A DNA stretch of 64,000 nt from Pilimelia terevasa (GTDB taxonomy: Bacteria; Actinomycetota; Actinomycetes; Mycobacteriales; Micromonosporaceae): NCBI RefSeq assembly GCF_014647915.1, contig NZ_BMQC01000003.1, positions 1-64,000 of the forward strand, read 5' to 3'. The position numbers were made by a program, and so were the translations under genes. The notes under the pieces are model-generated. The model was not told where the DNA came from. It did not search any database and was given only the letters and a program-made list of their open reading frames with translations. Of this stretch, positions 1 through 64,000 are shown piece by piece. The stretch's first letter is position 1. Every line of letters starts with the position of its first letter.

Positions 1-375
1 CGGAATCATGTAACGCCGCACCGGATCCGCATAAAACGCCTCCGTCGACATCACCTCAAACGGCACCATCGTATTCACCATCTGCGGCGGCACCAACATC
101 GACATCGTCGCCATCTGCGCCTGGTCGTCAGCCAGATCACTGTAGAAACGCTCGTCGACCAGATCCCCCAGCACCGCCCGCAACTGCGCCACGTTCTTCA
201 CGCAGTTCACCCGCTGCCACTGCGCCGACTCCCACTGCTCCCGGGTGACATCCCGCCAACCCGGGAAACGCGTCCAGTCCGGCTCCACCAGCGGGCGGCG
301 GCGGTACTCGTAGGGCTGGCCCAGGGCGGGGGCGTCGATGGACGCGCCCGCGGCAGGCTCTGCGGTGATGGTCAT
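1..375 (-). CDS. kamA: Lysine 2,3-aminomutase, N-terminal part (cut by window edge)
   Basis: The first 125 residues read from an ATG at 375 and run off the left edge without a stop. The segment with DWTRFPGWRDVT, QRVNCVKN and TMSMLVPPQM matches the N-terminal region typical of actinobacterial KamA-family radical-SAM aminomutases, which convert L-lysine to L-beta-lysine using [4Fe-4S], S-adenosylmethionine and pyridoxal phosphate. The radical-SAM cysteine motif and PLP lysine would lie outside the window and cannot be checked. A GGGGG stretch sits about 8 bases before the ATG. The gene starts 76 bp after the stop of the NRPS upstream on the same strand, so the two probably form an operon and this enzyme probably supplies beta-lysine to it. 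A sibling aminomutase (glutamate or arginine) is possible but less likely from the sequence. Confidence 0.85.
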   Translation of the reverse strand, partial: MTITAEPAAGASIDAPALGQPYEYRRRPLVEPDWTRFPGWRDVTREQWESAQWQRVNCVKNVAQLRAVLGDLVDERFYSDLADDQAQMATMSMLVPPQMVNTMVPFEVMSTEAFYADPVRRYMIP

Positions 376-451
376 CGTGCGTACCCCCACATGTTGCGGA
401 TGTGTTGGAAAGGTCGCCGGCCGCGCGGGTCGCGGACGGGGTGGAACAGAA

Positions 452-3400
452 TCAACGCCGGCCGGCGCCCGCGAGGGCGCGCAGGACCACGGTGTCGTCG
501 GTGCTGCGCTGAGCGGGCAGTTCCCGCCGGGGCGGCGCCGTGACGACGGGGACCGTCGCCGCGGGCGCGGTCGCCCGCTCGCACGGGATGCCGTGCCAGG
601 CGGTGTACTCCGGGAGGGTCTCGCCCTTCATCAGCAGCGAGAGCGGGCCGAGCGAGGCCCCGCGGGAGAGCACCGAGTCGTACAGGACGATGGCCATGTT
701 CCCGACCGACGTCTCCGCCTCCACCCGCATACTGCTGGACTTGAACACCCGGTCCTCGAACAGGTGGTTCTGCAGGACGCTGCCGTAGTTGAGCGCGGCG
801 TAGTCGCCGATCTCCACCAGGTCCCACTCGGAGAACAGGGTGGTCGCCAGATAGACGCGCCTGCCGAGCTTCACGCCCATCAGGCGGAAGAACGGCGCGG
901 CGAACGGCGTGCCGAGGAAGACGGAGACCGACGGGGAGAAGACCGACTCGTAGATGCCGTTGATCATCTCGTTCAGCCAGACGTACACCGACCACAGTGG
1001 CTTCACGACCGGCTTGAAGGTACCCATGATGGCCTTCTTCATGAAGGCCACGAACAGCATCGCCGCGACGGCGAAGCCCATCGCCACCACCGGCGCGACC
1101 AGGGTGACCTTGAGGACGCCGCCGGTGGACAGCGCCCACCACAGGCAGTAGAGGTAGGGCACCAGCGCGGCGAGCGCCGCGTAGTACGGGATCAGCACGC
1201 GCAGGCCGTCGATGATCGCCCGCTGCAGGTACAGCCCCAGCGACGGCTGGAAGATGACGGCCGCGTCGAACGACTCGACCTTGACCCGGTGGGTCAGCGT
1301 GAACGCCTCCGAGCCCAGGCCCTCCCAGCCGTCCGGCGTGGTGTCCATGCCCGAGGGGGGCAGGGACTGCACGCCCAGCAGGCCGTTGTCGCCCATGCTC
1401 TTGCCCATCGGCAGAATGGCGCTGTTGCCGACGAAGCTGCGGGCGCCGATCCGGTTCCAGTCGACCTGGAACACGCCGTGGTGCACCCGCTTGCCGCCGA
1501 TGATCGCGCCGTCGGCGAAGAAGCTCTCCGGGCCGATCTCGGTCAGCTCCGGCTGCATACTCCAGATCGTCGAGATCTCCGCCCGGCGGGCGATCTTCGC
1601 GCCGAACATCCGCAGGAACGGCGGCAGGTACAGCGTCGTGTAGACCGGGAGGAACGCCTGCTTCACCCGCTTCATCAGCAGGTCCGACATCCACTTGCGG
1701 ACGTAGGTGACGCTCTCGGTCGGGTACTCCCCCGGCTCGATCCGGTGCAGGATGACCCACTTGAGCACGGCGGAGAAGGCGGCCGTGAACACCAGGACGA
1801 CCGGTACCGCGACCGCGAGGATCGCCACCGACGTGGAGATGCCCAGGTGCAGCAGCATCCACCGGAACAGGAACATCAGCCCCAGGAACATGCCGGCGCC
1901 GAGCCAGAAGAAGAAGTCCACGGCGGCCACGTGCAGCCAGCCGAAGAAGAACCGGCGGGCGGTGGAGGCGTGCACCGTGCGGCTGGGCAGCTCGACCCGC
2001 GCCGGGATGGCCGGCGAGCCGCGGCGCTGCTCGCCGTCGGCCATGACGTGGCCGTCGGGCAGCAGCGACTGGTCGTCCAGCGCGCAGTCGTCGCCCATGA
2101 CGGTGTCCAGGCCCAGGGCGGAGTGCTGGCCGACGAAGCAGCGGTCGCCGATGTCGATCCGCCCGATCTTGAGCAGGCCGTCCTCGACCCGCCAGCCCAT
2201 GAGCTGGGTGTCCGCGCCGATGCTGGTGTCGTCGCCGATCTCCAGCAGGTCCCACGCCCCCACCTGGCCGGTGAGCAGGTGGCAGCGCTTGCCCACCCGG
2301 GCGCCCATCAGGCGGTAGTACAGCGGCATGACCGGCGTGCCGACCAGCGACTCGGCCCCGCTCATCGCGGTGAACCGGGCGGCCAGCCAGAACCGGAAGT
2401 AGTAGAAGCTCCACAGCTTGTGCTCGCCGGGCTTGTACCGCCCGATGAGCACCCACTTGGCGCCGATCGCCAGCAGGATGACGATCGGCCAGGCGCCGAG
2501 CGCGAGCAGGCCGACGATGATCACGTACCAGAGCGTCGCCACCTCGCCGAGGACCCAGAAGACGGTGAGGAAGAACAGGACGGCCGGCAGCAGCGCGAAG
2601 ATCGCGCCGAAGAGGTACATCGACAGCGCCTGGAGCGTCCAGGTCGTCCAGCGGCTCAGCTTCGACTGGCTCTCGTACACCTCCCGGGCCGTCGGGCCGG
2701 TGGGCCCGGCCGGGACGCCGCCGCCGGCCGACGGGGGGCCGAAGGTCTCCAGGTACGCGGCGAGCGCCCGGACCGAGGGGAACTTGTACATGTCGCGCAC
2801 GGTCACCATGTGCCCGACGCTGTCGCGCAGCGCCGTCGCGGCCCTGGCGGCGACGAGCGAGTGGCCGCCCAGGTCGACGAAGAAGTCGGCGGTCACCGAC
2901 ACCGCCGGCGCGCCGAGCACGTCGGCGTACACCCGGGCGAGCGCCACCTCCATGTCGGTGGCCGGCGGTTCGACGTCGCCGAGCGCCCGGGTGAGCGGGC
3001 TGGCCGGCGGCGGCAGCAGCTTGCGGTCCACCTTGCCGCTGGTGGTGCGCGGCATCTCCGGCATGACGTCGAGGAAGTTCGGCAGCATGTACGGCATGAG
3101 GCGGTCCTGGGCGAGCCGCAGGACGCCGTCGCGGTCGAGGTGCGCGGCGGGCGCGTCGGTGACGACGTACGCCGCGATCTCCTGGATGCCCTCGATCTCC
3201 ACGACCTTCACGGCCGCGGCCTTGATCTGCGGCCACTCGGTGAGCACGGACTCGATCTCGCCCAGCTCGACCCGGTTGCCGCGGATCTTGACCTGGCCGT
3301 CGATCCGGCCGAAGAACTCGTACTCCCCGTCGTCGTTGACCCGCACCAGGTCGCCGGTGCGGTAGATCCGGCAGGGGTCGTCGCCGTCCATGCTCACGAA

Positions 3401-4504
3401 GGTCTTCGCGGTCAGGTCGGGCTGGCGCACGTACCCGCGGGCCAGCGTCTCGGACCGGATCACCAGCTCGCCGGACTCGCCGCGGGCCACCGGGCGCAGC
3501 TCCTCGTCGACGACCTCCAGGTGGTACCCGCGCAGCGGCCGGCCGATGTTGATCGGCTGGCCGGCGCGGCAGCGGAAGGCGGTGGTGTTGACGGTCGCCT
3601 CGGTGGGGCCGTAGACGTTCCACAGCGCCAGGCCGGGGCGGTCCCAGCGGGCGACCAGGTCCGGCGGGCAGACCTCGCCGGAGAGCACGACGGTGGTCAG
3701 GCTGGGCACCGGCACGCCGAGCGTGGCCAGCACCGTCGGCACGGTGGAGAAGTAGTTGACCTCCAGCTCCGCCAGGTGCCGGGCCAGGTCGTCGCCGAAC
3801 TTGGGCGCGCCCAGCTCGGGCACCACGAGGGTGGAGCCGTTGGAGAACGCCATCCAGATCTCCTCGATGCTGCCGTCGAAGCAGAGCGAGAATCCCTGGT
3901 ACACCCGGTCGGTCGGCGCGGTCGCGCAGACCTCGTTGAAGGCGTGGACGAAGCGGGTCACGTTCCGGTGCTCGGTCATGATGCCCTTGGGCCGACCGGT
4001 GGTGCCGGAGGTGTAGATCACGTAGGCGAGGTCGAACGGGGAGACGTGGCCCAGCGACGGCTCTGGCTCGGCCGGGGCGGGCGCCTCCAGGGCGACGCAC
4101 GGCGAGTGGACCCCGATGACCTCGACCCGGATGTGCGGGTAGGCGTCGGCGGTGCGCGGGGCCAGGTCCTCGTCGGTGAGGCAGAGGACGACGCCCAGCT
4201 CGTCGCTGATGTGGCGGATCCGCTCGGTCGGGTAGCCGGGGTCGATCGGCACGTAGACGACGCCGGCCTTGTGGCAGGCGAGGATCGCGGCGACGGCGAG
4301 GTCGGAGCGGTGCAGGAACAGGGCGACGTACTCGCCGCGGCGGGCGCCGAGCGACTTGATGTGCCGGGCGAGCCGGTTGGCGGCGGCGTCCAGCTGAGCG
4401 TAGGTGGTCTCCCGGGGGCCGCAGGTCACCGCGATCGCGTCCGGCGACTTGCGTGCAGTGGCCTCGAAGAGCTCGTGCAGGCACAGCTCCGCTGCCGACT
4501 CCAT
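452..4504 (-). CDS. Pls/PosA-type NRPS: adenylation, carrier and three-part membrane synthetase
   Basis: This 1350-residue protein has the architecture of epsilon-poly-L-lysine synthetase (Pls), a membrane enzyme that activates one amino acid and polymerises it without a normal condensation or thioesterase domain. Adenylation domain at about 1-500: TSGTTGRPKG at 165-174, YGPTEAT near 298, YRTGD near 381, catalytic Lys491 in SGKVDRK. Carrier domain at about 515-590 with the pantetheine serine in LGGHSL (Ser549). After this come three pairs of membrane helices (about 622-688, 853-917, 1088-1158), each followed by a soluble domain rich in hexapeptide-like repeats (IGDDTSIGADT, IGARSFVGN, IGDYAALNYG). 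Threading by eye gives the specificity code D-G-E-S-V-S-V-V-N-K. The Glu at the third position resembles lysine-activating domains. The ATG at 4504 is preceded by AGAAAGGA. kamA lies directly downstream and a two-component system diverges upstream. Product inferred: a (beta-)lysine oligomer or polymer. Confidence 0.9.
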   Translation of the reverse strand: MESAAELCLHELFEATARKSPDAIAVTCGPRETTYAQLDAAANRLARHIKSLGARRGEYVALFLHRSDLAVAAILACHKAGVVYVPIDPGYPTERIRHISDELGVVLCLTDEDLAPRTADAYPHIRVEVIGVHSPCVALEAPAPAEPEPSLGHVSPFDLAYVIYTSGTTGRPKGIMTEHRNVTRFVHAFNEVCATAPTDRVYQGFSLCFDGSIEEIWMAFSNGSTLVVPELGAPKFGDDLARHLAELEVNYFSTVPTVLATLGVPVPSLTTVVLSGEVCPPDLVARWDRPGLALWNVYGPTEATVNTTAFRCRAGQPINIGRPLRGYHLEVVDEELRPVARGESGELVIRSETLARGYVRQPDLTAKTFVSMDGDDPCRIYRTGDLVRVNDDGEYEFFGRIDGQVKIRGNRVELGEIESVLTEWPQIKAAAVKVVEIEGIQEIAAYVVTDAPAAHLDRDGVLRLAQDRLMPYMLPNFLDVMPEMPRTTSGKVDRKLLPPPASPLTRALGDVEPPATDMEVALARVYADVLGAPAVSVTADFFVDLGGHSLVAARAATALRDSVGHMVTVRDMYKFPSVRALAAYLETFGPPSAGGGVPAGPTGPTAREVYESQSKLSRWTTWTLQALSMYLFGAIFALLPAVLFFLTVFWVLGEVATLWYVIIVGLLALGAWPIVILLAIGAKWVLIGRYKPGEHKLWSFYYFRFWLAARFTAMSGAESLVGTPVMPLYYRLMGARVGKRCHLLTGQVGAWDLLEIGDDTSIGADTQLMGWRVEDGLLKIGRIDIGDRCFVGQHSALGLDTVMGDDCALDDQSLLPDGHVMADGEQRRGSPAIPARVELPSRTVHASTARRFFFGWLHVAAVDFFFWLGAGMFLGLMFLFRWMLLHLGISTSVAILAVAVPVVLVFTAAFSAVLKWVILHRIEPGEYPTESVTYVRKWMSDLLMKRVKQAFLPVYTTLYLPPFLRMFGAKIARRAEISTIWSMQPELTEIGPESFFADGAIIGGKRVHHGVFQVDWNRIGARSFVGNSAILPMGKSMGDNGLLGVQSLPPSGMDTTPDGWEGLGSEAFTLTHRVKVESFDAAVIFQPSLGLYLQRAIIDGLRVLIPYYAALAALVPYLYCLWWALSTGGVLKVTLVAPVVAMGFAVAAMLFVAFMKKAIMGTFKPVVKPLWSVYVWLNEMINGIYESVFSPSVSVFLGTPFAAPFFRLMGVKLGRRVYLATTLFSEWDLVEIGDYAALNYGSVLQNHLFEDRVFKSSSMRVEAETSVGNMAIVLYDSVLSRGASLGPLSLLMKGETLPEYTAWHGIPCERATAPAATVPVVTAPPRRELPAQRSTDDTVVLRALAGAGRR

Positions 4505-5138
4505 GGCGGTCCTTTCTCCAGCTCTGGCACAGGGCACTCGCACCGCGGGTGGGCGGACGAGCAGTGGGGTGAGTCCACAGGCGAGCGAAAGAACCCGCTA
4601 TGCCGGAATTGTGTGGGCATTCCGGCCGCCGGCGCCGTGCGCCCGGGGTGTTCGCTCGCGTTCGCCGTGTTTACGCGATCATCACCGGCGGACCGACGTG
4701 CGCGCTTGACCGACCACAAAGACGGAACGACTATGGCCGCGATCGCGGTACGCCGCAACTCGACGGGACCCACACTCAGGACGGTTGATCGGCACGATCG
4801 TCACGGGAACACCCATCTCTCGGCTTGGCTTGTGCCGAACTAGGCGGCTACGTGCGGTTCCTCCCCCATGACCCGGGCACGCTCGGCTATCGAACCGATG
4901 AACGCTGAGGAAAAGCTCGAAGCAACCTCGGAGCAAGCTCGGAGCCGTGCTTCTGTCCGGTATGTACGGTAAGAAACTACGACCATCAATACATTCTGTG
5001 ATCACTGTCTCACAGGGGATCACGGGCTTGAAGATCGGTTCGTTCACGGAATGATGCAATGAGTGCCGTCGATTGACCGCTCGGCTACCGTTAGGCTGCC
5101 AACGACAGATATTCGCAGGACTCGCTACAGGAATTTGG
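4505..5138. promoter_or_regulatory. 634-bp divergent intergenic region between the NRPS and the two-component system
   Basis: No convincing gene lies here: reading frames across it lack ribosome-binding sites and recognisable products. The right half (about 4900-5130) is clearly more AT-rich than the surroundings, as expected for promoters. The region must hold the minus-strand promoter of the NRPS-kamA unit and the plus-strand promoter of the response regulator. The only distinct element I can name is the dyad at 4996-5023, listed separately. Confidence 0.55.
4996..5023. promoter_or_regulatory. Candidate operator dyad upstream of the response regulator
   Basis: CTGTGA at 4996-5001 is mirrored exactly by TCACAG at 5010-5015. 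Within it GTGATCAC at 4998-5005 is itself a palindrome, and GGATCAC recurs at 5017-5023. The element lies about 115 bp upstream of the regulator start. It could bind this regulator (autoregulation) or another factor. That is inference from symmetry only. Confidence 0.35.
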
Positions 5139-5909
5139 ATGCAGTCTGAAACCAACTGGGTGGCGGGAAACACCATTAGTCCGACGGCGCTCGACCATAC
5201 GGTCACATCCGCGCGGGTCGAGCGGGTACTCGTCGTGGACGACGAACCGAACATCTGCGCGCTGCTCGCCGCGACGCTGCGCCTGGTGGAGTTCGACGTC
5301 CGCGTCGCCAACACCGGCACCGACGCGCTCGCCGTGGTCGAGGAGTTCGACCCGGACCTCGTGGTGCTGGACGTCATGCTCCCCGACCTGGACGGGTTCG
5401 CCGTCGCGCAGCGGCTGCGCGCCCAGGGGCGCCACGTGCCGATCGTCTTCCTCACCGCGCGCGACGCGGTCTCCGACCGCATCTCCGGCCTGACCGCCGG
5501 GGCCGACGACTACGTGACCAAGCCGTTCAGCCTGGAGGAGGTCGTGCTGCGGATCCGCGCGATCCTGCGCCGCAGCCGCCCCGAGGCCGACACCCCGCCG
5601 CCGACGCTCACCTTCGCCGACCTGGAGCTGGACGACGACGCCCACGAGGTCCGCCGCGGCGGCCGGCAGATCGACCTGTCGCCGACCGAGTTCAAGCTGC
5701 TCCGGTACCTGCTGCTCAACGCCGGCCGGGTGGTCAGCAAGGCGCAGATCCTGGACCGGGTGTGGGACTACGACTTCGACGGCGACGGCCGGATCGTCGA
5801 GTCGTACGTCTACTACCTGCGCCGCAAGATCGACCGGGACGGGCCGGCGCTGATCCACACCGTCCGCGGGGTCGGCTACACGCTGCGCCTGCCCCGCGAA
5901 GACACCTGA
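5139..5909 (+). CDS. OmpR/PhoB-family response regulator
   Basis: This 256-residue regulator has a receiver domain from about residue 28 with the acidic pair in VVDDEP (Asp34, Asp35), phospho-acceptor Asp78 in LVVLDVMLPD and the conserved Lys128 in VTKPF. A winged-helix DNA-binding domain follows from about 150 (LSPTEFKLLRYLL; HTVRGVGYTLR). The start at 5139 is chosen because CAGGAA precedes it at a good distance and because the receiver starts about 28 residues later. The histidine kinase begins three bases after the stop, so the two are cotranscribed. It resembles MprA/TrcR-like regulators; its signal cannot be told from sequence. Divergence from the NRPS-kamA unit makes control of that unit plausible. 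Confidence 0.93.
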   Translation: MQSETNWVAGNTISPTALDHTVTSARVERVLVVDDEPNICALLAATLRLVEFDVRVANTGTDALAVVEEFDPDLVVLDVMLPDLDGFAVAQRLRAQGRHVPIVFLTARDAVSDRISGLTAGADDYVTKPFSLEEVVLRIRAILRRSRPEADTPPPTLTFADLELDDDAHEVRRGGRQIDLSPTEFKLLRYLLLNAGRVVSKAQILDRVWDYDFDGDGRIVESYVYYLRRKIDRDGPALIHTVRGVGYTLRLPREDT

Positions 5910-5912
5910 GCC

Positions 5913-7505
5913 GTGGACGACGCCGACGAGCCCACGCTCGACCTGCGTCCCCGGCCGCCCCGCCGCCGCTGGCCGCGCCCGTGGCGGCAGTGGACCCTGC
6001 GCTCGCGGCTCGTCCTGGTCGCCGCGGCGATGGCGGCGCTGGCCCTGGTCGTCGCCGACACCGCCGGGCTGGTCCTGCTCCGTAGCTACCTCACTGCCAA
6101 GATCGACCGGCAGCTCATCGGGCTCGGCCGGCCGTACACCCGCGGCGCCGACCTGGACACCGGCACGACCGCCAACGGCGGGCACCGCCGCGTCGCCAAG
6201 CGCCTCGGCCCCGACCAGGCGCTGATCGTCTTCGGTCCGGACGGCAACCGGCAGAACCGGCACGGCTGGATCACCGGCGCCTCGCAGCCGCGGCTGGAGC
6301 CGTTCGAGGCGCTGCTCGCCCGCGCGCGCACCCGCCAGCCGTACACCGTGCCGGCCACCGACGGCCAGACCGAGTGGCGGCTGCTCGCCGTCCCCGTCGG
6401 CAACACCGGCGGGCTGGTCCTGGTCGGGGTGGCGCTGGACGAGGTCGAGCAGACCAGCGAGCGCCTGCTGTTCATCGACATCGGCGTCACGGTGACCGTC
6501 CTGCTGGTGCTCGGCCTGCTGGGCCGCACCGTCGTCCGGCTCGGCCTGCTGCCGCTGACCCGGATGGGCGAGACCGCCGCCGCGATCACCCACGGGGGCC
6601 TGTCCCGGCGGCTCGACGACGACCCGCACACCGAGACCGGGCAGCTCGGCGTCGCGCTGAACACGATGCTCGCCCGCATCGAGTCCGAGGTCGCCGCCCG
6701 GCGCGCCTCGGAGGAGCGGCTGCGCCGGTTCGTCGCCGACGCCTCGCACGAACTGCGCACGCCGCTGACCTCGATCCGGGGCTTCGCCGAGCTGTACCGC
6801 CGCGGCGGCGCCCCGCCAGGCCCGGTCCTGGACGACACGATGTCCCGGATCGAGCAGGAGGCGACCCGGATGGCGGTGCTGGCCGAGGAGATGCTGCTGC
6901 TGGCCCGCCTCGACCAACGCCGGGCTCTCCAGCGGCGCCCCGTCGACCTGCTCCAGGTGGCGGCCGACACGATCCGCGACGCGCACGCCCGGGTACCCGA
7001 GCGGACCGTCCGGCTGGCCGCGCTGCACGACGACGCGACCGGCCTGGAGCCGGTGACGATCGCCGGGGACGAGCCGGGCCTGCGCCAGGTCGCGGCGAAC
7101 CTCGTGGCCAACGCGCTCCAGCACACCGCCGCCCCGGCGACGGTGACGGTCCGCATCGGCCGGCAGCACCGCCCGGGCGACCACGGGCGGGCGGCCGCCG
7201 TCGGGGCCGACCGGGTCACCGGGCCGTGCGCCGTCCTGGAGGTGACCGACACCGGCGCGGGGGTGCCCGACGCGCACGCCGACCGGGTGTTCGAGCGGTT
7301 CTACCGCGGGGACTCCAGCCGCAGCCGAACGTCCCAGGCCGGGGGTACCGGGCTGGGACTGGCGATCGTGGCGGCGATCGTGACCGCGCACGGCGGGCGG
7401 GTCGAGCTGCACCGCCCGGCCGCCGGGGGCGCCACGTTCCGGGTCCTGCTGCCGGCGGACCAGCCCGCCCCGCCCCCGGCCCGGACCCCCGAGGTCGCCC
7501 GCTGA
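5913..7505 (+). CDS. Membrane sensor histidine kinase
   Basis: The 530-residue kinase starts at a GTG 3 bp after the response regulator stop. One membrane helix lies at about 33-57, an extracytoplasmic sensor loop of about 125 residues follows, a second helix lies at about 186-208, then a HAMP linker, the phospho-acceptor His279 in SHELRTPL, and an ATPase domain with N-box (NLVANALQH), G1 box (DTGAGVPD) and G2 box (GTGLGLAI). All residues needed for autophosphorylation are visible. The sensor loop has no recognised domain, so the ligand is unknown. It is the obvious partner of the adjacent regulator. Membrane stress from a cationic peptide is a possible signal, but only by context. Confidence 0.93.
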
Positions 7506-7623
7506 TCACGCGGTCCCCGACCGGAAACGGCGCGGCAGGCGTCCGCGATCTCCCGGTCGCGCACCGATCGGAGCCGCCGCGGCGCCGGGGGCCGTACGCT
7601 TTGGTCAGGACGGCCCGGCGACG

Positions 7624-7646
7624 GGGCGACGGGTGCCGCGTCGCCC
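7624..7646. terminator. GC-rich hairpin between the kinase and mscR
   Basis: GGGCGACG at 7624-7631 and CGTCGCCC at 7639-7646 form a perfect 8-bp stem with a 7-base loop in the 181-bp gap after the kinase. There is no T-tract, so it may be a factor-dependent or weak terminator, or a leader hairpin of the next gene. Confidence 0.35.
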
Positions 7647-7686
7647 GGGGCGGGCCGGTCGCGTTCGGGTGGGGAGTGGAGGCAGG

Positions 7687-8775
7687 GTGGCGGTCGAGGT
7701 CCGTGCGGTGGTCGCGTCAGGCAAGGGTGGGCCGGCCGCGCTCACGACGATCGTGGTCCCGGACCCGGGGCCGGGCGAGGCGGTCGTCGACGTGCAGGCG
7801 TGCGGCGTCTGCCACACCGACCTGCACTACGTGCAGGGCGGCATCGGCGACGAGTTCCCGTACCTGCTGGGGCACGAGGCGGCGGGCGTGGTCTGCGCCG
7901 TCGGCCCCGGCGTCACCGACGTCGCCCCCGGCGACTTCGTCGTGCTCAACTGGCGGGCCATCTGCGGCTCCTGCCGGGCGTGCCGCCGCGGCCGGCCGTG
8001 GTACTGCTTCGCCACCCACAACGCGACGCAGAAGATGACCCTGACCGACGGCACGCCGCTGTCGCCCGCGCTGGGCATCGGCGCGTTCGCCGAGAAGACG
8101 CTGGTGGCCGCAGGCCAGTGCACCAAGGTCGACCCCGGCGTACCGGCGACCGTCGCGGGCCTGCTGGGCTGCGGCGTCATGGCCGGGATCGGCGCGGCCG
8201 TGCACACCGGCGGCGTCCAGCGCGGCGACAGCGTCGCGGTGTTCGGCTGCGGCGGGGTCGGCGACGCCGCCATCGCGGGCGCGGCGCTGGTCGGGGCCAC
8301 GACGATCATCGGCGTGGACGTGGACGACCGGAAGCTGGACTGGGCCAGGGAGTTCGGCGCCACCCACACGGTCAACTCGGCGACGACGGACCCGGTGGCG
8401 GCGATCCGGGGCCTCACCGGCGGCCACGGCGTCGACGTGGCGATCGAGGCGGTCGGCGCGCCGCAGGTGTACGAGCAGGCCTTCTACTCCCGCGACCTCG
8501 CCGGCACCGTCGTGCTCGTCGGGGTGCCGCGGCCCGAGATGGAGCTGACGCTGCCGATGCTGGAGGTGTTCGGGCGCGGCGGCGCGCTGAAGTCCTCCTG
8601 GTACGGCGACTGCCTGCCCGAGCGCGACTTCCCGGTCCTGGTCGACCTGCACCGGCAGGGCCGGCTGCCGCTGGACCGGTTCGTCACCGAGACGATCGGC
8701 ATCGGCGACGTGGCGGCGGCGTTCGAGAAGATGGAGCGCGGCGAGGTCCTGCGCAGCGTGGTGGTGCTGCCGTGA
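7687..8775 (+). CDS. mscR: S-(hydroxymethyl)mycothiol dehydrogenase
   Basis: This is a 362-residue zinc-dependent medium-chain dehydrogenase, the mycothiol-dependent formaldehyde dehydrogenase of actinobacteria (also described as S-nitrosomycothiol reductase). Visible residues: catalytic zinc ligands Cys42 (CGVCHTD) and His63 (GHEAAG), structural zinc cysteines at 93, 96, 99 and 107, and a nucleotide-binding loop [11 protein letters not shown]. Substrate is the adduct of formaldehyde with mycothiol; NAD is reduced and S-formylmycothiol formed. The GTG start follows GGAGG by a few bases and gives the usual family N-terminus. The stop overlaps the next gene by four bases (GTGA), so translation is probably coupled to a metallo-hydrolase that likely acts on the product. 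Confidence 0.93.
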
Positions 8776-9407
8776 GCGCGCGCGTCGACCGGGTCGTCAC
8801 GGCCGGGGTGTTCACGCTGGACGGCGGCACGTGGGAGGTGGAGAACAACGTCTGGCTCGTCGGCGACGACGAGGAGTGCGTGGTGATCGACGCGGCCCAC
8901 GACGCCGGGGCCGTCGCCGCGGCCGTCGGCGACCGCCGCCTGGTGGCCGTCGTCTGCACCCACGCGCACAACGACCACGTCAACGCCGCCCCGGCGCTGG
9001 CCGACCGGTACGGGGCCCCGGTGCTGCTGCACCCCGACGACCGGCCGCTGTGGGACCTGACCCACCCCGGCCGGGCCCCGGACGCCGAGCTGGGCGACGG
9101 CGAAGTGATCAAGGTTGGGGGCGTGGAACTGCGGGTGCTGCACACGCCGGGGCACGCGCCCGGCGCGTGCTGCCTGTACGCGCCCGGGGCGGAGGTCGTG
9201 TTCACCGGGGACACGCTGTTCGCGGGCGGGCCCGGGGCGACCGGGCGGTCGTACTCCGACTTCCCCACGATCGTCGCCTCGATCCGGGACCGCCTGCTCA
9301 CCCTGCCGCCGGAGACCACCGTCCACACCGGCCACGGGGCGTCCACCACGATCGGCGCCGAGGCGCCGGCCCTGCCGCGGTGGCTGGCCGAGGTCGCCGC
9401 CCGCTGA
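8772..9407 (+). CDS. Metallo-beta-lactamase-fold hydrolase paired with mscR
   Basis: A 211-residue glyoxalase II-like hydrolase. The zinc signature THAHNDH is present, followed by TPGHAPG and the bridging aspartate in FTGDTLF, and a late histidine in HTGHG. It starts at a GTG whose GTGA overlaps the stop of mscR. In many actinobacteria a hydrolase of this family follows mscR, and a role in hydrolysing S-formylmycothiol to formate and free mycothiol is the natural inference. The sequence alone does not show the substrate, so other thioesters remain possible. No regulatory site of its own is visible. Confidence 0.88.
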
Positions 9408-9443
9408 GGACCCGGGACCGCCGCCCGGCCAGTGCCGCCGGAC

Positions 9444-9510
9444 GCCGGGGTCAGGGCCGCTCCGGGCCGGGGTCGGTACCACTCGCTCCGGCCGGGGTCA
9501 GGGCCGCTCC
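9444..9510. repeat. Direct repeat spanning the HAD gene stop codon
   Basis: A 20-base sequence at 9491-9510 that includes the stop of the minus-strand HAD gene recurs exactly at 9444-9463, 47 bp further downstream of that gene. A few more flanking bases (GGCCGG) also match. It looks like a partial duplication of the gene's 3' end. Confidence 0.7.
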
Positions 9511-10154
9511 CGGCCGGCGGGCAGGTCCGCGTCGGCGAGGCTGGCCAGGGTGAGGTCGGCGTCGATCGGCTGGTCGGGCAGCGACGGCACGGCCACGACG
9601 TACAGGCCCGCGGCCCGCGCCGCCCGGGCGCCGGTGGGCGAGTCCTCGAACGCCACCGCGCGCGCCGGGCGCACCCCCAGCGCGGCGCAGGCCGCCAGGT
9701 AGACGTCCGGGGCCGGCTTCGGGGCGGGCACGTCGTCGGCGGTCACGACCGGCAGCGCGGCGAAGCCAGCCGCGGCCAGCGACAGGTCCACGAGCGCCCG
9801 GGGGCTGTTGCTGGCCACGGCCACCGGCCCCCGCGCCGCGCACGCGCCGACCAGCTCCCGCGCACCGGGCATGGCTTGGCAGTCGCGCCGGATCGCCTCC
9901 GCCGTGCGCGCCAGGAGGCGGTCGGCGATCGGCGCCGCGTCCTGCGGGCGGCCGAGCATGGCGGCCATCCGGGCGGCCGCGGCGCGGTACTGGGTGCCGA
10001 TGAGCTGGGCCTGCTCGGCGTGGCCGTACACGCGGCCGTACTCGGCGAAGATGGACCGCTCGGCGGCGAACCAGCAGGGCTCGGTGTCCACGAGCAGGCC
10101 GTCGCAGTCGAAGACCACACCGTCCACGGTGTCCCATCTGATCACCGCTGGCAC
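9498..10154 (-). CDS. HAD-superfamily phosphatase (beta-phosphoglucomutase-like)
   Basis: About 218 residues with the HAD motifs in order: FDCDGLLVDTE (nucleophile and acid/base aspartates) near residue 14, ASNSP (motif II), KPAPD (motif III lysine) and the acidic motif IV in AFEDSPTG. The cap sequence is that of the CbbY/phosphoglycolate-phosphatase group, so the substrate is a small phosphate ester I cannot define. Two GTG starts are possible, at 10154 or 10145. I chose the first because GGCGGG precedes it, though neither site is strong. The gene converges on the metallo-hydrolase, and its 3' end is partly duplicated downstream (repeat 9444-9510). Confidence 0.87.
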   Translation of the reverse strand: MPAVIRWDTVDGVVFDCDGLLVDTEPCWFAAERSIFAEYGRVYGHAEQAQLIGTQYRAAAARMAAMLGRPQDAAPIADRLLARTAEAIRRDCQAMPGARELVGACAARGPVAVASNSPRALVDLSLAAAGFAALPVVTADDVPAPKPAPDVYLAACAALGVRPARAVAFEDSPTGARAARAAGLYVVAVPSLPDQPIDADLTLASLADADLPAGRERP

Positions 10155-10251
10155 GTTACCCGCCGACCGCCCCCGGCGCGGCCGGGTCGCCGTTATAGTG
10201 CGCGCGGAGTGACCGGGACCCCACGCGGGTCCGACCCTGGGGAGGGCACCG

Positions 10252-12114
10252 ATGTCGCCGATCCGTCCACTGTTCGCGGCCTGCTGCGCCGCGGCGCTGC
10301 TGGCCCCGGCGCTGCCGGCGCCGGCCGCGCCGCCGGGCGCCGGGCGCGCCGCCGCGCCCGCAGCCGCCGGCACCGAGCCGGTGTACGACTACGCCGAGGC
10401 CATCCGCGAGCAGCTCACCGTGGAGGTACCGGCCGACAGCGACGCCGACGGCACCCCGGACCGGGTGGCGGTGCGGGTGATCCGGCCGCGGACCGCCCCG
10501 GGCGTCCGGGTGCCGGTCATCTTCCAGCCGAGCCCGTACTACTCCGGCACGCTGGACGTCCCGATGCACGACGACATCGACCGCGCCGACGACGCCCTCG
10601 CCCCGCCGACCGCCCGCCGCGACCCGGCGCTGACCTTCGCCGACTACCTGGACAACTACTTCGTCCCGCGCGGGTACGCCGTCGTGTTCGCCGACAGCCT
10701 CGGCTCGGGCGGCTCCACCGGCTGCCCGACCAGCGGCGGCCGCAACGAGACGCAGGGTATGCGGGCGGTCGTCGACTGGCTCAACGGCCGGGCCCGCGGC
10801 GCCGACGCCGCCGGGGCGCCGGTGACCGCGGCCTGGAGCACCGGCCGCACCGGCATGATCGGCACCTCGTACAACGGCACCCTGCCCAACGCGGTGGCCG
10901 CCACCGGGGTGCCCGGCCTGGCGACCATCGTGCCGGTGGCCGCGATCTCCAACTGGTACGACTACTACCGCTCCGGCGGCGGCGTCGTGCACCCCGGCGG
11001 CTTCCTCGGCGAGGACGCCGACATCCTGGCCCGCGCGGTGCTGACCCGGCAGAACCCGGAGGTCTGCGCGCCGGTCCTGGCGGCGCTCGACAAGGCACAG
11101 GACCGGCGTACCGGGAACGTCAACACGTTCTGGCACGAGCGCAACTACGCGCGGTTCGCCGGCAACGTCAGGGCCAGCGTGCTGCTCGTGCACGGCCTGC
11201 ACGACTGGAACGTGCGGATGGGCCATGTCGGGCCGTGGTGGTCGGCGCTGGCCACGCACGGGGTGCCCCGCAAGATCTGGCTGCACCAGGGCGCGCACAG
11301 CAGCCCGTTCGACGTCCGCCGGGCGCAGTGGCTGCGCACGCTGCACCGCTGGTTCGACCAGTGGCTGTACGGCGTGGACACCGGCATCATGCGGGAGCCG
11401 ACGGCCTCGGTGGAGACCCGGCCGGGCACCTGGACCGAGGCCGCCGACTGGCCGGAGCCGGGTACGGCCACCGAGCGGATCCCGCTCGACGGCGGGCCCG
11501 CCGCCCTGCGCCTGACCCCGGGGCAGGCCGGCCGCTCCTTCACCGACGACCCCGCCAGGACCGCCGACGACCTGGTGGCCCGGGAGACCGGCGCCGACCC
11601 CGGCCGGCTCCAGTACGTGTCGGACCCGCTGCCCGCGCCCGTCCGGTACTCCGGCACCGGGAGCGTGACCGTGCGGGTCCGCGCGGCGGGGGCGTCGCCG
11701 TACCTGACCGCGCTGCTGGTGGACTACGGGCGGGCGAACCGGTTCCAGCGCACCGAGCGGCTGACCGACGAGCTGGACTGCATCGGGCCTGGCACCCCCG
11801 AGGACCCGGGCTGCTTCGCCAAGGCGCGGTACGTCCTGGCCGACACCCCGCACGAGATCGTCAGCCGCGGCTGGCTCGACCTGCGCAACCGGCACGGCCT
11901 GTGGGCCGACCGGCCGCTGCGGCCGGGCCGCTTCCACGAGGTCACGGTGCCGCTGCAGACCCAGGACCACGTGTTCCCGGCCGGCCACCGGCTGGGGCTG
12001 GTGCTGATCTCCACCGACCGCGCGCACACCCTGCGGTACCGCGCGGGCACCACCGTCGAGGTCGACGAGCGGCGCAGCGCCCTGCACCTGCCGATGCGGT
12101 TCGCCGGCCCCTGA
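10252..12114 (+). CDS. Secreted CocE/NonD-family (X-Pro dipeptidyl-peptidase-like) hydrolase
   Basis: This 620-residue protein has an N-terminal signal peptide (about 1-25, ending near PAPAAP), an alpha/beta-hydrolase domain and a C-terminal jelly-roll domain typical of PepX/CocE. The probable triad is Ser206 in GTSYNG, Asp318 in GLHDWN and His349 in HQGAHSS. The oxyanion region ADSLGSGGSTGCP and the YYSGTLD loop also fit. It should cleave acyl or prolyl bonds outside the cell; whether peptidase or esterase is not decided. The ATG follows GGGGAGGGC. An AT-rich TTATAGT at about 10194 may be its -10 element. It stands alone between a HAD gene and a DinB gene. Confidence 0.88.
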   Translation: MSPIRPLFAACCAAALLAPALPAPAAPPGAGRAAAPAAAGTEPVYDYAEAIREQLTVEVPADSDADGTPDRVAVRVIRPRTAPGVRVPVIFQPSPYYSGTLDVPMHDDIDRADDALAPPTARRDPALTFADYLDNYFVPRGYAVVFADSLGSGGSTGCPTSGGRNETQGMRAVVDWLNGRARGADAAGAPVTAAWSTGRTGMIGTSYNGTLPNAVAATGVPGLATIVPVAAISNWYDYYRSGGGVVHPGGFLGEDADILARAVLTRQNPEVCAPVLAALDKAQDRRTGNVNTFWHERNYARFAGNVRASVLLVHGLHDWNVRMGHVGPWWSALATHGVPRKIWLHQGAHSSPFDVRRAQWLRTLHRWFDQWLYGVDTGIMREPTASVETRPGTWTEAADWPEPGTATERIPLDGGPAALRLTPGQAGRSFTDDPARTADDLVARETGADPGRLQYVSDPLPAPVRYSGTGSVTVRVRAAGASPYLTALLVDYGRANRFQRTERLTDELDCIGPGTPEDPGCFAKARYVLADTPHEIVSRGWLDLRNRHGLWADRPLRPGRFHEVTVPLQTQDHVFPAGHRLGLVLISTDRAHTLRYRAGTTVEVDERRSALHLPMRFAGP

Positions 12115-12189
12115 CCGCCGGCGCGGGCGGGGCGGCCGGTTGCCGCCGTTCCGCCCGCGCCTGTCGGCCCCGCCGGCTACCGTGCGGCC

Positions 12190-12690
12190 ATGCCGTTACG
12201 CGTGCCGTTCACCGGCGACGAGAAGACCAGCCTGACGGTGGCGCTGGACCGCCACCGCGACGCGATCCTGTGGAAACTCGAAGGGCTCGACGACGCCCAG
12301 CTCCGGCGGCCGGTGACCCCGTCGGGCACCCACCTGCTCGGCCTCCTCAAGCACCTGGCCGCCGTCGAGTACGGCTGGTTCTGCGAGACCTTCGGGCGGC
12401 CGACGGAGCCGCTGCCCTTCGACGCCGACGACCCGGAGGCCGACCTGCGGGTCGGGCCGCACGAGTCGACGGCCGACATCTTCGCCTTCCACGCCCGCGC
12501 CCGCGCGGCCGCCGACGCGGTCATCGCCGACACGGCGCTGGAGACGCGCGGCACCGCCTGGTTCGGCGAGAAGGTCACCCTGCGCTGGGTCCTGGTGCAT
12601 ATGGTCGAGGAGACCGCCCGGCACGCCGGCCACGTCGACATCGTGCGGGAGCTGCTCGACGGCACGGTCGGGGACCACCGCCCCGACTGA
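12190..12690 (+). CDS. DinB-family (DUF664) protein
   Basis: A 166-residue four-helix-bundle protein of the DinB/DUF664 family. The metal-binding histidines characteristic of the fold are visible in LLKHLAAVEYGWF and in HMVEETARHAGH. Many actinobacterial members are mycothiol- or bacillithiol-dependent transferases, but this one has no assigned substrate. It starts at an ATG 75 bp after the CocE-type gene on the same strand; no strong ribosome-binding site is visible. No neighbour hints at a pathway. Confidence 0.85.
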   Translation: MPLRVPFTGDEKTSLTVALDRHRDAILWKLEGLDDAQLRRPVTPSGTHLLGLLKHLAAVEYGWFCETFGRPTEPLPFDADDPEADLRVGPHESTADIFAFHARARAAADAVIADTALETRGTAWFGEKVTLRWVLVHMVEETARHAGHVDIVRELLDGTVGDHRPD

Positions 12691-12839
12691 TCGGCCGGCG
12701 GCGTCCCGGTGGCCGACCGGCTCGCGGGCGGGGGGCCGTGCGGGCAGAGTGCGGTGCCCCCGGGGAACTCCGGCGGGCGCGGCAGCGACTGACGGGGTGC
12801 CGGCGCGCGGAGCGGCGGCTCCGTTCAGCCAGGAAGGCC

Positions 12840-14009
12840 GTGCCCGACGGGACGCTGGCCTCGGTCACGGCCGGCGGGGCGCCCGGCGAGACGACCCGCG
12901 TGGCCTTCGCGGTACCGGCGCTGACCGCCGACGACCTGCAGCGCACGGTGTTCGTCGACCCGTACCGGGCGCAGGTGCGCGGCACCCTGGACACCTCGTT
13001 CGGCGCGACGCCGGTCGCCGCGTGGCTCAGCGCGCTGCACAAGAACCTGCACCTGGGCGACGTGGGGCGATACTACTCGGAGCTGGCGGCGAGCTGGCTG
13101 TGGGTCCTGGTGCTGGGCGGGCTGGCCCTGTGGTGGCAGCGGCGGTACGGCCGGCGGACCGCCCGGCGGCTGCTCGTGCCCGACGGCCGCGGGCGCGGGG
13201 TCCGGCGCACCCGCGGCTGGCACGCGACCACCGGCGTGTGGCTGTCGGTCGTGCTGGTCGGGCTGTCGGCCACGGGCCTGACCTGGTCGCGGCACGCCGG
13301 GGCGCGGTTCGACGCCGTACAGGAGTGGGTCGGCGCGAGCCGGCCCGCCGTGGCGACGGCGCCCTCGGGCGCGGCCACCGGCGGCGCCCACACCGGCCAC
13401 GGCGGGGACGCCGCCGGCCGCACGAGCCCCGCCGAGGCCGACACCGTGCTCGCGGCCGGCCGACGGGCGGGGCTGACCGGCCCGGTGCAGCTCACCCCGC
13501 CCGCGACACCGGGGCACGCCTGGGTGTTCGCGCAGACCGACAACGTGTGGCCGGTCCGGTACGACGCGCTGGCCGTGGACGGGGCCACCGGCCAGGTCAC
13601 CGACCGCGTCCGCTGGCGGGAGTGGCCGGTGTTCGCCCAGCTCAGCAAGCTCGGCATCCAGGGCCACATGGGCAAGCTGTTCGGCGTCGCCAACCAGGTC
13701 CTGCTGGTGCTCGTCGCGGCGGGCCTGGTCGCCGGGATCTGCTGGGGGTACCGGATGTGGTGGCAGCGCCGGCCCGCCGCCGACCCGCGCCTGTGGCGGT
13801 GGGGGCGGGCGCCCCGGCGCGGCGCCTGGCGGGGCGCGCACCCGGTCGGCCTGGTCGCGGCGGCCGTCGCGGTCGGGGCGGTCGGCTGGGCGCTGCCGGT
13901 CCTGGGGGTGAGCCTGCTGGGCTTTCTGGCCGTTGACCTGATTCGCGGCTGGCGGACCGGCCAGAAATCGGATCCGTCATCGACGGTGTCCACTATGTCG
14001 ACCAGCTAG
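12840..14009 (+). CDS. PepSY-associated membrane protein, N-terminally truncated
   Basis: The readable protein (389 residues from a GTG at 12840) matches the PepSY/PepSY-TM family from the point where full-length members are normally already about 100 residues in. The family-like sequence begins abruptly at ARKAVPDGTLASV. The usual first membrane helix and the N-terminal PepSY portion are not found in any frame between 12691 and 12840. What remains has four to five helices (about 82-100, 136-155, 276-300 and a final pair), the HKNLHLGD motif and a second PepSY-like segment in the loop. Members are linked to heme or siderophore-iron handling. AGGAAGG lies only two bases before the GTG, an awkward distance. 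It is either a short functional variant or a decaying remnant; I favour a remnant. Confidence 0.72.
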   Translation: MPDGTLASVTAGGAPGETTRVAFAVPALTADDLQRTVFVDPYRAQVRGTLDTSFGATPVAAWLSALHKNLHLGDVGRYYSELAASWLWVLVLGGLALWWQRRYGRRTARRLLVPDGRGRGVRRTRGWHATTGVWLSVVLVGLSATGLTWSRHAGARFDAVQEWVGASRPAVATAPSGAATGGAHTGHGGDAAGRTSPAEADTVLAAGRRAGLTGPVQLTPPATPGHAWVFAQTDNVWPVRYDALAVDGATGQVTDRVRWREWPVFAQLSKLGIQGHMGKLFGVANQVLLVLVAAGLVAGICWGYRMWWQRRPAADPRLWRWGRAPRRGAWRGAHPVGLVAAAVAVGAVGWALPVLGVSLLGFLAVDLIRGWRTGQKSDPSSTVSTMSTS

Positions 14010-14121
14010 CCGTTAGGGTCGGTCCCGACACGCGCGGGTCACCGCACCGGCGTCCCGTCGCCTGCCGTCGGACGCGGTCACGACCCGGCCAGAGAATCCA
14101 GCTACGCGGTGGGGGGTACGG

Positions 14122-15531
14122 GTGCGCAGGGCGCGAATCTGGTGCGGATGGCTGACCGCGGCGGCGCTGCTGGTCACCGGGCTGCCCGCGAGCGCCGCGC
14201 CCCCGCCGGCCCCGCCCGCCGGCACCGGGTCGGCGGCGATCGTCGCCCTGGCGCGGGCCGAGGTGGGGCGCGCCGCCAGCGGGCGCAAGTGCCAGCCCTA
14301 CGGGCCGATGTGTACCGACTGGTGCGCGATGTTCGCCACCTGGGTGTGGGAGCAGGCCGGGGTGCCGGGGGTGCCGCGCGGCCAGTACGTGGCGACCGCG
14401 CTCGGCGTGTGGGGCCAGCAGCGGGGCCTGTACAGCGCCCGCCCGCCGGGCACCCGCGGCGGCGGCCCGCTGCCCGGCGACCTGGCGGTCTACGGCGTCC
14501 CGGGCCACGACCTGGGCGGACACGTCGCCGTGGTCAGCGCCGTCCACCCCGACGGCACCCTGAGCACCGTGGACGGCAACTACGGCAACCGCGTGGTGGA
14601 GCGGCGCCTCGACCCGCTGACCGCCCGCGCGGGCGCCGACGACGTCCCCATCTCCGGCTACGTCCGCGCCCCGGGCGGCGCGCCGCCGGCCCGGCCGGCC
14701 GCGGTCGCCCCCGCGGTGCCGCCGGGCCCGCCGGCCGCGCCCGGCAACGCCCCGGCCCTCGCGGCCGTCGACGGCGACGGCCGCCTGTTCGGGTACTCCC
14801 CCGCCGCCGGGAGCCGCGCGACCGCCGGGCCGAAGGCCCGCCCGGCCCGCTGGCACGACACCGCCCGGGACTGGTCGGCGACGACCGCGCTCACCCGGGC
14901 GGACGTCGACCGCGACGGCCGGCCGGACCTGATCGCGGTCCGCACCGACGGCACGCTCGCGGTCCACCAGCATGCCGGGGCCGCGACCCCGGCCGCCACC
15001 CCGCCGTACGGCGAGGCGACGTGGTCGACGCCCGGGCAGTGGGGTTTCCTGCGGCTGCTCGCGGCCGGCGACCTGACCGGGGACGGCTATGCCGACCTCG
15101 TCGGCGTGGACGCGGCCGGCGGTCTCGTCGGCTTCGTGAACACCCGGGACCCGCGGCAGCCGTTCACCGGCCAGCCGGCCTGGCGGATCGCGGACTGGGT
15201 CGGCACCCGCCAGCTTGTGGCGACCGACCTGGACGGGGACCGGCTCGCCGACCTCGTGGTCGCCGGCACGGACGGCTCGCTCCAGGGCTTCGTGCGGCGC
15301 CCCGGGCCGGTGCCGTTCGGTACCCCCGCCTGGCGCAGCACCGACCCCCGCTGGGCGGCCCACCGGCAGCTCGCCGCGACCGACGCCGACGGCGACCGGT
15401 ACGGCGACCTCATGGGCGTCGCCCCGGACGGCGACCTGGTCGTCTACCGCCACGGGCGGGCCGGCGCCCCCTACGGGGCGGAGGCGTGGCGGGTCCGCGG
15501 CCCGTGGCTCACCACCCGCGCCCTGACCTGA
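14122..15531 (+). CDS. Secreted CHAP-domain protein with FG-GAP/VCBS-type repeats
   Basis: A 469-residue exported protein. Signal peptide at about 1-27 (ends ASAAPP). CHAP-like amidase domain at about 35-190: the probable nucleophile cysteine is in DWCAMFATWVW, and the histidine in GGHVAVVSAVHPDGT with VDGNYGNR downstream fits the family. The C-terminal half carries at least four calcium-type repeats with DxDxDG cores (ADVDRDGRPDL, GDLTGDGYADL, TDLDGDRLADL, TDADGDRYGDL), as in FG-GAP beta-propellers. The likely role is peptidoglycan or cell-surface hydrolysis with a propeller for binding. The start is a GTG. A 15-bp tandem repeat begins on its stop codon. Confidence 0.87.
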   Translation: MRRARIWCGWLTAAALLVTGLPASAAPPPAPPAGTGSAAIVALARAEVGRAASGRKCQPYGPMCTDWCAMFATWVWEQAGVPGVPRGQYVATALGVWGQQRGLYSARPPGTRGGGPLPGDLAVYGVPGHDLGGHVAVVSAVHPDGTLSTVDGNYGNRVVERRLDPLTARAGADDVPISGYVRAPGGAPPARPAAVAPAVPPGPPAAPGNAPALAAVDGDGRLFGYSPAAGSRATAGPKARPARWHDTARDWSATTALTRADVDRDGRPDLIAVRTDGTLAVHQHAGAATPAATPPYGEATWSTPGQWGFLRLLAAGDLTGDGYADLVGVDAAGGLVGFVNTRDPRQPFTGQPAWRIADWVGTRQLVATDLDGDRLADLVVAGTDGSLQGFVRRPGPVPFGTPAWRSTDPRWAAHRQLAATDADGDRYGDLMGVAPDGDLVVYRHGRAGAPYGAEAWRVRGPWLTTRALT

Positions 15532-15587
15532 ACCGCTGCCCGCTGAACCGTCCCCCGCTGAAACACCGCCCGCTGAACCGCCGCCCC
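15528..15587. repeat. Four tandem 15-bp repeats starting on the CHAP gene stop codon
   Basis: Units begin at 15528, 15543, 15558 and 15573. Each starts CTGAA and all but the last end in CCCG (the last ends in CCCC). The first unit contains the TGA stop of the CHAP-type gene, and since the period is a multiple of three every later unit repeats an in-frame TGA. The array fills almost all of the gap to the convergent glyRS gene. Confidence 0.85.
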
Positions 15588-15603
15588 GGCGGCCCGGCGG
15601 GCG

Positions 15604-18585
15604 TCACAGGCGCAGGTGCGGCCAGTCCAGTACGCCCGCGCCCAGGTCCCGGACGGCGGCGAGCAGGCCCAGGCGGGCGGCGCGCAGCGCCGGCTCCTCG
15701 GCCATGACGAACACCTCGTCGAAGAACGCGCGCACCGGCGCCACGAGCCGCCCCGCCACCTTGGCGAACTCGTCCAGCTCCGGGTGCGCGGGCAGCTCGG
15801 CGCGGACGGCGGACAGGGTCTCGTGCAGCGTCCGCTCGGCCGGCTCCACCAGCGCCGCCGCGTCGTAGCCGGCGGCCACGTCGTCGGGCACGATCCGGCG
15901 GCAGCGCTGGATCGCCTCGGCCAGCGCGCGGAACTGGTCGCTCTCCACCGCCGCGGCGAGCTGGGCCAGCACCCGGTCGGTCCGCACGGGCCGGTCGGCG
16001 TGCGGGAGGACGGCGCGCACCCGGTCCACCGGCTGGCCCTCCTCCCCGAGGAGCTGCGCGAAGCGGGCGGTCAGGAACTCGGCCGTCGCGGCCAGCACCT
16101 CGGCCGGCACCGGTACCGGCTGCCGGGCCGCCGCGGCGGCCAGCGCCTCCCGCAGGCTGAGCGCGGCGAACGCCGGCTGGCTGCGGTGGACGGCCAGCAG
16201 CCCGAGCGCGGCCCGGCGGACGGCGAACGGGTCGCTGCTGCCGGTCGGCAGGCCGATCGTCGCGGCGAGCCCGACGACGAGGTCGAGCCGGTCGGCCAGC
16301 GACAGCACCGCCCCCGGCAGCGAGGCCGGCACGGCGTCCCCGGCGGCCCGCGGCTGCTCGGCCTCGGACACCGCGTCGGCCACGGCGGCCGGCTCCCCGG
16401 CGTGCCGCAGGTAGTCCGCGGCCATCACGCCGGCCAGGCTGGTCAGCTCCATCACCATCTGCGCGCCGAAGTCCACCTTGACCAGGGCGGCCGCCCGGTC
16501 GAGGGTGGCCCGCTCGGCGCCGCCCAGCGCGATCGCGTCGGCCAGCGTCGCCGCCAGCCCGCCGATCCGCGCGGCCCGGTCGGCCATCGACCCGAGCTTG
16601 TCGGTGAACGTCAGCCGGGCCAGCCGGCCGCGCAGCTCGTCCAGCGGCGTGCGCCGGTCGGCGCGGTAGAAGAAGGCGGCGTCCTCGTACCGGGCGCGCA
16701 GCACGGCCTCGTTGCCCGCCCGCACCTGGTCGACGTCCACCGCCCCGTTGGCGACGGCGACGAAGTGCGGCAGCAGCCGCCCGTCGGCACCGCGCACCGG
16801 CAGGTACCGCTGGTGCTTGCGCATGACCGTGGTGAGGACCGCCTCGGGCAGCTCCAGGTACCCCGGGTCGAACGCGCCCAGCAGCGGCGTCGGCTGCTCG
16901 ACCAGGTACGTCACCTGCGCGATCAGGCCCGCCTCGCCGGCCAGGTCCACGACGCCGCCGACCTGGGCGGCCAGCGCCGCCGCGCCCGCGCGGATGGCGT
17001 CGGCCCGCTCCTGCGGGTCCACGACGATGCCGGCCGCGGCGACCGTGCCCGCGTACCCGTCGGCGACGGCCACCTCGACGACCGGGGCGGCCGCCGTGCG
17101 GTGTACCCGGGTGGTCCGGCCGGCGGCGAGGCCCGACACGGCGACCGGTACGACGTCGGCGCCCCACAGCGCCAGCAGCCACCGGATCGGCCGGGTGAAC
17201 GACAGCTCCGGGTCCGACCAGCGCATGTTCTTCGCCGACCGCAGCGCCGCGACCGCGCCGCCCAGCACCTCGGCGAGCACCTCCGCGGCCGGCCGCCCGG
17301 CCTCCTCGCGGCGCACCGCCAGGTGCACGACCCCGCCGATCTCGATTTCGGCCAGGTCGGCGACCTCGACCCCCTGGGACCGGGCGAAGCCCTGCACCGC
17401 CGGGGTGGGCAGCCCGTCCCGGTAGGCGGCGGCGACCTTGGGGCCCTTCACGGTCCGGGTGTGGTCCGGCTCGCGGGCGCCCACCTCCGCCACGACCGCC
17501 ACCAGGCGGCGCGGCGTCGCCTGGACGGTGACGGCCCCGTGCGCCAGGCGGGTCGCGCCGAGCCGGTCGGCGACCTCGCGCCGGAGCTGGGCGGTGGCCG
17601 CGCGCGCCTCGGCCGGCGGCATCTCCTCGGTACCCACCTCGAAGACCAGCGTGCGCGCCGCGTCGTCGGCCGGCACGGGCGACTGGGCGGCCGGCCGGGC
17701 CGGGGCCGGCGGCGTGGCGATCCCCAGCGGGTGCGACAGCGCCGCCCGGCGCGCCACCCACAGCCGGGCCACCTCGCCGGCCAGCCGGCGCATCCGGGCG
17801 AACTCCGCCGCCCGCTCCGCCGTCGAGACCGCGCCGCGGGCGTCCAGGACGTTGAAGGCGTGCGAGCACTTGAGGACGTAGGTCTGGGCCGGTACGGGCA
17901 GCTCCGCGTCGATCAGCCGCTGCGCCTCGGCCGCGTACGCCTCCAGCAGCGCCCGGTTGGTGTCCACGTCGGCATCGTCCAGGTAGTACCGCGACATCTC
18001 GTACTCGGCCTGCCCGAACACCTCGCCGTAGGTGACGCCCTCGGCGTACCGGATCTCCTTGAAGTGCGTGACCCCCTGGAGCGCCATGATGATCCGCTCG
18101 ACGCCGTAGGTGATCTCCACCGACGGCGGGTCGAGGTTCAGGCCGCCGGCCTGCTGGAAGTACGTGAACTGGGTGATCTCCAGACCGTCCAGCCACACCT
18201 CCCAGCCCAGCCCCCACGCGCCCATCCCCGGGTTGGCCCAGTTGTCCTCGACGAAGCGGACGTCGTGCGCCGCGACGTCGATGCCCAGGGCGGCGAGGCT
18301 GCCCAGGTACAGCTCCTGGGGGTTGGTCGGCTCCGGCTTCAGGATCACCTGGAACTGGGTGTGGCACTGCACCCGGTTCGGGTTGTCGCCGTACCGCGAG
18401 TCGTCCGGCCGCACCGACGGCTCCACGTACGCCACCCGCCACGGCTCCGGGCCGAGGATGCGCAGGAACGTCGCCGGGTTCAGCGTGCCGGCGCCGACCT
18501 CGGTGTTCATCGGCTGCACGGTCAGACAGCCGTGCCCCGCCCAGTACTCCGCCAGCCGCGCCAGGGCCTGCTGCATCGTCAGCAT
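15604..18585 (-). CDS. glyQS: Glycyl-tRNA synthetase, fused alpha-beta (heterotetramer-type) form
   Basis: A 993-residue single chain joins the alpha subunit (about 1-288: EVGAGTLNPATFLR, RYGDNPNRVQ, YFQQAGGLN, YGVERI) to the beta subunit (about 312-993: LVFEVGTEEMPP, RHAGE, late anticodon-binding region) through an alanine/proline-rich linker at about 289-311. It charges tRNA-Gly. Most bacteria encode the two subunits separately and many actinobacteria use the unrelated alpha2 enzyme, so the fusion is notable. The start is MLTMQQAL at 18585, with a GGAG 11 bases upstream. A second nearby methionine (MQQAL) is an alternative. Flanked by a convergent CHAP gene and a divergent PEBP gene. Confidence 0.93.
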   Translation of the reverse strand: MLTMQQALARLAEYWAGHGCLTVQPMNTEVGAGTLNPATFLRILGPEPWRVAYVEPSVRPDDSRYGDNPNRVQCHTQFQVILKPEPTNPQELYLGSLAALGIDVAAHDVRFVEDNWANPGMGAWGLGWEVWLDGLEITQFTYFQQAGGLNLDPPSVEITYGVERIIMALQGVTHFKEIRYAEGVTYGEVFGQAEYEMSRYYLDDADVDTNRALLEAYAAEAQRLIDAELPVPAQTYVLKCSHAFNVLDARGAVSTAERAAEFARMRRLAGEVARLWVARRAALSHPLGIATPPAPARPAAQSPVPADDAARTLVFEVGTEEMPPAEARAATAQLRREVADRLGATRLAHGAVTVQATPRRLVAVVAEVGAREPDHTRTVKGPKVAAAYRDGLPTPAVQGFARSQGVEVADLAEIEIGGVVHLAVRREEAGRPAAEVLAEVLGGAVAALRSAKNMRWSDPELSFTRPIRWLLALWGADVVPVAVSGLAAGRTTRVHRTAAAPVVEVAVADGYAGTVAAAGIVVDPQERADAIRAGAAALAAQVGGVVDLAGEAGLIAQVTYLVEQPTPLLGAFDPGYLELPEAVLTTVMRKHQRYLPVRGADGRLLPHFVAVANGAVDVDQVRAGNEAVLRARYEDAAFFYRADRRTPLDELRGRLARLTFTDKLGSMADRAARIGGLAATLADAIALGGAERATLDRAAALVKVDFGAQMVMELTSLAGVMAADYLRHAGEPAAVADAVSEAEQPRAAGDAVPASLPGAVLSLADRLDLVVGLAATIGLPTGSSDPFAVRRAALGLLAVHRSQPAFAALSLREALAAAAARQPVPVPAEVLAATAEFLTARFAQLLGEEGQPVDRVRAVLPHADRPVRTDRVLAQLAAAVESDQFRALAEAIQRCRRIVPDDVAAGYDAAALVEPAERTLHETLSAVRAELPAHPELDEFAKVAGRLVAPVRAFFDEVFVMAEEPALRAARLGLLAAVRDLGAGVLDWPHLRL

Positions 18586-18716
18586 CTCGGTCAGAACTCC
18601 GTCCGTACGCGCGCCGGGAGGGACCGCGGCAGTCTATCCGCGCCCGCTGGCCGCGCGTTTTGTCGCCCTCTCCGGGGGTACGCCCGAAGCACGCGACCGC
18701 CCCGCAGGAGGTAGCC

Positions 18717-19244
18717 ATGACGCGCAGCGACGCCCCCCGGACCCCCGGGGTCGCCTTCCCGTACGAGAGCCCGCCGCCCGGCGTGCCCGGCTCCCGCCTC
18801 ACCGTGCGCAGCGGGGCGTTCCCCGACAACGGCGCGCTGCCCGACCACCTGTCGCGCCGGGGCGGCAACGTGTCGCCGCCGCTGGCCTGGGACGGCGTAC
18901 CGGACACGGCGGAGGAGCTGATCCTGCTCTGCGAGGACCCCGACGCCCCCGGCCCGCAGCCGTTCCTGCACTGGCTCGTCACCGGCATCGACCCGCGGAC
19001 CTCCGGGATCCCCGAGGGCGAGGTGCCGGCAGGCGCGCGGGAGTGGCCCAACGGGTACGGCGAGACCGGCTGGGGCGGACCGCAGCCGCCGGTCGGGGAC
19101 GGGCCGCACCGGTACTACTTCCGCCTCATCGCGGTCGACGCGCCGCTGGACCTGCCGGCGGAGCCGCACGTGGACGACGTGGAGCGGGCGCTCGCGGGCC
19201 ACGCGCTGGCGGGCGCGGCGACGGTGGGGATGTTCGCGCGCTGA
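18717..19244 (+). CDS. YbhB/YbcL-type phosphatidylethanolamine-binding-like protein
   Basis: A 175-residue protein of the PEBP (Raf kinase inhibitor-like) family. The anion-pocket motif DPDAPGPQPFLHWLV and the later YYFRLIAVD segment are conserved, together with GNVSPPLAWDGVP. Bacterial members bind small phospho-ligands, and no enzymatic role is established. No signal peptide is present, so it is cytoplasmic. The ATG follows AGGAGGTAGCC, an excellent ribosome-binding site. It diverges from the glyRS gene and is followed by tRNA-Arg. Confidence 0.9.
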   Translation: MTRSDAPRTPGVAFPYESPPPGVPGSRLTVRSGAFPDNGALPDHLSRRGGNVSPPLAWDGVPDTAEELILLCEDPDAPGPQPFLHWLVTGIDPRTSGIPEGEVPAGAREWPNGYGETGWGGPQPPVGDGPHRYYFRLIAVDAPLDLPAEPHVDDVERALAGHALAGAATVGMFAR

Positions 19245-19321
19245 CGGCCGGCGGGAGCGGGCCGGCGGGTGGCCGGCGGGTTGGGTAGGCTGGGCGCGTG
19301 CGCCGGTCCGCCGGGGCGCGC

Positions 19322-19394
19322 GCCCTCGTAGCTCAGGGGATAGAGCAACGGTTTCCTAAACCGCAGGTCGGAAGTTCGAATCTTCTCGGGGGCA
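19322..19394 (+). tRNA. tRNA-Arg (anticodon CCT)
   Basis: The 73-base cloverleaf folds well. Acceptor stem GCCCTCG pairs with CGGGGGC through one T-G wobble. The D-arm contains AGCTCAGGGGATAGAGC. The anticodon loop is TTCCTAA, so the anticodon is CCT, reading AGG. The T-arm loop is TTCGAAT. The discriminator base is A and CCA is not encoded. The top pair of the anticodon stem is an A-C mismatch, a minor oddity. Such tRNA genes are frequent integration sites, and the accessory block to the right starts directly after it. Confidence 0.95.
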
Positions 19395-19694
19395 CCGATC
19401 CTGACCGCGTACCGATTCGCGCCGCCCAGGGCGGTGCGCCCTCGTTCCTGAACAAGGTTCGGGAGCTGGCTGCGCCTACCACCCCGACAGGTCGACAATC
19501 TGGACACGGGCGCCAATGTCGAATCGCGCTCCGCTGCCGCGGGTGCCGCGATCTGCATTCACTCCCTAAATCACTCCGTGGTTCCGTCTTCCGGGACCAC
19601 GGACGTCAGGCAATTGTGGACGTACACCGGGCGGCTGCGGCGACCTCGCGGCAGTCGCCCGGATCCGGGCCGCCTGACGACGTGAGGAGAGCTG
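19395..19694. other. 300-bp gap after tRNA-Arg with no gene found
   Basis: I see no reading frame with a ribosome-binding site or family resemblance. Base composition is visibly less GC-rich and codon bias is lost compared with the flanks. No copy of the tRNA 3' end was recognised by eye in the following 3 kb, so an attachment site cannot be claimed. GAGGAGAG at 19684-19691 is the ribosome-binding site of the next small gene. Confidence 0.5.
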
Positions 19695-19874
19695 GTGGAC
19701 TACCTCCTGGCAGCCATGATCGGCATCGTATGGGGATTCGCCATCGGTGTCTTTACGCTGCGCGGAGTCGCCCGCTGGTGTCCGGACTGCGGAAGGAGAG
19801 TGACGTGTGGCGTATGTGATCAGGCGCCGGCTGCCGCGGTGGTCCCACGCCATCAGCGGGCAGGAGGGAGGTGA
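19695..19874 (+). CDS. Small membrane-anchored protein with a CxxC...CxxC knuckle
   Basis: 59 residues from a GTG behind GAGGAGAG. An N-terminal hydrophobic helix (about 3-24, LLAAMIGIVWGFAIGVF) is followed by RWCPDCGRRVTCGVC, a zinc-ribbon-like cluster of four cysteines (29, 32, 38, 41). It probably sits in the membrane with a cytoplasmic metal-binding or redox knob. I recognise the layout from short hypothetical proteins of actinomycetes but know no function. Its stop region overlaps the ribosome-binding site of the next small gene, so the two form a unit that converges on the flavoprotein/regulator pair. Confidence 0.7.
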   Translation: MDYLLAAMIGIVWGFAIGVFTLRGVARWCPDCGRRVTCGVCDQAPAAAVVPRHQRAGGR

Positions 19875-20132
19875 GTGGACGCGTCGAACTCGGCGAGTCA
19901 CGGGAACCGCGAAACACGTCGGGGAATCGCTACGGCGGACGCGATCCTGGCGCAGCACCGACAGGTGGGAAGGTACTGCGTGTGCGGCCGGCCGACTCCG
20001 TGTTCAGTCTCCGAGACAGTTCGCACCAGGCGCGCCGAATTGATGCGGACGCTGCGCGGTGCCCTGCCCGCTCGCGGCGTCGCCGCGAGCGCTACGCGCC
20101 ACCCCCACGAACACCCTCGACCCTCCTGGTGA
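19875..20132 (+). CDS. Small hypothetical protein with CxC...C motif
   Basis: 85 residues from a GTG immediately after the stop of the preceding small gene, with GGAGGGAGG just upstream. The middle part (RRGIATADAILAQHR, then GRYCVCGRPTPCSV) has helical character followed by cysteines at 35, 37 and 43. The tail is basic and low in complexity. Short proteins with a helix plus a C-G-x-P-x-P-C pattern recur near XRE/WhiB-type regulators in actinomycetes. This resemblance is from memory and no function is assigned. The competing frame from 19871 looks less protein-like. Confidence 0.6.
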   Translation: MDASNSASHGNRETRRGIATADAILAQHRQVGRYCVCGRPTPCSVSETVRTRRAELMRTLRGALPARGVAASATRHPHEHPRPSW

Positions 20133-20170
20133 ATAGCACGGTGCGTGGGTGATGTTCACTGCCCCGTCCG

Positions 20171-20713
20171 CTACCCCCCGACTGCCCGCTCCAGCGCCAA
20201 CTGCCAGGGGAATGCGCCGATATGGCCCTGACCGGCCCCCCGCGGGTGCGGCTCGTGGCCCGGCGTGCCGAGTAACACGACGACGCCCTCTGAACGCAGT
20301 TGGCGGACAGCGTTTCGGAGAGGCCTACGGGCAGCGAGGGCGGCATTGACAAACGGTAGGACAATGATCGGGATGCCGGCGCCTACCCACTCCGCCAGGA
20401 ACCCAAGAGCGTAGGTGTCGCTGATCCCTGCCGCCAGCTTGTTGATGGTGTTGAACGTCGCGGGCGCGACGATAACAGCGTCCGGCGCAGAGGGATTGCC
20501 GCGGGGAGTGTCAGGCGCGCGGTAACTGGATTTGACAGAACGTCCGGTCTGCGCCTCCAGCACCGCAACGTCGATGAACCCGGCTCCGGCAGGGGTGGCC
20601 ACCAGTTGCACGTCCCAGCCGCGGGCTTGTGCATGTCCCACCAGGATTCCGACCTCACTGGCCGGCCCAGCGCCGCAGACCACGACGTACAACATTCCTC
20701 CGGTGTCACTCAC
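20171..20713 (-). CDS. Flavoprotein of the HFCD/PPC-decarboxylase-like family
   Basis: 180 residues from a GTG whose GTGA overlaps the stop of the regulator upstream. The sequence has the flavin-binding fold of the PpcDC/HFCD family: VVCGAGPASEVGI at the N-terminus, then APDAVIVAPATFNTINKLAAGISDTYAL, where the APATFNTxNK segment is the family signature near the FMN, and a proline-rich PFVNAALAARRP. It lacks the second domain of Dfp, so it is not the coenzyme A biosynthesis enzyme. The reaction is unknown. Pairing with a large TPR regulator of this kind recurs in actinomycetes as I recall, and translational coupling here argues they act together. Confidence 0.82.
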   Translation of the reverse strand: MSDTGGMLYVVVCGAGPASEVGILVGHAQARGWDVQLVATPAGAGFIDVAVLEAQTGRSVKSSYRAPDTPRGNPSAPDAVIVAPATFNTINKLAAGISDTYALGFLAEWVGAGIPIIVLPFVNAALAARRPLRNAVRQLRSEGVVVLLGTPGHEPHPRGAGQGHIGAFPWQLALERAVGG

Positions 20714-22104
20714 AGGACAACACCGACCCGACGGGCGAAGTCCTGGACGGCTGACCGGCGGCCGGCCGGTAACCGTCCGTGCAGGTCTGTGACGATCCGA
20801 TGGACCGCGGGACGCAGTCGCACCTCCTCCGGTGCGATGCGTTCCGCGTTACGCAACTCACGCACCGCGCCTACCCAGTTCTCGCGTTGAGAATGGGCGC
20901 GCGCGAGATCGAGATGCAGATTCGCGCGGCGCTCGACATACGGGATGCGCGCCGGGTGGACCGACTGTGCGAGATGCACCGCCGCGCCGGCGTCCCCGAC
21001 CCTGGTACACACACTGATCCGGTGGAGAGCTACGTTCGTGCGGCCGAATACGACACCTTGCTCGCCGCCGTCTTCTCCGAGCCGATGTGCGGCCTCCGCG
21101 GCCTGGTCGAGCAGGGAGAAGGCGGCGTCTCGGTCGTCCGAGCGTGCCGCGGCGACCGCCCCGCGCAGGAGCAGTGCACCCGTCAACACCAACCCCGCAC
21201 GCGTCCGTCCCGGTGCCGTCGACGAGACGTATGCGGCAGTCCGCGCTGCCATCCCGGCCGCCCGTCGGTGACGTCCGCTGCGGCTCAGGGCGTGCACGAG
21301 GGCGCGGCTGCTCGCCGCGATGGAGAGGACGTCTTCGCATTGCCGAGCCGCCCTCAGGCTGCGATCCGCGGCAACCAGAGCCAACGACACTTCGCCTGCC
21401 TTCAACAGCAGGCTCGTTGCCAACTGGTTCACCTCAGCCGCCAACCGCGCGGGCTGGAGCGCGCGTTGCACATACGCAAGCACCTGAGCGACCAGAACGG
21501 CCGCGGCAGAATGCTCACAACGCCGGTAGTGCGCCCGCGCCGTCTGAAGTAAAATTCCGATTTCGGACGAGGCGGGGCCGGGGGAAGACCCGGTGCATTC
21601 GGTGGAGAATATGGCCTCGGCCAGGGCCTGAAGTCCACTCCTGGCCTGGTCGGCGTTGCTGGCGGAGTCGCGGACGGCAGACCGCCGGAAAGCCGGCGAC
21701 GCGGCTACGACCCCAGCCGACGGCAGGGAACTCGATGACGGGCGCCGCCCGACGTCGTCCTTCCCGCGCGCGATGTCGTCGGCCCCGGCCGAGCCGCCCT
21801 CGACGCGCCGTGGCCGGCGACCCCCGTGGAAGCCGAGGTCCGCGTCACATGCCGCGCCCAGGACCGCCCGGTACCCCTCGCGCACCAAGACTGTCGGCCA
21901 GCGGTACCGACCGCGCTCGTGCTCTCCCACCCTGCGGGCATCGACGGTCGGTGCGTCAGGGCCGCACCGCTCCCACAAGTAGGCATTCACCGCCTCGGCC
22001 AGCTCCTGGCACGACATGGGAACGCCGGCCCCGGACGGCGAAGGTCGGCGCAGCCGGGCCGCGCGGAGGCGCTCATTCGGCGACCTGCCGGCCGACGCTG
22101 CCAT
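20710..22104 (-). CDS. XRE-like transcriptional regulator with long helical (TPR-like) C-terminus
   Basis: 464 residues from an ATG at 22104 behind GGGGAG. Residues about 8-90 (NERLRAARLR, MSCQELAEAVNAYLWER, RWPTVLVREGYRAVLG, LGFHGGRR) form the variant helix-turn-helix domain seen in a large actinobacterial regulator family. The remainder from about 160 is a chain of alpha-helical repeats (RAHYRRCEHSAAAVLVAQVL, ARAHSQRENWVGAVRELRNAE) consistent with TPRs that sense a ligand or partner. A 16-bp direct repeat at 22116-22148 lies directly upstream and may be its own operator. It is translationally coupled to the flavoprotein. Codon use is less GC-extreme than in neighbours, as if acquired. Confidence 0.82.
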   Translation of the reverse strand: MAASAGRSPNERLRAARLRRPSPSGAGVPMSCQELAEAVNAYLWERCGPDAPTVDARRVGEHERGRYRWPTVLVREGYRAVLGAACDADLGFHGGRRPRRVEGGSAGADDIARGKDDVGRRPSSSSLPSAGVVAASPAFRRSAVRDSASNADQARSGLQALAEAIFSTECTGSSPGPASSEIGILLQTARAHYRRCEHSAAAVLVAQVLAYVQRALQPARLAAEVNQLATSLLLKAGEVSLALVAADRSLRAARQCEDVLSIAASSRALVHALSRSGRHRRAAGMAARTAAYVSSTAPGRTRAGLVLTGALLLRGAVAAARSDDRDAAFSLLDQAAEAAHRLGEDGGEQGVVFGRTNVALHRISVCTRVGDAGAAVHLAQSVHPARIPYVERRANLHLDLARAHSQRENWVGAVRELRNAERIAPEEVRLRPAVHRIVTDLHGRLPAGRRSAVQDFARRVGVVL

Positions 22105-22115
22105 GTGCACTCCCC

Positions 22116-22148
22116 ACTGCCGACATCGACCGACTGCCGACATCGACC
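22116..22148. repeat. Tandem direct repeat upstream of the XRE-type regulator
   Basis: The 16-mer ACTGCCGACATCGACC occurs at 22116-22131 and again exactly at 22133-22148 (period 17 bp). It sits 12-44 bp upstream of the regulator's ATG on the minus strand. Position and period suit two copies of a protein-binding site. Confidence 0.6.
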
Positions 22149-22281
22149 ACATGGTGCCGACGGGCGGCATCTCAGTGCATCATGCCGGTTCGAGGCCGGT
22201 TCGGGCGTGCCCGCGCGTTTCTCGCCGGCTGACCGAACGAGCACCGGCCGCCGGGGAGTGTGGCGCCGGGGGCCCCACGGC

Positions 22282-23004
22282 TCAGGCGGCGCGGGCCGGT
22301 ACGCGGGCGTTGAGGGCGCGGACCGCGGGGTTGGCGTCCAGCCACTCGACGAGCTTGTCGACCGGGACCGCGTTGTCCCCGAAGTGGCTGACCACCATGG
22401 AGATCAGCGCCCAGTCCTCCATCGAGTCGATGGCCAGGCGCAGGTGCGAGCGGTCCGGCGGCAGGGTCAGGCCCATCACCCGGAAGTCGTCCAGGTGGGC
22501 GGCGACGTACCCGGTCACGCTGCCGCGCGCCTCGCCCTCGGCGAGCGCGTCGACCCGGGCCAGGGTGTCGGCGGCGACGACCTCGACGTCCATCCCGATC
22601 GGCAGGGTCTGGGTGAAGGCGGTGCTGACGTAGTCGAGGTGGGGGACCGTGCGGAACACCCGGACGGCGAGCGCGATCAGTTCGGGGTCGACCAGCGGGC
22701 AGTCGGCGTCGAACGGCACGACGACGTCGGCGGGGTACGCGGCGAGGGCGTCGAGGTGCGCCCGCAGGACGTCGGGGTCGGCGCTGCGGTGGACGGCGAC
22801 GCCCAGGCGCAGGGCCTCGTCCACGATGGCGTCGTCGACCTCCTCGTCGCCGGTCAGGACGAGCAGGTCGTCGAGCGCGGCACTGTCGTGGGCGGCCCGG
22901 ATCATCCGGTCGAGCACGGTGCGGCCGCTGAGGGTCTGGAGGATCTGGCCGGGCAGCCCGTTGGCCGCCATCCGAGCCTGAATGATGCCGACGACGCGCA
23001 CCAT
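22282..23004 (-). CDS. Cytidylyltransferase-like protein (SpsF/NTP_transf_3 type)
   Basis: 240 residues from an ATG behind AAGGAG. The fold signature is clear: GIIQARM at the start, the acidic DADCPLVDPELI (metal/sugar site) at about 99-110 and DYVSTAFTQTLPIGMDVEV at about 130-148, as in SpsF and acylneuraminate-type CMP transferases. The nucleotide loop is odd. Where relatives read about ARMgSsRLPGKvL, this protein reads ARMAANGLPGQIL, replacing the Arg and Lys expected to touch CTP phosphates. It may use another nucleotide, be weakly active or have a different job. It stands alone between the accessory block and the carbonic anhydrase; no sugar pathway genes are near. Confidence 0.82.
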   Translation of the reverse strand: MVRVVGIIQARMAANGLPGQILQTLSGRTVLDRMIRAAHDSAALDDLLVLTGDEEVDDAIVDEALRLGVAVHRSADPDVLRAHLDALAAYPADVVVPFDADCPLVDPELIALAVRVFRTVPHLDYVSTAFTQTLPIGMDVEVVAADTLARVDALAEGEARGSVTGYVAAHLDDFRVMGLTLPPDRSHLRLAIDSMEDWALISMVVSHFGDNAVPVDKLVEWLDANPAVRALNARVPARAA

Positions 23005-23312
23005 CGCTCCTTACTGTCGGTGATGGAGGGGGTCGGGCGGCCGGTACCGCAGTCGAGGTGCGCCACCGGAGCCGACGGGCGGCCGGCGCGACCGGGTGGG
23101 GGCCGGGCGAGGATGACGCCCCTGCGTGGTCGCGTGACGAACCGCTACCGATCCGAACGGCCGGCCCGGCCAACAGGCACGGCACTTGTCACTTTTTAAC
23201 CTATCTAGGGGCTTTGTCGGTATTACCGTTCTCGCCCCGGTGTGACCGTCACCTCACCGTCGGGTGGCCGACTGCCGTGCACCCTGCGCGCGGGGCGTGG
23301 GACGCTGGACCG
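23005..23312. promoter_or_regulatory. 308-bp divergent intergenic region with an AT-rich core
   Basis: No gene is visible. A conspicuously AT-rich stretch (about 23185-23230, containing TTGTCACTTTTTAACC and GGTATTACCG) sits between the cytidylyltransferase-like gene and the carbonic anhydrase. It probably holds the promoter of the latter, which has no clear ribosome-binding site. I cannot assign -35/-10 boxes with normal spacing. Confidence 0.4.
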
Positions 23313-23945
23313 GTGAATGATCAACATCGTGGACGGCCGGCGTCGCCGGAGACGCCGGAGGCGGCCCTCGCCGAGCTGATCGCCGGCAACGCGCGGTTCG
23401 TCGCGGGTACCCGCGAGCACCCCCACCAGGACGCCGAGCACCGCGCCGCGATCGCCGGCGGGCAGCGGCCGTTCGCCGTACTGTTCGGCTGCTCCGACTC
23501 CCGGCTCGCCGCGGAGATCATCTTCGACCGCGGGCTGGGCGACCTGTTCGTCGTGCGGACCGCCGGCCACGTGGTCGGCCCCGAGGTGCAGGCGAGCATC
23601 GACTACGGCGTCGACGTCGTCGGCGTACCGCTCGTGGTGGTCCTCGGGCACGACGGCTGCGGCGCGGTGCAGGCCGCGCAGACGGCGCTGGCCGACGCGC
23701 GGGAGGCGCCGGCCGCGCTGCGGCCCGTGGTCGACCGGGTGCTGCCCAGCGTCCGGCAGGCGCGCGCCCGCAACATCACGGACAGTGCCGAGGTGGCCGC
23801 CCTGCACGTGCGCCGCACGGTGGCGATGGTGGCGCAGTCGCCGACCATCGCCGCGGCGGCGCGCGAGGGCCGGTGCGCGGTCGTCGGGATGTCGTACCGG
23901 CTGGCCGACGGCCGGGTCACCGTGGAGGCCGCCGCCGGTTCGTGA
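23313..23945 (+). CDS. Beta-carbonic anhydrase
   Basis: 210 residues. The zinc site of beta-class enzymes is complete: Cys60 and Asp62 with Arg64 in CSDSR, His113 and Cys116 in GHDGCGA. It interconverts CO2 and bicarbonate in the cytoplasm, feeding carboxylases. The GTG at 23313 is chosen as the last start before the conserved TPEAALAELIAGNARF. No Shine-Dalgarno is obvious, so the transcript may be leaderless or have a very short leader. It diverges from the cytidylyltransferase-like gene. Confidence 0.92.
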   Translation: MNDQHRGRPASPETPEAALAELIAGNARFVAGTREHPHQDAEHRAAIAGGQRPFAVLFGCSDSRLAAEIIFDRGLGDLFVVRTAGHVVGPEVQASIDYGVDVVGVPLVVVLGHDGCGAVQAAQTALADAREAPAALRPVVDRVLPSVRQARARNITDSAEVAALHVRRTVAMVAQSPTIAAAAREGRCAVVGMSYRLADGRVTVEAAAGS

Positions 23946-23984
23946 GTACCCGGCCGCGCGGCCGCTCAGGTAGCGTGGCCCCCC

Positions 23985-25034
23985 ATGGAGGCACCCCCGA
24001 CCACCCCGGACCGCACCCCCGGCACCCCCCGGCCGGCCGCGCCGACCCTCTCGGTGGTGGTGCCGATGTACAACGAGGAGGACGCCCTCGTCCCCCTGAT
24101 CGACCGGCTGCGCCCGCTGCTGGACGGTCTCGGCGAGCCGTACGAGGTCGTCGCCGTCGACGACGGCAGCCGCGACGCCACCCCCGAGCTGCTGCACGGC
24201 GCCCGCCGGATGTGGCCGCAGCTACGGGTGGTCCGGCTGCGCCGCAACGCCGGCCACCAGGCCGCCCTCACCGCCGGCCTGCACCGCGCGCGGGGCGCGT
24301 ACGTGGTCAGCATCGACGCCGACCTCCAGGACCCGCCGGAGAAGATCGTCGACATGCTGGCGCTCGCCCGGCGGGACCGGCTCGACGTGGTGTACGGCGT
24401 CCGCAGCGACCGCGGCACCGACACCGGCTTCAAGCGCGGGACCGCCGGCGCCTACTACTGGCTGATGCGCCGCCTGGCCGGCGCCTGGGTCCCCCGGCAG
24501 GCCGGCGACTTCCGGCTGCTCAGCCGCGCCGCCGTCGACATCCTGCGGGAGCTGCCCGAGCAGCAGCCGGTGTACCGGCTGCTCATCCCGTCGCTGGGGT
24601 TCCGCGGCGGCGAGGTCGACTACCCGCGGGCGGCCCGGGTGGCCGGCGAGACGAAGTACCCGCTGCGCCGGATGGTCCGCCTGGCCGTGGACAGCGTCAC
24701 CAACTTCTCCGCCGCCCCGCTGAAGCTGGCGACCTGGCTCGGGCTGGCCAGCTTCCTGTTCTGCCTGCTGATGATGGTGTTCGGGCTGGTCGCGTACGCC
24801 AACGACGTCACGGTCCCGGGGTGGGCGTCGCTGTTCGTCGCCGTCCTGCTGCTCGGGGGCGTCCAGCTCATCTGCCTCGGCCTGCTCGGCGAGTACATCG
24901 GGCGCATCTACACCGCCGTCCAGCAGCGCCCGACCTACCTGGTGGCCGAGGACACCGCCGACGCCCCGGCGCCCCCGGCCCCCGGCCCCGCCGCGGACCC
25001 GGACCCCGCCGCCAGGCCGGCCGTCAGCCGGTGA
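23985..25034 (+). CDS. Family 2 glycosyltransferase with two C-terminal membrane helices (DPM1/GtrB-like)
   Basis: 349 residues. The N-terminal GT-A domain shows SVVVPMYNEE (about 23-32), the nucleotide motif DDGSRDAT (about 59-66) and DADLQDPPE (about 111-119). These are hallmarks of polyprenyl-phosphate hexosyl transferases of the GtrB/DPM1 type. Two membrane helices follow (about 246-270 and 280-303), then a proline/alanine tail. It likely transfers a sugar from a nucleotide to undecaprenyl or decaprenyl phosphate at the inner face of the membrane. The 3' end overlaps the convergent DUF5941 gene by 11 bp. Confidence 0.9.
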   Translation: MEAPPTTPDRTPGTPRPAAPTLSVVVPMYNEEDALVPLIDRLRPLLDGLGEPYEVVAVDDGSRDATPELLHGARRMWPQLRVVRLRRNAGHQAALTAGLHRARGAYVVSIDADLQDPPEKIVDMLALARRDRLDVVYGVRSDRGTDTGFKRGTAGAYYWLMRRLAGAWVPRQAGDFRLLSRAAVDILRELPEQQPVYRLLIPSLGFRGGEVDYPRAARVAGETKYPLRRMVRLAVDSVTNFSAAPLKLATWLGLASFLFCLLMMVFGLVAYANDVTVPGWASLFVAVLLLGGVQLICLGLLGEYIGRIYTAVQQRPTYLVAEDTADAPAPPAPGPAADPDPAARPAVSR

Positions 25035-26880
25035 CCCAGGACCGTCGCACCTGGAGCGCCAGCAGCACCCCGACGTAGAGCGCCGCCGCCGCGAAGGCGG
25101 CGACCGGGGCGAACCAGACCAGCACGAGCACGGCCGCCAGCCGCAGCTCCCACGAGACGTCCCACGCCAGCCGGCGGGCGGCCGGGGCGCCCTTCTCCAG
25201 CCGGGTCTGCTGGTCGTAGTGCCGCAGCGCCAGCACGGCCGTCGCGCCGAAGATCCATGGCCACGGCACCGCGAACGCCGCACCCAGCGCCACCAGCGCG
25301 ACGTACTCCGTGCCGCGCAGCGCCGCCGGCACCAGCCAGTCCAGCGCCCCGTCGTGCGGCCGGGCGCGGGGCAGGACGGCCAGGCCCGCGGCGGCGAGCA
25401 CCAGCAGGACCGCGCCCGGCCGGCCGCCCGGCAGCGTTCCCACCGCCACGGCCAGCGCGGCGAGCGCGGCCAGCAGGGCGAGCCCGGTCAGCGGCAGCGG
25501 GCGCAGCCGCGACCGCGCCGGGGCCCGCTCCCGGCCCTGCTCGTCGCGCACCGCGGGCAGGTCGGCGCCCGCCAGCACCGGTACGCGCATCACCCGGGCG
25601 CGCAGCGTCCGCAGGGTGAGGGTGTACGCCGCGGCGAACGCCCCGCACGCCAGCACCGCCAGCAGCGCCGCCCGCCCGTCGCCGAGCGCCGCGACGACGG
25701 CCATCAGCGCCCACCGCTCGCCGATGGGGAACACGACGATCCGCTTGAGCCAGTACGCCGCGGACCGGCCGCCCGACTGGACCCGCACCGACATCCGGCC
25801 CAGCGCCCCGCCGACGTCCGCGGCCGGCCGCCGGGCGGCCTCGTCGTGCAGCGCGCCGTACCAGAAGTCGGTCTGGTGCCGGACCGTCTGGAGCACCATC
25901 GCCGCCACGGCCAGCGGCCACACGCCCTCGATCCCGGCGCGCTCCGCGCCCCAGGCGAGCCCCGCGTACGCCAGGTACTCCTTGGTCCGGTCGGCCATCG
26001 TGTCCAGCCACCCGCCGAACGCCCCGAACCGGCGGGTGTACCGGGCCACCTGCCCGTCGACGCAGTCCAGCACGAAGCTCAGGTACAGCAGCACCCCGCC
26101 GGTGACCAGGCCGGCCCGCGTCCCGCGGACGAACCCCGCCGCGGCGACCACCGCGAGCACCACCGACAGCGCGGTGACCATGCTGGGGGTCAGGCCGAGC
26201 CGCGCGGCCAGCCGGGTGACGTGCGGCGACCACGTGGAGATCGCGAACGTGGTGAAGAAGTCGTCCTGCTCCTTGACCGCCAGCCGCAGCGCGGCGGCGT
26301 CCTCGTCGACCGCGTCGAGCCGGTGGCGCAGCGCCGCGGCGTCGGCGTCGCCGGCCGCGCGCCCGGCGACGAGCAGCCGCACGGGCTGGGTGCCGATCCG
26401 GGCACCGGCGGCGTGCAGGTCCGCCAGCAGCGCGTCGACCGCGCCCGGCCCCTCCCCGCGGCCCGCGGCCCGCGGTACGGCGGCGACGGTCTCGGGGCTC
26501 AGGCGCAGGGCGCCGAGGAACGTCGCCGGGGCGGCCGGCGGTACGGGCGGGCCGCCGCACCCGGTGACCTGGCCGCGGGCGACGGACACGGGCGCGCCCA
26601 GGTCGTCGGCGGTACCGGTCAGCGCGACGCTCCCCCCGCCGGGCACGGTCAGCAGGTGGCGCAGAACCGTCCCGTGGGCGATCAGGTCACCGGCGACTAC
26701 GAGTACGCCGTCGGGCCCGACCGTCTCGTGCAGCGCCCGCGGCAGCGCCGCCGCGGGCACCCGGTCGACGCCCGTCGCGCCGGCCGCGCGCAGCTTCGCG
26801 GCGAGTTCCCCGTCCCGTACGTCCCCGACCACCAGCGCCCGCGCCACCGCCACCACCTTCGCCCGACCAGTGCCGCCCAT
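25024..26880 (-). CDS. CDP-alcohol phosphatidyltransferase with nucleotidyltransferase-like N-terminus and DUF5941 C-terminus
   Basis: Up to 618 residues in three parts. Residues about 10-200 resemble a degenerate nucleotidyltransferase (VGDVRDGELAAKLRAAG, VVAGDLIAHGTVL). About 215-400 form a CDP-alcohol phosphotransferase with the complete catalytic motif: Asp272-x2-Asp275-Gly-x2-Ala-Arg-x8-Gly-x3-Asp293-x3-Asp297. About 410-618 is a hydrophobic DUF5941-type region. It probably joins a CDP-activated alcohol to a lipid or polyol phosphate in the membrane, perhaps making its own CDP-substrate. The start is uncertain: ATG at 26880 has AGGGAG too close, and GTG codons at residues 9, 10 or 12 are alternatives. 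Convergent with GT2. Confidence 0.85.
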   Translation of the reverse strand: MGGTGRAKVVAVARALVVGDVRDGELAAKLRAAGATGVDRVPAAALPRALHETVGPDGVLVVAGDLIAHGTVLRHLLTVPGGGSVALTGTADDLGAPVSVARGQVTGCGGPPVPPAAPATFLGALRLSPETVAAVPRAAGRGEGPGAVDALLADLHAAGARIGTQPVRLLVAGRAAGDADAAALRHRLDAVDEDAAALRLAVKEQDDFFTTFAISTWSPHVTRLAARLGLTPSMVTALSVVLAVVAAAGFVRGTRAGLVTGGVLLYLSFVLDCVDGQVARYTRRFGAFGGWLDTMADRTKEYLAYAGLAWGAERAGIEGVWPLAVAAMVLQTVRHQTDFWYGALHDEAARRPAADVGGALGRMSVRVQSGGRSAAYWLKRIVVFPIGERWALMAVVAALGDGRAALLAVLACGAFAAAYTLTLRTLRARVMRVPVLAGADLPAVRDEQGRERAPARSRLRPLPLTGLALLAALAALAVAVGTLPGGRPGAVLLVLAAAGLAVLPRARPHDGALDWLVPAALRGTEYVALVALGAAFAVPWPWIFGATAVLALRHYDQQTRLEKGAPAARRLAWDVSWELRLAAVLVLVWFAPVAAFAAAALYVGVLLALQVRRSWVTG

Positions 26881-26943
26881 TCTCCCTGCCGGGCCGGCGA
26901 CCCCGGGGGCGGGGCGCGGCGGCCGGGCGGGGTCGCGGCGCGG

Positions 26944-28314
26944 TCAGCACTCGATGACGTTGACGGCCAGGCCGCCGCGTGCCGTCTCCTTGTACTTGAC
27001 CTTCATGTCGGCGCCGGTCTCGCGCATGGTCTTGATGACCTTGTCCAGCGAGACGAAGTGCTGGCCGTCGCCGCGCAGCGACATGCGGGCGGCCGTGATG
27101 GCCTTGATCGCGGCGACCGCGTTGCGCTCGATGCACGGAATCTGCACCAGGCCGCCGACGGGGTCGCAGGTCAGGCCGAGGTTGTGCTCCATGGCGATCT
27201 CCGCCGCGTTCTCCACCTGCTCCGGCGTGCCGCCGCACACCTCGGCCAGCCCGGCGGCCGCCATCGAGCAGGCCGAGCCGACCTCGCCCTGGCACCCGAC
27301 CTCGGCCCCGGAGATGGAGGCGTTCTCCTTGAACAGCACGCCGACCGCCGCCGCGGCGAGCAGGAAGCGGACGACGCCGTCGTCGTCGGCCCCGGGCACG
27401 AACCGCGTGTAGTAGTGCATGACGGCCGGCACGATCCCGGCGGCGCCGTTGGTGGGCGCGGTGACGACGCGGCCGCCCGCGGCGTTCTCCTCGTTGACCG
27501 CGAGCGCGAACAGGGTCACCCAGTCCATGACGCGCAGCGGGTCCGTGTCGAAGGGCGAGGACTCCAGCCCCCGGCGCACCTCGGCCGCCCGGCGCCGCAC
27601 CTTGAGCCCGCCGGGCAGGACGCCCTCGGTGGCGCAGCCGGCGCCCACGCACTCCTGCATGACCCGCCAGATCTCCAGCAGCCCGGCCCGGACCGCGGAC
27701 TCGGGCCGCCGGACGGACTCGTTCGCCATCATGATCTCGCTGATCGACAGCCCGGTCTCGCGGGTCAGCGCGAGCAGGTGCCCGCCGGTGGTGAACGGGT
27801 ACGGCACGACGGTGGTGTCCGCGACGATCCGGTCGGCGCCGGCCGCCTCCTCGTCCACGACGAAGCCGCCGCCGACGCTGTAGTACGTCCGGGCGCGCAG
27901 CTCGGCGCCGTCGGCGTCGAACGCGGCGAACGTCATGCCGTTGGGGTGGTAGGGCAGCGACCGGCGCCGGTGCATGACCAGGTCGCGGTCCGGGTCGAAC
28001 GGGACCGGCCCGCCGCCCAGCAGCGGCAGCTTCTTGGCGGCGCGGAAGCCGGCCACCCGCTCCGGGACGGTGCGGGTGTCGACCGTCTCCGGCTCCTCAC
28101 CGGCGAGCCCGAGCAGGACGGCGACGTCGCTGCCGTGCCCGTGGCCGGTCGCGCCCAGCGAGCCGAACAGCTCGGCCCGGACCCGGGCGACGGCGCTGAG
28201 CTGCCCGTCGGCCTTGAGGCCCAGCGCGAACGTGCGCGCCGCGCGCATCGGCCCGACGGTGTGGGAGCTGGACGGCCCGATACCGATGCTGAAAAGGTCG
28301 AAGACACTGATCAT
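26944..28314 (-). CDS. sdaA: L-serine ammonia-lyase (single-chain, iron-sulfur)
   Basis: 456 residues with the alpha and beta domains of bacterial L-serine dehydratase in one chain. The N-terminal [16 protein letters not shown] and the central [14 protein letters not shown] are diagnostic. Cysteines in [24 protein letters not shown] and [19 protein letters not shown] include the ligands of the [4Fe-4S] cluster. It deaminates serine to pyruvate and ammonia, giving an outlet for excess serine. The ATG at 28314 begins [11 protein letters not shown], the family's usual start. The DMFase-like gene ends 38 bp upstream on the same strand, so the two might share a transcript, though no functional link is apparent. 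Confidence 0.95.
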
Positions 28315-28352
28315 CGCCGTACGACTCCTTAACGATCCCTACCCCGACGATG

Positions 28353-29951
28353 TCACACCGGGTCGCGCATCCGGTCCAGCACGTTGTGCGTCGCCCGCTC
28401 GATCCGGCGGTCGCGCACGCCCGGGCGGGACAGCGCGGCCGGCCAGTCGAGGGTCGCCGCGGCGAACACGAGCTGCCCCTGCGGGAGTTCCCGCAGCGAC
28501 GTGCTCTGAATCCGCGGGGCGCGGGCGCCGTGGGCGCGGTAGCGGGAGTGGGACAGCAGGGTGTGGTCGCCCTCCAGCGGGCGGATCCGCGGGGCGGGGT
28601 AGCGGCGCTCGGGGTCGCGGCCCCGGCGCGGGCCGGCGTCGCCGGTGGGCCAGAAGCCGTCGGCCTCGCCGCCGACCACGCGCGGGATGGCGTCGCCGTC
28701 GCGCAGGCCGGTGCCCGCCCAGAACCAGTGCTCGGAGTTGGCGACCACGAGCGGGCTCGGCGCGACGACGATGCCGTTGTACATGACGCCGATCAGCTCC
28801 TGCTCGGGGCGCTGCGGCCCGGTCCGGCGCGCGTCCCGCCACAGGCTGGTGGAGACGCCGCCCGCGACGGCCCGGGGGTCCAGCGAGTTCTTGTAGCAGG
28901 TGAGCGTCCGGCCGGGCACCCCCTCGGGCGAGGGGTCGAGCCGGACGTGCCAGTACACGTTGTTGGCGGTCAGGTAGGCCAGGTGGGAGCCGGCGCCGAG
29001 GGCGGCGGTGGTGCGCGCGCGCATCTCGGCGGTCCAGTACTCGTCGTGGCCGATGAACAGCAGGCCCCGGTAGCGGCTGGCGTCGAGGGTGCCGTCGTGC
29101 AGGTCCTGGCTGCTGGCGTACGTGACGTCGTAGCCGTTGCGCTCCAGGAAGGAGATGACGTGGCGGTCGCCCTGGAAGCGGCTGGGCAGGCCGTTCTCGT
29201 GGTACGGCCGGTCGAAGGACACCCGGCGGGCGCGCAGCGTGTGGTCGAGCCGGCCCAGCTTGTCGAAGCCGTGGTACAGGTTGCGCCCGGTGCGCAGGTC
29301 CCGCGGCCACTGGTTGTACGCCTGCCAGGTGGCCGTCGGCATGACCACGCAGAAGTCGGCCCGCCGGGCGTCGTCGCGGATGACGAACGGGTGGTAGGAC
29401 GACCAGCCGCTGACGGTCTTGAACCGGGCGAGGTAGGTGCCGGAGGTCCAGGTGCGCGGCACGGACAGGGTCCACGACACGGGCCACGTGCAGTGGATGG
29501 TGCCCACGCCCGCGGCGGGCACCGGGACCGGCCGGCGGAAGCCGGGCAGCGGCTCGGTGCGGTGGACCCGCCGCGCCCCCCGGCCGCCGTAGTGGCCCAG
29601 CCGCAGGATCTCGATGGTGTACCGCTCCGCCGAGGGCACCGACACGTGGAAGGAGATGCTGCCGCCGATGTCGACGCTGGAGCGCGAGGCGTAGCCCTGG
29701 ACCTGGCGGTGCCGGTCGTCGACCCGCATGGTGAACGACGAGGGCGCCCAGTTGTGGGTGCCGGGCAGGGTGTTCTCGACGGCGATGCGGTTGGCGGTCA
29801 GCGCGCCGCCGGGGCGGCGGGGCGCTGGCAGCGCCCGGCCGATGGCGCGGCTGCGGGCCGCGGGTGCGGCCTCGGCGATGGCCCCGGTGAGGCCGGCCGC
29901 GGCGCCCAGGCCCACCAGGCCGAGGGCGGAACGGCGCGCGATACCACTCAA
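28353..29951 (-). CDS. Exported N,N-dimethylformamidase large-subunit-like protein
   Basis: About 532 residues. The N-terminus carries a twin-arginine-like export signal (ARRSALGLVGLGAAAGLTG). The body (GYASRSSVDIGGSISFHVS, RIGHYGG-like stretch, GLLFIGHDEYWTAEMR, NNVYWHVR) matches the beta-subunit family of N,N-dimethylformamidase, a jelly-roll plus glutamine-amidotransferase-like fold often found as secreted hypothetical proteins. Whether it hydrolyses amides is unknown. Of two starts, the TTG at 29951 has GGAGG at ideal distance, while the GTG at 29969 lengthens the signal by six residues without a good site. A 155-bp AT-rich gap upstream probably contains its promoter. Confidence 0.8.
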   Translation of the reverse strand: MSGIARRSALGLVGLGAAAGLTGAIAEAAPAARSRAIGRALPAPRRPGGALTANRIAVENTLPGTHNWAPSSFTMRVDDRHRQVQGYASRSSVDIGGSISFHVSVPSAERYTIEILRLGHYGGRGARRVHRTEPLPGFRRPVPVPAAGVGTIHCTWPVSWTLSVPRTWTSGTYLARFKTVSGWSSYHPFVIRDDARRADFCVVMPTATWQAYNQWPRDLRTGRNLYHGFDKLGRLDHTLRARRVSFDRPYHENGLPSRFQGDRHVISFLERNGYDVTYASSQDLHDGTLDASRYRGLLFIGHDEYWTAEMRARTTAALGAGSHLAYLTANNVYWHVRLDPSPEGVPGRTLTCYKNSLDPRAVAGGVSTSLWRDARRTGPQRPEQELIGVMYNGIVVAPSPLVVANSEHWFWAGTGLRDGDAIPRVVGGEADGFWPTGDAGPRRGRDPERRYPAPRIRPLEGDHTLLSHSRYRAHGARAPRIQSTSLRELPQGQLVFAAATLDWPAALSRPGVRDRRIERATHNVLDRMRDPV

Positions 29952-30124
29952 GCGATCCTCCAAGATCACAACCCGTCAATGCCGCGGGACGGAATCCTAC
30001 CGATCGAACGACGACTATGAGTAATCGCTTCGGTAACAGTCACCGCATGGCGCGACGCGTTTTCGCTAGATAACGGAAATAAGCGACGTCGGCGATTGAT
30101 CCTTTTGGGACGGCGCGGGGTGGC

Positions 30125-30946
30125 TCAGGGAGTGGCGAAGGACACGGTCACGCGCGTGTAGCCGAGCGAGCGCAGCAGGCCCTCCAGCATCCGCTGCGCA
30201 CTCGCGCGGCCCCGCTCCAGCAGCCCGCCGCCCTGCGCGGCCGCCTCGCCGATCCGGCGCTCCGCCAGCAGGAACGCCTCGCGCTGCCGGTCCGGGTTGC
30301 CGCCGAAGACCTCGCCCAGGCGGTTCAGCACGCCGCGCTGCTCGGCGAAGATGTAGCTGCGGCCGAGGTCCAGCCGCGTCGGGGTGAGCTGGGGCTGCGG
30401 CAGGCGCAGGCTCGCCGACCGACGATCGTCACTGACCGTCACCGATCCCGGGGCGAGCGCTCCGAAGTCGACGTACGCCTCCACCGTGCCGGCACCGACC
30501 AGCAGCGTGCGCTCCTGGAGCAGGAAGTCCGGCACGTAGCGGCGGTCCCGCTGGAGGTCGACGACGACCTGGTAGCTGCCCTCGGCGGCGACGAACCGGC
30601 TGAGGTCGCGCATCTGGACGAGCAGCACCGGCTGGCTGCGGTCGACGGTCTGCACGCCGAACCAGTCGCCGAACCGCGGGATCCGCAGCAGGGCGGCGCC
30701 GCCGATCCCGACGCCCAGCACCAGCAGGGCCGCGGCGACCAGCAGGTACAGCGGGAGCGGCCACCGGCGCGGGCCGCGCCGATCGGCCGGCGCCCCGGGC
30801 GCGGCCGGGCCGGTCGGCGCGGGCGGGCCGGCCGGCGTGGCCGGGCCAGTCGGCGTGGCCGGGCCGGTCGGAGGAGTCTGCGCGGTCTGGGGGGACTGAC
30901 TGTCGGCCGGGCGGCGGGGGGACGCGTCGTGATCAGCCATATCCAT
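30125..30946 (-). CDS. DUF4230-family membrane-anchored protein with proline-rich cytoplasmic head
   Basis: 273 residues. The first 58 are disordered with repeated TGPA/PTGP units, then RRGPRRWPLPLYLLVAAALL gives a single membrane helix at about 62-88. The outer part (FGDWFGVQTVDRSQPVLLVQMRDLSRFVAAEGSYQVVVDLQRD) is the DUF4230 domain and ends in an amphipathic C-terminus. The role is unknown; the domain lies outside the membrane. The ATG follows AGGAC by 8 bases. It diverges from a CDP-alcohol phosphotransferase gene across 148 bp that include a small dyad (GTCCTG at 30954-30959, CAGGAC at 30967-30972). Confidence 0.82.
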   Translation of the reverse strand: MDMADHDASPRRPADSQSPQTAQTPPTGPATPTGPATPAGPPAPTGPAAPGAPADRRGPRRWPLPLYLLVAAALLVLGVGIGGAALLRIPRFGDWFGVQTVDRSQPVLLVQMRDLSRFVAAEGSYQVVVDLQRDRRYVPDFLLQERTLLVGAGTVEAYVDFGALAPGSVTVSDDRRSASLRLPQPQLTPTRLDLGRSYIFAEQRGVLNRLGEVFGGNPDRQREAFLLAERRIGEAAAQGGGLLERGRASAQRMLEGLLRSLGYTRVTVSFATP

Positions 30947-30953
30947 ACTGTAT

Positions 30954-30972
30954 GTCCTGGATCCGACAGGAC
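30954..30972. promoter_or_regulatory. Small perfect dyad in a divergent promoter region
   Basis: GTCCTG and CAGGAC form 6-bp arms around a 7-base spacer just upstream of the DUF4230 gene start. The arm nearer the gene also provides its AGGAC ribosome-binding site, so this could be an operator or a translation-control hairpin. Symmetry is the only evidence. Confidence 0.25.
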
Positions 30973-31094
30973 CGAGTGGCCGATCGAATGAGAAGAACGG
31001 ATGGTCAGGGAACCGGAGCCAGTCGGTAGCGTCAGATGACCTACCTACTGTCCCCCGCCCCGCCTACCCCCAGCCCCGCGCATCGAGGTCCGAC

Positions 31095-32021
31095 ATGAGC
31101 CAGCGACTGGCGATATCCGAGGTCCGCGCGCGCACGTACAAGCCCCGTGACGCGTGGTGGACCGTCCTGCTCGTGGACCCGCTCGCCTCCCGCCTCGTGC
31201 AGTGGGTCGGCCCGTACCGCCACGTGACGCCGAACAAGCTGACCCTCGCCGCGTTCCTGCTCGGCCTCGGCGCCGCGGCCTGCTTCGCCCACGGCGGGTA
31301 CCCCTACCTGCTGGCCGGCGCCGCCCTGTTCCACGTCAGCTTCGTCGTCGACTGCATGGACGGCAAGGTGGCCCGGCTGCACGGCACCGGCTCGGAGTTC
31401 GGCGCCTGGCTCGACTACATCCTGGACCGGCTGCGGGTGCTCGCCTGCGCCGCCGCGCTGATGGGCGGCCAGTACGCCCGCACCGGCGACCTGATGTTCC
31501 TCGCCCTGGCCGGCCTGGTGATCTTCCTGGACATGTTCCGGTACCTCAACGCCCTGATGATGCAGCGCGTCAACAGCAAGATCCGGCGGGCCGCGCGCGA
31601 GCTGGAGCCGGCGGGCGGCGACGCCGTCGACGCGATGTACCCCGCCGCCCCGGACCGGCTGGTCAACGAGACGGCGGCCGCCGCCGTGGACCTCTACCGG
31701 CCGTTCCGCGACCGGCTGTCCATGTTCCTGTGGTTCCGGGACCTGCTGCGGCGCCACCGCATCCGCACGCACCTGGTCAGCGGCATCGAGTTCCAGATGG
31801 CCGTCTTCATCGTCGGCCCCGCCGTCGGCGCGATCGTCGCCGCGACCGTCGGCGCCTCGGCCCTGCTCGTGGCGTTCGAGGTGTTCCTCATCGTCAAGCT
31901 GCACGCGGCGACGAAGGTGCTCGATGCCGTGCGGGCGACCGACGAGCCGCCCGCGCCGCCGGTCCGGCAGCCGAGCCAGCGGCGCGGCGAGCCCGTGCAC
32001 CGCCGCGCCTCCCCGGCCTGA
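31095..32021 (+). CDS. CDP-alcohol phosphatidyltransferase family protein
   Basis: 308 residues. The catalytic motif is complete: Asp86-x2-Asp89-Gly90-x2-Ala93-Arg94-x8-Gly103-x3-Asp107-x3-Asp111, in a protein with about six membrane helices. The N-terminus (VRARTYKPRDAWWTVLLVDPLASRL) and the long loop after helix 4 place it near the same branch as the CDP-alcohol domain of the DUF5941 protein at 25-27 kb, but without extra domains. It should condense a CDP-alcohol with a second alcohol; inositol, glycerol and polyol phosphates are all possible. ATG at 31095; no strong ribosome-binding site is seen. Its 3' end is part of a direct repeat. Confidence 0.88.
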   Translation: MSQRLAISEVRARTYKPRDAWWTVLLVDPLASRLVQWVGPYRHVTPNKLTLAAFLLGLGAAACFAHGGYPYLLAGAALFHVSFVVDCMDGKVARLHGTGSEFGAWLDYILDRLRVLACAAALMGGQYARTGDLMFLALAGLVIFLDMFRYLNALMMQRVNSKIRRAARELEPAGGDAVDAMYPAAPDRLVNETAAAAVDLYRPFRDRLSMFLWFRDLLRRHRIRTHLVSGIEFQMAVFIVGPAVGAIVAATVGASALLVAFEVFLIVKLHAATKVLDAVRATDEPPAPPVRQPSQRRGEPVHRRASPA

Positions 32022-32056
32022 GCCGGGCCGCGCGGCGCGCGGCCTGAGCCGGGCCG
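32015..32056. repeat. 16-bp direct repeat spanning the CDP-alcohol transferase stop codon
   Basis: GGCCTGAGCCGGGCCG at 32015-32030 contains the TGA stop. An exact copy lies at 32041-32056 (period 26 bp), just before the convergent acyl-CoA dehydrogenase stop. The repeat may also act as a terminator-like GC block. Confidence 0.75.
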
Positions 32057-32059
32057 GCG

Positions 32060-33229
32060 CTAGGCGAACGCCGACTCGCCGGTCAGCTCCTGGCCGAGTA
32101 CGAGCTGGTGGATCTCCGAGGTCCCCTCGTAGGTCAGCACGCTCTCCAGGTTGTTCGCGTGCCGCATCAGCGGGTACGCGCCGGAGACGCCGTTGGCGCC
32201 GAGGATGGTGCGGCACTGCCGGGCGATCGCCAGCGCCTCGCGGACGTTGTTCAGCTTGCCGGCGCTGACCTGCGCCGGGCGCAGCCGCCCCGCGTCGGCC
32301 AGCCGGCCCAGGTGCAGGGCCAGCAGGAAGCCCTTCTGCAGCTCGACGGCCATGTCGGCGAACTTGGCCTGGGTGAGCTGGAATCCCGCCAGCGGCCGGC
32401 CGAACTGGGTGCGGGTGGCGGCGTACCGCAGGGTGGCGGTCAGGCAGTCGTACGCCGCCCCCAGCGCGCCCCAGACGATCCCGTACCGCGCCTCGGTCAG
32501 GCAGCTCAGCGGCGCCTTGAGGCCGCGGGCCTCCGGCAGCAGCGCGTCGGCCTCCAGCAGCACGTCGTCGAAGGTCAGCTCGCCGGTCGCGCTGGCCCGC
32601 AGCGAGAGCTTGCCGGTGACCTCCCGGACGCCGACCCCCGGCCGGTCCAGCGGTACGACGAAGCCGCTCACCCCGTCGGGCGTGCGGGCCCAGACCACCG
32701 CCAGGTCGGCCACGGGCGCGTTGGTGATCCACATCTTGCCGCCGCGCAGCAGCCAGCCGCCGCCGTCCACCGGCGTCGCGCGGGTCGCCATCGACGCGGG
32801 GTCCGAGCCGTGGTCAGCCTCGGTGAGGCCGAAGCAGCCGATCCACTCGCCCGCGGCCATGCCCGGCAGCCAGCGCCGCTTCTGCTCCTCGCTGCCGTAC
32901 CGCCAGATCGCGTACATCGCCAGCGACCCCTGCACGCTGACCAGCGAGCGCACCCCGGAGTCCCCCGCCTCCAGCTCGAAGCAGGCCAGCCCGTAGGCGA
33001 CCGCGGAGCCGCCCGCGCAGCCGTACCCGCGCAGGTGCATCCCGAGCAGGCCCCGCTCGCCGCACGCGACGGCGAGCTGGCGGACCGGCGCCGCCCCGCG
33101 CTCGTACCAGTCGGCGACCTCCGGCCGCACCCGCTCGGCGACGAGCCGGCGGACCATGTCGCGGGTGGCGCGCTCCTCGTCGTCCAGGAGCGAGTCGAGG
33201 TCGAGCAGGGCCAGCGGGTCGGTGCGCAT
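32060..33229 (-). CDS. Acyl-CoA dehydrogenase, glutaryl-CoA dehydrogenase-like
   Basis: 389 residues with the full acyl-CoA dehydrogenase fold: FGLTEADHGSDP and KMWITNAPVADLAVVWAR (FAD/substrate binding), RTQFGRPLAGFQLTQAKFADM, and the catalytic glutamate in LTYEGTSEIHQLVLGQELTG. The YEGT context and overall length are those of glutaryl-CoA dehydrogenases. Substrate could be glutaryl-CoA from lysine or tryptophan breakdown, or another short acyl-CoA. The ATG at 33229 (MRTDPLALLDLDSLL) matches the family start; the ribosome-binding site is weak. Convergent with the CDP-alcohol transferase. Confidence 0.9.
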   Translation of the reverse strand: MRTDPLALLDLDSLLDDEERATRDMVRRLVAERVRPEVADWYERGAAPVRQLAVACGERGLLGMHLRGYGCAGGSAVAYGLACFELEAGDSGVRSLVSVQGSLAMYAIWRYGSEEQKRRWLPGMAAGEWIGCFGLTEADHGSDPASMATRATPVDGGGWLLRGGKMWITNAPVADLAVVWARTPDGVSGFVVPLDRPGVGVREVTGKLSLRASATGELTFDDVLLEADALLPEARGLKAPLSCLTEARYGIVWGALGAAYDCLTATLRYAATRTQFGRPLAGFQLTQAKFADMAVELQKGFLLALHLGRLADAGRLRPAQVSAGKLNNVREALAIARQCRTILGANGVSGAYPLMRHANNLESVLTYEGTSEIHQLVLGQELTGESAFA

Positions 33230-33267
33230 GTGCTCAGGGTAGCCAGGGCCGGCCGGCGGCCGCGGGC

Positions 33268-33801
33268 TCAGGACCGGGTGGCCGTCGGGCGGGGCACCGG
33301 GGACCTCGCGGCGACCTCGCCGGCCCGCCGCCGCCGCTCCTGGTCCAGCCGCGCCAGCTCGCCGACCGGGCCGATCTGCGCGACCTCGTGCAGCCGCTCG
33401 GGGAACTCCCGCTGGACGCCCTCGCGCACGTTCTCGCCGGTGGGCCGCACCTGGATGCCCGGCTGGAAGTCGATGGCGAACGCCTCGTCGGTGACCGACC
33501 CGGCCTCGGTCCGCACCCAGGTGCAGGACGCCCACGCGAACATCGTGCGGACCCGGGCGACCGTCCGCGCGACGTTGGGCTCCATGCCGAACAGGTGCAC
33601 CGCGCAGGCGCTGCGGGCGCCCGCGTCGTCGACGGCGACGGTGTCCTGGTACTCCTCGACCAGTACCCGCACGCGGGGGCCGAAGTCGGCGCGCAGCGCC
33701 CGCGGGATCACGTCCTCGTACGGGGGCGGGGGGCTGCCGCACGCCGCCAGCAGCACCGCGGGCGCCGCGAGGGCGCACCGACCCAACCGGGGTACCTGCA
33801 T
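33268..33801 (-). CDS. Putative lipoprotein of unknown function
   Basis: 177 residues. From the ATG at 33801 a short signal (MQVPRLGRCALAAPAVLLAAC) ends in the lipobox LLAAC, so the mature protein should be lipid-anchored at Cys21. The rest (YEDVIPRALRADFGPRVRVLVEEYQDTVAVDD, MFAWASCTWVRTEAGSVTDEAFAIDF) resembles no family I know. It has two further cysteines that could form a disulfide. It stands 38 bp upstream of the acyl-CoA dehydrogenase on the same strand, with no evident link. Confidence 0.75.
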   Translation of the reverse strand: MQVPRLGRCALAAPAVLLAACGSPPPPYEDVIPRALRADFGPRVRVLVEEYQDTVAVDDAGARSACAVHLFGMEPNVARTVARVRTMFAWASCTWVRTEAGSVTDEAFAIDFQPGIQVRPTGENVREGVQREFPERLHEVAQIGPVGELARLDQERRRRAGEVAARSPVPRPTATRS

Positions 33802-33897
33802 GTCCGTCGTACTCCGTGCCTCGTGCGGTCGACTGTCCCGCCAGCGTGGCACGGCGGGGCCGGCGAGTCCGCCCGAACGCCCGAGTTCCCGCGCGCC

Positions 33898-34188
33898 TCA
33901 GATGACGTGCACCCGGGCGTGGATCGAGTTGCGCTGCTGGAGCGCGGCCCGCAGCGCCCGGTGCATCCCGTCCTCCAGGTACAGGACGCCGTCCCACTGC
34001 ACGACGTGCGGGAACAGGTCGCCGTAGAACGTCGAATCCTCGGCCAGGAGCTTGTCCAGCGCCAGCTCGCGCTTGGTGGTGACGAGCTGGTCGAGCCGCA
34101 CGGGGCGCGGCGGGATCGCCGCCCACTCCTTCAGGGTGAGCTGGTGCTCCGGGTACGGCCGGTCGTCCCGCACGCCTCTGAAAATCAC
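33898..34188 (-). CDS. Conserved small ParB/sulfiredoxin-like protein
   Basis: 96 residues from a GTG behind GGAGGGG. The sequence (RPYPEHQLTLKEWAAIPPRPVRLDQLVTTKRELALDKLL, then DGMHRALRAALQQRN) is of a type widely conserved in actinobacteria. The DGMHRA motif resembles the nucleotide-binding GxHR loop of the ParB/sulfiredoxin fold. It is far too short and isolated to be a partition protein, and I know no function. It may belong with the flanking lipoprotein and nitroreductase in a loose minus-strand cluster. Confidence 0.78.
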   Translation of the reverse strand: MIFRGVRDDRPYPEHQLTLKEWAAIPPRPVRLDQLVTTKRELALDKLLAEDSTFYGDLFPHVVQWDGVLYLEDGMHRALRAALQQRNSIHARVHVI

Positions 34189-34220
34189 GACGCCACCCCT
34201 CCCGACGGACGCGGACCAGC

Positions 34221-34931
34221 CTATCCGTCAGTCGGGAAAAAGCGATCCGTCACCGCTGCCGGGTTCGCCCGTAGACTCTCTGTTTCCGCCGCCGAAGTCC
34301 CGGAGGCGGAAGTGTCGTGTTCCCGACACCAGCGGCCGTGGTGGACGACCTCGTCGCGCGGGCGCCGGCCCCGGCGCAGCGAGGGCGAGCGCCGGTCCGG
34401 CGCCGGGTAGCCGACGGTCAGCGCACCGACGGGCGCGAACTCCTCCGGCACCCCGAAGGCCGCCCGCAGGGCGGGGACGCGCGGCCCCGGTACGCCGAAG
34501 AAGCACGCGCCCAGGCCGGCGTCGACCGCGCCCAGGAGCAGCAGCAGCGCGGCGAAGCCGGCGTCCACGTGCCAGTAGGGGACCGGCCAGCGGGCGGGGT
34601 CGCGGTCGGTCCACCCCTTGTCCGGTTCGGCGTACCGGTCCAGGTACGCCGACGCGCTGGCGAACGGCACGACGACGACCGGGGCGCGGCGCAGGCCCTC
34701 CCGCCAGTTCGCCCGGGCCGGGTCGGGGTCCGCGGGGCTGGCGGCGGCCCAGAACCGCGCGCGGTCGGCGGCCTCGGTGAGGACGAGGAAACCCCACCCC
34801 TGGGTGAAGCCGGCCGACGGCGCGCGCCGGGCCAGGTCGAGCAGCGCGTCGACCGTCGCCGCCGACACCGGGCGGTCGGGATCGTAGTTGCGGACCATCC
34901 GCCGGCGCCGCACGACTTCCGGGAACTCCAC
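34221..34931 (-). CDS. Nitroreductase-family protein
   Basis: About 236 residues with the FMN-binding nitroreductase pattern: VRRRRMVRNYDPDRPV at the N-terminus (phosphate-binding Arg pair), RAPSAGFTQGW, DAGFAALLLLLGAVDAGLGACFFG and a late GYPAPDRRSPSLRRGRRP. It probably reduces quinone- or nitro-type substrates using NAD(P)H; physiological target unknown. Start: GTG at 34931 has GGGGG seven bases upstream; the ATG at 34958 adds MSAFFGGCV with no ribosome-binding site. The C-terminus extends about 25 low-complexity residues beyond the usual end. Divergent from a secreted protein gene, with AT-rich TATTAGACCTAGAAT between them as a probable promoter. Confidence 0.88.
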   Translation of the reverse strand: MEFPEVVRRRRMVRNYDPDRPVSAATVDALLDLARRAPSAGFTQGWGFLVLTEAADRARFWAAASPADPDPARANWREGLRRAPVVVVPFASASAYLDRYAEPDKGWTDRDPARWPVPYWHVDAGFAALLLLLGAVDAGLGACFFGVPGPRVPALRAAFGVPEEFAPVGALTVGYPAPDRRSPSLRRGRRPRDEVVHHGRWCREHDTSASGTSAAETESLRANPAAVTDRFFPTDG

Positions 34932-35040
34932 GACACAACCCCCAAAGAAAGCTGACATGTCCGTATTAGACCTAGAATGCTCTGAAGTGGACGCCTCGCG
35001 GCGCCCACTCCCCCCATACCCTGCCCTCAGGAGCCCCCCG

Positions 35041-35694
35041 ATGCGCCGATTCCTCACCGGCGTCCTCTGCGCACTCGCCGCCGCCACCGTCGCCGCCCTG
35101 GCCGCGGCGGCGATCAGCCCGTCGGGCGCGGCGCCCCAGTTCGTCGCCGCCGCCGTCCCCTCCCCCGCGCCCTCCGCCCCGGGGCCGCCCGACCAGCGGT
35201 CCCTGCCCGCCGGCACCCCGGCGCCGCTGCCCGACCCGCGGGTGACCCCCGCGGCGCTGGCCGGGCAGCTCGCCCGGCTGCGCGCGAGCACCGACCGGTA
35301 CGCCAGTCCGCGGGCGGCCGTCCGGGACGGCTTCCTGCCGGCGCCGACCTGCGTCGAGCTGCCCGGCAGCGGGGGCGTCGGCTACCAGTACGTGCGGCCC
35401 GCACACGTCGCGGACGGCGTGGTCGACGCCCTGCGGCCGGAGGCGCTCGTCTACGTGCCGACCGCGCAGGGGCGGCGCCTGGGCGCCGTGGCGTACCTGG
35501 CCACCGACCGCGACCAGGACCTGGCCACGGACGGCGACCGGCCCACGCTGTTCGGGCGCGCCTTCGACGGCCCCACCCCCGGCCGGGACGCGATGCCGGT
35601 CCACTACCACCTGCACGTCTGGGCGTACACCCAGAACCCCGTCGGGATCTTCGCACCGTTCAACCCGCGGGTGAGCTGCACCGTCCGGTACTGA
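35041..35694 (+). CDS. Conserved secreted protein of unknown function
   Basis: 217 residues from an ATG behind AGGAG. A signal peptide (about 1-28) is followed by a proline-rich spacer and a conserved domain from about 75. The segments YASPRAAVRDGFLPAPTCVE, GVGYQYVRPAHVADGVVDALRPEALVYVP, DRDQDLATDGDRPTLFG, MPVHYHLHVWAYTQNPVGIFAPFNPRVSC recur in many actinobacterial secreted proteins. The histidines in HYHLH could bind a metal. Two cysteines, one at the C-terminus, may pair. It nearly abuts the convergent protease gene (15 bp apart). Confidence 0.78.
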   Translation: MRRFLTGVLCALAAATVAALAAAAISPSGAAPQFVAAAVPSPAPSAPGPPDQRSLPAGTPAPLPDPRVTPAALAGQLARLRASTDRYASPRAAVRDGFLPAPTCVELPGSGGVGYQYVRPAHVADGVVDALRPEALVYVPTAQGRRLGAVAYLATDRDQDLATDGDRPTLFGRAFDGPTPGRDAMPVHYHLHVWAYTQNPVGIFAPFNPRVSCTVRY

Positions 35695-35709
35695 GGCGCC
35701 GTCGCGCCG

Positions 35710-36726
35710 CTACGCGTCGTTCTTGATCTTGTCGTAGGCGCGCAGCGCGGCGCCGTCCAGGATCGGGCCGTAGCAGACATCCAGCTTGTCCGGCGACTGG
35801 CTGTGCAGGGCCATCACCGAGCCGCGCCCCGTCTTCCTGTCGAACCCGCGCAGCCACGGCGCCCCGCTGGCCCCGCCCTTGGTGTCGCAGCCCATCTTGT
35901 TCTGCTTCCAGAGGATGGAGCGCGTCGTGGTGTCCGCGCACCGCACCTGCACGTCGCCGGTGTACGCGCCGTTGGCCGGGTAGCCGATCTCCACGACGGC
36001 GACCCGGCGCTTGCCGCGAAAGACCAGGCCGTTGGCCCCGACGACGGAGGCGAGCGCCCGGCCGCCGCGCGGCTCGACCACGGCGAAGGCGAGGTCCCGG
36101 CCGCGCAGGTGGCGGTCCTTCCAGCCGTCCATCACCCGGATCCGGCTGACGCCCCAGACGCCGTACGGGCGGTTCGCGGCCCCCTCGTACGCGGGGACGA
36201 AGGCCAGGTTCTGCGCCTGGGCGCCGCCCTTGCCGCGGTGCACGCAGTGCCCGGCCGTCAGCAGCAGCGACTTCGACAGGCTCGTCACCACCGCGGCGGT
36301 GCAGTGGAAGTGCTTCTTGCTCTTGGGATTGAACCCCACCAGGCGCCCCACCGCGGCGACGGTGGCGTCGGCGCCGGCCGCCGCGGCGGGGTCCGGCGCG
36401 GCGCGGTCCGGGTCGGGGCCGGTCGGCGGCTTGGTCACCTCCGGGTCGGTCGGGTCGTCCGGGTCGTCGGCCTCGCCGTCGGAGTCGTCGGTGCCCAGGA
36501 CCTCGGCCACCTCCGTCGGGAGCCGCTTGCCGAGCCGGTCCTCCCAGTACCTGGCCGCCCGCGCCGCCGCCGTGGCGCCGGCCGGGGCGTCGTCGGTGAC
36601 CTTCGCCAGCAGCTCGGTCGAGTCCCCGGCGCGCGGCGCGGGCGCCGCGGCGGCCGCGGGCGCCGCCAGGCCGGACGCGAGCGCCCCTGCCAGCAGCCCC
36701 GCCAGGGTCGGTCGTACCAGGTTCAT
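35710..36726 (-). CDS. Secreted trypsin-like serine protease
   Basis: 338 residues. Signal peptide at about 1-28, then a 90-residue acidic, disordered pro-region (DDSDGEADDPDDPTDPE), then a chymotrypsin-fold domain. Catalytic residues: His160 in TAGHC, Asp211 in RDLAFAVV, Ser287 in GGASGAPW. Cysteines at 142 and 161 can form the usual His-loop disulfide, and 263 with 280 a second. The architecture fits an extracellular glutamyl endopeptidase-like or S1-like enzyme with an N-terminal propeptide. The ATG follows GAGAGGGGA. It is monocistronic. Confidence 0.9.
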   Translation of the reverse strand: MNLVRPTLAGLLAGALASGLAAPAAAAAPAPRAGDSTELLAKVTDDAPAGATAAARAARYWEDRLGKRLPTEVAEVLGTDDSDGEADDPDDPTDPEVTKPPTGPDPDRAAPDPAAAAGADATVAAVGRLVGFNPKSKKHFHCTAAVVTSLSKSLLLTAGHCVHRGKGGAQAQNLAFVPAYEGAANRPYGVWGVSRIRVMDGWKDRHLRGRDLAFAVVEPRGGRALASVVGANGLVFRGKRRVAVVEIGYPANGAYTGDVQVRCADTTTRSILWKQNKMGCDTKGGASGAPWLRGFDRKTGRGSVMALHSQSPDKLDVCYGPILDGAALRAYDKIKNDA

Positions 36727-36830
36727 CGCGGTCCCCTCTCCGGGCCGGCCCACAGCGGCCGGCCGCACGGGACGAGCCTGGCGGAGCGGGCCGCGGGCAG
36801 CATCGGGGATTGCCCTACACCGGCGGGCAC

Positions 36831-37319
36831 CTACGGGCGGGCGTACCCGTTCTCCAGGTACGCCGTGGTCCCGTCGCGGGCGGCCTGGAGCGCGGCGGCG
36901 GCGCGGCGGTCCAGCAGCGGCGACAGGCGCTCGGCGGCGTCGGCCGCCCCGCACCAGCGCCACGAGCGCCACTGGCCGGCGGGGAGGCGGATGGCGGCCT
37001 CCGGCTCCGGCGGCAGGGCGCCGCCGTCGTAGACGAACGTCAGGCCCTCGGGCCGGGCGTCGCGGGCCGGCATCCAGTCCACGGCGAGCAGGCGGCCGGG
37101 CCGCCCGCGCAGGCCGAGCGCCTCCTTCGTCCCGCGCAGCGCGGCGTCCATCGGGGACTCCCCGGCCCCCACCGCGCCACCGGGAAGCCCCCAGTGGCCC
37201 TGGCCGGCGGCGGGCTCGACGATAAGCACCCGGCCCCGGTCGTCGGAGAACAGCACGGCGGCCGCCATCCGCGTGCGGGGCGGCGCGGCGGACGGGTCGG
37301 CGGGGGGTTTGGTCACCAC
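36831..37319 (-). CDS. NUDIX hydrolase-like protein with an incomplete NUDIX box
   Basis: 162 residues from a GTG at 37319. The beta-strand leading to the box (AAAVLFSDDRGRVLIVEPAAGQGHWGLPGGAV) and the following GESPMDAAL are typical, but the helix that should read R-E-x-x-E-E-x-G reads R-G-T-K-E-A-L-G. Two of the three conserved glutamates are therefore missing (positions G and A). Metal binding is expected to be impaired, so it may be a binding protein or use another arrangement. No strong ribosome-binding site is visible. It lies 53 bp downstream of the flavoprotein operon on the same strand and could be its last gene. Confidence 0.75.
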   Translation of the reverse strand: MVTKPPADPSAAPPRTRMAAAVLFSDDRGRVLIVEPAAGQGHWGLPGGAVGAGESPMDAALRGTKEALGLRGRPGRLLAVDWMPARDARPEGLTFVYDGGALPPEPEAAIRLPAGQWRSWRWCGAADAAERLSPLLDRRAAAALQAARDGTTAYLENGYARP

Positions 37320-37372
37320 GTCATGGTAGGGGCTCGGACAATTAGGGCGTAATTTCGTGCCCGCCGGAGGGA

Positions 37373-38962
37373 TCAGACCGAGGTCCGGTCGCTGCTCAGA
37401 TCGATGGCCGCCGTCGCCGAGGCGAGCCCGGCCTGGCAGGCGAGGATCCGCCCGTCGGCGTCCGCGCCGCCGGAGACCTCCCCGGCGACCAGCCGGACCC
37501 GGCAGGTCCCGCACGCGCCGGCCTGGCACGAGTACGGAATGTCCACGCCCTGCCGCAGCGCGGCGTCGAGAAGGGACTCCCCCGCCGCCACGGCCAGTTC
37601 GGCCACGCCGCCGTCGGCGAGGACCGTCACCGTCCCCGCCCCCCGGCCACCCGCGCCCGGTCGCGGCGCCCCGTACAGCTCGGACCGCACCCGGTCGGCG
37701 GCCATCCCGAGCGCCACCAGCGTGCCCCGGACGGCGTCGACCATCGGCGCGGGGCCGCACAGGTACGCGTGGTCGGCCGGCATCAGGTCCAGCTCGCGCA
37801 GCAGGTCGGCGTCGATGCGCCGGCCGCCGTCGGCGTCGCTGTAGACGTGGACGACGCGCAGCCGCTCGGGGTGGCGGTCGGCCAGCGCCGCCAGCGCGGC
37901 CCGGAACATCGTCGTCGCGGGGGTCCGGTTGCCGTAGACGACCGTGACGCGGCTGTGCGGCTCGACGGTGAGCACGCTGCGGGCCACGGCCAGCACCGGC
38001 GTGATACCGCTGCCCGCCGCGACCCCGAGCACGTGCCGGCGGGACAGGGAGTTGGGCAGGTCGGTGAACGTACCGGCCGGCGTCATCACCTCGACGACGT
38101 CGCCGGCCCGCCAGTGCTGGACGGCGCCGGACATCCGCCCGCCGGGCACGTGCCGGACACCGATGCGCAGCTCCCCGTCGCCGAGTCCCGCGCAGATCGA
38201 GTACGACCGCCGCAGCACCTCCCCACCCACCGTCGCCCGGACGGTCACGTGCTGCCCCGGCAGGTACCGGTAGCTGTCGGCGAGCGCGGGCGGCACGTCG
38301 AAGGCGACGGTCACCGCGTCGTCGGCGAGCCGCTCCACGGCGGCGACGGCGAGCCGGTGGAACGCGGGCGCGGGCGGGTGCGCGGCGGCGGTCCGGGCCG
38401 CGGACACCGCCGCGTCGACCGCCCGGGTCCGCCGCCGGCCGACGGCCACCCGGTACACGGCCAGGAACAGGGCGGCGGTACCGGCGGCGACGGCGCTGGC
38501 GCGCATCCACCCGGTGTGCGCGTCGCTGCCGGCGAGGAAGGCGTGCACGGTCGCCCCGGCGAAGACCAGGAACGCGCCGAGGTGCACGTACCGCCACAGC
38601 CGGTGCGGGATGCGGCGGCGCAGCGCGGAGGTGACCGCGATCGCCAGCAGCAGGTACAGCGTGACGATCCCCCACGCCGCCGGGCCGGTCCGCGCGTGCG
38701 GGACGAACGGCACCAGCAGCGCGACGGGGCCGAGGTCGAAGTGGTCGCTGAGCCCGGCGGCGGCGACGTGCACGAGGCTGAAGACGACGGTCAGCGTCCC
38801 CAGGGTCCGGTGCAGGTCGGCGAGCCAGCCCGGGGTGGCCCGGCTGCCGAGGAACCGGCTGGACAGCAGCAGTCCCCAGAGCACGGCCGCCGTGGCCAGC
38901 CACCAGGCGGTCAGCCCGGCGGCCCGGGCGAGGTACCAGCCCGGGTCGGCGTAGTCGGTCAT
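37373..38962 (-). CDS. Ferric-reductase-like transmembrane flavoprotein with [2Fe-2S] domain
   Basis: 529 residues. About five membrane helices at 1-170 carry histidines suited to heme (HRTLGTLTVVFSLVHVAAAG; HRLWRYVHLGAFLVFAGATVHAFL), as in ferric reductase/NADPH-oxidase-type domains. Next comes a flavodoxin-reductase-like module with FAD (RSYSICAG) and NAD binding (GITPVLAVARSVL, YLCGPAPMVDAV). Last is a plant-type ferredoxin domain with four cysteines (CQAGACGTC and a distal C). Electrons would flow from NAD(P)H through FAD to heme or the ferredoxin domain, across the membrane. The ATG overlaps the stop of a 35-residue membrane peptide (ATGA). The operon lies behind an iron box, so iron reduction or siderophore-iron release is the best guess. 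Confidence 0.9.
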   Translation of the reverse strand: MTDYADPGWYLARAAGLTAWWLATAAVLWGLLLSSRFLGSRATPGWLADLHRTLGTLTVVFSLVHVAAAGLSDHFDLGPVALLVPFVPHARTGPAAWGIVTLYLLLAIAVTSALRRRIPHRLWRYVHLGAFLVFAGATVHAFLAGSDAHTGWMRASAVAAGTAALFLAVYRVAVGRRRTRAVDAAVSAARTAAAHPPAPAFHRLAVAAVERLADDAVTVAFDVPPALADSYRYLPGQHVTVRATVGGEVLRRSYSICAGLGDGELRIGVRHVPGGRMSGAVQHWRAGDVVEVMTPAGTFTDLPNSLSRRHVLGVAAGSGITPVLAVARSVLTVEPHSRVTVVYGNRTPATTMFRAALAALADRHPERLRVVHVYSDADGGRRIDADLLRELDLMPADHAYLCGPAPMVDAVRGTLVALGMAADRVRSELYGAPRPGAGGRGAGTVTVLADGGVAELAVAAGESLLDAALRQGVDIPYSCQAGACGTCRVRLVAGEVSGGADADGRILACQAGLASATAAIDLSSDRTSV

Positions 38963-39066
38963 CCCGCGGCGGCGACGGTCTGCGCGGCGAACCCGGCGAC
39001 CAGCAGCAGGGTGAGCACGACGCTGGCCCCGACGGCGAGCAGCGAGGACAGGCTGAGGGCGCTCAC
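38959..39066 (-). CDS. 35-residue single-helix membrane peptide
   Basis: A tiny gene from a GTG that overlaps the preceding stop (GTGA) and whose own stop overlaps the reductase ATG (ATGA). Nearly the whole peptide is one hydrophobic helix (LLAVGASVVLTLLLVAGFAA) with no charged residue. The double overlap makes translational coupling likely and is the main reason to believe it is real. It may be a small subunit or assembly factor of the reductase. No homolog is known to me. Confidence 0.6.
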   Translation of the reverse strand: MSALSLSSLLAVGASVVLTLLLVAGFAAQTVAAAG

Positions 39067-39224
39067 GGGCCGATCCCCGGTGCCGGCGCGGCCCGCTCGA
39101 CCGCGGCCCCGGCGGGCGCGTCGAGGGTGTCGCACGCGGCCGCGAGCTGGAGGTACGCGACGCCGCCGCTGAGTGCCACGGCGATCGCCACGGCGGCCAC
39201 CGCCACTCCCCGCCGGTGTTCCAT
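39063..39224 (-). CDS. 53-residue membrane or exported small protein
   Basis: Begins at an ATG behind AGGAGCAGCAC and immediately after the iron box. An N-terminal helix (GVAVAAVAIAVALSGGVAYL, about 6-25) is followed by a short tail with one cysteine (LQLAAAC, residue 31) and a proline-rich end. It may be a membrane anchor or an exported peptide; the residues before the cysteine only weakly resemble a lipobox. As first gene of the three-gene operon it would be made under iron limitation. No family recognised. Confidence 0.62.
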   Translation of the reverse strand: MEHRRGVAVAAVAIAVALSGGVAYLQLAAACDTLDAPAGAAVERAAPAPGIGP

Positions 39225-39238
39225 GTGCTGCTCCTGAG

Positions 39239-39257
39239 TTAGGTAAGGCTTGCCTGG
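39239..39257 (-). promoter_or_regulatory. DtxR/IdeR/DmdR-type iron box
   Basis: TTAGGTAAGGCTTGCCTGG closely fits the actinobacterial iron-box consensus (TTAGGTTAGGCTAACCTAA pattern): the left half matches fully except one base, and the core AGGTAAG-G-CTTGCCT is an imperfect dyad with 6 of 7 pairs. It sits 15 bp upstream of the first ATG of the small-protein/reductase operon, directly ahead of its ribosome-binding site, where a Fe(II)-loaded repressor would block transcription. Confidence 0.78.
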
Positions 39258-39459
39258 GGAACGTAGTCGCTGTGGCCCCGCGGCACCAGCCGTCGCCGAC
39301 CGGCGTGAGCGGGGCCACAGCCGCGGCCCGGTACCGCGGGCCATCGAAGGCTGTCCACCTCAGGCGTCGCCGCGCGGACACCCGCCGGACCGGCAGTCGA
39401 CGGTCTGCGCAACATCAGGTGAGCGCCGCCGGCCGGGCGCGGCGGGGGCGCCGGCCGGC

Positions 39460-40107
39460 TCAGGGGGCCAGCCGGGTCACGGTGAACGCCTCGCCCGCGC
39501 GGGCGAACCGCAGCCGGTCGTGCAGCCGGTCCGGCCGCCCCTGCCAGAACTCCACGGTCTCCGGGCGCACCAGGTAGCCGCCCCAGTGCGGCGGGCACGG
39601 CACCTCGGCGTCGGCGAACCGCTCCCGCGCCGCCGCGTACGCCCGGGCCAGCGCCGCCCGGTCCGGCAGCGGCGCGGACTGCGGGCTCGCCCAGGCGCCG
39701 AGCTGCGAGCCGCGCGGGCGGGTGGCGAAGTAGACGGCGGCCTGCGCCCGGTCCACCGGCGCGGCGGTACCGCAGACGACGACCTGCCGGTGCAGCGGCA
39801 GCCAACTGAACAGCAGGCTCGCGTGCGGGTTGGCCGCCAGCTCGGCCGCCTTGCGCGAGGCGTGGTTGGTGAAGAAGACGAACCCGGCGTCGTCGTACCC
39901 CTTGAGCAGGACCGTGCGGGTGCTCGGCCGGCCCTCCGCGTCGGCCGTCGCCACGACCATCGCGTTCGGCTCGGTGAGGCCGGCCGCGACGGCGTCGGCG
40001 AGCCACCGGGCGAACTGCGCCCGCCAGGTCGGCGCCAACCCGTCCTCGGTCAGGGGCCGCGCCGGGTCGTACTCCTGCCGCAGGCCCGCCGGGTCCGGTG
40101 TGTTCAT
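39460..40107 (-). CDS. pdxH: Pyridoxamine 5'-phosphate oxidase
   Basis: 215 residues. It oxidises pyridoxamine or pyridoxine 5'-phosphate to pyridoxal phosphate with FMN. Family motifs: [43 protein letters not shown] (FMN and substrate lysines), [14 protein letters not shown], and the C-terminal signature [16 protein letters not shown]. The ATG at 40107 is chosen for the typical start; a GTG two codons earlier has slightly better spacing to GGAG. Divergent from citrate synthase. Pyridoxal phosphate is used by KamA and SerC, both also in this window. Confidence 0.95.
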
Positions 40108-40274
40108 GGTCACGCCACTCCCCCTCCACCCGCTGTCCCGCCCCCCGGCACCGCGCTGCGGTTGGGGAGTGCGACGCAGGTCACTCACCCGCCCCGGGTC
40201 CGAGCGGAGATGATGTCCCTATCGTGCCCTGCGCGTTTCCGATGGGCACCCGAGGCACGGCGCAGGAGGCTCGC

Positions 40275-41381
40275 ATGACGGAGTTCAAGCCCGGTCTGGA
40301 AGGCGTCGTCGCGTTCGAGACGTGCATCGCGGAGCCCGACCGCGAGGGCGGCAGCCTGCGGTACCGCGGGGTCGACATCGAGGACCTGATCGGCAAGGTC
40401 TCGTTCGGCCAGGTGTGGGCGCTGCTGGTGGACGGCGAGTTCGGGCCGGGGCTGCCCCCGGCCGAGCCGTTCCCCGTCCCGGTGCACACCGGCGACACCC
40501 GGGTGGACGTGCAGTCGGCCGTCGCGATGCTCGCCCCGCACTGGGGGCTCGGCCAGCTCCTGGACATCAGCGACGCGCAGGCCCGCGCCGACCTCGCCCG
40601 CACCTCGGTGACCGCCCTGAGCTTCATCGCCCAGGCCGCCCGGGGGGTCGGGGTGCCGGCGGTACCGCAGAAGGAGATCGACAAGGCGGCCACGGTCACC
40701 GAGCGCTTCATGCGCCGGTGGCGCGGCGAGCCGGACCCGCGGCACGTCAAGGCGGTCGACGCGTACTTCATCTCCGCCGCCGAGCACGGACTCAACGCCT
40801 CCACGTTCACCGCGCGGATCGTCGCCTCCACCGGCGCCGACGTCGCCGCCTGCCTGTCCTCGGGCATCGGCGCGCTGTCCGGCCCGCTGCACGGCGGCGC
40901 CCCGACCCGGGTCCTGCACATGATCGAGGGCGTCGAGGAGTGCGGGGACGCCGACGCGTACGTGCGGGGCGTGCTGGACCGCGGCGAGCGCCTGATGGGC
41001 TTCGGCCACCGCGTGTACCGCGCGGAGGACCCGCGCGCCCGCGTCCTGCGCGCCGCCGCCAAGCAGCTCGGCGCGCCGCGGTACGAGGTCGCCGAGGCGC
41101 TGGAGCGGGCCGCGCTGGCCGAGCTGCGCGCCCGCAAGCCCGACCGGGTACTGGAGACCAACGTCGAGTTCTGGTCGGCGGTGGTACTCGACTTCGCGCA
41201 GGTCCCGGCCGACATGTTCACCTCGATGTTCACCTGCGCCCGGGTCGCCGGCTGGAGCGCGCACGTGCTGGAGCAGAAGAAGCTGGGCCGGATCGTGCGC
41301 CCGGCCGCCCGCTACGTGGGGCCGGCGCCGCGGCGCCCCGAGGACGTCACCGGCTGGGACGCCGTCGCCGACGGCCGCTGA
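40275..41381 (+). CDS. citA: Citrate synthase (CitA/citrate synthase 2 type)
   Basis: 368 residues from an ATG behind AGGAGG. It condenses acetyl-CoA and oxaloacetate. Catalytic histidines are in NASTFTARIVASTGA context/HGGAPTR and in MGFGHRVYR, the catalytic aspartate in VVLDFAQVP, and CoA-binding arginines downstream (EQKKLGRIVRPAARYVG). The chain is shorter than hexameric GltA, matching the smaller actinobacterial paralog or methylcitrate-like synthases, so a secondary role is possible. It diverges from pdxH and ends at a strong bidirectional terminator. Confidence 0.93.
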   Translation: MTEFKPGLEGVVAFETCIAEPDREGGSLRYRGVDIEDLIGKVSFGQVWALLVDGEFGPGLPPAEPFPVPVHTGDTRVDVQSAVAMLAPHWGLGQLLDISDAQARADLARTSVTALSFIAQAARGVGVPAVPQKEIDKAATVTERFMRRWRGEPDPRHVKAVDAYFISAAEHGLNASTFTARIVASTGADVAACLSSGIGALSGPLHGGAPTRVLHMIEGVEECGDADAYVRGVLDRGERLMGFGHRVYRAEDPRARVLRAAAKQLGAPRYEVAEALERAALAELRARKPDRVLETNVEFWSAVVLDFAQVPADMFTSMFTCARVAGWSAHVLEQKKLGRIVRPAARYVGPAPRRPEDVTGWDAVADGR

Positions 41382-41394
41382 GCCGCCGCCCTGC

Positions 41395-41418
41395 TCCCGC
41401 GGGCCGGCGCCCGCGGGA
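41395..41418. terminator. Bidirectional hairpin terminator between citA and a convergent gene
   Basis: TCCCGCGGGC (41395-41404) and GCCCGCGGGA (41409-41418) form a perfect 10-bp stem with a CGGC tetraloop in the 43-bp gap between convergent genes. No T-run follows, as is common in high-GC genomes. Confidence 0.7.
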
Positions 41419-41424
41419 CGGGGC

Positions 41425-41853
41425 TCAGTAGTCGACGTCGCCGGCCAGGCGCTGCGCCTCGTCGGCGGACTCGTACAGGCTGCACACCAGGTCGCGCAGG
41501 GCGCCGACCGCCGCATAGCGGGGGTCGGCGGCCGGGTCGTCGCCGCGCTGGCGGGCGTCGTCCCACACCCGCTCCACGAACATCCACAGGTCCCAGCGGG
41601 CGGCGAGCTGGCCGGCGCGCAGGTGCGGGGTGACGGCGGCGAGCGTGACGCGGTCGTACCGGGCGAACGCCGCGGCCACCTCCCGCGCCGCGGGACCGCC
41701 GCACTCCGACACCCCCGGACCGGCTGCCGTCCCGGGACCGCCGCGCTCCGACACCCCGGACTCGGCGCACCGCGGCGCCCCGGGAACAGCGTGCGCGGGT
41801 GGCGCCGCCACGACGGCGGCCCGGGCCGGCCTGGACCGGAACCGTCCGATCAT
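41425..41853 (-). CDS. Small hypothetical protein with internal GVSE repeat
   Basis: 142 residues from an ATG behind GGGAGGAG. The N-terminal third is low complexity and includes a duplicated unit GVSERGGP...GVSECGGP. The C-terminal part (VAAAFARYDRVTLAAVTPHLRAGQLAARWDLWMFVERVWDDARQRG, then AVGALRDLVCSLYESADEAQRL) is helical and looks genuine. No family recognised. The repeat reflects a roughly 40-bp DNA duplication inside the gene. Confidence 0.65.
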   Translation of the reverse strand: MIGRFRSRPARAAVVAAPPAHAVPGAPRCAESGVSERGGPGTAAGPGVSECGGPAAREVAAAFARYDRVTLAAVTPHLRAGQLAARWDLWMFVERVWDDARQRGDDPAADPRYAAVGALRDLVCSLYESADEAQRLAGDVDY

Positions 41854-42069
41854 GTGCGCTCCTCCCGGACCCCGCCTACCGACCATGATCACGGTACGGA
41901 CCGCGGCGGCCCCGGCGGCGGCACCCCGGCTCCGCGTGCCGGGCGACACCCACCCGGCCGGCCGCGGCCGGGTTCCGCCCGTTGGTGCCGCACCCGTACC
42001 CCCGCCCGCGCGGCGACACACCGGGCCGGGGCTGGGCGCCGCCGGTCCCCGCGGTGCGAGGATGGCGCG

Positions 42070-43245
42070 GTGAGACTCGACGGCGCGGTACACCCGCCCG
42101 GCGCGCCCGGTGACGGCGGGCGGGCGGCGACCCCGATCACCATCCCCGCCGCGCTGCTGCCCGGCGACGGCCGCTTCGGCTGCGGGCCGGCGAAGGTGCG
42201 GCCCGAGGCGGTGGCGGAGCTGGCCGCCGCCGGTACCCGGCTGCTGGGCACCTCCCACCGGCAGGCGCCGGTGCGCGACCAGGTGGCCCGGCTGCGGCGC
42301 GGGATCGCGGCGCTGCTCGACGTGCCCGACGGGTACGAGGTCGTGCTCGGCAACGGCGGGGCCGCGGCGTTCTGGGAGGTCGCGGTGTTCTGCCTGGTCC
42401 GGCAGCGGGCGCAGGCGGCGGCGTTCGGGGAGTTCGGCGCCAGGTTCGCCCAGTCCGTCGGCGCCGCGCCGTTCCTGGACCCCCCGCGGGTGCGCGAGGC
42501 CGACCCCGGCGCCGCCGCGACGCTCGTCGCCGAGGCCGGCGTCGACACCTACGCCACCCCGCAGAACGAGACCTCCACCGGCGTCGCCGTGCCGGTCCGC
42601 CGGGTGCCCGGCGCCGACGCCGGGGCGCTGATGCTGCACGACGCCACGTCGGCCGCCGGGGCGCTGCCGGTGGACCTGCGGGAGACCGACGTCTACTACT
42701 TCGCGCCGCAGAAGGCGTTCGGCGCCGACGGCGGGCTCTGGATCGCCGTGCTGTCGCCCGCGGCGCGCGAGCGGGCGGCGCGGATCCGGGAGACCGGGCG
42801 GTACGTCCCGGCGTTCCTCGACCTCGGCACGGCGCTGGAGAACTCCCGCCGCGAGCAGACCTACAACACGCCCGCCCTCGCCACGGTCCTGCTCGCCGCG
42901 GCGCAGACCGACTGGCTCCGCGCCCGGGGCGGCCTGCCCTGGGCGGCGCGGCGCTGCGCCGAGAGCGCCGGACTGCTGTACCGGTGGGCGGAGCGCAGCC
43001 CCGTGGCGTCACCCTTCGTGACCGACCCGGCACTGCGCTCACCGGTCGTGGTGGCGATCGACTTCGCGCCCGAGGTCGACGCCGCGGCGCTCGCCGCGCA
43101 CCTGCGCGCCAACGGCGTCGTGGACACCGAGCCGTACCGCGGGCTGGGGCGCAACCAGCTCCGGGTGGCGACGTTCCCCGCGGTCGAGCCGGCCGATGTG
43201 GAGGCGTTGACCCACTGTCTCGACTACCTCATCGCCCGGATGTGA
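42070..43245 (+). CDS. serC: Phosphoserine aminotransferase
   Basis: 391 residues from a GTG at 42070. It transfers an amino group to 3-phosphohydroxypyruvate in serine synthesis with PLP. Visible features: FGCGPAKVRPEAV (N-terminal signature), LLGTSHRQAPVRD, NETSTGV, the PLP aspartate in HDATSAAGALPVD, and the Schiff-base lysine in YYFAPQKAFGADGG. The match is to the actinobacterial SerC branch. About 15 residues of poorly conserved N-terminus suggest a possible downstream start at ATPITIPAAL, but no good start codon is there. The 216-bp gap to its left has no gene. Confidence 0.94.
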   Translation: MRLDGAVHPPGAPGDGGRAATPITIPAALLPGDGRFGCGPAKVRPEAVAELAAAGTRLLGTSHRQAPVRDQVARLRRGIAALLDVPDGYEVVLGNGGAAAFWEVAVFCLVRQRAQAAAFGEFGARFAQSVGAAPFLDPPRVREADPGAAATLVAEAGVDTYATPQNETSTGVAVPVRRVPGADAGALMLHDATSAAGALPVDLRETDVYYFAPQKAFGADGGLWIAVLSPAARERAARIRETGRYVPAFLDLGTALENSRREQTYNTPALATVLLAAAQTDWLRARGGLPWAARRCAESAGLLYRWAERSPVASPFVTDPALRSPVVVAIDFAPEVDAAALAAHLRANGVVDTEPYRGLGRNQLRVATFPAVEPADVEALTHCLDYLIARM

Positions 43246-43418
43246 CCGACGACCTCGGCGTGTACTCACCCCAATGAGTGACGCATGTCGTACGGTGGTG
43301 CCACGGGTCCCGGTTGGCTACCGGAGGCCCGGTACGACGGCAGCGCCGGGATGACGGGAAGTCCGCCCGGCGACACTGTTCCCCGGCGCGGGTACGACAG
43401 CGGGAGGGAGGCGGCGCG

Positions 43419-44507
43419 ATGCGACCGGTACGCTTCGTTGCCCTCTCTGAGGACGGTCAGGCTCTGGTCCTCGCCGACGAGGTGGGGCGGCTGCTCGCAC
43501 TGCCCTTCGACGACCGGGTGGCGACGGTGCTGCACGGCGGCCACAACGGACCGGCATCCCCGGTACCTCCGCCGGCCCCCGACCCGTCGCGCACGCTGGC
43601 CCCGCGCGACATCCAGGCGCGGATCCGCTCGGGCGAGTCCGCCGACGAGGTGGCCCGGGTCGCGGGCGTCCCGGTCGACCGGGTCCTGCGGTACGCCGGC
43701 CCGGTGCTCCAGGAGCGCGCGATGCTCGCCCAGCACGCGCGCCGCACCCGGCTGCGCGGCTCCGACCGCAACGCCACCCTCGCCGAGGTGGTCGACGGCA
43801 AGCTGCACCAGCACGGCGTCGACTCCGACAAGATCTCCTGGGACGCGTACCGCCGCGACGACGGCACCTGGCGCATCGTCGCCACCTGGCCGTCGGGCAA
43901 GGCGACCGCCCAGGCGATGTGGGAGCTGGACAAGGCCCGCCAGCACGTGAGCGCCTACGACGACATGGCCCAGTACCTGTGCACCGAGCGGCCGGCGCCG
44001 CTGCTCGGCCAGGAGTCCGGGGCGGGGCTGCCCAGCCGCGGCGAGCCGGCCCGCGGGCACGGGCTGCCGATGGCCGCCGACGGCCGGCCGGACCCGCGCC
44101 GCGGCGTGCCGCCGGCCGCCGAGCCGAACCGGACGCGCGCCCTGCCGGCCGCCCTGGCCGAGCCGCGCCGCGCGGACCCGATCCGGTCGGGCCGCGACGC
44201 GCTGCTGGCGAGTCTCGACCGCCCGCTGGGCGAGCCGGCGGCGCCGGCTGCCGGCGGGCTCGCCCGGCCGGCCTCCCGCCCGGTCAGCGGCGGCGCCGCC
44301 GCGCTGCTCGGCGGCGCGGGCTCGGCCTTCGACGAGGACCCGGACGTCCCCAAGGAGGTCCCGGCCGTACCGTCGCTGGCGGTGCTCCGCCCGCGCCGCA
44401 CCGCCGCCGAGGCGGCCGAGGGCGCGGCCCACGCCAAGTCCCGCAAGCGGCTGCCGAGCTGGGACGACGTGCTGTTCGGCGGCGCGCCCGCCCGCGAGTC
44501 GAGCTGA
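43419..44507 (+). CDS. sepH: Septation protein SepH
   Basis: 362 residues from an ATG behind GGGAGGGAGG. The conserved N-terminal domain (DUF3071, about 1-175) is easy to recognise: RFVALSEDGQALVLADEVGRLLALPFDDR, the helix-turn-helix-like LAPRDIQARIRSGESADEVARVAGVPVDRVLRYAGPVLQER, and WRIVATWPSGKATAQAMWELD. The rest is disordered and Ala/Pro/Arg-rich, ending in a conserved short basic segment (KSRKRLPSWDDVLFG). In actinobacteria SepH binds FtsZ and stimulates Z-ring assembly. A 23-bp duplication spans its stop codon. Confidence 0.95.
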   Translation: MRPVRFVALSEDGQALVLADEVGRLLALPFDDRVATVLHGGHNGPASPVPPPAPDPSRTLAPRDIQARIRSGESADEVARVAGVPVDRVLRYAGPVLQERAMLAQHARRTRLRGSDRNATLAEVVDGKLHQHGVDSDKISWDAYRRDDGTWRIVATWPSGKATAQAMWELDKARQHVSAYDDMAQYLCTERPAPLLGQESGAGLPSRGEPARGHGLPMAADGRPDPRRGVPPAAEPNRTRALPAALAEPRRADPIRSGRDALLASLDRPLGEPAAPAAGGLARPASRPVSGGAAALLGGAGSAFDEDPDVPKEVPAVPSLAVLRPRRTAAEAAEGAAHAKSRKRLPSWDDVLFGGAPARESS

Positions 44508-44536
44508 CGCCCGCCCACGAGTAACGCTGACGCCCG
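44491..44536. repeat. Tandem 23-bp duplication across the sepH stop codon
   Basis: 44491-44513 and 44514-44536 are adjacent and agree at 19 of 23 bases. The first unit contains the sepH TGA, and the second repeats the last 11 bases exactly. The unit occupies nearly all of the gap to the convergent gene. Confidence 0.7.
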
Positions 44537-44543
44537 GACCGCG

Positions 44544-45197
44544 TCAGGCCCCGACGGTGAGGTCCGCCGTCGCCACCCGGCGGTGTCGGGGGCGCGGACC
44601 GGTCGCGCTGTGCACCAGGTCCACCTCGGTGGCCGTCCACGGCGGGCCGGCGTAGCCGGCCAGGGCGGCGACATCGGCGTCGACGGCCAGGTGGGCACCG
44701 GGGCGGGCGAGCGTCAGGTGCGGCCGGAAGGGCCGTGCGTCGTACGGCAGCCGCGCCGCCCGCAGCGCGGTCCGGAGCTGGCGCGCGAGGTGCCGCAGCG
44801 CCTCGACCTCGCCGCCCACCCCGGCCCACAGCACGGTCGACCGCCCCGCGCCGAACGTCCCGCCGCCGGCCAGGCGCAGGCGCAGCGGCACCGGCGTCCA
44901 CCGCCGCCACGCCGCGGCGGCGGTATCCAGCGCCCCGGCCGCCTCCGCCACCCGGCCGGTCGGTAGGTCGCCGAGGAAGGCCAGCGTCAGGTGCCAGCGC
45001 CCCGGGGACACCCACCGGACCGGCTGCCCGTCCACCGCGGCGGCGCGTCCGACGGCCAGGCTGTCCGCGAACCGGCGCAGGTCGGCCGCCGCGGCGGCGG
45101 CGGGAGCCACGGCCACGAACAGCCGCAGCGCCTCCGCGCCGGGCGGCTCCGGCGCGGCCGCGGGTGGCTCCGGGCGCCGGGGCGCCCGGCCGCTCAC
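44544..45197 (-). CDS. thpR: RNA 2',3'-cyclic phosphodiesterase (2H phosphoesterase)
   Basis: 217 residues. Two H-x-T-x motifs mark the 2H fold: HLTLAFLG (about residue 69) and HLTLARPG (about 163), with LRLFVAV at the N-terminus. Members open 2',3'-cyclic phosphates on RNA and can ligate tRNA halves in vitro. The GTG start overlaps the stop of the upstream gene by four bases (GTGA), implying coupling to a mycothiol-type isomerase; the functional link is unclear. The first 25 residues are proline-rich and probably disordered. Confidence 0.88.
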   Translation of the reverse strand: MSGRAPRRPEPPAAAPEPPGAEALRLFVAVAPAAAAAADLRRFADSLAVGRAAAVDGQPVRWVSPGRWHLTLAFLGDLPTGRVAEAAGALDTAAAAWRRWTPVPLRLRLAGGGTFGAGRSTVLWAGVGGEVEALRHLARQLRTALRAARLPYDARPFRPHLTLARPGAHLAVDADVAALAGYAGPPWTATEVDLVHSATGPRPRHRRVATADLTVGA

Positions 45198-45952
45198 TGG
45201 GTCGCGGTGTGCAGCAGCGTGTGCAGGCGGGCGAGCAGGTCGGCGTCGCCGGACCGCGCCGGTGCCCCGCCGCGGCGCCACAGCCAGCGCAGGACGTCCG
45301 ACGGCTCGCCGGAGACCGCCGCCGCCGATCGGGTGTCGGCGTCGGCCTCGGTGACCACGACGCCGGTCGGCGCGAGCTGCACCGCCCAGCCGCGGCCGGC
45401 GGTCTGGACGAGCACGGTGCGGCCGTCGGCCTCGCGCAGGTCGGCACCGAACTCCGCGGCGTACGCCAGGCTGCCGAAGGCCAGGAACCGCCGCAGCACC
45501 TCGTCGATGCCGTCCACCGCCAGCGGCGTGCTGATCGGCGGCAGCGGCGCCCCGGCCGCGAAGCCGGCGTCCAGCCGGTGGATGACCGTCTCGTGGGTCA
45601 TCCGGCGCAGCCAGAAGCCCACGGTCATGTCCGGCGGGTACCAGGTGTAGGCGGGGTCGCTGATGCCGCGGTTCTCGAACTCGGCGCACAGGGCGGCGTA
45701 CCCGCGGTCGAGCAGCTCCACCGGCGGCGCGGCGCCGCCGTCGGGCTCCCAGACCGCGGCCTCGCCGTCGCGCATACAGGCGACCTTGTGCTGGTACACG
45801 TTGCCGACGTGGGTGACGAGGTCCGCCAGCGTCCACTCGGGACAGGTGGGGACCGGGGTCTCCGGGGGCACCGCCTCGGCCACGGCGCGCAGCCGCGCGT
45901 ACTCGACCGCCAGGCCCTCGCGGAAGGCGCCCGCGCCGATGAGTGCGTCCAT
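45194..45952 (-). CDS. Maleylpyruvate isomerase-family mycothiol-dependent enzyme
   Basis: 252 residues from an ATG behind a GAGGTGGGGGG tract. N-terminal DinB-like metal-binding helical bundle: TCPEWTLADLVTHVGNVYQHK supplies the first histidine, and RRMTHETVIHRLDAG the later pair. A C-terminal MDMPI domain follows (SDVLRWLWRRGG). Relatives use mycothiol for isomerisation or conjugation; the substrate here is unknown. It is co-translated with thpR. Confidence 0.86.
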   Translation of the reverse strand: MDALIGAGAFREGLAVEYARLRAVAEAVPPETPVPTCPEWTLADLVTHVGNVYQHKVACMRDGEAAVWEPDGGAAPPVELLDRGYAALCAEFENRGISDPAYTWYPPDMTVGFWLRRMTHETVIHRLDAGFAAGAPLPPISTPLAVDGIDEVLRRFLAFGSLAYAAEFGADLREADGRTVLVQTAGRGWAVQLAPTGVVVTEADADTRSAAAVSGEPSDVLRWLWRRGGAPARSGDADLLARLHTLLHTATQ

Positions 45953-46106
45953 GCCCCCCACCTCAGCACACCCGGCGGGTCCGTGGCGGGATTTGGGCCC
46001 GGGAGGGCGCCGCGTACCGGTCATCCGCGGCCGGTACCGGCGTGGCGCCGCGCCGACACCCGGGCGGGCACCTCGGGCGCGGCGCGGGCGTCCAGTGAGG
46101 AAGAAG

Positions 46107-47384
46107 TCAGCAGTCGGGCGAGGGGACCACCGAGAGGCGGGGCAGCGGCGCGAACCGGAAGGCCAGCCGCTCACCCGTCCGGTGCAGCTTCCAGGCCAGC
46201 GCCACCAGCGCGACCGCCAGCGAACCGACCCCGCCGATCCAGATCGAGGCCCCGGGGCCGACGTGCTCGGCGATCCAGCCGACCAGCGGCGCGCCGATCG
46301 GGGTGGTACCCAGGAAGACCAGGACGTACAGGGCCATCACCCGCCCGCGGTACCGGGGATCGGTGCCCATCTGCACCCGCTGGTTGGCGGCCTGCCCGAA
46401 CAGCACCATGAAGAACCCGGTCGGGACCAGCAGCGCCGAGGCCGCCAGGAAGGTCGGGGCGAGCCCGACGGCGATCTCCAGCGCCCCGAAGCCGGCCGCG
46501 GCGCCGGCCACGACGTACACCGAGGGGCGGGCCCGCCGCCCGCCGCTGACCAGCGCCCCGACCAGGGCACCGGCGGCGAGCGCCGTGGTCAGCAGCCCGA
46601 AGGCGGCCGGCCCGGTGTGGAAGGTGGTCTTGGCTAGCGCGGCCAGGGTGACGGTGAAGTTGAGGCCGATCAGGCCGACGACGCTCATCAGCGCGATCGG
46701 CACCAGCAGGTCGGGCCGGCTGCGCACGTACCGCAGGCCGTCGCGGATCCGGGCCGGCCCGCCGGGGCGGGTGGCGTCGCGGTACAGGTCGGCGGTCCGC
46801 ATCCGCAGGAACGTCGCCACCGGCGCCACGGCGAGCGCGGCGCTGAGGACGAAGGTGGGGCCGATGTCGATGGTGGCCAGGGCCAGGCCGGCGAGCGCGG
46901 GGCCGAGGATGCGGGCCGAGTTGAAGGTGGCCGCGGACAGCGACAGCGCGTTGGGCAGCAGCGTCGCCCCGACGAGTTCGGAGACGAAGGACTGCCGGAT
47001 CGGCGTCTCGATGGCGGCGGCGACACCCATGGCGGCGGCGAACACGTACACGTGCCACAGCGTCACCGCACCGCTGGCCACGAGGACGGCGAACAGGACC
47101 GCGAGGACCGCCCAGGCGGCGTTGGCGGCGATCAGCAGACGCCGCTTGTCGTACCGGTCGGCCAGCCGCCCCCCGTACAGGGTGAGCAGCAGGACCGGGA
47201 TGAACTGGAGCGCGGTGACGAGGCCCAGCGCCGTCGCGGAGTCGCCGGAGAGCTGGAGGACCAGCCAGTCCTGGGCGGTGAACATCGCCCACACGCCGAG
47301 CAGCTTGACGAGCTGCCCGGTGGCGAACAGCCGGTAGTTCCTGACCTGAAGTGATTGGACCGCGCTGGCCAGTCTGCTGCGCAC
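46107..47384 (-). CDS. MFS transporter (MFS_3-type exporter)
   Basis: 425 residues with about 12 membrane helices. The loop 2-3 signature GGRLADRYDKRRLL and the N-terminal SLQVRNYRLFATGQLVKLLG are typical of the actinobacterial MFS_3 group of putative drug exporters. It starts at a GTG 66 bp after the MarR gene on the same strand, so the two are likely cotranscribed and the transporter controlled by the repressor. The substrate is unknown. Confidence 0.9.
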   Translation of the reverse strand: MRSRLASAVQSLQVRNYRLFATGQLVKLLGVWAMFTAQDWLVLQLSGDSATALGLVTALQFIPVLLLTLYGGRLADRYDKRRLLIAANAAWAVLAVLFAVLVASGAVTLWHVYVFAAAMGVAAAIETPIRQSFVSELVGATLLPNALSLSAATFNSARILGPALAGLALATIDIGPTFVLSAALAVAPVATFLRMRTADLYRDATRPGGPARIRDGLRYVRSRPDLLVPIALMSVVGLIGLNFTVTLAALAKTTFHTGPAAFGLLTTALAAGALVGALVSGGRRARPSVYVVAGAAAGFGALEIAVGLAPTFLAASALLVPTGFFMVLFGQAANQRVQMGTDPRYRGRVMALYVLVFLGTTPIGAPLVGWIAEHVGPGASIWIGGVGSLAVALVALAWKLHRTGERLAFRFAPLPRLSVVPSPDC

Positions 47385-47450
47385 TCGTATACGCCCCCTC
47401 GGTACGTCCGTGGTGGAACCGGTCCACCGGCCGGGACGGGGCGTCGGCGG

Positions 47451-47888
47451 TCAGTCGCGGGCCACCCGGCGCAGGATCGCCGCGGCGGCGCCCAGCGTCT
47501 CCCGCTCGCCCTCGGTCAGCTCGACCAGCCGGCCGGTCAGCCACTCGTCCCGGACCTGCGCGAACCGCGCGTACACCGCCCGACCCTCGGCGGTGGCGGC
47601 GATGATCGCCTGCCGGCCGTCGGTCGGGTGGGGCCGGCGTTCGACCAGGTCGCGCTCCGCGAGCCGGGCGATGATCTTCGTCATCGTCGGCGGGCGGACG
47701 CGCTCCTGGTCGGCCAGCTCTCCGGGGGTGAGGGTGCCGGCCAGCTCCAGGCTGGTCAGCGCCGACAACTGGGCGACGGTGAGGTCGCCGACCGGGCGGG
47801 CCTGGCGGACCCGCCGGTTGAGCCTGGTGATCGCGTCCCGCAGTGCGACCGCCAACTCGCGTGGGTCGACCGTGCCGCGCTCCGCCAT
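47451..47888 (-). CDS. MarR-family transcriptional regulator
   Basis: 145 residues. Winged helix with LTVAQLSALTSLELAGTLTPGELADQERVRPPTMTKIIARLAERDLVERRPHPTDGRQ split over helices and wing; DGRQ marks the wing. Probably a dimeric repressor released by small aromatic ligands. A dyad at 47924-47938, 36-50 bp upstream of the ATG, is a good operator candidate. Downstream is the MFS exporter, the usual target of such repressors. Confidence 0.92.
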   Translation of the reverse strand: MAERGTVDPRELAVALRDAITRLNRRVRQARPVGDLTVAQLSALTSLELAGTLTPGELADQERVRPPTMTKIIARLAERDLVERRPHPTDGRQAIIAATAEGRAVYARFAQVRDEWLTGRLVELTEGERETLGAAAAILRRVARD

Positions 47889-47923
47889 CGCCGTACGCTC
47901 CGTCTCTGTCCAGGACAGTAATC

Positions 47924-47938
47924 GTTTGCCAAGCTAAC
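47924..47938. promoter_or_regulatory. Candidate MarR operator
   Basis: GTTTGC (47924-47929) and GCTAAC (47933-47938) are inverted around CAA with five of six pairs matching, in an AT-rich stretch upstream of the marR gene. Similar GTTxGC-like dyads are common before MarR-MFS units, as I recall. Autoregulation is inferred. Confidence 0.5.
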
Positions 47939-48000
47939 TACCACCCGTTTATGGGACCGGTCACTATGGGGCCGGCAACTGGCCGCCGTAACCTGGGGTC

Positions 48001-48330
48001 ATGGTCGAGGACACCGGGGGACGCGGCGGCACGGACCGGGACACGCCCGGCCCGCGGGCGGCCGTCCCCGCCGGCCGGCCGGCCGCGGGGGACGGCGCCG
48101 GCCCGGGCGCGGCCCGCGGGCGCCTGCCCGCGCTGGACCCGCCGATGGTGCCGGTGGCGGTCGCCGGTCTGGTGGCCTTCGGCGGGACCGGGCTCACGCT
48201 ACTGCTGTTCCGGGACTGGCTGGAAGCCCACGGGCACGGCGACTGGCTGTGGATCTGCCTCGCCGGGTTCCTGCTGGGCCTGCCGGGGCTGGCCCTGATG
48301 GTGCGCCACGACCGCCGCCGGACCGGCTGA
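48001..48330 (+). CDS. DUF2530-family small membrane protein
   Basis: 109 residues. A disordered Gly/Pro-rich head of about 45 residues is followed by LPALDPPMVPVAVAGLVAFGGTGLTLLLF and a second helix (WLWICLAGFLLGLPGLALMV), the two-helix DUF2530 pattern. Function unknown. It is convergent with the DUF3027 gene, two bases apart; this neighbourhood is typical of actinobacterial chromosomes. Confidence 0.85.
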   Translation: MVEDTGGRGGTDRDTPGPRAAVPAGRPAAGDGAGPGAARGRLPALDPPMVPVAVAGLVAFGGTGLTLLLFRDWLEAHGHGDWLWICLAGFLLGLPGLALMVRHDRRRTG

Positions 48331-48332
48331 CC

Positions 48333-49175
48333 TCAGCCGTGCCCGTACGGCTCGGCCGGCTCGTCGTCGGCGACCGAGCCCGCCGCCCGGCTCACCTCCA
48401 CCGACTCCAGCTCGCCGTCGTCGTACACCGTCGGCAGCTCCTCCACCGGCGCCGGCTGCTCGACCAGCACCTCCGAGTGGGCGCCGCAGCCGTGGTCGAC
48501 GCTCACCACGCGGCCGTCGTCCGGGGCGTACACGTTGCCGCACGCCCCGAACGTGGGGCGCAGCGCGCCGGCCAGCGGCAGGTAGAAGCCGCAGCCGCCG
48601 CAGCGGGCCGTGCGCGGGGCGGCCACCGCGATCGGCGCCTGCGGCCCGTGGTCACCGTCGTACCACCGCTGCGCCGCCTCGTCGCGGCCCAGCCGCGACA
48701 TCACCCGCACCCGGCCCAGGCCCAGCTCCCAGCGGATGTCCTCGACCGCCGGGTCGTCGGCGAGCTGGTACGCCGGGGCGAGCCGGTCGTCGTCGGCCGA
48801 GGTCGGCAGGAGGTCGCCGACGCCGAGGTCGCCGGGTTGCAGGCGCTCGCGCCACGGCACCCACGCCGGGGCGCGCAGCGCGCCGTCGCCGGGCAGCAGG
48901 ACCGTCTCGCAGACCGTCACGGTGCGGCTGCGCGGGACGCGCGCGACGGTGACCGCCCACCGCCAGCCGACGTAGCCGTCCAGCTTGCACCCGAAGTAGT
49001 GGGTCGCGGCCCGCTCGCCCTCGGCGACCGCGCCGAGGTGCCCGCCGACGTCGTCCGCCGCCGCCTCGGTGATCGCCGCGCGCGCCAGATCGACCGCCCC
49101 GGCGCACGCGGAGTCGAGGCGGGGCCGGGTCGCGGAGGTGGGCCGGGCGGCGGCAGTCCTGGTCACGAACGCCAT
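48333..49175 (-). CDS. DUF3027-family protein
   Basis: 280 residues from an ATG behind GCGGAAGA. Conserved segments: HLGAVAEGERAATHYFGCKLDGYVGWRWAVTVAR, PAWVPWRERLQPGDLGVGDLLPT and a zinc-finger-like ARCGGCGFYLPLAGALRPTFGACGNVYAPDDGRVVSVDHGCGAHSE with Cys pairs. The four Cys could hold zinc. It is cytoplasmic, of unknown function, and nearly universal in actinobacteria beside DUF2530 and a cold-shock gene, as here. Convergent with the DUF2530 gene and divergent from the membrane protein. Confidence 0.88.
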   Translation of the reverse strand: MAFVTRTAAARPTSATRPRLDSACAGAVDLARAAITEAAADDVGGHLGAVAEGERAATHYFGCKLDGYVGWRWAVTVARVPRSRTVTVCETVLLPGDGALRAPAWVPWRERLQPGDLGVGDLLPTSADDDRLAPAYQLADDPAVEDIRWELGLGRVRVMSRLGRDEAAQRWYDGDHGPQAPIAVAAPRTARCGGCGFYLPLAGALRPTFGACGNVYAPDDGRVVSVDHGCGAHSEVLVEQPAPVEELPTVYDDGELESVEVSRAAGSVADDEPAEPYGHG

Positions 49176-49269
49176 TCTTCCGCATCGCACCCGCCGCGCG
49201 CTGCCGGACTCCCCGCCCGGCGGCGTGGCCGGTACGGCGGGGCGCGCGGGGGTAGGCCAGGATGGGCTC

Positions 49270-50802
49270 ATGCCGGTCCTCCGCGCTGTCTCGTTCGTCC
49301 TCGGCGGGGTGCTCCGCCTGCTGCTCGGTACCGCCGTCCGGGCAGGTCGGGCCCAGGCCGCCCGCCCCGGTCCGGCGCCGGACCCGCTGCGCCCGCTGCG
49401 CCGCGTGCACGCGGCGGCCTGTGCCGCGGACGTCCTCATCGTGCTCGGCGCGCTGCGGCTCCTGCTCGCCCCGGCCCGCGCGGACCTGCGCACCGGCGGC
49501 GCGCTCGCCGCGCTGGCGGCGGGCGCGGTCCTGGCCGCGGCGGGGTACGGCGCGCTCCGGTACGGACACCGGCTGGCCGGCGGGGCGCGGTACGTGCCCG
49601 TGGCGGCCCTCGCCGGGCGGGCCGGCCTCGCCTGGTGGCTGGCGCAGACCCCGCCGGGCGCCACCTGGTACGCCGTGGCCGGCGGGCTGCTGGCGCTGAG
49701 CCTGGCACAGCGCACCGCGCTCGCCGCGGTGATCGGCGCGGTCGCCGCGCCCGGCGGCGGCCCCGCCCCCGGACCGGGTCGCCCCGGACCCGGCCCGGCG
49801 GACCTGGTACGCGCGCGGGTCCGGCTGGCGGGCGTGGTGGCGGGCATCGCCGCCGCGCCGGTCGGCCTGGTCGTGCTGGCGATCGGGCCGCGGTGGCCGA
49901 CGCAGCTCGCCTTCGTGGTGCTGGCGCTGGCCCTCGTCCCCGCCCTGCGCCTGCCCGCCCCCGCCGCGGGTCCCGGCCCGGAACCCGCCGCCGGGACCAC
50001 CGTCGGTCCGCGTGCCGGCGCCGGCACTCCCGCAGGCCCGGGCGACCGCCGCACCGCCGCGGCGGTGCCGTGGCCCGCGGTCGGGGCCGCGGCGGGCTGG
50101 CTGCTGGCCACCGTCGGCCTGGTCGTACCGCTGACCCTGCGCGCCTTCGCCGGCGGCGCGCCCGGCAACGGGCCACTCGTCGCCGGGGGCGCCGCCGTGG
50201 CCGTCGGCGCGCTGGCCGGCACGGCGGCGGGCCGCTGGCGCCACCCGTACCGCTGGCTGCCGCCGGCCCTGCTGGTCGCGGCCGGGGGGTTGGCCGGGCT
50301 CGCGCTGACCCGGCCCGCGGCGCTCGCGCTGCTGTGCCTGCTGGCCACCGCGGCGCAGGCGCTGCTGGCCGCCCACGCCGACCGGGCCGCCGAGCCGGGG
50401 GTGGGGGCGGTGGCGGTGCGGACGGCGGCGGTCCCGTTCGGACTGGCCGGCGGGCTGCTGGCGACGCCGACCGTCGCCGTGGCGGCGGCGGCGCTGACGG
50501 CGCTGGCGGGCGCGGCGGCGCTCACCTGGGCGGCGCTGCCGACCCGGACCCGCCGCGCACCCGCCGACGGGGCGGACGGCAGCGCGGACCGGGCCACGCG
50601 CGACCGCGCCGACCGGGCGCCGGGCGGCCGCGCCCCCCAGGTGCCGCACGACCGGGCGCCCGGTGGCGCCGAAGGGGTGCCGCAGCCGCGGGACGCCGGG
50701 ACCGGCCCCGAGCGGCGCCCCGCCCCCGCCGAACCGCGGCCGGGGTACCACCTCTACCGGCCCTCCTCGCGGGCCACCGACCCGACCGAGGGAGAGCCGT
50801 GA
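49270..50802 (+). CDS. Multi-pass membrane protein of unknown function upstream of mqnB
   Basis: 510 residues, Ala/Gly/Leu-rich, with about 12 hydrophobic segments (for example SFVLGGVLRLLLGTAV, AACAADVLIVLGALRLLL, AGVVAGIAAAPVGLVVLAI) interrupted by a proline-rich loop at about 235-265. A disordered Arg/Asp-rich tail of 90 residues follows. It looks MFS-like but no signature is convincing. Its stop overlaps the mqnB GTG (GTGA), so it is expressed with menaquinone biosynthesis; a link to quinone or nucleoside handling is possible but unproven. Confidence 0.75.
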   Translation: MPVLRAVSFVLGGVLRLLLGTAVRAGRAQAARPGPAPDPLRPLRRVHAAACAADVLIVLGALRLLLAPARADLRTGGALAALAAGAVLAAAGYGALRYGHRLAGGARYVPVAALAGRAGLAWWLAQTPPGATWYAVAGGLLALSLAQRTALAAVIGAVAAPGGGPAPGPGRPGPGPADLVRARVRLAGVVAGIAAAPVGLVVLAIGPRWPTQLAFVVLALALVPALRLPAPAAGPGPEPAAGTTVGPRAGAGTPAGPGDRRTAAAVPWPAVGAAAGWLLATVGLVVPLTLRAFAGGAPGNGPLVAGGAAVAVGALAGTAAGRWRHPYRWLPPALLVAAGGLAGLALTRPAALALLCLLATAAQALLAAHADRAAEPGVGAVAVRTAAVPFGLAGGLLATPTVAVAAAALTALAGAAALTWAALPTRTRRAPADGADGSADRATRDRADRAPGGRAPQVPHDRAPGGAEGVPQPRDAGTGPERRPAPAEPRPGYHLYRPSSRATDPTEGEP

Positions 50803-51455
50803 CCGTCCTCATCGTCACCGCCGTCCCGCAGGAGGCCGACGCGCTGCGCGCGGGCCTGCCCGCGGGCGCGGCCGTCGACCTGCACGCCGTCGGGATCGGC
50901 CCGGCGGCGGCCGCCGCCGGCACCGCGCGCCTGGTCGCCCTGGCCGAGGGGCGGGGGCGGCCGTACGCGCTGGTGGTCAACGCCGGCATCGCGGGCGGGG
51001 TGCCCGGCCGCGCCGCGATGGGCGCGACGGTGCTCGGCAGCCGGTCGGTCGCCGCCTGGCTGGGCGCGGAGACGCCGGCCGGGTTCCAGCCGCTGGAGGA
51101 GATCGGGTTCGGCGCGGTGACGCGCGTCGACGCCGCGCCGGGGCCGTTGGCCGCGCTCGCGGCCGCACTGCCCGGGGCGCTGGTCGGGGAGATCCTCACG
51201 GTGACGACGGTGACGGGTACCGCCGCGAGCACGGCCGCCCTGCGCGCGACCTACCCCGAGATGCTCGCCGAGGCGATGGAGGGCTTCGGCGCGGCGGTGG
51301 CGGCGGCCGCGGCGGACCTGCCGTTCGTCGAGCTGCGCACGGTCTCCAACGACATCGGCCCGCTGGACCGCGCCGCCTGGCGCCTCCCGGCCGCCTTCGC
51401 CGCGCTGGGCGCCGCGGCCCCCGCCCTCGCCGCGCTGCCGGCCGCCGCCCGCTGA
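50799..51455 (+). CDS. mqnB: Futalosine hydrolase
   Basis: 218 residues from a GTG overlapping the preceding stop. It is a nucleoside phosphorylase-fold hydrolase that removes hypoxanthine from futalosine in the alternative menaquinone pathway. Visible features: ILIVTAVPQEAD-like N-terminus (VLIVTAVPQEADALR), VNAGIAGGV, EAMEGFGAAVAA with the purine-binding acidic residues, and ELRTVSNDIG. The next gene is mqnD, the following pathway step but one, 58 bp away. mqnA and mqnC are not in the window. Confidence 0.9.
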   Translation: MTVLIVTAVPQEADALRAGLPAGAAVDLHAVGIGPAAAAAGTARLVALAEGRGRPYALVVNAGIAGGVPGRAAMGATVLGSRSVAAWLGAETPAGFQPLEEIGFGAVTRVDAAPGPLAALAAALPGALVGEILTVTTVTGTAASTAALRATYPEMLAEAMEGFGAAVAAAAADLPFVELRTVSNDIGPLDRAAWRLPAAFAALGAAAPALAALPAAAR

Positions 51456-51513
51456 CCCGCACCCGCGGTGCCCGGGCCGCCCGCGGCGGCGGCGGGGTCC
51501 GTACGGTGGGCGG

Positions 51514-52326
51514 GTGAGTCTGTCGCTGGCGATCTCGCCCTGCCCGAACGACACGTTCGTGTTCCACGCGCTCGTGCACGGGCAGGTGCCGGGGGCGCCG
51601 CCGGTCCAGGTGACGTACGCCGACGTCGACGTCACCAACACCGCGGCGGCCGGCGGCGCCTTCGACCTGGTGAAGGTCAGCTACGCCGCCCTGCCCTGGC
51701 TGATGGACGACTACCACCTGCTGCCGTGCGGCGGGGCGCTCGGCCGCGGCTGCGGACCGCTGCTGCTGGCCCGCGGCGACACGCTGGACCTGGCCGGCGC
51801 CGCGGTGGCGGTACCGGGCGACCGGACGACGGCGTACCTGCTCATGCGCCTGTGGGCCGGCGCGCGGCAACCGGCGCGGATCGAGGTGGTGCCGTTCCAC
51901 GAGATCATGCCGGGGGTGGCCGCGGGGCGGTACGACGCCGGGCTGGTGATCCACGAGGCGCGCTTCACCTACCCGGAGCACGGGCTGACCGCCGTCGTCG
52001 ACCTCGGCGCCTGGTGGGAGGAGGACACGGGACTCCCCATCCCGCTCGGCGCGATCCTCGCCCGCCGCGGCGCCGTGGACCCGGCGGCGGCGGCCGGCTG
52101 GGTGGCCGAGTCGGTACGGCGGGCGTGGGCCGACCCGGGGGCCTGCCGCGCCTATGTGCGCGCCCACGCCCAGGAGCTGGCTCCCGGGGTGGTGGACGCG
52201 CACATCGCGCTGTACGTCAACGCGTTCACCGCCGCGCTGGGCGAGCCCGGGTACGCCGCCGCCGAGGCGCTGCTGCACCGGGCGGCCGCCGCCGGCCTGA
52301 CCCCGCCGGCCCCCCGCCTGCGCTGA
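51514..52326 (+). CDS. mqnD: 1,4-dihydroxy-6-naphthoate synthase
   Basis: 270 residues from a GTG. The periplasmic-binding-protein-like fold of MqnD is clear: LAISPCPNDTFVFHALVHGQV, DVTNTAAAGGAFDLVKVSYAALP, GRGCGPLLLAR, VPFHEIMPGVAAGRYDAGLVIHEARFTY with the catalytic-region histidine. It converts cyclic dehypoxanthinylfutalosine to 1,4-dihydroxy-6-naphthoate. It forms a unit with the membrane protein and mqnB. Its stop lies inside a hairpin terminator. Confidence 0.94.
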   Translation: MSLSLAISPCPNDTFVFHALVHGQVPGAPPVQVTYADVDVTNTAAAGGAFDLVKVSYAALPWLMDDYHLLPCGGALGRGCGPLLLARGDTLDLAGAAVAVPGDRTTAYLLMRLWAGARQPARIEVVPFHEIMPGVAAGRYDAGLVIHEARFTYPEHGLTAVVDLGAWWEEDTGLPIPLGAILARRGAVDPAAAAGWVAESVRRAWADPGACRAYVRAHAQELAPGVVDAHIALYVNAFTAALGEPGYAAAEALLHRAAAAGLTPPAPRLR

Positions 52327-52345
52327 GGAGGTCCGCGCAGGCGGG
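52313..52345. terminator. Hairpin terminator overlapping the mqnD stop codon
   Basis: CCCGCCTGCGC (52313-52323) and GCGCAGGCGGG (52335-52345) are perfect 11-bp arms around an 11-base loop that contains the mqnD TGA. It sits between convergent genes, so it may serve both. Confidence 0.65.
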
Positions 52346-52359
52346 TGCCGCGGGCGGCC

Positions 52360-52746
52360 TCAGACCTCCAGCTCGCGGGCGACGTGGTGGACGACCTGGG
52401 CGATCTTCTGGAGTGACCTGCGGTCGGGGAAGCGGCCGCGGCGCAGGTCCGGCTGGACCTTGGCCTCCAGGACCTTGATCATGTCTTCGATGACGCCGTG
52501 CAGCTCGTCCGGCGACCGGCGGCGCAGCTCGGCCACCGACGGCGGGGCGTCGACCAGCGTGACGCCCAGCGCCTGGTTGCCGCGGCGGCTCTCCACGAGG
52601 CCGAACTCGACCTTCTGCCCGCTCCTGACTTCGGTCACGCCGTTCGGCAGCGAGCCCTTGGGGAGGAAGACGTCCCCGCCCTCGTCACTCGTGACGAACC
52701 CGTAGCCCTTCTCCGCGTCGTACCACTTCACTCGACCCGTCGGCAC
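52360..52746 (-). CDS. Cold-shock domain protein with conserved C-terminal extension
   Basis: 128 residues. The N-terminal cold-shock fold has RNP motifs KGYGFVT and DVFLPKG; the second RNP motif is altered from the common VFVH, with Leu-Pro in place of Val-His. The C-terminal 60 residues (PPSVAELRRRSPDELHGVIEDMIKVLEAK, GRFPDRRSLQKIAQVVHHVARELEV) are a helical extension seen in the longer actinobacterial CspB/ScoF-like proteins. The GTG at 52746 gives VPTGRVKWYD, the standard start; the upstream ATG at 52782 adds 12 unlike residues. Confidence 0.9.
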   Translation of the reverse strand: MPTGRVKWYDAEKGYGFVTSDEGGDVFLPKGSLPNGVTEVRSGQKVEFGLVESRRGNQALGVTLVDAPPSVAELRRRSPDELHGVIEDMIKVLEAKVQPDLRRGRFPDRRSLQKIAQVVHHVARELEV

Positions 52747-52830
52747 CGCTGACCTCGACTTCGGCGTAGGAAATGCTGGCATCGTGCAGGATCGGCCGAC
52801 CGGATCGCGCCGGACAACCGGACACCAAGG

Positions 52831-53430
52831 CTAACCTCGGGCGAGCCAGGCCGGCAGTGCCCCCAGTCCGTCCAGGACCGCCGCCGCGCCCGCCCCGGTC
52901 AGTGCCGCCGCGTCGTGCGACCCGGTGGTGACCCCGACCCCGGGCACCCCCGCCGCCCGTGCGCTGGCCATGTCGGCCGGGTGGTCGCCGACGTACACCT
53001 CGACGCCCTGCGCCCGGATCGCCGCCGTCTTGCCGGGGCCGAACCGGTCCCCCACCACCGCGTCCGCGGCCAGACCGAGGTGCGCCAGGTGCAGGGCCGC
53101 CAGCCCGGCGCGCTTGGCGGTGACGACCACGACCCGCCCGCCCGCGCCCCGGACCGCCGCGAGCGCCTCGGCCGCCCCGGGCATGGCGGGGCTGATGTCG
53201 ACGGCGTGGTGCGGGTACAGCGCGCGGTAGCGGTCCACCGCCGCGGGCACCTCGTCGGCAGGGAACCACGCCGCCATCTCGTCGGCGAGCGGCGGGCCGA
53301 GCCGGCCGCACACCAGCGCCACGTCGATCGCCACGCCGGTCTCGGCGGCGAGCCGGCGCCAGACGGCGGCGATCCCCGGGCGCGAGTCCACGAGCGTGAG
53401 GTCGAGGTCGAAGCCCACCACTGCCGCCAC
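52831..53430 (-). CDS. HAD-superfamily phosphatase (phosphoglycolate phosphatase-like)
   Basis: About 199 residues from one of several in-frame GTG codons; 53430 is chosen for AGGG 8 bases before it. HAD motifs: GFDLDLTLVDS (nucleophile), VVTAKR (motif II threonine), GPGKTAAI (motif III lysine) and YVGDHPADMASARAAG (motif IV). It lies divergently next to the helicase-associated gene, a neighbourhood often seen in actinobacteria. Substrate unknown. Confidence 0.85.
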   Translation of the reverse strand: MAAVVGFDLDLTLVDSRPGIAAVWRRLAAETGVAIDVALVCGRLGPPLADEMAAWFPADEVPAAVDRYRALYPHHAVDISPAMPGAAEALAAVRGAGGRVVVVTAKRAGLAALHLAHLGLAADAVVGDRFGPGKTAAIRAQGVEVYVGDHPADMASARAAGVPGVGVTTGSHDAAALTGAGAAAVLDGLGALPAWLARG

Positions 53431-53494
53431 GCCGGCCACCCTAGCCAGGCGCCGGGCGCCCGGCCACCCCGGTCGCAGGTAGCGTGGGAGGACC

Positions 53495-55912
53495 ATGTCC
53501 CTGGCCGACGTCCTGCGCACCCTCGACGACGCCGGGCTGGCCGCGCTGCTGCGCCGCCGGCCCGACCTCGTCGTGCCCGTACCCACCGACCTCGCCGCCC
53601 TGGCGGCCCGGGCGCAGACCCGGCACAGCACCGCGCGGGCGCTGGACACCCTCGACGAGTTCACCCTGCGGGTGCTGGACGCGGTCCGGCTGGCCCGCGA
53701 CGCCGACGGGGTGGCGCGCGCGGCGGCGATCGCCGAGTACACCGCGCCCGCCGCCGCGCCCGCCGCCGCGGCGCTCGCCACCCTGCGCGCCGGCTACCTG
53801 GTCTACGGGCCGCCGGACACCCTGCGGGTCGCCGGGGGCGTGGACGAGGTCTGCGGCCCGTACCCCGCCGGGCTGGGGCGGCCGGCCGTCCAGCTCAGCG
53901 CCGCGGCCGCCACCCTGGCGGCCGACCCGGCGCGCCTGCGCCGCGCGGTCCTGGCGGCGCCGCCGCCGGCCCGGGCGGTCCTGGAGCGGCTGGCCGCCGG
54001 CCCGCCGGTGGGCACGGTGTCGGCCGCCGCCGACAACGGTCGCCCCGAGCGGCGCTCCGGCGGCCGGCGCGGCCGGGAGAGCGGGCCGGACCCGGACAGC
54101 CCCGTCGTCTGGCTGGTCGACGCCCACCTGCTGGCGCCGACCGGCGTTCCGGCCGGCGCGGGCGACCCCGCCCGGTACGAGTCGGTGGAGCTGCCGCGCG
54201 AGGTCGGCCTGCTGCTGCGCCGCGACACCGGCGCGCTCGGCCCGCTGCGGCCGACGCCGCCGCCGGTCGGGCCGACGCGCGAGCAGGGGCAGGCGGACGC
54301 GGCCGGCGCCGGCCAGGCGATGGAGGCGGTCCGGCAGGCCGACGCGCTGCTGGCCGCCCTCGCCGCCGAGCAGGTCGTCCTGCTGCGCACCGGCGGCGTC
54401 GGGGTCCAGCCGCTGCGCCGGCTGGCCCGCGCCGCGGGCGTGGACGAGCCGACGGCCGCCCTGCTGCTGGAGGTGTGCGCCGCCGCCGGGCTGGTGGCCG
54501 AGGTGGAGTCGCAGTCGGTACCGGGGCTGCTGCCGACCCCGCGCTACGACACGTGGCGGGTCAGCCCGCTGGCCGCCCGCTGGTCGGCGCTCGCCGACGC
54601 GTGGTGGGTGATGCCCCGGCAGCCCGGCCTCGTGGGCTCCCGGGACGACCGGGACCGGCCGGTCAACGCCCTGGCGGCCGAGGTGGAGCGGTCCGGGGCG
54701 CCGGTGGTCCGGCGGGCGGTGCTGGCCGCGCTGGCCGCACTCGGCGACGGCGCCGCCCCCGGCGACGAGGCGCTGGTGGACCACGCCGCCTGGCGGTGGC
54801 CGCGGCGGGTGCTGGGCCGCGAGGCGGCCGCCCGGCAGGCGGCGGCGGAGGCGGCCCGGCTGGGGGTGACCGGGCGGGGGGCGCTCACGTCGTACGGCCG
54901 GCTCCTGCTCACGCCGGTCGAGCCGGCCGACGAGGACCCGCTCGGCGTCCGCGGCGCGGCCGCGGCGCTGGACCCGCTGGCCGTCGCGCTGGACCCGCTG
55001 CTGCCGGCGCCCGTCGACCACGTCCTGCTCCAGGCCGACCTGACCGTCGTCGTACCCGGTCCGCCGGAGCCGACCCTGGCGGCGGAGTTGGAGCTGGCCG
55101 CCGACCACGAGTCCGGCGGCGGCGCCGACGTGTACCGGGTCACCGAGGCCAGCGTCCGCCGGGCGCTGGACGCCGGGTACACCACCGACGACCTGCACGG
55201 CCTGTTCGGCCGGCGCTCCCGCACGCCGGTGCCCCAGACCCTCACGTACCTCGTCGACGACCTGGGCCGGCGGCACGGCGGACTGCGGGCGGGCAGCGCG
55301 GCGGCGTACCTGCGCAGCGACGACGAGGCCCTGCTCGCCGAGGCGGCCGCCGACCGGCGACTCGCGCCGCTGGCGCTGCGGCGGCTGGCGGCGACCGTGC
55401 TGGTGAGCCCGTTCCCGCAGGCCCGCCTGGTGCAGGCGCTGCGCGACGCCGGCTACGCGCCGGTGCCCGAGGACGCCGCGGGCGCGGCGGTGCTGGCCAG
55501 CCCGCGGACCCGCCGCGCGCCCGGCGGCGCCGCCCCGCGCCGGCCGGTCAACCCCGCCGTGCCGGCGCTGACCGACGTCCGGCTGGCCGGGATCGTGGAC
55601 CAGTTGCGCCGCGGCGAGGCCCGCGCCTCGACGATCCGCCGGGCGCCGGCCGCGCTGCGCGCCGCGCAGGGCCAGGTGGACAGCGGCCCGGCCGCGGTCC
55701 AGTCGCACACGGAGGCGATCGCGGTCCTCCAGCAGGCGGTGCGGGACCGCCGGCCGGTGTGGGTGGGGTACGTCGACCCGCACGGGGCGACGCTGTCGCG
55801 GCTGCTGCTGCCGGTGTCGCTGGCGGCGGGCTACCTGCGCGCCGAGGACGAACGCACCGAGACGCTGCACACCTTCGCGCTGCACCGGATCACGGCCGCC
55901 GTACCGGCCTGA
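53495..55912 (+). CDS. Helicase-associated (XPB/Ssl2-like C-terminal) domain protein
   Basis: 805 residues. No helicase ATPase motif is present. The N-terminal half is a series of winged-helix-like segments (TLDEFTLRVLDAVRLARDADG; LRRLARAAGVDEPTAALLLEVCAAAGL). The C-terminal part (VDHVLLQADLTVVVPGPPEPTLAAELELAADHESGGGADVYRVTEASVRRALDAG) is the helicase C-terminal/XPB-associated domain. It ends in a WYL-like segment (HTEAIAVLQQAVRDRRPVWVGYVDPHG). The protein is the usual neighbour of bacterial XPB in actinobacteria and probably works with it in DNA repair or transcription coupling. ATG at 53495. Confidence 0.88.
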   Translation: MSLADVLRTLDDAGLAALLRRRPDLVVPVPTDLAALAARAQTRHSTARALDTLDEFTLRVLDAVRLARDADGVARAAAIAEYTAPAAAPAAAALATLRAGYLVYGPPDTLRVAGGVDEVCGPYPAGLGRPAVQLSAAAATLAADPARLRRAVLAAPPPARAVLERLAAGPPVGTVSAAADNGRPERRSGGRRGRESGPDPDSPVVWLVDAHLLAPTGVPAGAGDPARYESVELPREVGLLLRRDTGALGPLRPTPPPVGPTREQGQADAAGAGQAMEAVRQADALLAALAAEQVVLLRTGGVGVQPLRRLARAAGVDEPTAALLLEVCAAAGLVAEVESQSVPGLLPTPRYDTWRVSPLAARWSALADAWWVMPRQPGLVGSRDDRDRPVNALAAEVERSGAPVVRRAVLAALAALGDGAAPGDEALVDHAAWRWPRRVLGREAAARQAAAEAARLGVTGRGALTSYGRLLLTPVEPADEDPLGVRGAAAALDPLAVALDPLLPAPVDHVLLQADLTVVVPGPPEPTLAAELELAADHESGGGADVYRVTEASVRRALDAGYTTDDLHGLFGRRSRTPVPQTLTYLVDDLGRRHGGLRAGSAAAYLRSDDEALLAEAAADRRLAPLALRRLAATVLVSPFPQARLVQALRDAGYAPVPEDAAGAAVLASPRTRRAPGGAAPRRPVNPAVPALTDVRLAGIVDQLRRGEARASTIRRAPAALRAAQGQVDSGPAAVQSHTEAIAVLQQAVRDRRPVWVGYVDPHGATLSRLLLPVSLAAGYLRAEDERTETLHTFALHRITAAVPA

Positions 55913-55988
55913 CCTGGCCGTCCGCGCGACTGGGAGGAACGCGGCCGCCGTGGGAGACTGGCATGTTGCCGTCAGGGAGGGGTGCCGG

Positions 55989-57650
55989 GTGAGCGGTGGA
56001 CCGCTGATCGTCCAGTCGGACAAGACGCTGCTGCTGGAGGTCGACCATCCCGACGCGGCGGCCTGCCGCGCGGCCATCGCGCCGTTCGCGGAGCTGGAGC
56101 GCTCGCCCGAGCACGTGCACACGTACCGGCTGACGCCGCTGGGCCTGTGGAACGCCCGGGCCGCCGGCCACGACGCGGAGGCGGTCGTGGACGCGCTGCT
56201 GCGCTGGTCGCGGTACCCGGTGCCGCACGGCCTGCTGGTCGACGTCGCCGAGACGATGGACCGGTACGGCCGCCTGACGCTGCGCAACGACCCCGTGCAC
56301 GGGCTGGTGCTGCACGGCTCCGACCTGGCGGTGCTCACCGAGGTCAGCCGCGCCAAGAAGCTCGCCGGGATGTTCGGCGCCCGGCTCGGCGACGACACCC
56401 TCGCCGTCCACCCGAGCGAGCGCGGCCGGCTCAAGCAGGCGCTGCTGAAGCTGGGCTGGCCGGCGGAGGACCAGGCCGGCTACGTCGACGGGGAGGCGCA
56501 CCCGATCGCGCTGGACCCCGACGGCTGGGAGCTGCGGCGGTACCAGGCGGAGGCGGTGGAGCACTTCTGGCTGGGCGGCTCGGGCGTGGTGGTGCTGCCC
56601 TGCGGCGCCGGCAAGACCCTGGTCGGGGCGGCGGCGATGGCCCGGGCGGAGGCGACCACGCTGATCCTGGTCACCAACACCGTCGCCGGCCGGCAGTGGA
56701 AGCGCGAACTGGTGGCCCGGACGACGCTGACCGAGGACGAGATCGGCGAGTACAGCGGCGAGCGCAAGGAGATCCGGCCGGTCACCATCGCCACGTACCA
56801 GGTGCTCACGGCCCGGCGCGGCGGCGTCTTCACCCACCTGGACCTGTTCGGCGCCCGAGACTGGGGGCTGGTCGTCTACGACGAGGTGCACCTGCTGCCG
56901 GCGCCGATCTTCCGGTTCACCGCCGACCTCCAGGCGCGCCGCCGGCTGGGGCTGACCGCGACGCTGGTGCGCGAGGACGGCCGCGAGGGCGACGTGTTCT
57001 CGCTGATCGGCCCGAAGCGGTACGACGCGCCGTGGAAGGACGTCGAGGCGCAGGGCTGGATCGCGCCGGCCGACTGCACCGAGGTGCGGGTGACGCTGAC
57101 CGACGCGGAGCGGATGGCGTACGCGACCGCGGAGGCCGAGGACCGGTACCGGCTGGCGGCCACCGCCCGCACGAAGCTGCCGGTGGTCCGCGCCCTGCGC
57201 GACCGGCACGCCGCCGACCAGGTCCTGGTCATCGGCGCGTACCTGGAGCAGTTGGCGCAGCTCGGCGAGTTCCTCGACGCCCCGGTGGTGCAGGGCTCGA
57301 CGACGAACAAGGAGCGGGAGCGGCTGTTCGACGCGTTCCGGCGGGGCGAGCTGACGACGCTGGTGCTCTCCCGGGTCGGCAACTTCTCGATCGACCTGCC
57401 CGAGGCGGCCGTGGCGATCCAGGTGTCGGGGACCTTCGGCTCCCGGCAGGAGGAGGCCCAGCGCCTCGGCCGGGTGCTGCGGCCCAAGGCCGACGGCCGC
57501 CAGGCGCACTTCTACAGCGTGGTCGCCCGGGACACCCTCGACGTGGAGTACGCGGCGCACCGGCAGCGGTTCCTGGCGGAGCAGGGGTACGCCTACACGA
57601 TCGTCGACGGGGACGACGTGCTCGGCCCACCCCTGCCTACCAGCGAGTGA
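55989..57650 (+). CDS. XPB/Rad25-type DNA repair helicase
   Basis: 553 residues from a GTG behind AGGGAGGGG. Superfamily 2 motifs in order: PCGAGKT (Walker A, about residue 203), TNTVAGRQWKREL (Ia), YDEVHLL (II, DEVH), LTATLVREDGREGD (III with the RED motif diagnostic of XPB), IGAYLEQLAQLGEFL (IV), FSIDLPEAAVAIQVSG (V) and QRLGRVLRPK (VI). An N-terminal damage-recognition-like domain precedes. It is expected to be a 3'-5' helicase; its role in bacteria is uncertain. Its stop is directly followed by a convergent DUF4360 gene with no gap. Confidence 0.93.
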   Translation: MSGGPLIVQSDKTLLLEVDHPDAAACRAAIAPFAELERSPEHVHTYRLTPLGLWNARAAGHDAEAVVDALLRWSRYPVPHGLLVDVAETMDRYGRLTLRNDPVHGLVLHGSDLAVLTEVSRAKKLAGMFGARLGDDTLAVHPSERGRLKQALLKLGWPAEDQAGYVDGEAHPIALDPDGWELRRYQAEAVEHFWLGGSGVVVLPCGAGKTLVGAAAMARAEATTLILVTNTVAGRQWKRELVARTTLTEDEIGEYSGERKEIRPVTIATYQVLTARRGGVFTHLDLFGARDWGLVVYDEVHLLPAPIFRFTADLQARRRLGLTATLVREDGREGDVFSLIGPKRYDAPWKDVEAQGWIAPADCTEVRVTLTDAERMAYATAEAEDRYRLAATARTKLPVVRALRDRHAADQVLVIGAYLEQLAQLGEFLDAPVVQGSTTNKERERLFDAFRRGELTTLVLSRVGNFSIDLPEAAVAIQVSGTFGSRQEEAQRLGRVLRPKADGRQAHFYSVVARDTLDVEYAAHRQRFLAEQGYAYTIVDGDDVLGPPLPTSE

Positions 57651-58214
57651 TCAGCAGTCTTCGAGCAGGTACTTCAGGCCGAGGTCCTCGACGGTGAACG
57701 AGTCGCCGCCCTTGGCCGGGTCCAGCTTGAGGCCCAGGTCCACGGTGTAGCGGTAGGTCCTGGCGCAGCCGCTGCTGCGCTGCTCCAGGTCGGCGCTCTT
57801 GATCCACGCGCCGGTCCCGCCGGTGATCGCCTGGCTGAACTCCACGCGGTCCTTCTCGTGCCCGGCGAGGCCCCGGGCCACGCCGGTGGAGCCGGCCTCG
57901 ACGACCCGCCGGCCGCCGATCGTCGCGGCGCTGACCGTGTACCTCCGCTTCTTCGGCGCCGTGAGGTCGAGCGTGAGCACGCAGGTCACGGCCGGGCTGG
58001 CCGCGTTCGCCTGGAGACCCTTGATGGCGAACCGGGTCTGCTGGAAGTCCGGGGTCATGGAGACGGCGTCCCTGGCGCAGCCCGTGCCCGTCGCGCTGAC
58101 GAGGTCGACCTTCAGCGACCCGTCCGCCCGGGCCGGGGCGGCGGGCAGGGTGCCGGCCAGCAGCAGGCCACCGGCCACGGTCAGCACGCGCGCCGTCGTT
58201 CCACTCACTCGCAT
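57651..58214 (-). CDS. Secreted DUF4360-like protein, copy 1
   Basis: 187 residues from an ATG behind GAGAGGAA. Signal peptide about 1-30 (ends APARA). The mature part has the family's four cysteines: GTGCAR, VTCVL, SSGCAR and the C-terminal Cys. It has a beta-rich pattern (SMTPDFQQTRFAIKGL; RRYTVSAATIGGRRVVEAGSTGV). Two disulfides are likely. It differs most from the other two copies and has the longest C-terminal acidic segment (DSFTVEDLGLKYLLEDC). Function unknown in bacteria. It is the last of three tandem paralogs. Confidence 0.78.
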   Translation of the reverse strand: MRVSGTTARVLTVAGGLLLAGTLPAAPARADGSLKVDLVSATGTGCARDAVSMTPDFQQTRFAIKGLQANAASPAVTCVLTLDLTAPKKRRYTVSAATIGGRRVVEAGSTGVARGLAGHEKDRVEFSQAITGGTGAWIKSADLEQRSSGCARTYRYTVDLGLKLDPAKGGDSFTVEDLGLKYLLEDC

Positions 58215-58346
58215 CTGGATTCCTCTCGATGTCACGTGATGGCAAACGCGGGCAATCATTCATGACGTCGTGGGGGATGTCGATGCTACGCGAGAGTAGA
58301 AATTGGATATCGGCACCATCCGAAATGAACCGCGAACGTGGCGTGT

Positions 58347-59021
58347 CTACCAGAAACGGCAATTCCGCCAATTCAGCCGGAGGGTGGTGCCCGCCGCGTC
58401 GGCGTCCGTGGAGTCGACAGCCAGGAACGATGTGGACTCGTCCGAACCCCGGCCCCGGAGTGTGATGGACGAGTCGATATGGAGTGGCCGGTCCTCGGCG
58501 CAGCGCGACCAACGCAGGTCCGCGGCGTTGTCCTGCCACACGCCCGAAGTACCGGCGGCGAATCGCTTCTCGGCCTCGTAGACCGAGCGCCCGCGCGCAT
58601 ACCGGTAGTCCGCGGCGAAGGTACCGCGGACATGGGCGCCGATATCAGCGAAACCGCGCTGCTGTACCGCGGTGACCGCGTACTGGCTGCCCCGGGGCGA
58701 CCGGACCCGCACCGTGACGCGGCAGTCCTTGCGGGCCTTGCGCTGACCGGCGGCCAGCTCGACCGAGTAGTCGCCGTAGGTGACGGTCAGCGCGGTGTTG
58801 TCGGCGGAGAGGGTGACCGCGGCGGTGTCGGGGGCGCAGCCCGAGCCGGTGATCCGGTCCACCACGATGCCGTACGCCGGGGGCGGCGGCGGGGCCGGCG
58901 CGGCCACGCCGGGCGGGGGCTGGAGGTGGTGCCTCGGCGGGCCCGCCGAGGCGGGTGCGCCGGCGGCCAGCAGGGCCGCCGTGGCGCCCAGTGCGCCCGC
59001 GGCGCGGGTACCGAACTGCAT
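58347..59021 (-). CDS. Secreted DUF4360-like protein, copy 2
   Basis: 224 residues. Signal peptide about 1-26 and a proline-rich spacer (PPPGVAAPAPPPPPAYG), then GSGCAPDTAAVTLSADNTALTVTYGDYSVEL, KDCRVTVRVRSPRGSQYAVTAVQQRGFADIGAHVRGTF, SRCAEDRPLHIDSSITLRGRGSDESTSFLAVDSTDADAAGTTLRL and a final NCRFW. The cysteine positions and several stretches (SADNTALT, QQRGFADI, DSTDADA) match copy 3 closely, so they arose by duplication. A 7-bp inverted repeat covers the 5' leader. Confidence 0.85.
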   Translation of the reverse strand: MQFGTRAAGALGATAALLAAGAPASAGPPRHHLQPPPGVAAPAPPPPPAYGIVVDRITGSGCAPDTAAVTLSADNTALTVTYGDYSVELAAGQRKARKDCRVTVRVRSPRGSQYAVTAVQQRGFADIGAHVRGTFAADYRYARGRSVYEAEKRFAAGTSGVWQDNAADLRWSRCAEDRPLHIDSSITLRGRGSDESTSFLAVDSTDADAAGTTLRLNWRNCRFW

Positions 59022-59023
59022 GT

Positions 59024-59054
59024 CTGTTCTCCCTCAGTAAGGACGGAAGAACAG
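59024..59054. promoter_or_regulatory. Inverted repeat in the leader of DUF4360 copy 2
   Basis: CTGTTCT at 59024-59030 and AGAACAG at 59048-59054 are perfect 7-bp inverted arms 17 bases apart, directly before the ATG at 59021 on the minus strand. It may be an operator or a leader hairpin that masks the ribosome-binding site. Confidence 0.4.
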
Positions 59055-59237
59055 TTCGTAACAGCGTCGGCGGCCCGGCCGGATCGGCCGCGGATGCCCG
59101 GCCCGCAGCCGGCGGGACCTCCCCAAATGCCGGCGGACCGGGCACGCGGCGGGGCAGCGCCGGAAAACCGGCGGGCACCTAAGGGGCACCGCGCCGGTAT
59201 ACCGGAAAATGCGACAGCGGGCGGAAGGCCCGTTACC

Positions 59238-59858
59238 TCAGCACTTCTCCCAGCGCAGCCGGAGGGTGGTGCTGGCGGCGTCGACGTCGGTCGAGTCGAT
59301 CGTCAGCGAGCTGCCGGCGGCCTGATCGCCCTTGCCCTTGATGATCAGGTCGGTGTCGACCTTGAAGGGCTTGTGGGCGTCGCACGGCGACCACTCCGCC
59401 GCGGCCGGCGTGTTGTCCTGCCAGGCGCCGACGGTCGGGCCGAAGTCCCTGGTGACCGTGTACAGCGGGTTCTTGCCCGGGTAGTTGTACACCGCGGTGA
59501 AGGTGCCCGTGGCGCCCTGGGCGATGTCGGCGTATCCGCGCTGCTGTATTCCGGTGACGGTGTACCGGTTGCCCTTCGGGGCCTTGACACGCAGCGTCAG
59601 GCGGCACTCCTTGCGGGCGTCCTTGGCCTTCCGGCCCAGTTCGGCCACGAACCCGGAATAGATGATCGTCAGCGCCATATTGTCGTTCGACAGGACGGCG
59701 TCGGTGTCCTTCTTCCGGCACCCCGAACCGTGCAGGTTCTGCACCTCGATGCCGAATCCCGGTCCGGGACGGGCACTCGCCGACGCGCCGGCCGCGGCCA
59801 CACCGGTCAGCAGCGTGGCGATGACGCCGGTCGCCGTCACGGTTGTACGCAGTCTCAT
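59238..59858 (-). CDS. Secreted DUF4360-like protein, copy 3
   Basis: 206 residues. Signal peptide about 1-29, then GSGCRKKDTDAVLSNDNMALTIIYSGFVAEL, KECRLTLRVKAPKGNRYTVTGIQQRGYADIAQGATGTFTAVYNYP, SPCDAHKPFKVDTDLIIKGKG, and TTLRLRWEKC ending on the last cysteine. The order and spacing of cysteines and motifs are those of copy 2. In fungi the family is secreted; bacterial roles are unknown. The gene precedes copy 2 by 216 bp on the same strand. Confidence 0.85.
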   Translation of the reverse strand: MRLRTTVTATGVIATLLTGVAAAGASASARPGPGFGIEVQNLHGSGCRKKDTDAVLSNDNMALTIIYSGFVAELGRKAKDARKECRLTLRVKAPKGNRYTVTGIQQRGYADIAQGATGTFTAVYNYPGKNPLYTVTRDFGPTVGAWQDNTPAAAEWSPCDAHKPFKVDTDLIIKGKGDQAAGSSLTIDSTDVDAASTTLRLRWEKC

Positions 59859-60047
59859 GCTCGTCCCCTCCCCAGGGCGACCCGCTCCCCGGATCGACGG
59901 TCATTGGTAGCACGGTCTATCGACCGGAGTAAATCCGCGAACGGCTCGCCCACCCTGCCGGAACAGCCCGGTCCGCGCGGCGGCGGCCCGCATATCGCCG
60001 GAACGGGCACGCCCGGTCACAGAACACGCGCATACGTGGAATCCGGC

Positions 60048-60074
60048 GCCCGCGGCAACGGTAATTCCGCCGGC
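60048..60074 (-). pseudogene. Possible fossil 3' end of a fourth DUF4360 gene
   Basis: Just after the LigD-polymerase stop, read on the minus strand, 27 bases match the 3' end of DUF4360 copy 2 at about 20 positions, including GGCGGAATT and CCGTT, and code for LSRRNYRCR against LNWRNCRFW in copy 2. Copies 1-3 lie just beyond. This could be a remnant of a truncated paralog, or chance. Too short to be sure. Confidence 0.25.
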
Positions 60075-60992
60075 TCAGCCGGTCGGCACCGACGGGCCGG
60101 CAGCCAGCAGCGGCGCCCACAGGTCGCCCGCGGCGGCGCGCGCGAGCGCCTCGGCCGGCGACGCCATCCGCGCCGGGGCGGCGCCGTCGGCGAGCGCCCG
60201 GACCTCATCCCACGTCAGCGGCGTCGACACCGTCGGCGACGGGCCACCCCGCAGGGAGTACGGGGCCACGGTCGTCTTGGCCGCGTTGTTCTGGCTCCAG
60301 TCCAGGAACACCTTCCCCGTCCGCAGCCGCCTGGCCATCGTGGCAGTGACCTCGGCCGGCCGCTCCCGCGCGAGCCGCTGCGCGATCCGCCGCACGTACC
60401 CCGACACGACCTCCGCCGACTGCCGGCCCGACACGGCCGCGGCGAGCTGCATCCCCTTGCGCCCGGAGGTCTTCGGCAGCGGGGCGAGGCCGTCGGCGGC
60501 CATCAGGTCGGCGACGGCCAGGGCGGTCCGCGCGCAGTCGGGGAGGCCGGCCGGCGGCCCGGGGTCCAGGTCGACGACGAGCAGGTCGGGGTCGGCGCCG
60601 ATCCGCCACTGCGGGGTGTGCAGCTCGATGGCGGCGAGGTTGGCCAGCCAGACCAGCGTCGGCAGGTCGTCGGCGACGACGTAGTCCAGCGTCTCCCGCC
60701 CACGACTGGAGCCCGGTACCGGCAGGGTGTGCGTCCGCACCCACGCGGGCGTCGCGGCCGGCGCGTTCTTCTCGAAGAACGACCCCGCGGCCACCCCGTC
60801 GGGGTACCGGATCCGGGTCAGCGCCCGGTCGGCCAGGTGCGGCAGCAGGACCGGCGCCACCGCGGTGTAGTAGTGGATCACCTCACCCTTGGTGAAGCCG
60901 GCCTCCGGGTAGAGCACCTTGTCCAGGTTCGACAGCTCCAGCTCCCGGCCCTCGACCGTCACCCGCACCCGCGGGCCGCCGGCCGGGCTCAC
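60075..60992 (-). CDS. ligD: LigD-type NHEJ polymerase/primase domain protein
   Basis: 305 residues from a GTG overlapping the ligase stop (GTGA). Primase-polymerase fold with catalytic aspartates in LVVDLDPG and KVFLDWSQNN and the nucleotide-binding SGRKGMQLA; the N-terminal EGRELELSNLDKVLYPEAGFTKGEVIHYY is typical. It fills gaps and adds nucleotides during bacterial non-homologous end joining. Here it is a separate protein, not fused to the ligase, and no phosphoesterase domain is encoded in either. Confidence 0.93.
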   Translation of the reverse strand: MSPAGGPRVRVTVEGRELELSNLDKVLYPEAGFTKGEVIHYYTAVAPVLLPHLADRALTRIRYPDGVAAGSFFEKNAPAATPAWVRTHTLPVPGSSRGRETLDYVVADDLPTLVWLANLAAIELHTPQWRIGADPDLLVVDLDPGPPAGLPDCARTALAVADLMAADGLAPLPKTSGRKGMQLAAAVSGRQSAEVVSGYVRRIAQRLARERPAEVTATMARRLRTGKVFLDWSQNNAAKTTVAPYSLRGGPSPTVSTPLTWDEVRALADGAAPARMASPAEALARAAAGDLWAPLLAAGPSVPTG

Positions 60993-61945
60993 CCCGCCTC
61001 CCCCGCGGCCAGGTCGGCCGGGGTCCGGTCCGGGCGGCGGCGCAGGAAGCAGGGGAAGCGCAGGCGCCCGTCCGGGGTGCGGTGCGCGTAGCGGACCTCC
61101 ACCACCACCGACGGCACCGCCCACCGGGCCCCCCGGGCGTCGGCGGCCGGCAGGTCCGCGAACGGGTCGGCCCCGCCGGGGACGAGGTGGGCCAGCAGGT
61201 CCCGCTCGGCGGCGGCGCTGATCCCGCCCCCGCAGCGGCCCCGGTAGCTCAGGCCGCCGGCGCCCGGGGCGCCGAGCAGCAGCGCGCCGATGCGCCGGGC
61301 GCCGGGGCGCCAGCCGCCGACGACGAAGTCGTCCGAGGTGTGCCACTTGAGCTTGACCCAGTCGCCGGTGCGGCCGCCCGGCCGGTACGGCGCGTCCCGC
61401 CGCTTGGCCACCAGCCCCTCCAGCCCGTGCGCGCGGGCGGCCGCGGCGGTGGCCGCGCCGTCGCCGAAGGACGGCGGCGCCACCCAGTGCGGCCCGGCCG
61501 GGGCCAGTGCGTCCAGCAGCGCGCGCCGGGCGTCGTAGGGGCGCCCGGACACGTCCTCGCCTGCCAGCCGCGGCACGTCGAAGATCATGTACGTGACGGG
61601 CCGGGTGGCGGCCAGCGCCGCCGCCCGGGCGGGGTCGCGCACGTGCATCCGCTCGGCCAGCGCCACGAAGCTCGGCACGCCCGCGGTGTCCAGGGCCACC
61701 ACCTCCCCGTCCAGGACGGTGTCCGGCGGCAGCGCGGCGGCCAGCGGCGCCAGCTCCGGGTACGCCGCGGTGATCTCCGCGCCGCCGCGGGCGTACAGGC
61801 GCAGCCGCCCCTCGGCGGCGTGGGCGATGGCCCGCACGCCGTCCCACTTGAACTCGTACGCCCACTGCGCGCCTACCGGCATAGACCCGGTAGTGGCCAG
61901 CATCGGACGAAACGGACCCCCGGACACCCTGATCATGCTAGACAT
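60989..61945 (-). CDS. ATP-dependent DNA ligase (LigD-type)
   Basis: About 318 residues. The nucleotidyl-transferase domain shows the lysine motif YEFKWDGVRA with further ligase motifs DTVLDGEVVALD, MIFDVPRL, GLEGLVAKRRDAPY and GDWVKLK; an OB-fold follows. It seals double-strand breaks with Ku. Start: ATG at 61945 (MSSMIRVSGG) or 61936; neither has a good ribosome-binding site, so a leaderless transcript is possible. It diverges from Ku with only 40 bp between starts, so the promoters must overlap. Confidence 0.93.
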   Translation of the reverse strand: MSSMIRVSGGPFRPMLATTGSMPVGAQWAYEFKWDGVRAIAHAAEGRLRLYARGGAEITAAYPELAPLAAALPPDTVLDGEVVALDTAGVPSFVALAERMHVRDPARAAALAATRPVTYMIFDVPRLAGEDVSGRPYDARRALLDALAPAGPHWVAPPSFGDGAATAAAARAHGLEGLVAKRRDAPYRPGGRTGDWVKLKWHTSDDFVVGGWRPGARRIGALLLGAPGAGGLSYRGRCGGGISAAAERDLLAHLVPGGADPFADLPAADARGARWAVPSVVVEVRYAHRTPDGRLRFPCFLRRRPDRTPADLAAGEAG

Positions 61946-61985
61946 CGGGGACGGGTGGCGACGGGTTCTCGGTGAGGGGTGCGCC

Positions 61986-62993
61986 ATGCGCGCTGTCTGG
62001 AAGGGTGCGGTCTCGTTCGGGCTGGTCTCGATCGGGGTGAAGCTCTACTCCGCCACCGAGGAGAAGGACATCCGCTTCCACCAGGTGCACGCCGCCGACG
62101 GCGGCCGGATCCGGTACAAAAGGACCTGCCAGGTGTGCGGCGCGGAGGTCTCGTACGACGAGATCGCCAAGGGGTACGACGCCGGTGGCGGCGAGCTGGT
62201 CATCCTCACCGACGACGACTTCGCCGACCTGCCGCTGAGCACGTCCCGGGCGATCGACGTCCTCCAGTTCGTACCGGCCGACCAGGTCGACCCGATCCTG
62301 TACGCCAAGGCGTACTACCTGGAGCCCGAGGGCGCCGCCGCCAAGCCGTACGTGCTGCTGCGCGAGGCGCTGCTGGACTCCGAGCGGGTCGCGATCGTGA
62401 AGGTGGCGCTGCGCCAGCGCGAGCAGTTGGCCACGCTGCGGGTCCGCGAGGGCGTGCTGGTGCTGAACACGATGCTGTGGCCCGACGAGGTGCGCAGCCC
62501 GGCGTTCGGCTTCCTGGACGAGGACCTCCGGGTCCGGCCGCAGGAGCTGGCGATGGCCTCGTCGCTGGTGGACTCGATGGTCGGCGAGTTCGCCCCGGCC
62601 GAGTACACCGACGACTACCGCGCGGCGCTCCAGGAGGTCATCGACGCCAAGCTGGCCGGCCGGGAGGTCGTCCAGGCCGAGGAGCCCGAGGCTGCCCCGG
62701 CGCCCGCCATCGACCTCATGGCGGCGCTGCGGGCGTCGGTCGAGCGGGCCCAGGCCGCCCGCGGCGAGGAGCCCGGCCGCGCGCCCCACCCGCGCGCCGG
62801 TGCGAAGACCGGGCCGCAGAAGGCCGGGGCGAAGAAGGCCGGGGTGAAGGCCAGCCACCTGCGCGTGGCCGATCCCCCGGCCGAGCCGGCGAAGAAGGCC
62901 GGCGCCGCGAAGGCGGCCAAGAAGACCGCGGCGGGGACGGCGAAGGCGACCAAGCCGGCGAAGAAGGCCGCCCGCCCGCGCAAGACCGCCTGA
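61986..62993 (+). CDS. ku: Ku protein, with a long lysine/alanine-rich C-terminal tail
   Basis: 335 residues from an ATG behind GGTGAGGGG. The Ku core (about 1-255) is complete: WKGAVSFGLVSIGVKLYSATEEKDIRFHQVH, VCGAEVSYDEIAKGYD and the beta-barrel/bridge region with NTMLWPDEVRSP. The tail at about 265-335 has repeated AKKAG/KAAKK units like histone H1, which in bacterial Ku aid DNA binding and sliding. It binds broken ends and recruits the LigD polymerase and ligase encoded divergently. Confidence 0.95.
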   Translation: MRAVWKGAVSFGLVSIGVKLYSATEEKDIRFHQVHAADGGRIRYKRTCQVCGAEVSYDEIAKGYDAGGGELVILTDDDFADLPLSTSRAIDVLQFVPADQVDPILYAKAYYLEPEGAAAKPYVLLREALLDSERVAIVKVALRQREQLATLRVREGVLVLNTMLWPDEVRSPAFGFLDEDLRVRPQELAMASSLVDSMVGEFAPAEYTDDYRAALQEVIDAKLAGREVVQAEEPEAAPAPAIDLMAALRASVERAQAARGEEPGRAPHPRAGAKTGPQKAGAKKAGVKASHLRVADPPAEPAKKAGAAKAAKKTAAGTAKATKPAKKAARPRKTA

Positions 62994-63012
62994 GCCCCGC
63001 CGGCCGACCCGG

Positions 63013-64000
63013 CTAGGGCGAGGCGGCGGGGTCCGGGCCGCGCAGCTCCTCGTCGGGCATCAGCAGCGTCAGGACCAGCGCCACCGCGGCGACGGCGGCG
63101 GCGACCGCGAACACCGTCTGGAGCGACTCCGCGAAGGCGGACCGGACCAGCTCACGCAGCGGGTCCGGCAGCGCGCGGATCGCCGCCGGGTCGCCCACCG
63201 GCAGCTCCCGCAGCCCCGCGCGCGCGTCGCCGGGCAGCGCCGCCGCCGACGCGGCCAGGCGCGCGGCCAGCTCCGCGCCGAGCCGCCCGGCCAGCACCGC
63301 GCCGAGGACGGCGACGCCGAAGGCCCCGCCCAGCGTGCGGAAGAACGTCGCCGCGGAGGTGCCGGCGCCCAGGTCCGCGCGGGGCACCGCGTTCTGCACC
63401 GCGAGGATCAGCGCCTGCATACACAGCCCCGTACCCACGCCGACGACCGTCATCGCCGTCCCGGCGGCGGCCGGCGGCGACGCGCCGTCCAGCCGCGCGC
63501 ACAGCGCCAGCCCGGCCGCCATCGCCGCCGACCCGGCCACCGGGAACCACTTGTACCGCCCCACCCGGCTGATCCACCGCCCCGACAGCACGGACGCCAC
63601 GATCACGCCGGCCATCATCGGCAGCATCAGCAGCCCGCTGCGGGCCGGCGGCACCCCCTGGACGACCTGGAGGTACAGCGGCAGGTACACGACCGCGCCG
63701 AGCATCACCACGCCGAAGGCGCACCCGGCGGCCACACCGAGCGCGAACGTCCGCCGCCGGAACAGCGCCGGCGGCAGGATCGGCTCGGCCGCCCGGCGCT
63801 CCTGCCGCAGGAAGAGCGCGCCCAGCGCCAGGCCCGCCAGCAGCAGCCCCAGAATCGGCGGCGAGCCCCAGGCGTACGCGTCGCCGCCCCAGCTCGACGC
63901 CAGCAGCAGGCAGCTCACGCCGCCGACCAGCAGCGCCGCCCCGGCCCAGTCGACCCGGCGCGGGCGCGGGGTGAACGGCACCAGCCGCAGCACCCGGTGG
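63013..64000 (-). CDS. DHA2-type (EmrB/QacA-like) MFS exporter, C-terminal part (cut by window edge)
   Basis: About 329 residues from the window edge to the stop. Eight or so membrane helices with motifs of 14-helix exporters: RRVDWAGAALLVGGVSCLLLAS, MLGAVVYLPLYLQVVQGVPPARSGLLMLPMMAGVIVASVLSGR, and QNAVPRADLGAGTSAATFFRTLGGAFGVAVLGAV, the end part of the QacA-type signature. N-terminal helices and the proton-relay motif lie outside. Likely exports drugs or lipids; substrate unknown. It is convergent with Ku, 19 bp apart. Confidence 0.9.
   Translation of the reverse strand, partial: HRVLRLVPFTPRPRRVDWAGAALLVGGVSCLLLASSWGGDAYAWGSPPILGLLLAGLALGALFLRQERRAAEPILPPALFRRRTFALGVAAGCAFGVVMLGAVVYLPLYLQVVQGVPPARSGLLMLPMMAGVIVASVLSGRWISRVGRYKWFPVAGSAAMAAGLALCARLDGASPPAAAGTAMTVVGVGTGLCMQALILAVQNAVPRADLGAGTSAATFFRTLGGAFGVAVLGAVLAGRLGAELAARLAASAAALPGDARAGLRELPVGDPAAIRALPDPLRELVRSAFAESLQTVFAVAAAVAAVALVLTLLMPDEELRGPDPAASP

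Follow-up and report, generated by a model that had tools for sequence, protein, structure and literature searches.

Known systems for the synthesis of basic poly-amino acids

The Pls enzyme that forms epsilon-poly-L-alpha-lysine is not known to need an aminomutase. The solved enzyme of this type, 7WEW, belongs to the same family as the synthetase described here and shares its A-T-membrane plan. Nevertheless, its pocket, read by eye from an alignment, is DAESIGTVV and differs from that of our synthetase, and the genome studied here carries a separate copy of the 7WEW type. A closer counterpart is the epsilon-poly-L-beta-lysine synthetase (Yamanaka 2022, ACS Chem Biol 17:171, as cited in PMC10522769). 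According to PMC10522769, what led to the polymer of Streptoalloteichus hindustanus NBRC 15115 was a Pls homolog with a lysine-2,3-aminomutase gene next to it, and the code of the synthetase is DGESISVVNK. Thus, a Pls-like enzyme for a product of beta-lysine only is on record, as mentioned in the original prediction, although from Streptoalloteichus hindustanus and not from a Streptomyces. Compared through code and gene adjacency, that system resembles ours in having a Pls-type enzyme, the pocket DGESxSVVNK and an adjoining lysine 2,3-aminomutase gene. As far as this source goes, the kind of locus and its gene pairing are already published, and the present locus is a good new example.

PosA, the delta-poly-L-ornithine synthetase of Acinetobacter baumannii, also has its family and general mechanism in common with our synthetase, but differs in its pocket, its substrate and its single-gene operon (PMC10522769, available portion). 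In the case of streptothricins, ORF19 and ORF18 handle epsilon-linked L-beta-lysine units, like those proposed here. In contrast to our synthetase, ORF19 is a stand-alone A domain that needs a primed ORF18 carrier (PMC9606270, available portion).

A complete synthetase beside a kamA-like gene

The window, which is the whole stretch of 64,000 nucleotides analysed, comes from Pilimelia terevasa (Micromonosporaceae). The following features lie at its left end:

452..4504, minus strand: pls-type synthetase gene, from open reading frame and translation, ATG at 4504 (longest reading 452-4543, GTG at 4543)
3014..4468, minus strand: adenylation domain (residues 26-510 of the protein, P0001), with AMP-binding at 26-371, AMP-binding_C at 429-504 and motifs A3-A10
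2750..2941, minus strand: thiolation (carrier) domain, residues 535-598, DLGGHSL, from Pfam PP-binding (45.3 bits)
584..2635, minus strand: terminal domain of Pls/PosA type, containing membrane helices and stretches of hexapeptide-like sequence, from the TIGR02353 match, hydropathy and hexapeptide matches below cut-off
454..469, minus strand: weak stem resembling a terminator, where the synthetase gene ends, one found against a mean of 0.1 in shuffles
1..375, minus strand: KamA-like gene, N-terminal 125 codons, start ATG at 375, truncated at the end of the contig, from alignment to a KamA-like relative

The gene at 452-4504 is a complete Pls/PosA-type synthetase. In NCBIfam, its score on TIGR02353 ('Pls/PosA family') is 539.8 bits, above the cut-off of 423.1, and the amino acid adenylation model gives 395.8 bits. 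Up to E 0.1, the Pfam matches are AMP-binding (264.6), AMP-binding_C (33.9), PP-binding and, below cut-off, two hexapeptide matches; neither a condensation nor a thioesterase domain is among them. A motif search located A3, A5, A7, A8, A10 and the T-domain serine motif, the end of the A domain at residue 510 being taken from DltA-type matches. In a hydropathy scan, three hydrophobic clusters were observed (residues 637-702, 872-933 and 1110-1176), as well as one marginal segment inside the A domain (residues 82-100). The full A-T-membrane layout that had been proposed for this NRPS is thus borne out by TIGR02353, Pfam, motifs and hydropathy alike. AlphaFold2, applied to the terminal part with six sequences, reached a mean pLDDT of 41.6, a confidence too low for use.

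The KamA-like gene is separated from the synthetase gene by 76 bases. Judged from sequence comparison, the two probably constitute a pls-kamA locus for epsilon-poly- (or oligo-) L-beta-lysine. In the proposed mechanism, the KamA-like enzyme, of the radical SAM/PLP family, would convert L-lysine into L-beta-lysine. The A domain, with its DGE...N pocket, would adenylate beta-lysine and load it onto the T domain, and the membrane-embedded terminal domain would then link the units by epsilon-amino isopeptide bonds, without a termination domain. The product, which would carry a positive charge, would presumably be secreted and may act as an antibiotic. The organism may thus be a source of an antibiotic made of isopeptide-linked beta-lysine, and its genome encodes an epsilon-poly-lysine-type and a Dab/Dap-like synthetase as well. 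Because the synthetase gene ends in this weak stem, the presumed co-transcription of pls and kamA in the window is uncertain.

The substrate pocket

3587..3877, minus strand: pocket residues 223, 224, 227, 266, 286, 288, 310, 318 and 319 (D, G, E, S, V, S, V, V and N), from an alignment read-out

The A10 lysine is present and completes the DGESVSVVN code. With the pocket positions placed by eye against GrsA numbering, nine of the ten residues are identical to the published DGESISVVNK, with a single change from the Ile of S. hindustanus to Val. The pocket thus matches the beta-lysine code and not DAESIGTVV, which is why the synthetase of the window is read as beta-lysine type; its substrate is something that we infer from the code.

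That very step leaves room for another explanation, in which the synthetase uses a different diamino acid (alpha-lysine, ornithine or Dab) and the adjoining kamA is a chance second copy. Such an explanation gains from the properties of the KamA-like genes described below, which are family-wide in distribution and divergent in sequence, with scores below cut-offs. It is opposed by the pockets themselves, as both 7WEW and the synthetase at C9:128 kb of the same genome show DAESIGTVV while that of the window matches the beta-lysine code, and by the recurrence of the kamA pairing in a second genome, G145. A different diamino acid is, in our judgment, unlikely, and beta-lysine is kept as the preferred substrate.

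Recurrence and rarity of the gene pair

The synthetase was searched against a sample of 300 Micromonosporaceae genomes, and 40 of them, its own included, were matched at E<=1e-150. The synthetase of G145 stands out with 55% identity and 1495.5 bits; the next best match has 841.3 bits, so that only two of the 300 genomes, the own genome and G145, lie above it. Pocket codes in this search were read only for rows with a locus, plus G016 from an earlier locus, and the code of G145 is identical to that of the window. In G145, L116 8588 is the last position of the kamA-like gene, and the synthetase gene is on the same strand, beginning at GTG 8585 (an overlap of 4 bases) or at ATG 8594 (5 bases apart). 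The gene order is therefore kamA-pls, as opposed to pls-kamA in the window. G145 also has a second KamA-like gene, which is unlinked and on a separate contig.

The pairing was seen here in two genomes, the own one and G145. Near Pls loci with other pocket codes, no KamA match was found (0 of 36; in 31 of these loci the flanks covered reach 1 kb or more on both sides, and in the other five they are shorter). In a class-wide sample, a single genome out of 296, the own one, was matched at E<=1e-270, which indicates that such close relatives are rare. The joint reading of the two genes as a source of a beta-lysine polymer or oligomer, put forward in the original prediction, gains support from the pocket code and from the recurrence of kamA in G145, the product itself being predicted from these genes. 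Together with the published producer, the own genome and G145 are cases of this pocket beside a kamA-like gene, and the pocket code becomes more usable as a predictor.

The KamA-like family and its presumed activity

By their model scores, the KamA-like proteins of Micromonosporaceae are a divergent, family-wide type. TIGR00238 matches 297 of the 300 sampled genomes at E<=0.001 and exceeds its cut-off in three; thus, this gene type is not specific to pls loci. For instance, on TIGR00238 (cut-off 199.2) the linked KamA of G145 reaches 158.9 and the family-wide type (L069) 170.8. On the lysine 2,3-aminomutase model TIGR03820 (cut-off 525.4), the values are 151.5 and 158.5, respectively, and both proteins thus stay below both cut-offs. 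When compared with 2A5H by eye, the linked KamA of G145 keeps the three cluster cysteines (CxxxCxxC), R134, D293 and D330, which we take to be functional residues, and the same residues are visible in the family-wide copy. This alignment of the G145 protein stops at residue 335, short of the PLP lysine.

The 125-residue piece encoded in the window, taken alone, has no match in NCBIfam, Pfam or PDB. In phmmer, it finds relatives with E down to 1.2e-63, and it is 80% identical to residues 15-130 of a 468-residue KamA-like protein from a Micromonosporaceae relative. Of the proposal that the partner of the NRPS makes beta-lysine, the adjoining KamA-like gene is confirmed, and the activity is predicted, for an enzyme whose relatives score formally below the curated cut-offs.

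A literature search for the role of the family-wide KamA-like gene found none. It is conceivable, if doubtful, that this gene is a lysine 2,3-aminomutase and that beta-lysine is made by nearly all members of the Micromonosporaceae, as would follow if gene conversion between the two kamA copies described below has kept their enzymes interchangeable. Only 2 of the 300 genomes, however, have a synthetase with more than 841 bits against that of the window. This locus therefore raises a testable question about the role of a KamA-like gene that almost all the sampled Micromonosporaceae genomes carry.

Two split kamA copies in one genome

1..127, minus strand: 127 bases shared without a mismatch with the end of contig C12, which holds part of the other kamA copy; the assembly breaks here within a repeat

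The assembly of the own genome comprises 4.54 Mb in 42 contigs, and base 1 of the window is base 1 of contig C3. Therefore, kamA is cut by the assembly and not by the choice of the window. There are two kamA copies in this genome, both split over contig ends, and TIGR00238 gives no match over the whole genome, where the copies are fragments. The 5' parts, at the ends of C3 and C12, have exactly 127 bases in common, and so do the 3' parts, at the ends of C22 and C24. In the aligned unique 5' parts, the two copies differ at 34 of 194 positions. The middle of the gene, about residues 131-422 of the 468-residue query, is absent from the assembly. The simplest reading is that a repeat was collapsed by an assembler with k=127, which implies that the two copies would be identical across the missing middle. 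New here is a second kamA copy in which 127 bases at either end of the missing segment are identical to those of the copy in conserved context. A foreign origin of the shared stretch was considered because of its low GC3 and rejected, as the difference (0.83 against 0.88 in the unique part of the window) is too small.

In the five relatives fetched, KamA always lies between an amidohydrolase and an AsnC-type regulator. This context corresponds to the contents of C12 and C22 together; consequently, the C12 copy most likely joins C22, and the window joins C24. The alternative pairing of C12 with C24 was rejected, as it would disagree with the synteny of all five relatives.

These observations bear on a further explanation, in which beta-lysine comes from either KamA copy and the linked one is made redundant by a family-wide gene whose own role is a different, general one. 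Both the identical 127-base stretches at the two ends of the missing segment and the conserved context of the C12 copy (5 of 5 relatives) are consistent with it. Nevertheless, a linked copy exists besides an unlinked one in both genomes with such a synthetase, and in G145 it directly abuts the synthetase gene, which argues for a dedicated supply of beta-lysine. Redundancy is accordingly given perhaps one chance in a few, and a kamA serving the adjoining synthetase is the reading that we follow.

Genes surrounding the locus

5148..5909, plus strand: response regulator (Response_reg, Trans_reg_C), divergent from the synthetase gene, with an unsettled true start (open reading frame listed from 5073)
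5913..7505, plus strand: sensor histidine kinase (HAMP, HisKA, HATPase_c), from a domain scan

Beyond the sensor kinase lie genes for an alcohol dehydrogenase, a metallo-beta-lactamase-fold protein, an S15 X-Pro dipeptidyl-peptidase-like enzyme, a mycothiol-S-transferase and a CHAP/FG-GAP protein. On C24, kamA is followed by a ricin-type lectin gene in convergent orientation, then by genes for an fn3 protein and a ribonucleotide reductase, and the unit thus appears to be pls-kamA alone. Of the ten neighbours covered by the scan, in the window and on C24 together, none encodes an acetyltransferase or an exporter. An acetyl-beta-lysine acetyltransferase (AblB) as the real partner of kamA, which would have spoken against a polymer, was rejected on this local scan.

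These ten genes, with no exporter or acetyltransferase among them, would also fit an inactive pair, or a pair whose output is limited to short oligomers on some other molecule, in the manner of streptothricins. On the other hand, the core motifs of the synthetase are present, and streptothricin chains are extended by the stand-alone ORF19, which lacks such a terminal domain (PMC9606270, available portion). An inactive or short-chain system is hence improbable in our view, and a functional polymer (or oligomer) synthetase is preferred.

The S15/PepX_C gene (window 10252-12114, plus strand) is 5.7 kb from the synthetase gene and on the opposite strand. It is the sole peptidase-family match among the ten neighbours, and no reason tying it to the polymer was found.

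Relatives in Bdellovibrionota

A quick tree without bootstrap was made from 43 synthetases; the partial L112 was aligned and its code read, and it was left out of the tree. The synthetases of the window and G145, a paralog on contig C2 of the own genome and five Bdellovibrionota rows are united in one set with an SH-aLRT of 99, and the DA-type, DFE[AC]-type and DFEY-type groups lie outside it. The placement of members within this set is unsure because of tool warnings about unlike composition and long branches, above all that of the C2 paralog.

The five Bdellovibrionota loci (L011-L015), all from MAGs, have exactly the pocket DGESISVVN. No KamA match lies within about 9 kb on either side of the synthetase in any of the five. 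A KamA over the TIGR00238 cut-off is located elsewhere in all five of these genomes, which were examined as synthetase carriers only; the one scored is nearest to the lysine model, at 510.3 bits, just under the cut-off of 525.4. The published pocket thus occurs also in five Bdellovibrionota MAGs, in which KamA is encoded at a different genomic site. The available portion of PMC10522769 describes a Bdellovibrionales protein with a different pocket, DSECYGGVTK. Literature on nonribosomal beta-lysine in Bdellovibrio gave nothing beyond this source, whose supplement fell outside the search; the five MAGs with the published code and no linked kamA are reported as new here, although an earlier report is possible.

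Other genes follow the synthetase in some of these loci. In L014 (12936-14745) and L015 (12967-14031), there is an HGSNAT-like acetyltransferase, and L014 also has a 4'-phosphopantetheinyl transferase. In L013 (12926-13918), a gene of the AAT family (PF03417, 6-aminopenicillanic acid acyltransferase) starts 4 bases past the synthetase gene.

Other Pls loci

The own genome has four Pls loci, one of them degenerate, which are new here; two weak TIGR02353 matches (31 and 24.8 bits) were left out of this count. The degenerate one is the C2 paralog (L043 6438-10133, about 382.9-386.6 kb of C2), with 373.8 bits on TIGR02353, below the cut-off. In the tree, a long branch joins it to the beta-lysine set. 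Its pocket is DGAAVSVVH, its A3 motif is degraded, and A8, A10 and a T domain were not found. A frameshift was rejected, since by eye these motifs are absent from all three forward frames across the gap, and the missing part is therefore read as a deletion. An ABC-2 exporter pair adjoins this paralog divergently.

The other two loci are on contig C9. In L041 (6531-12146, about 84.5-90.1 kb), a gene for a class-III aminotransferase immediately precedes, on the same strand, that of a Pls with the pocket DFEALSVVT, and the locus looks like one for a Dab/Dap-type polymer. L042 (6565-11834, about 128.1-133.3 kb) encodes an epsilon-poly-lysine-type Pls, with the pocket DAESIGTVV and 640 bits to 7WEW. 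It is followed by an open reading frame for an M1-family peptidase, with an overlap of 4 bases if its TTG start is right, which is perhaps a polymer-degrading enzyme. Finally, Pls with the pocket DFEY[LMY]GTVT were observed in L036-L039 and L097-L111 (plus the partial L112); these 19 rows, 18 of them from Micromonosporaceae, form one set in the tree.
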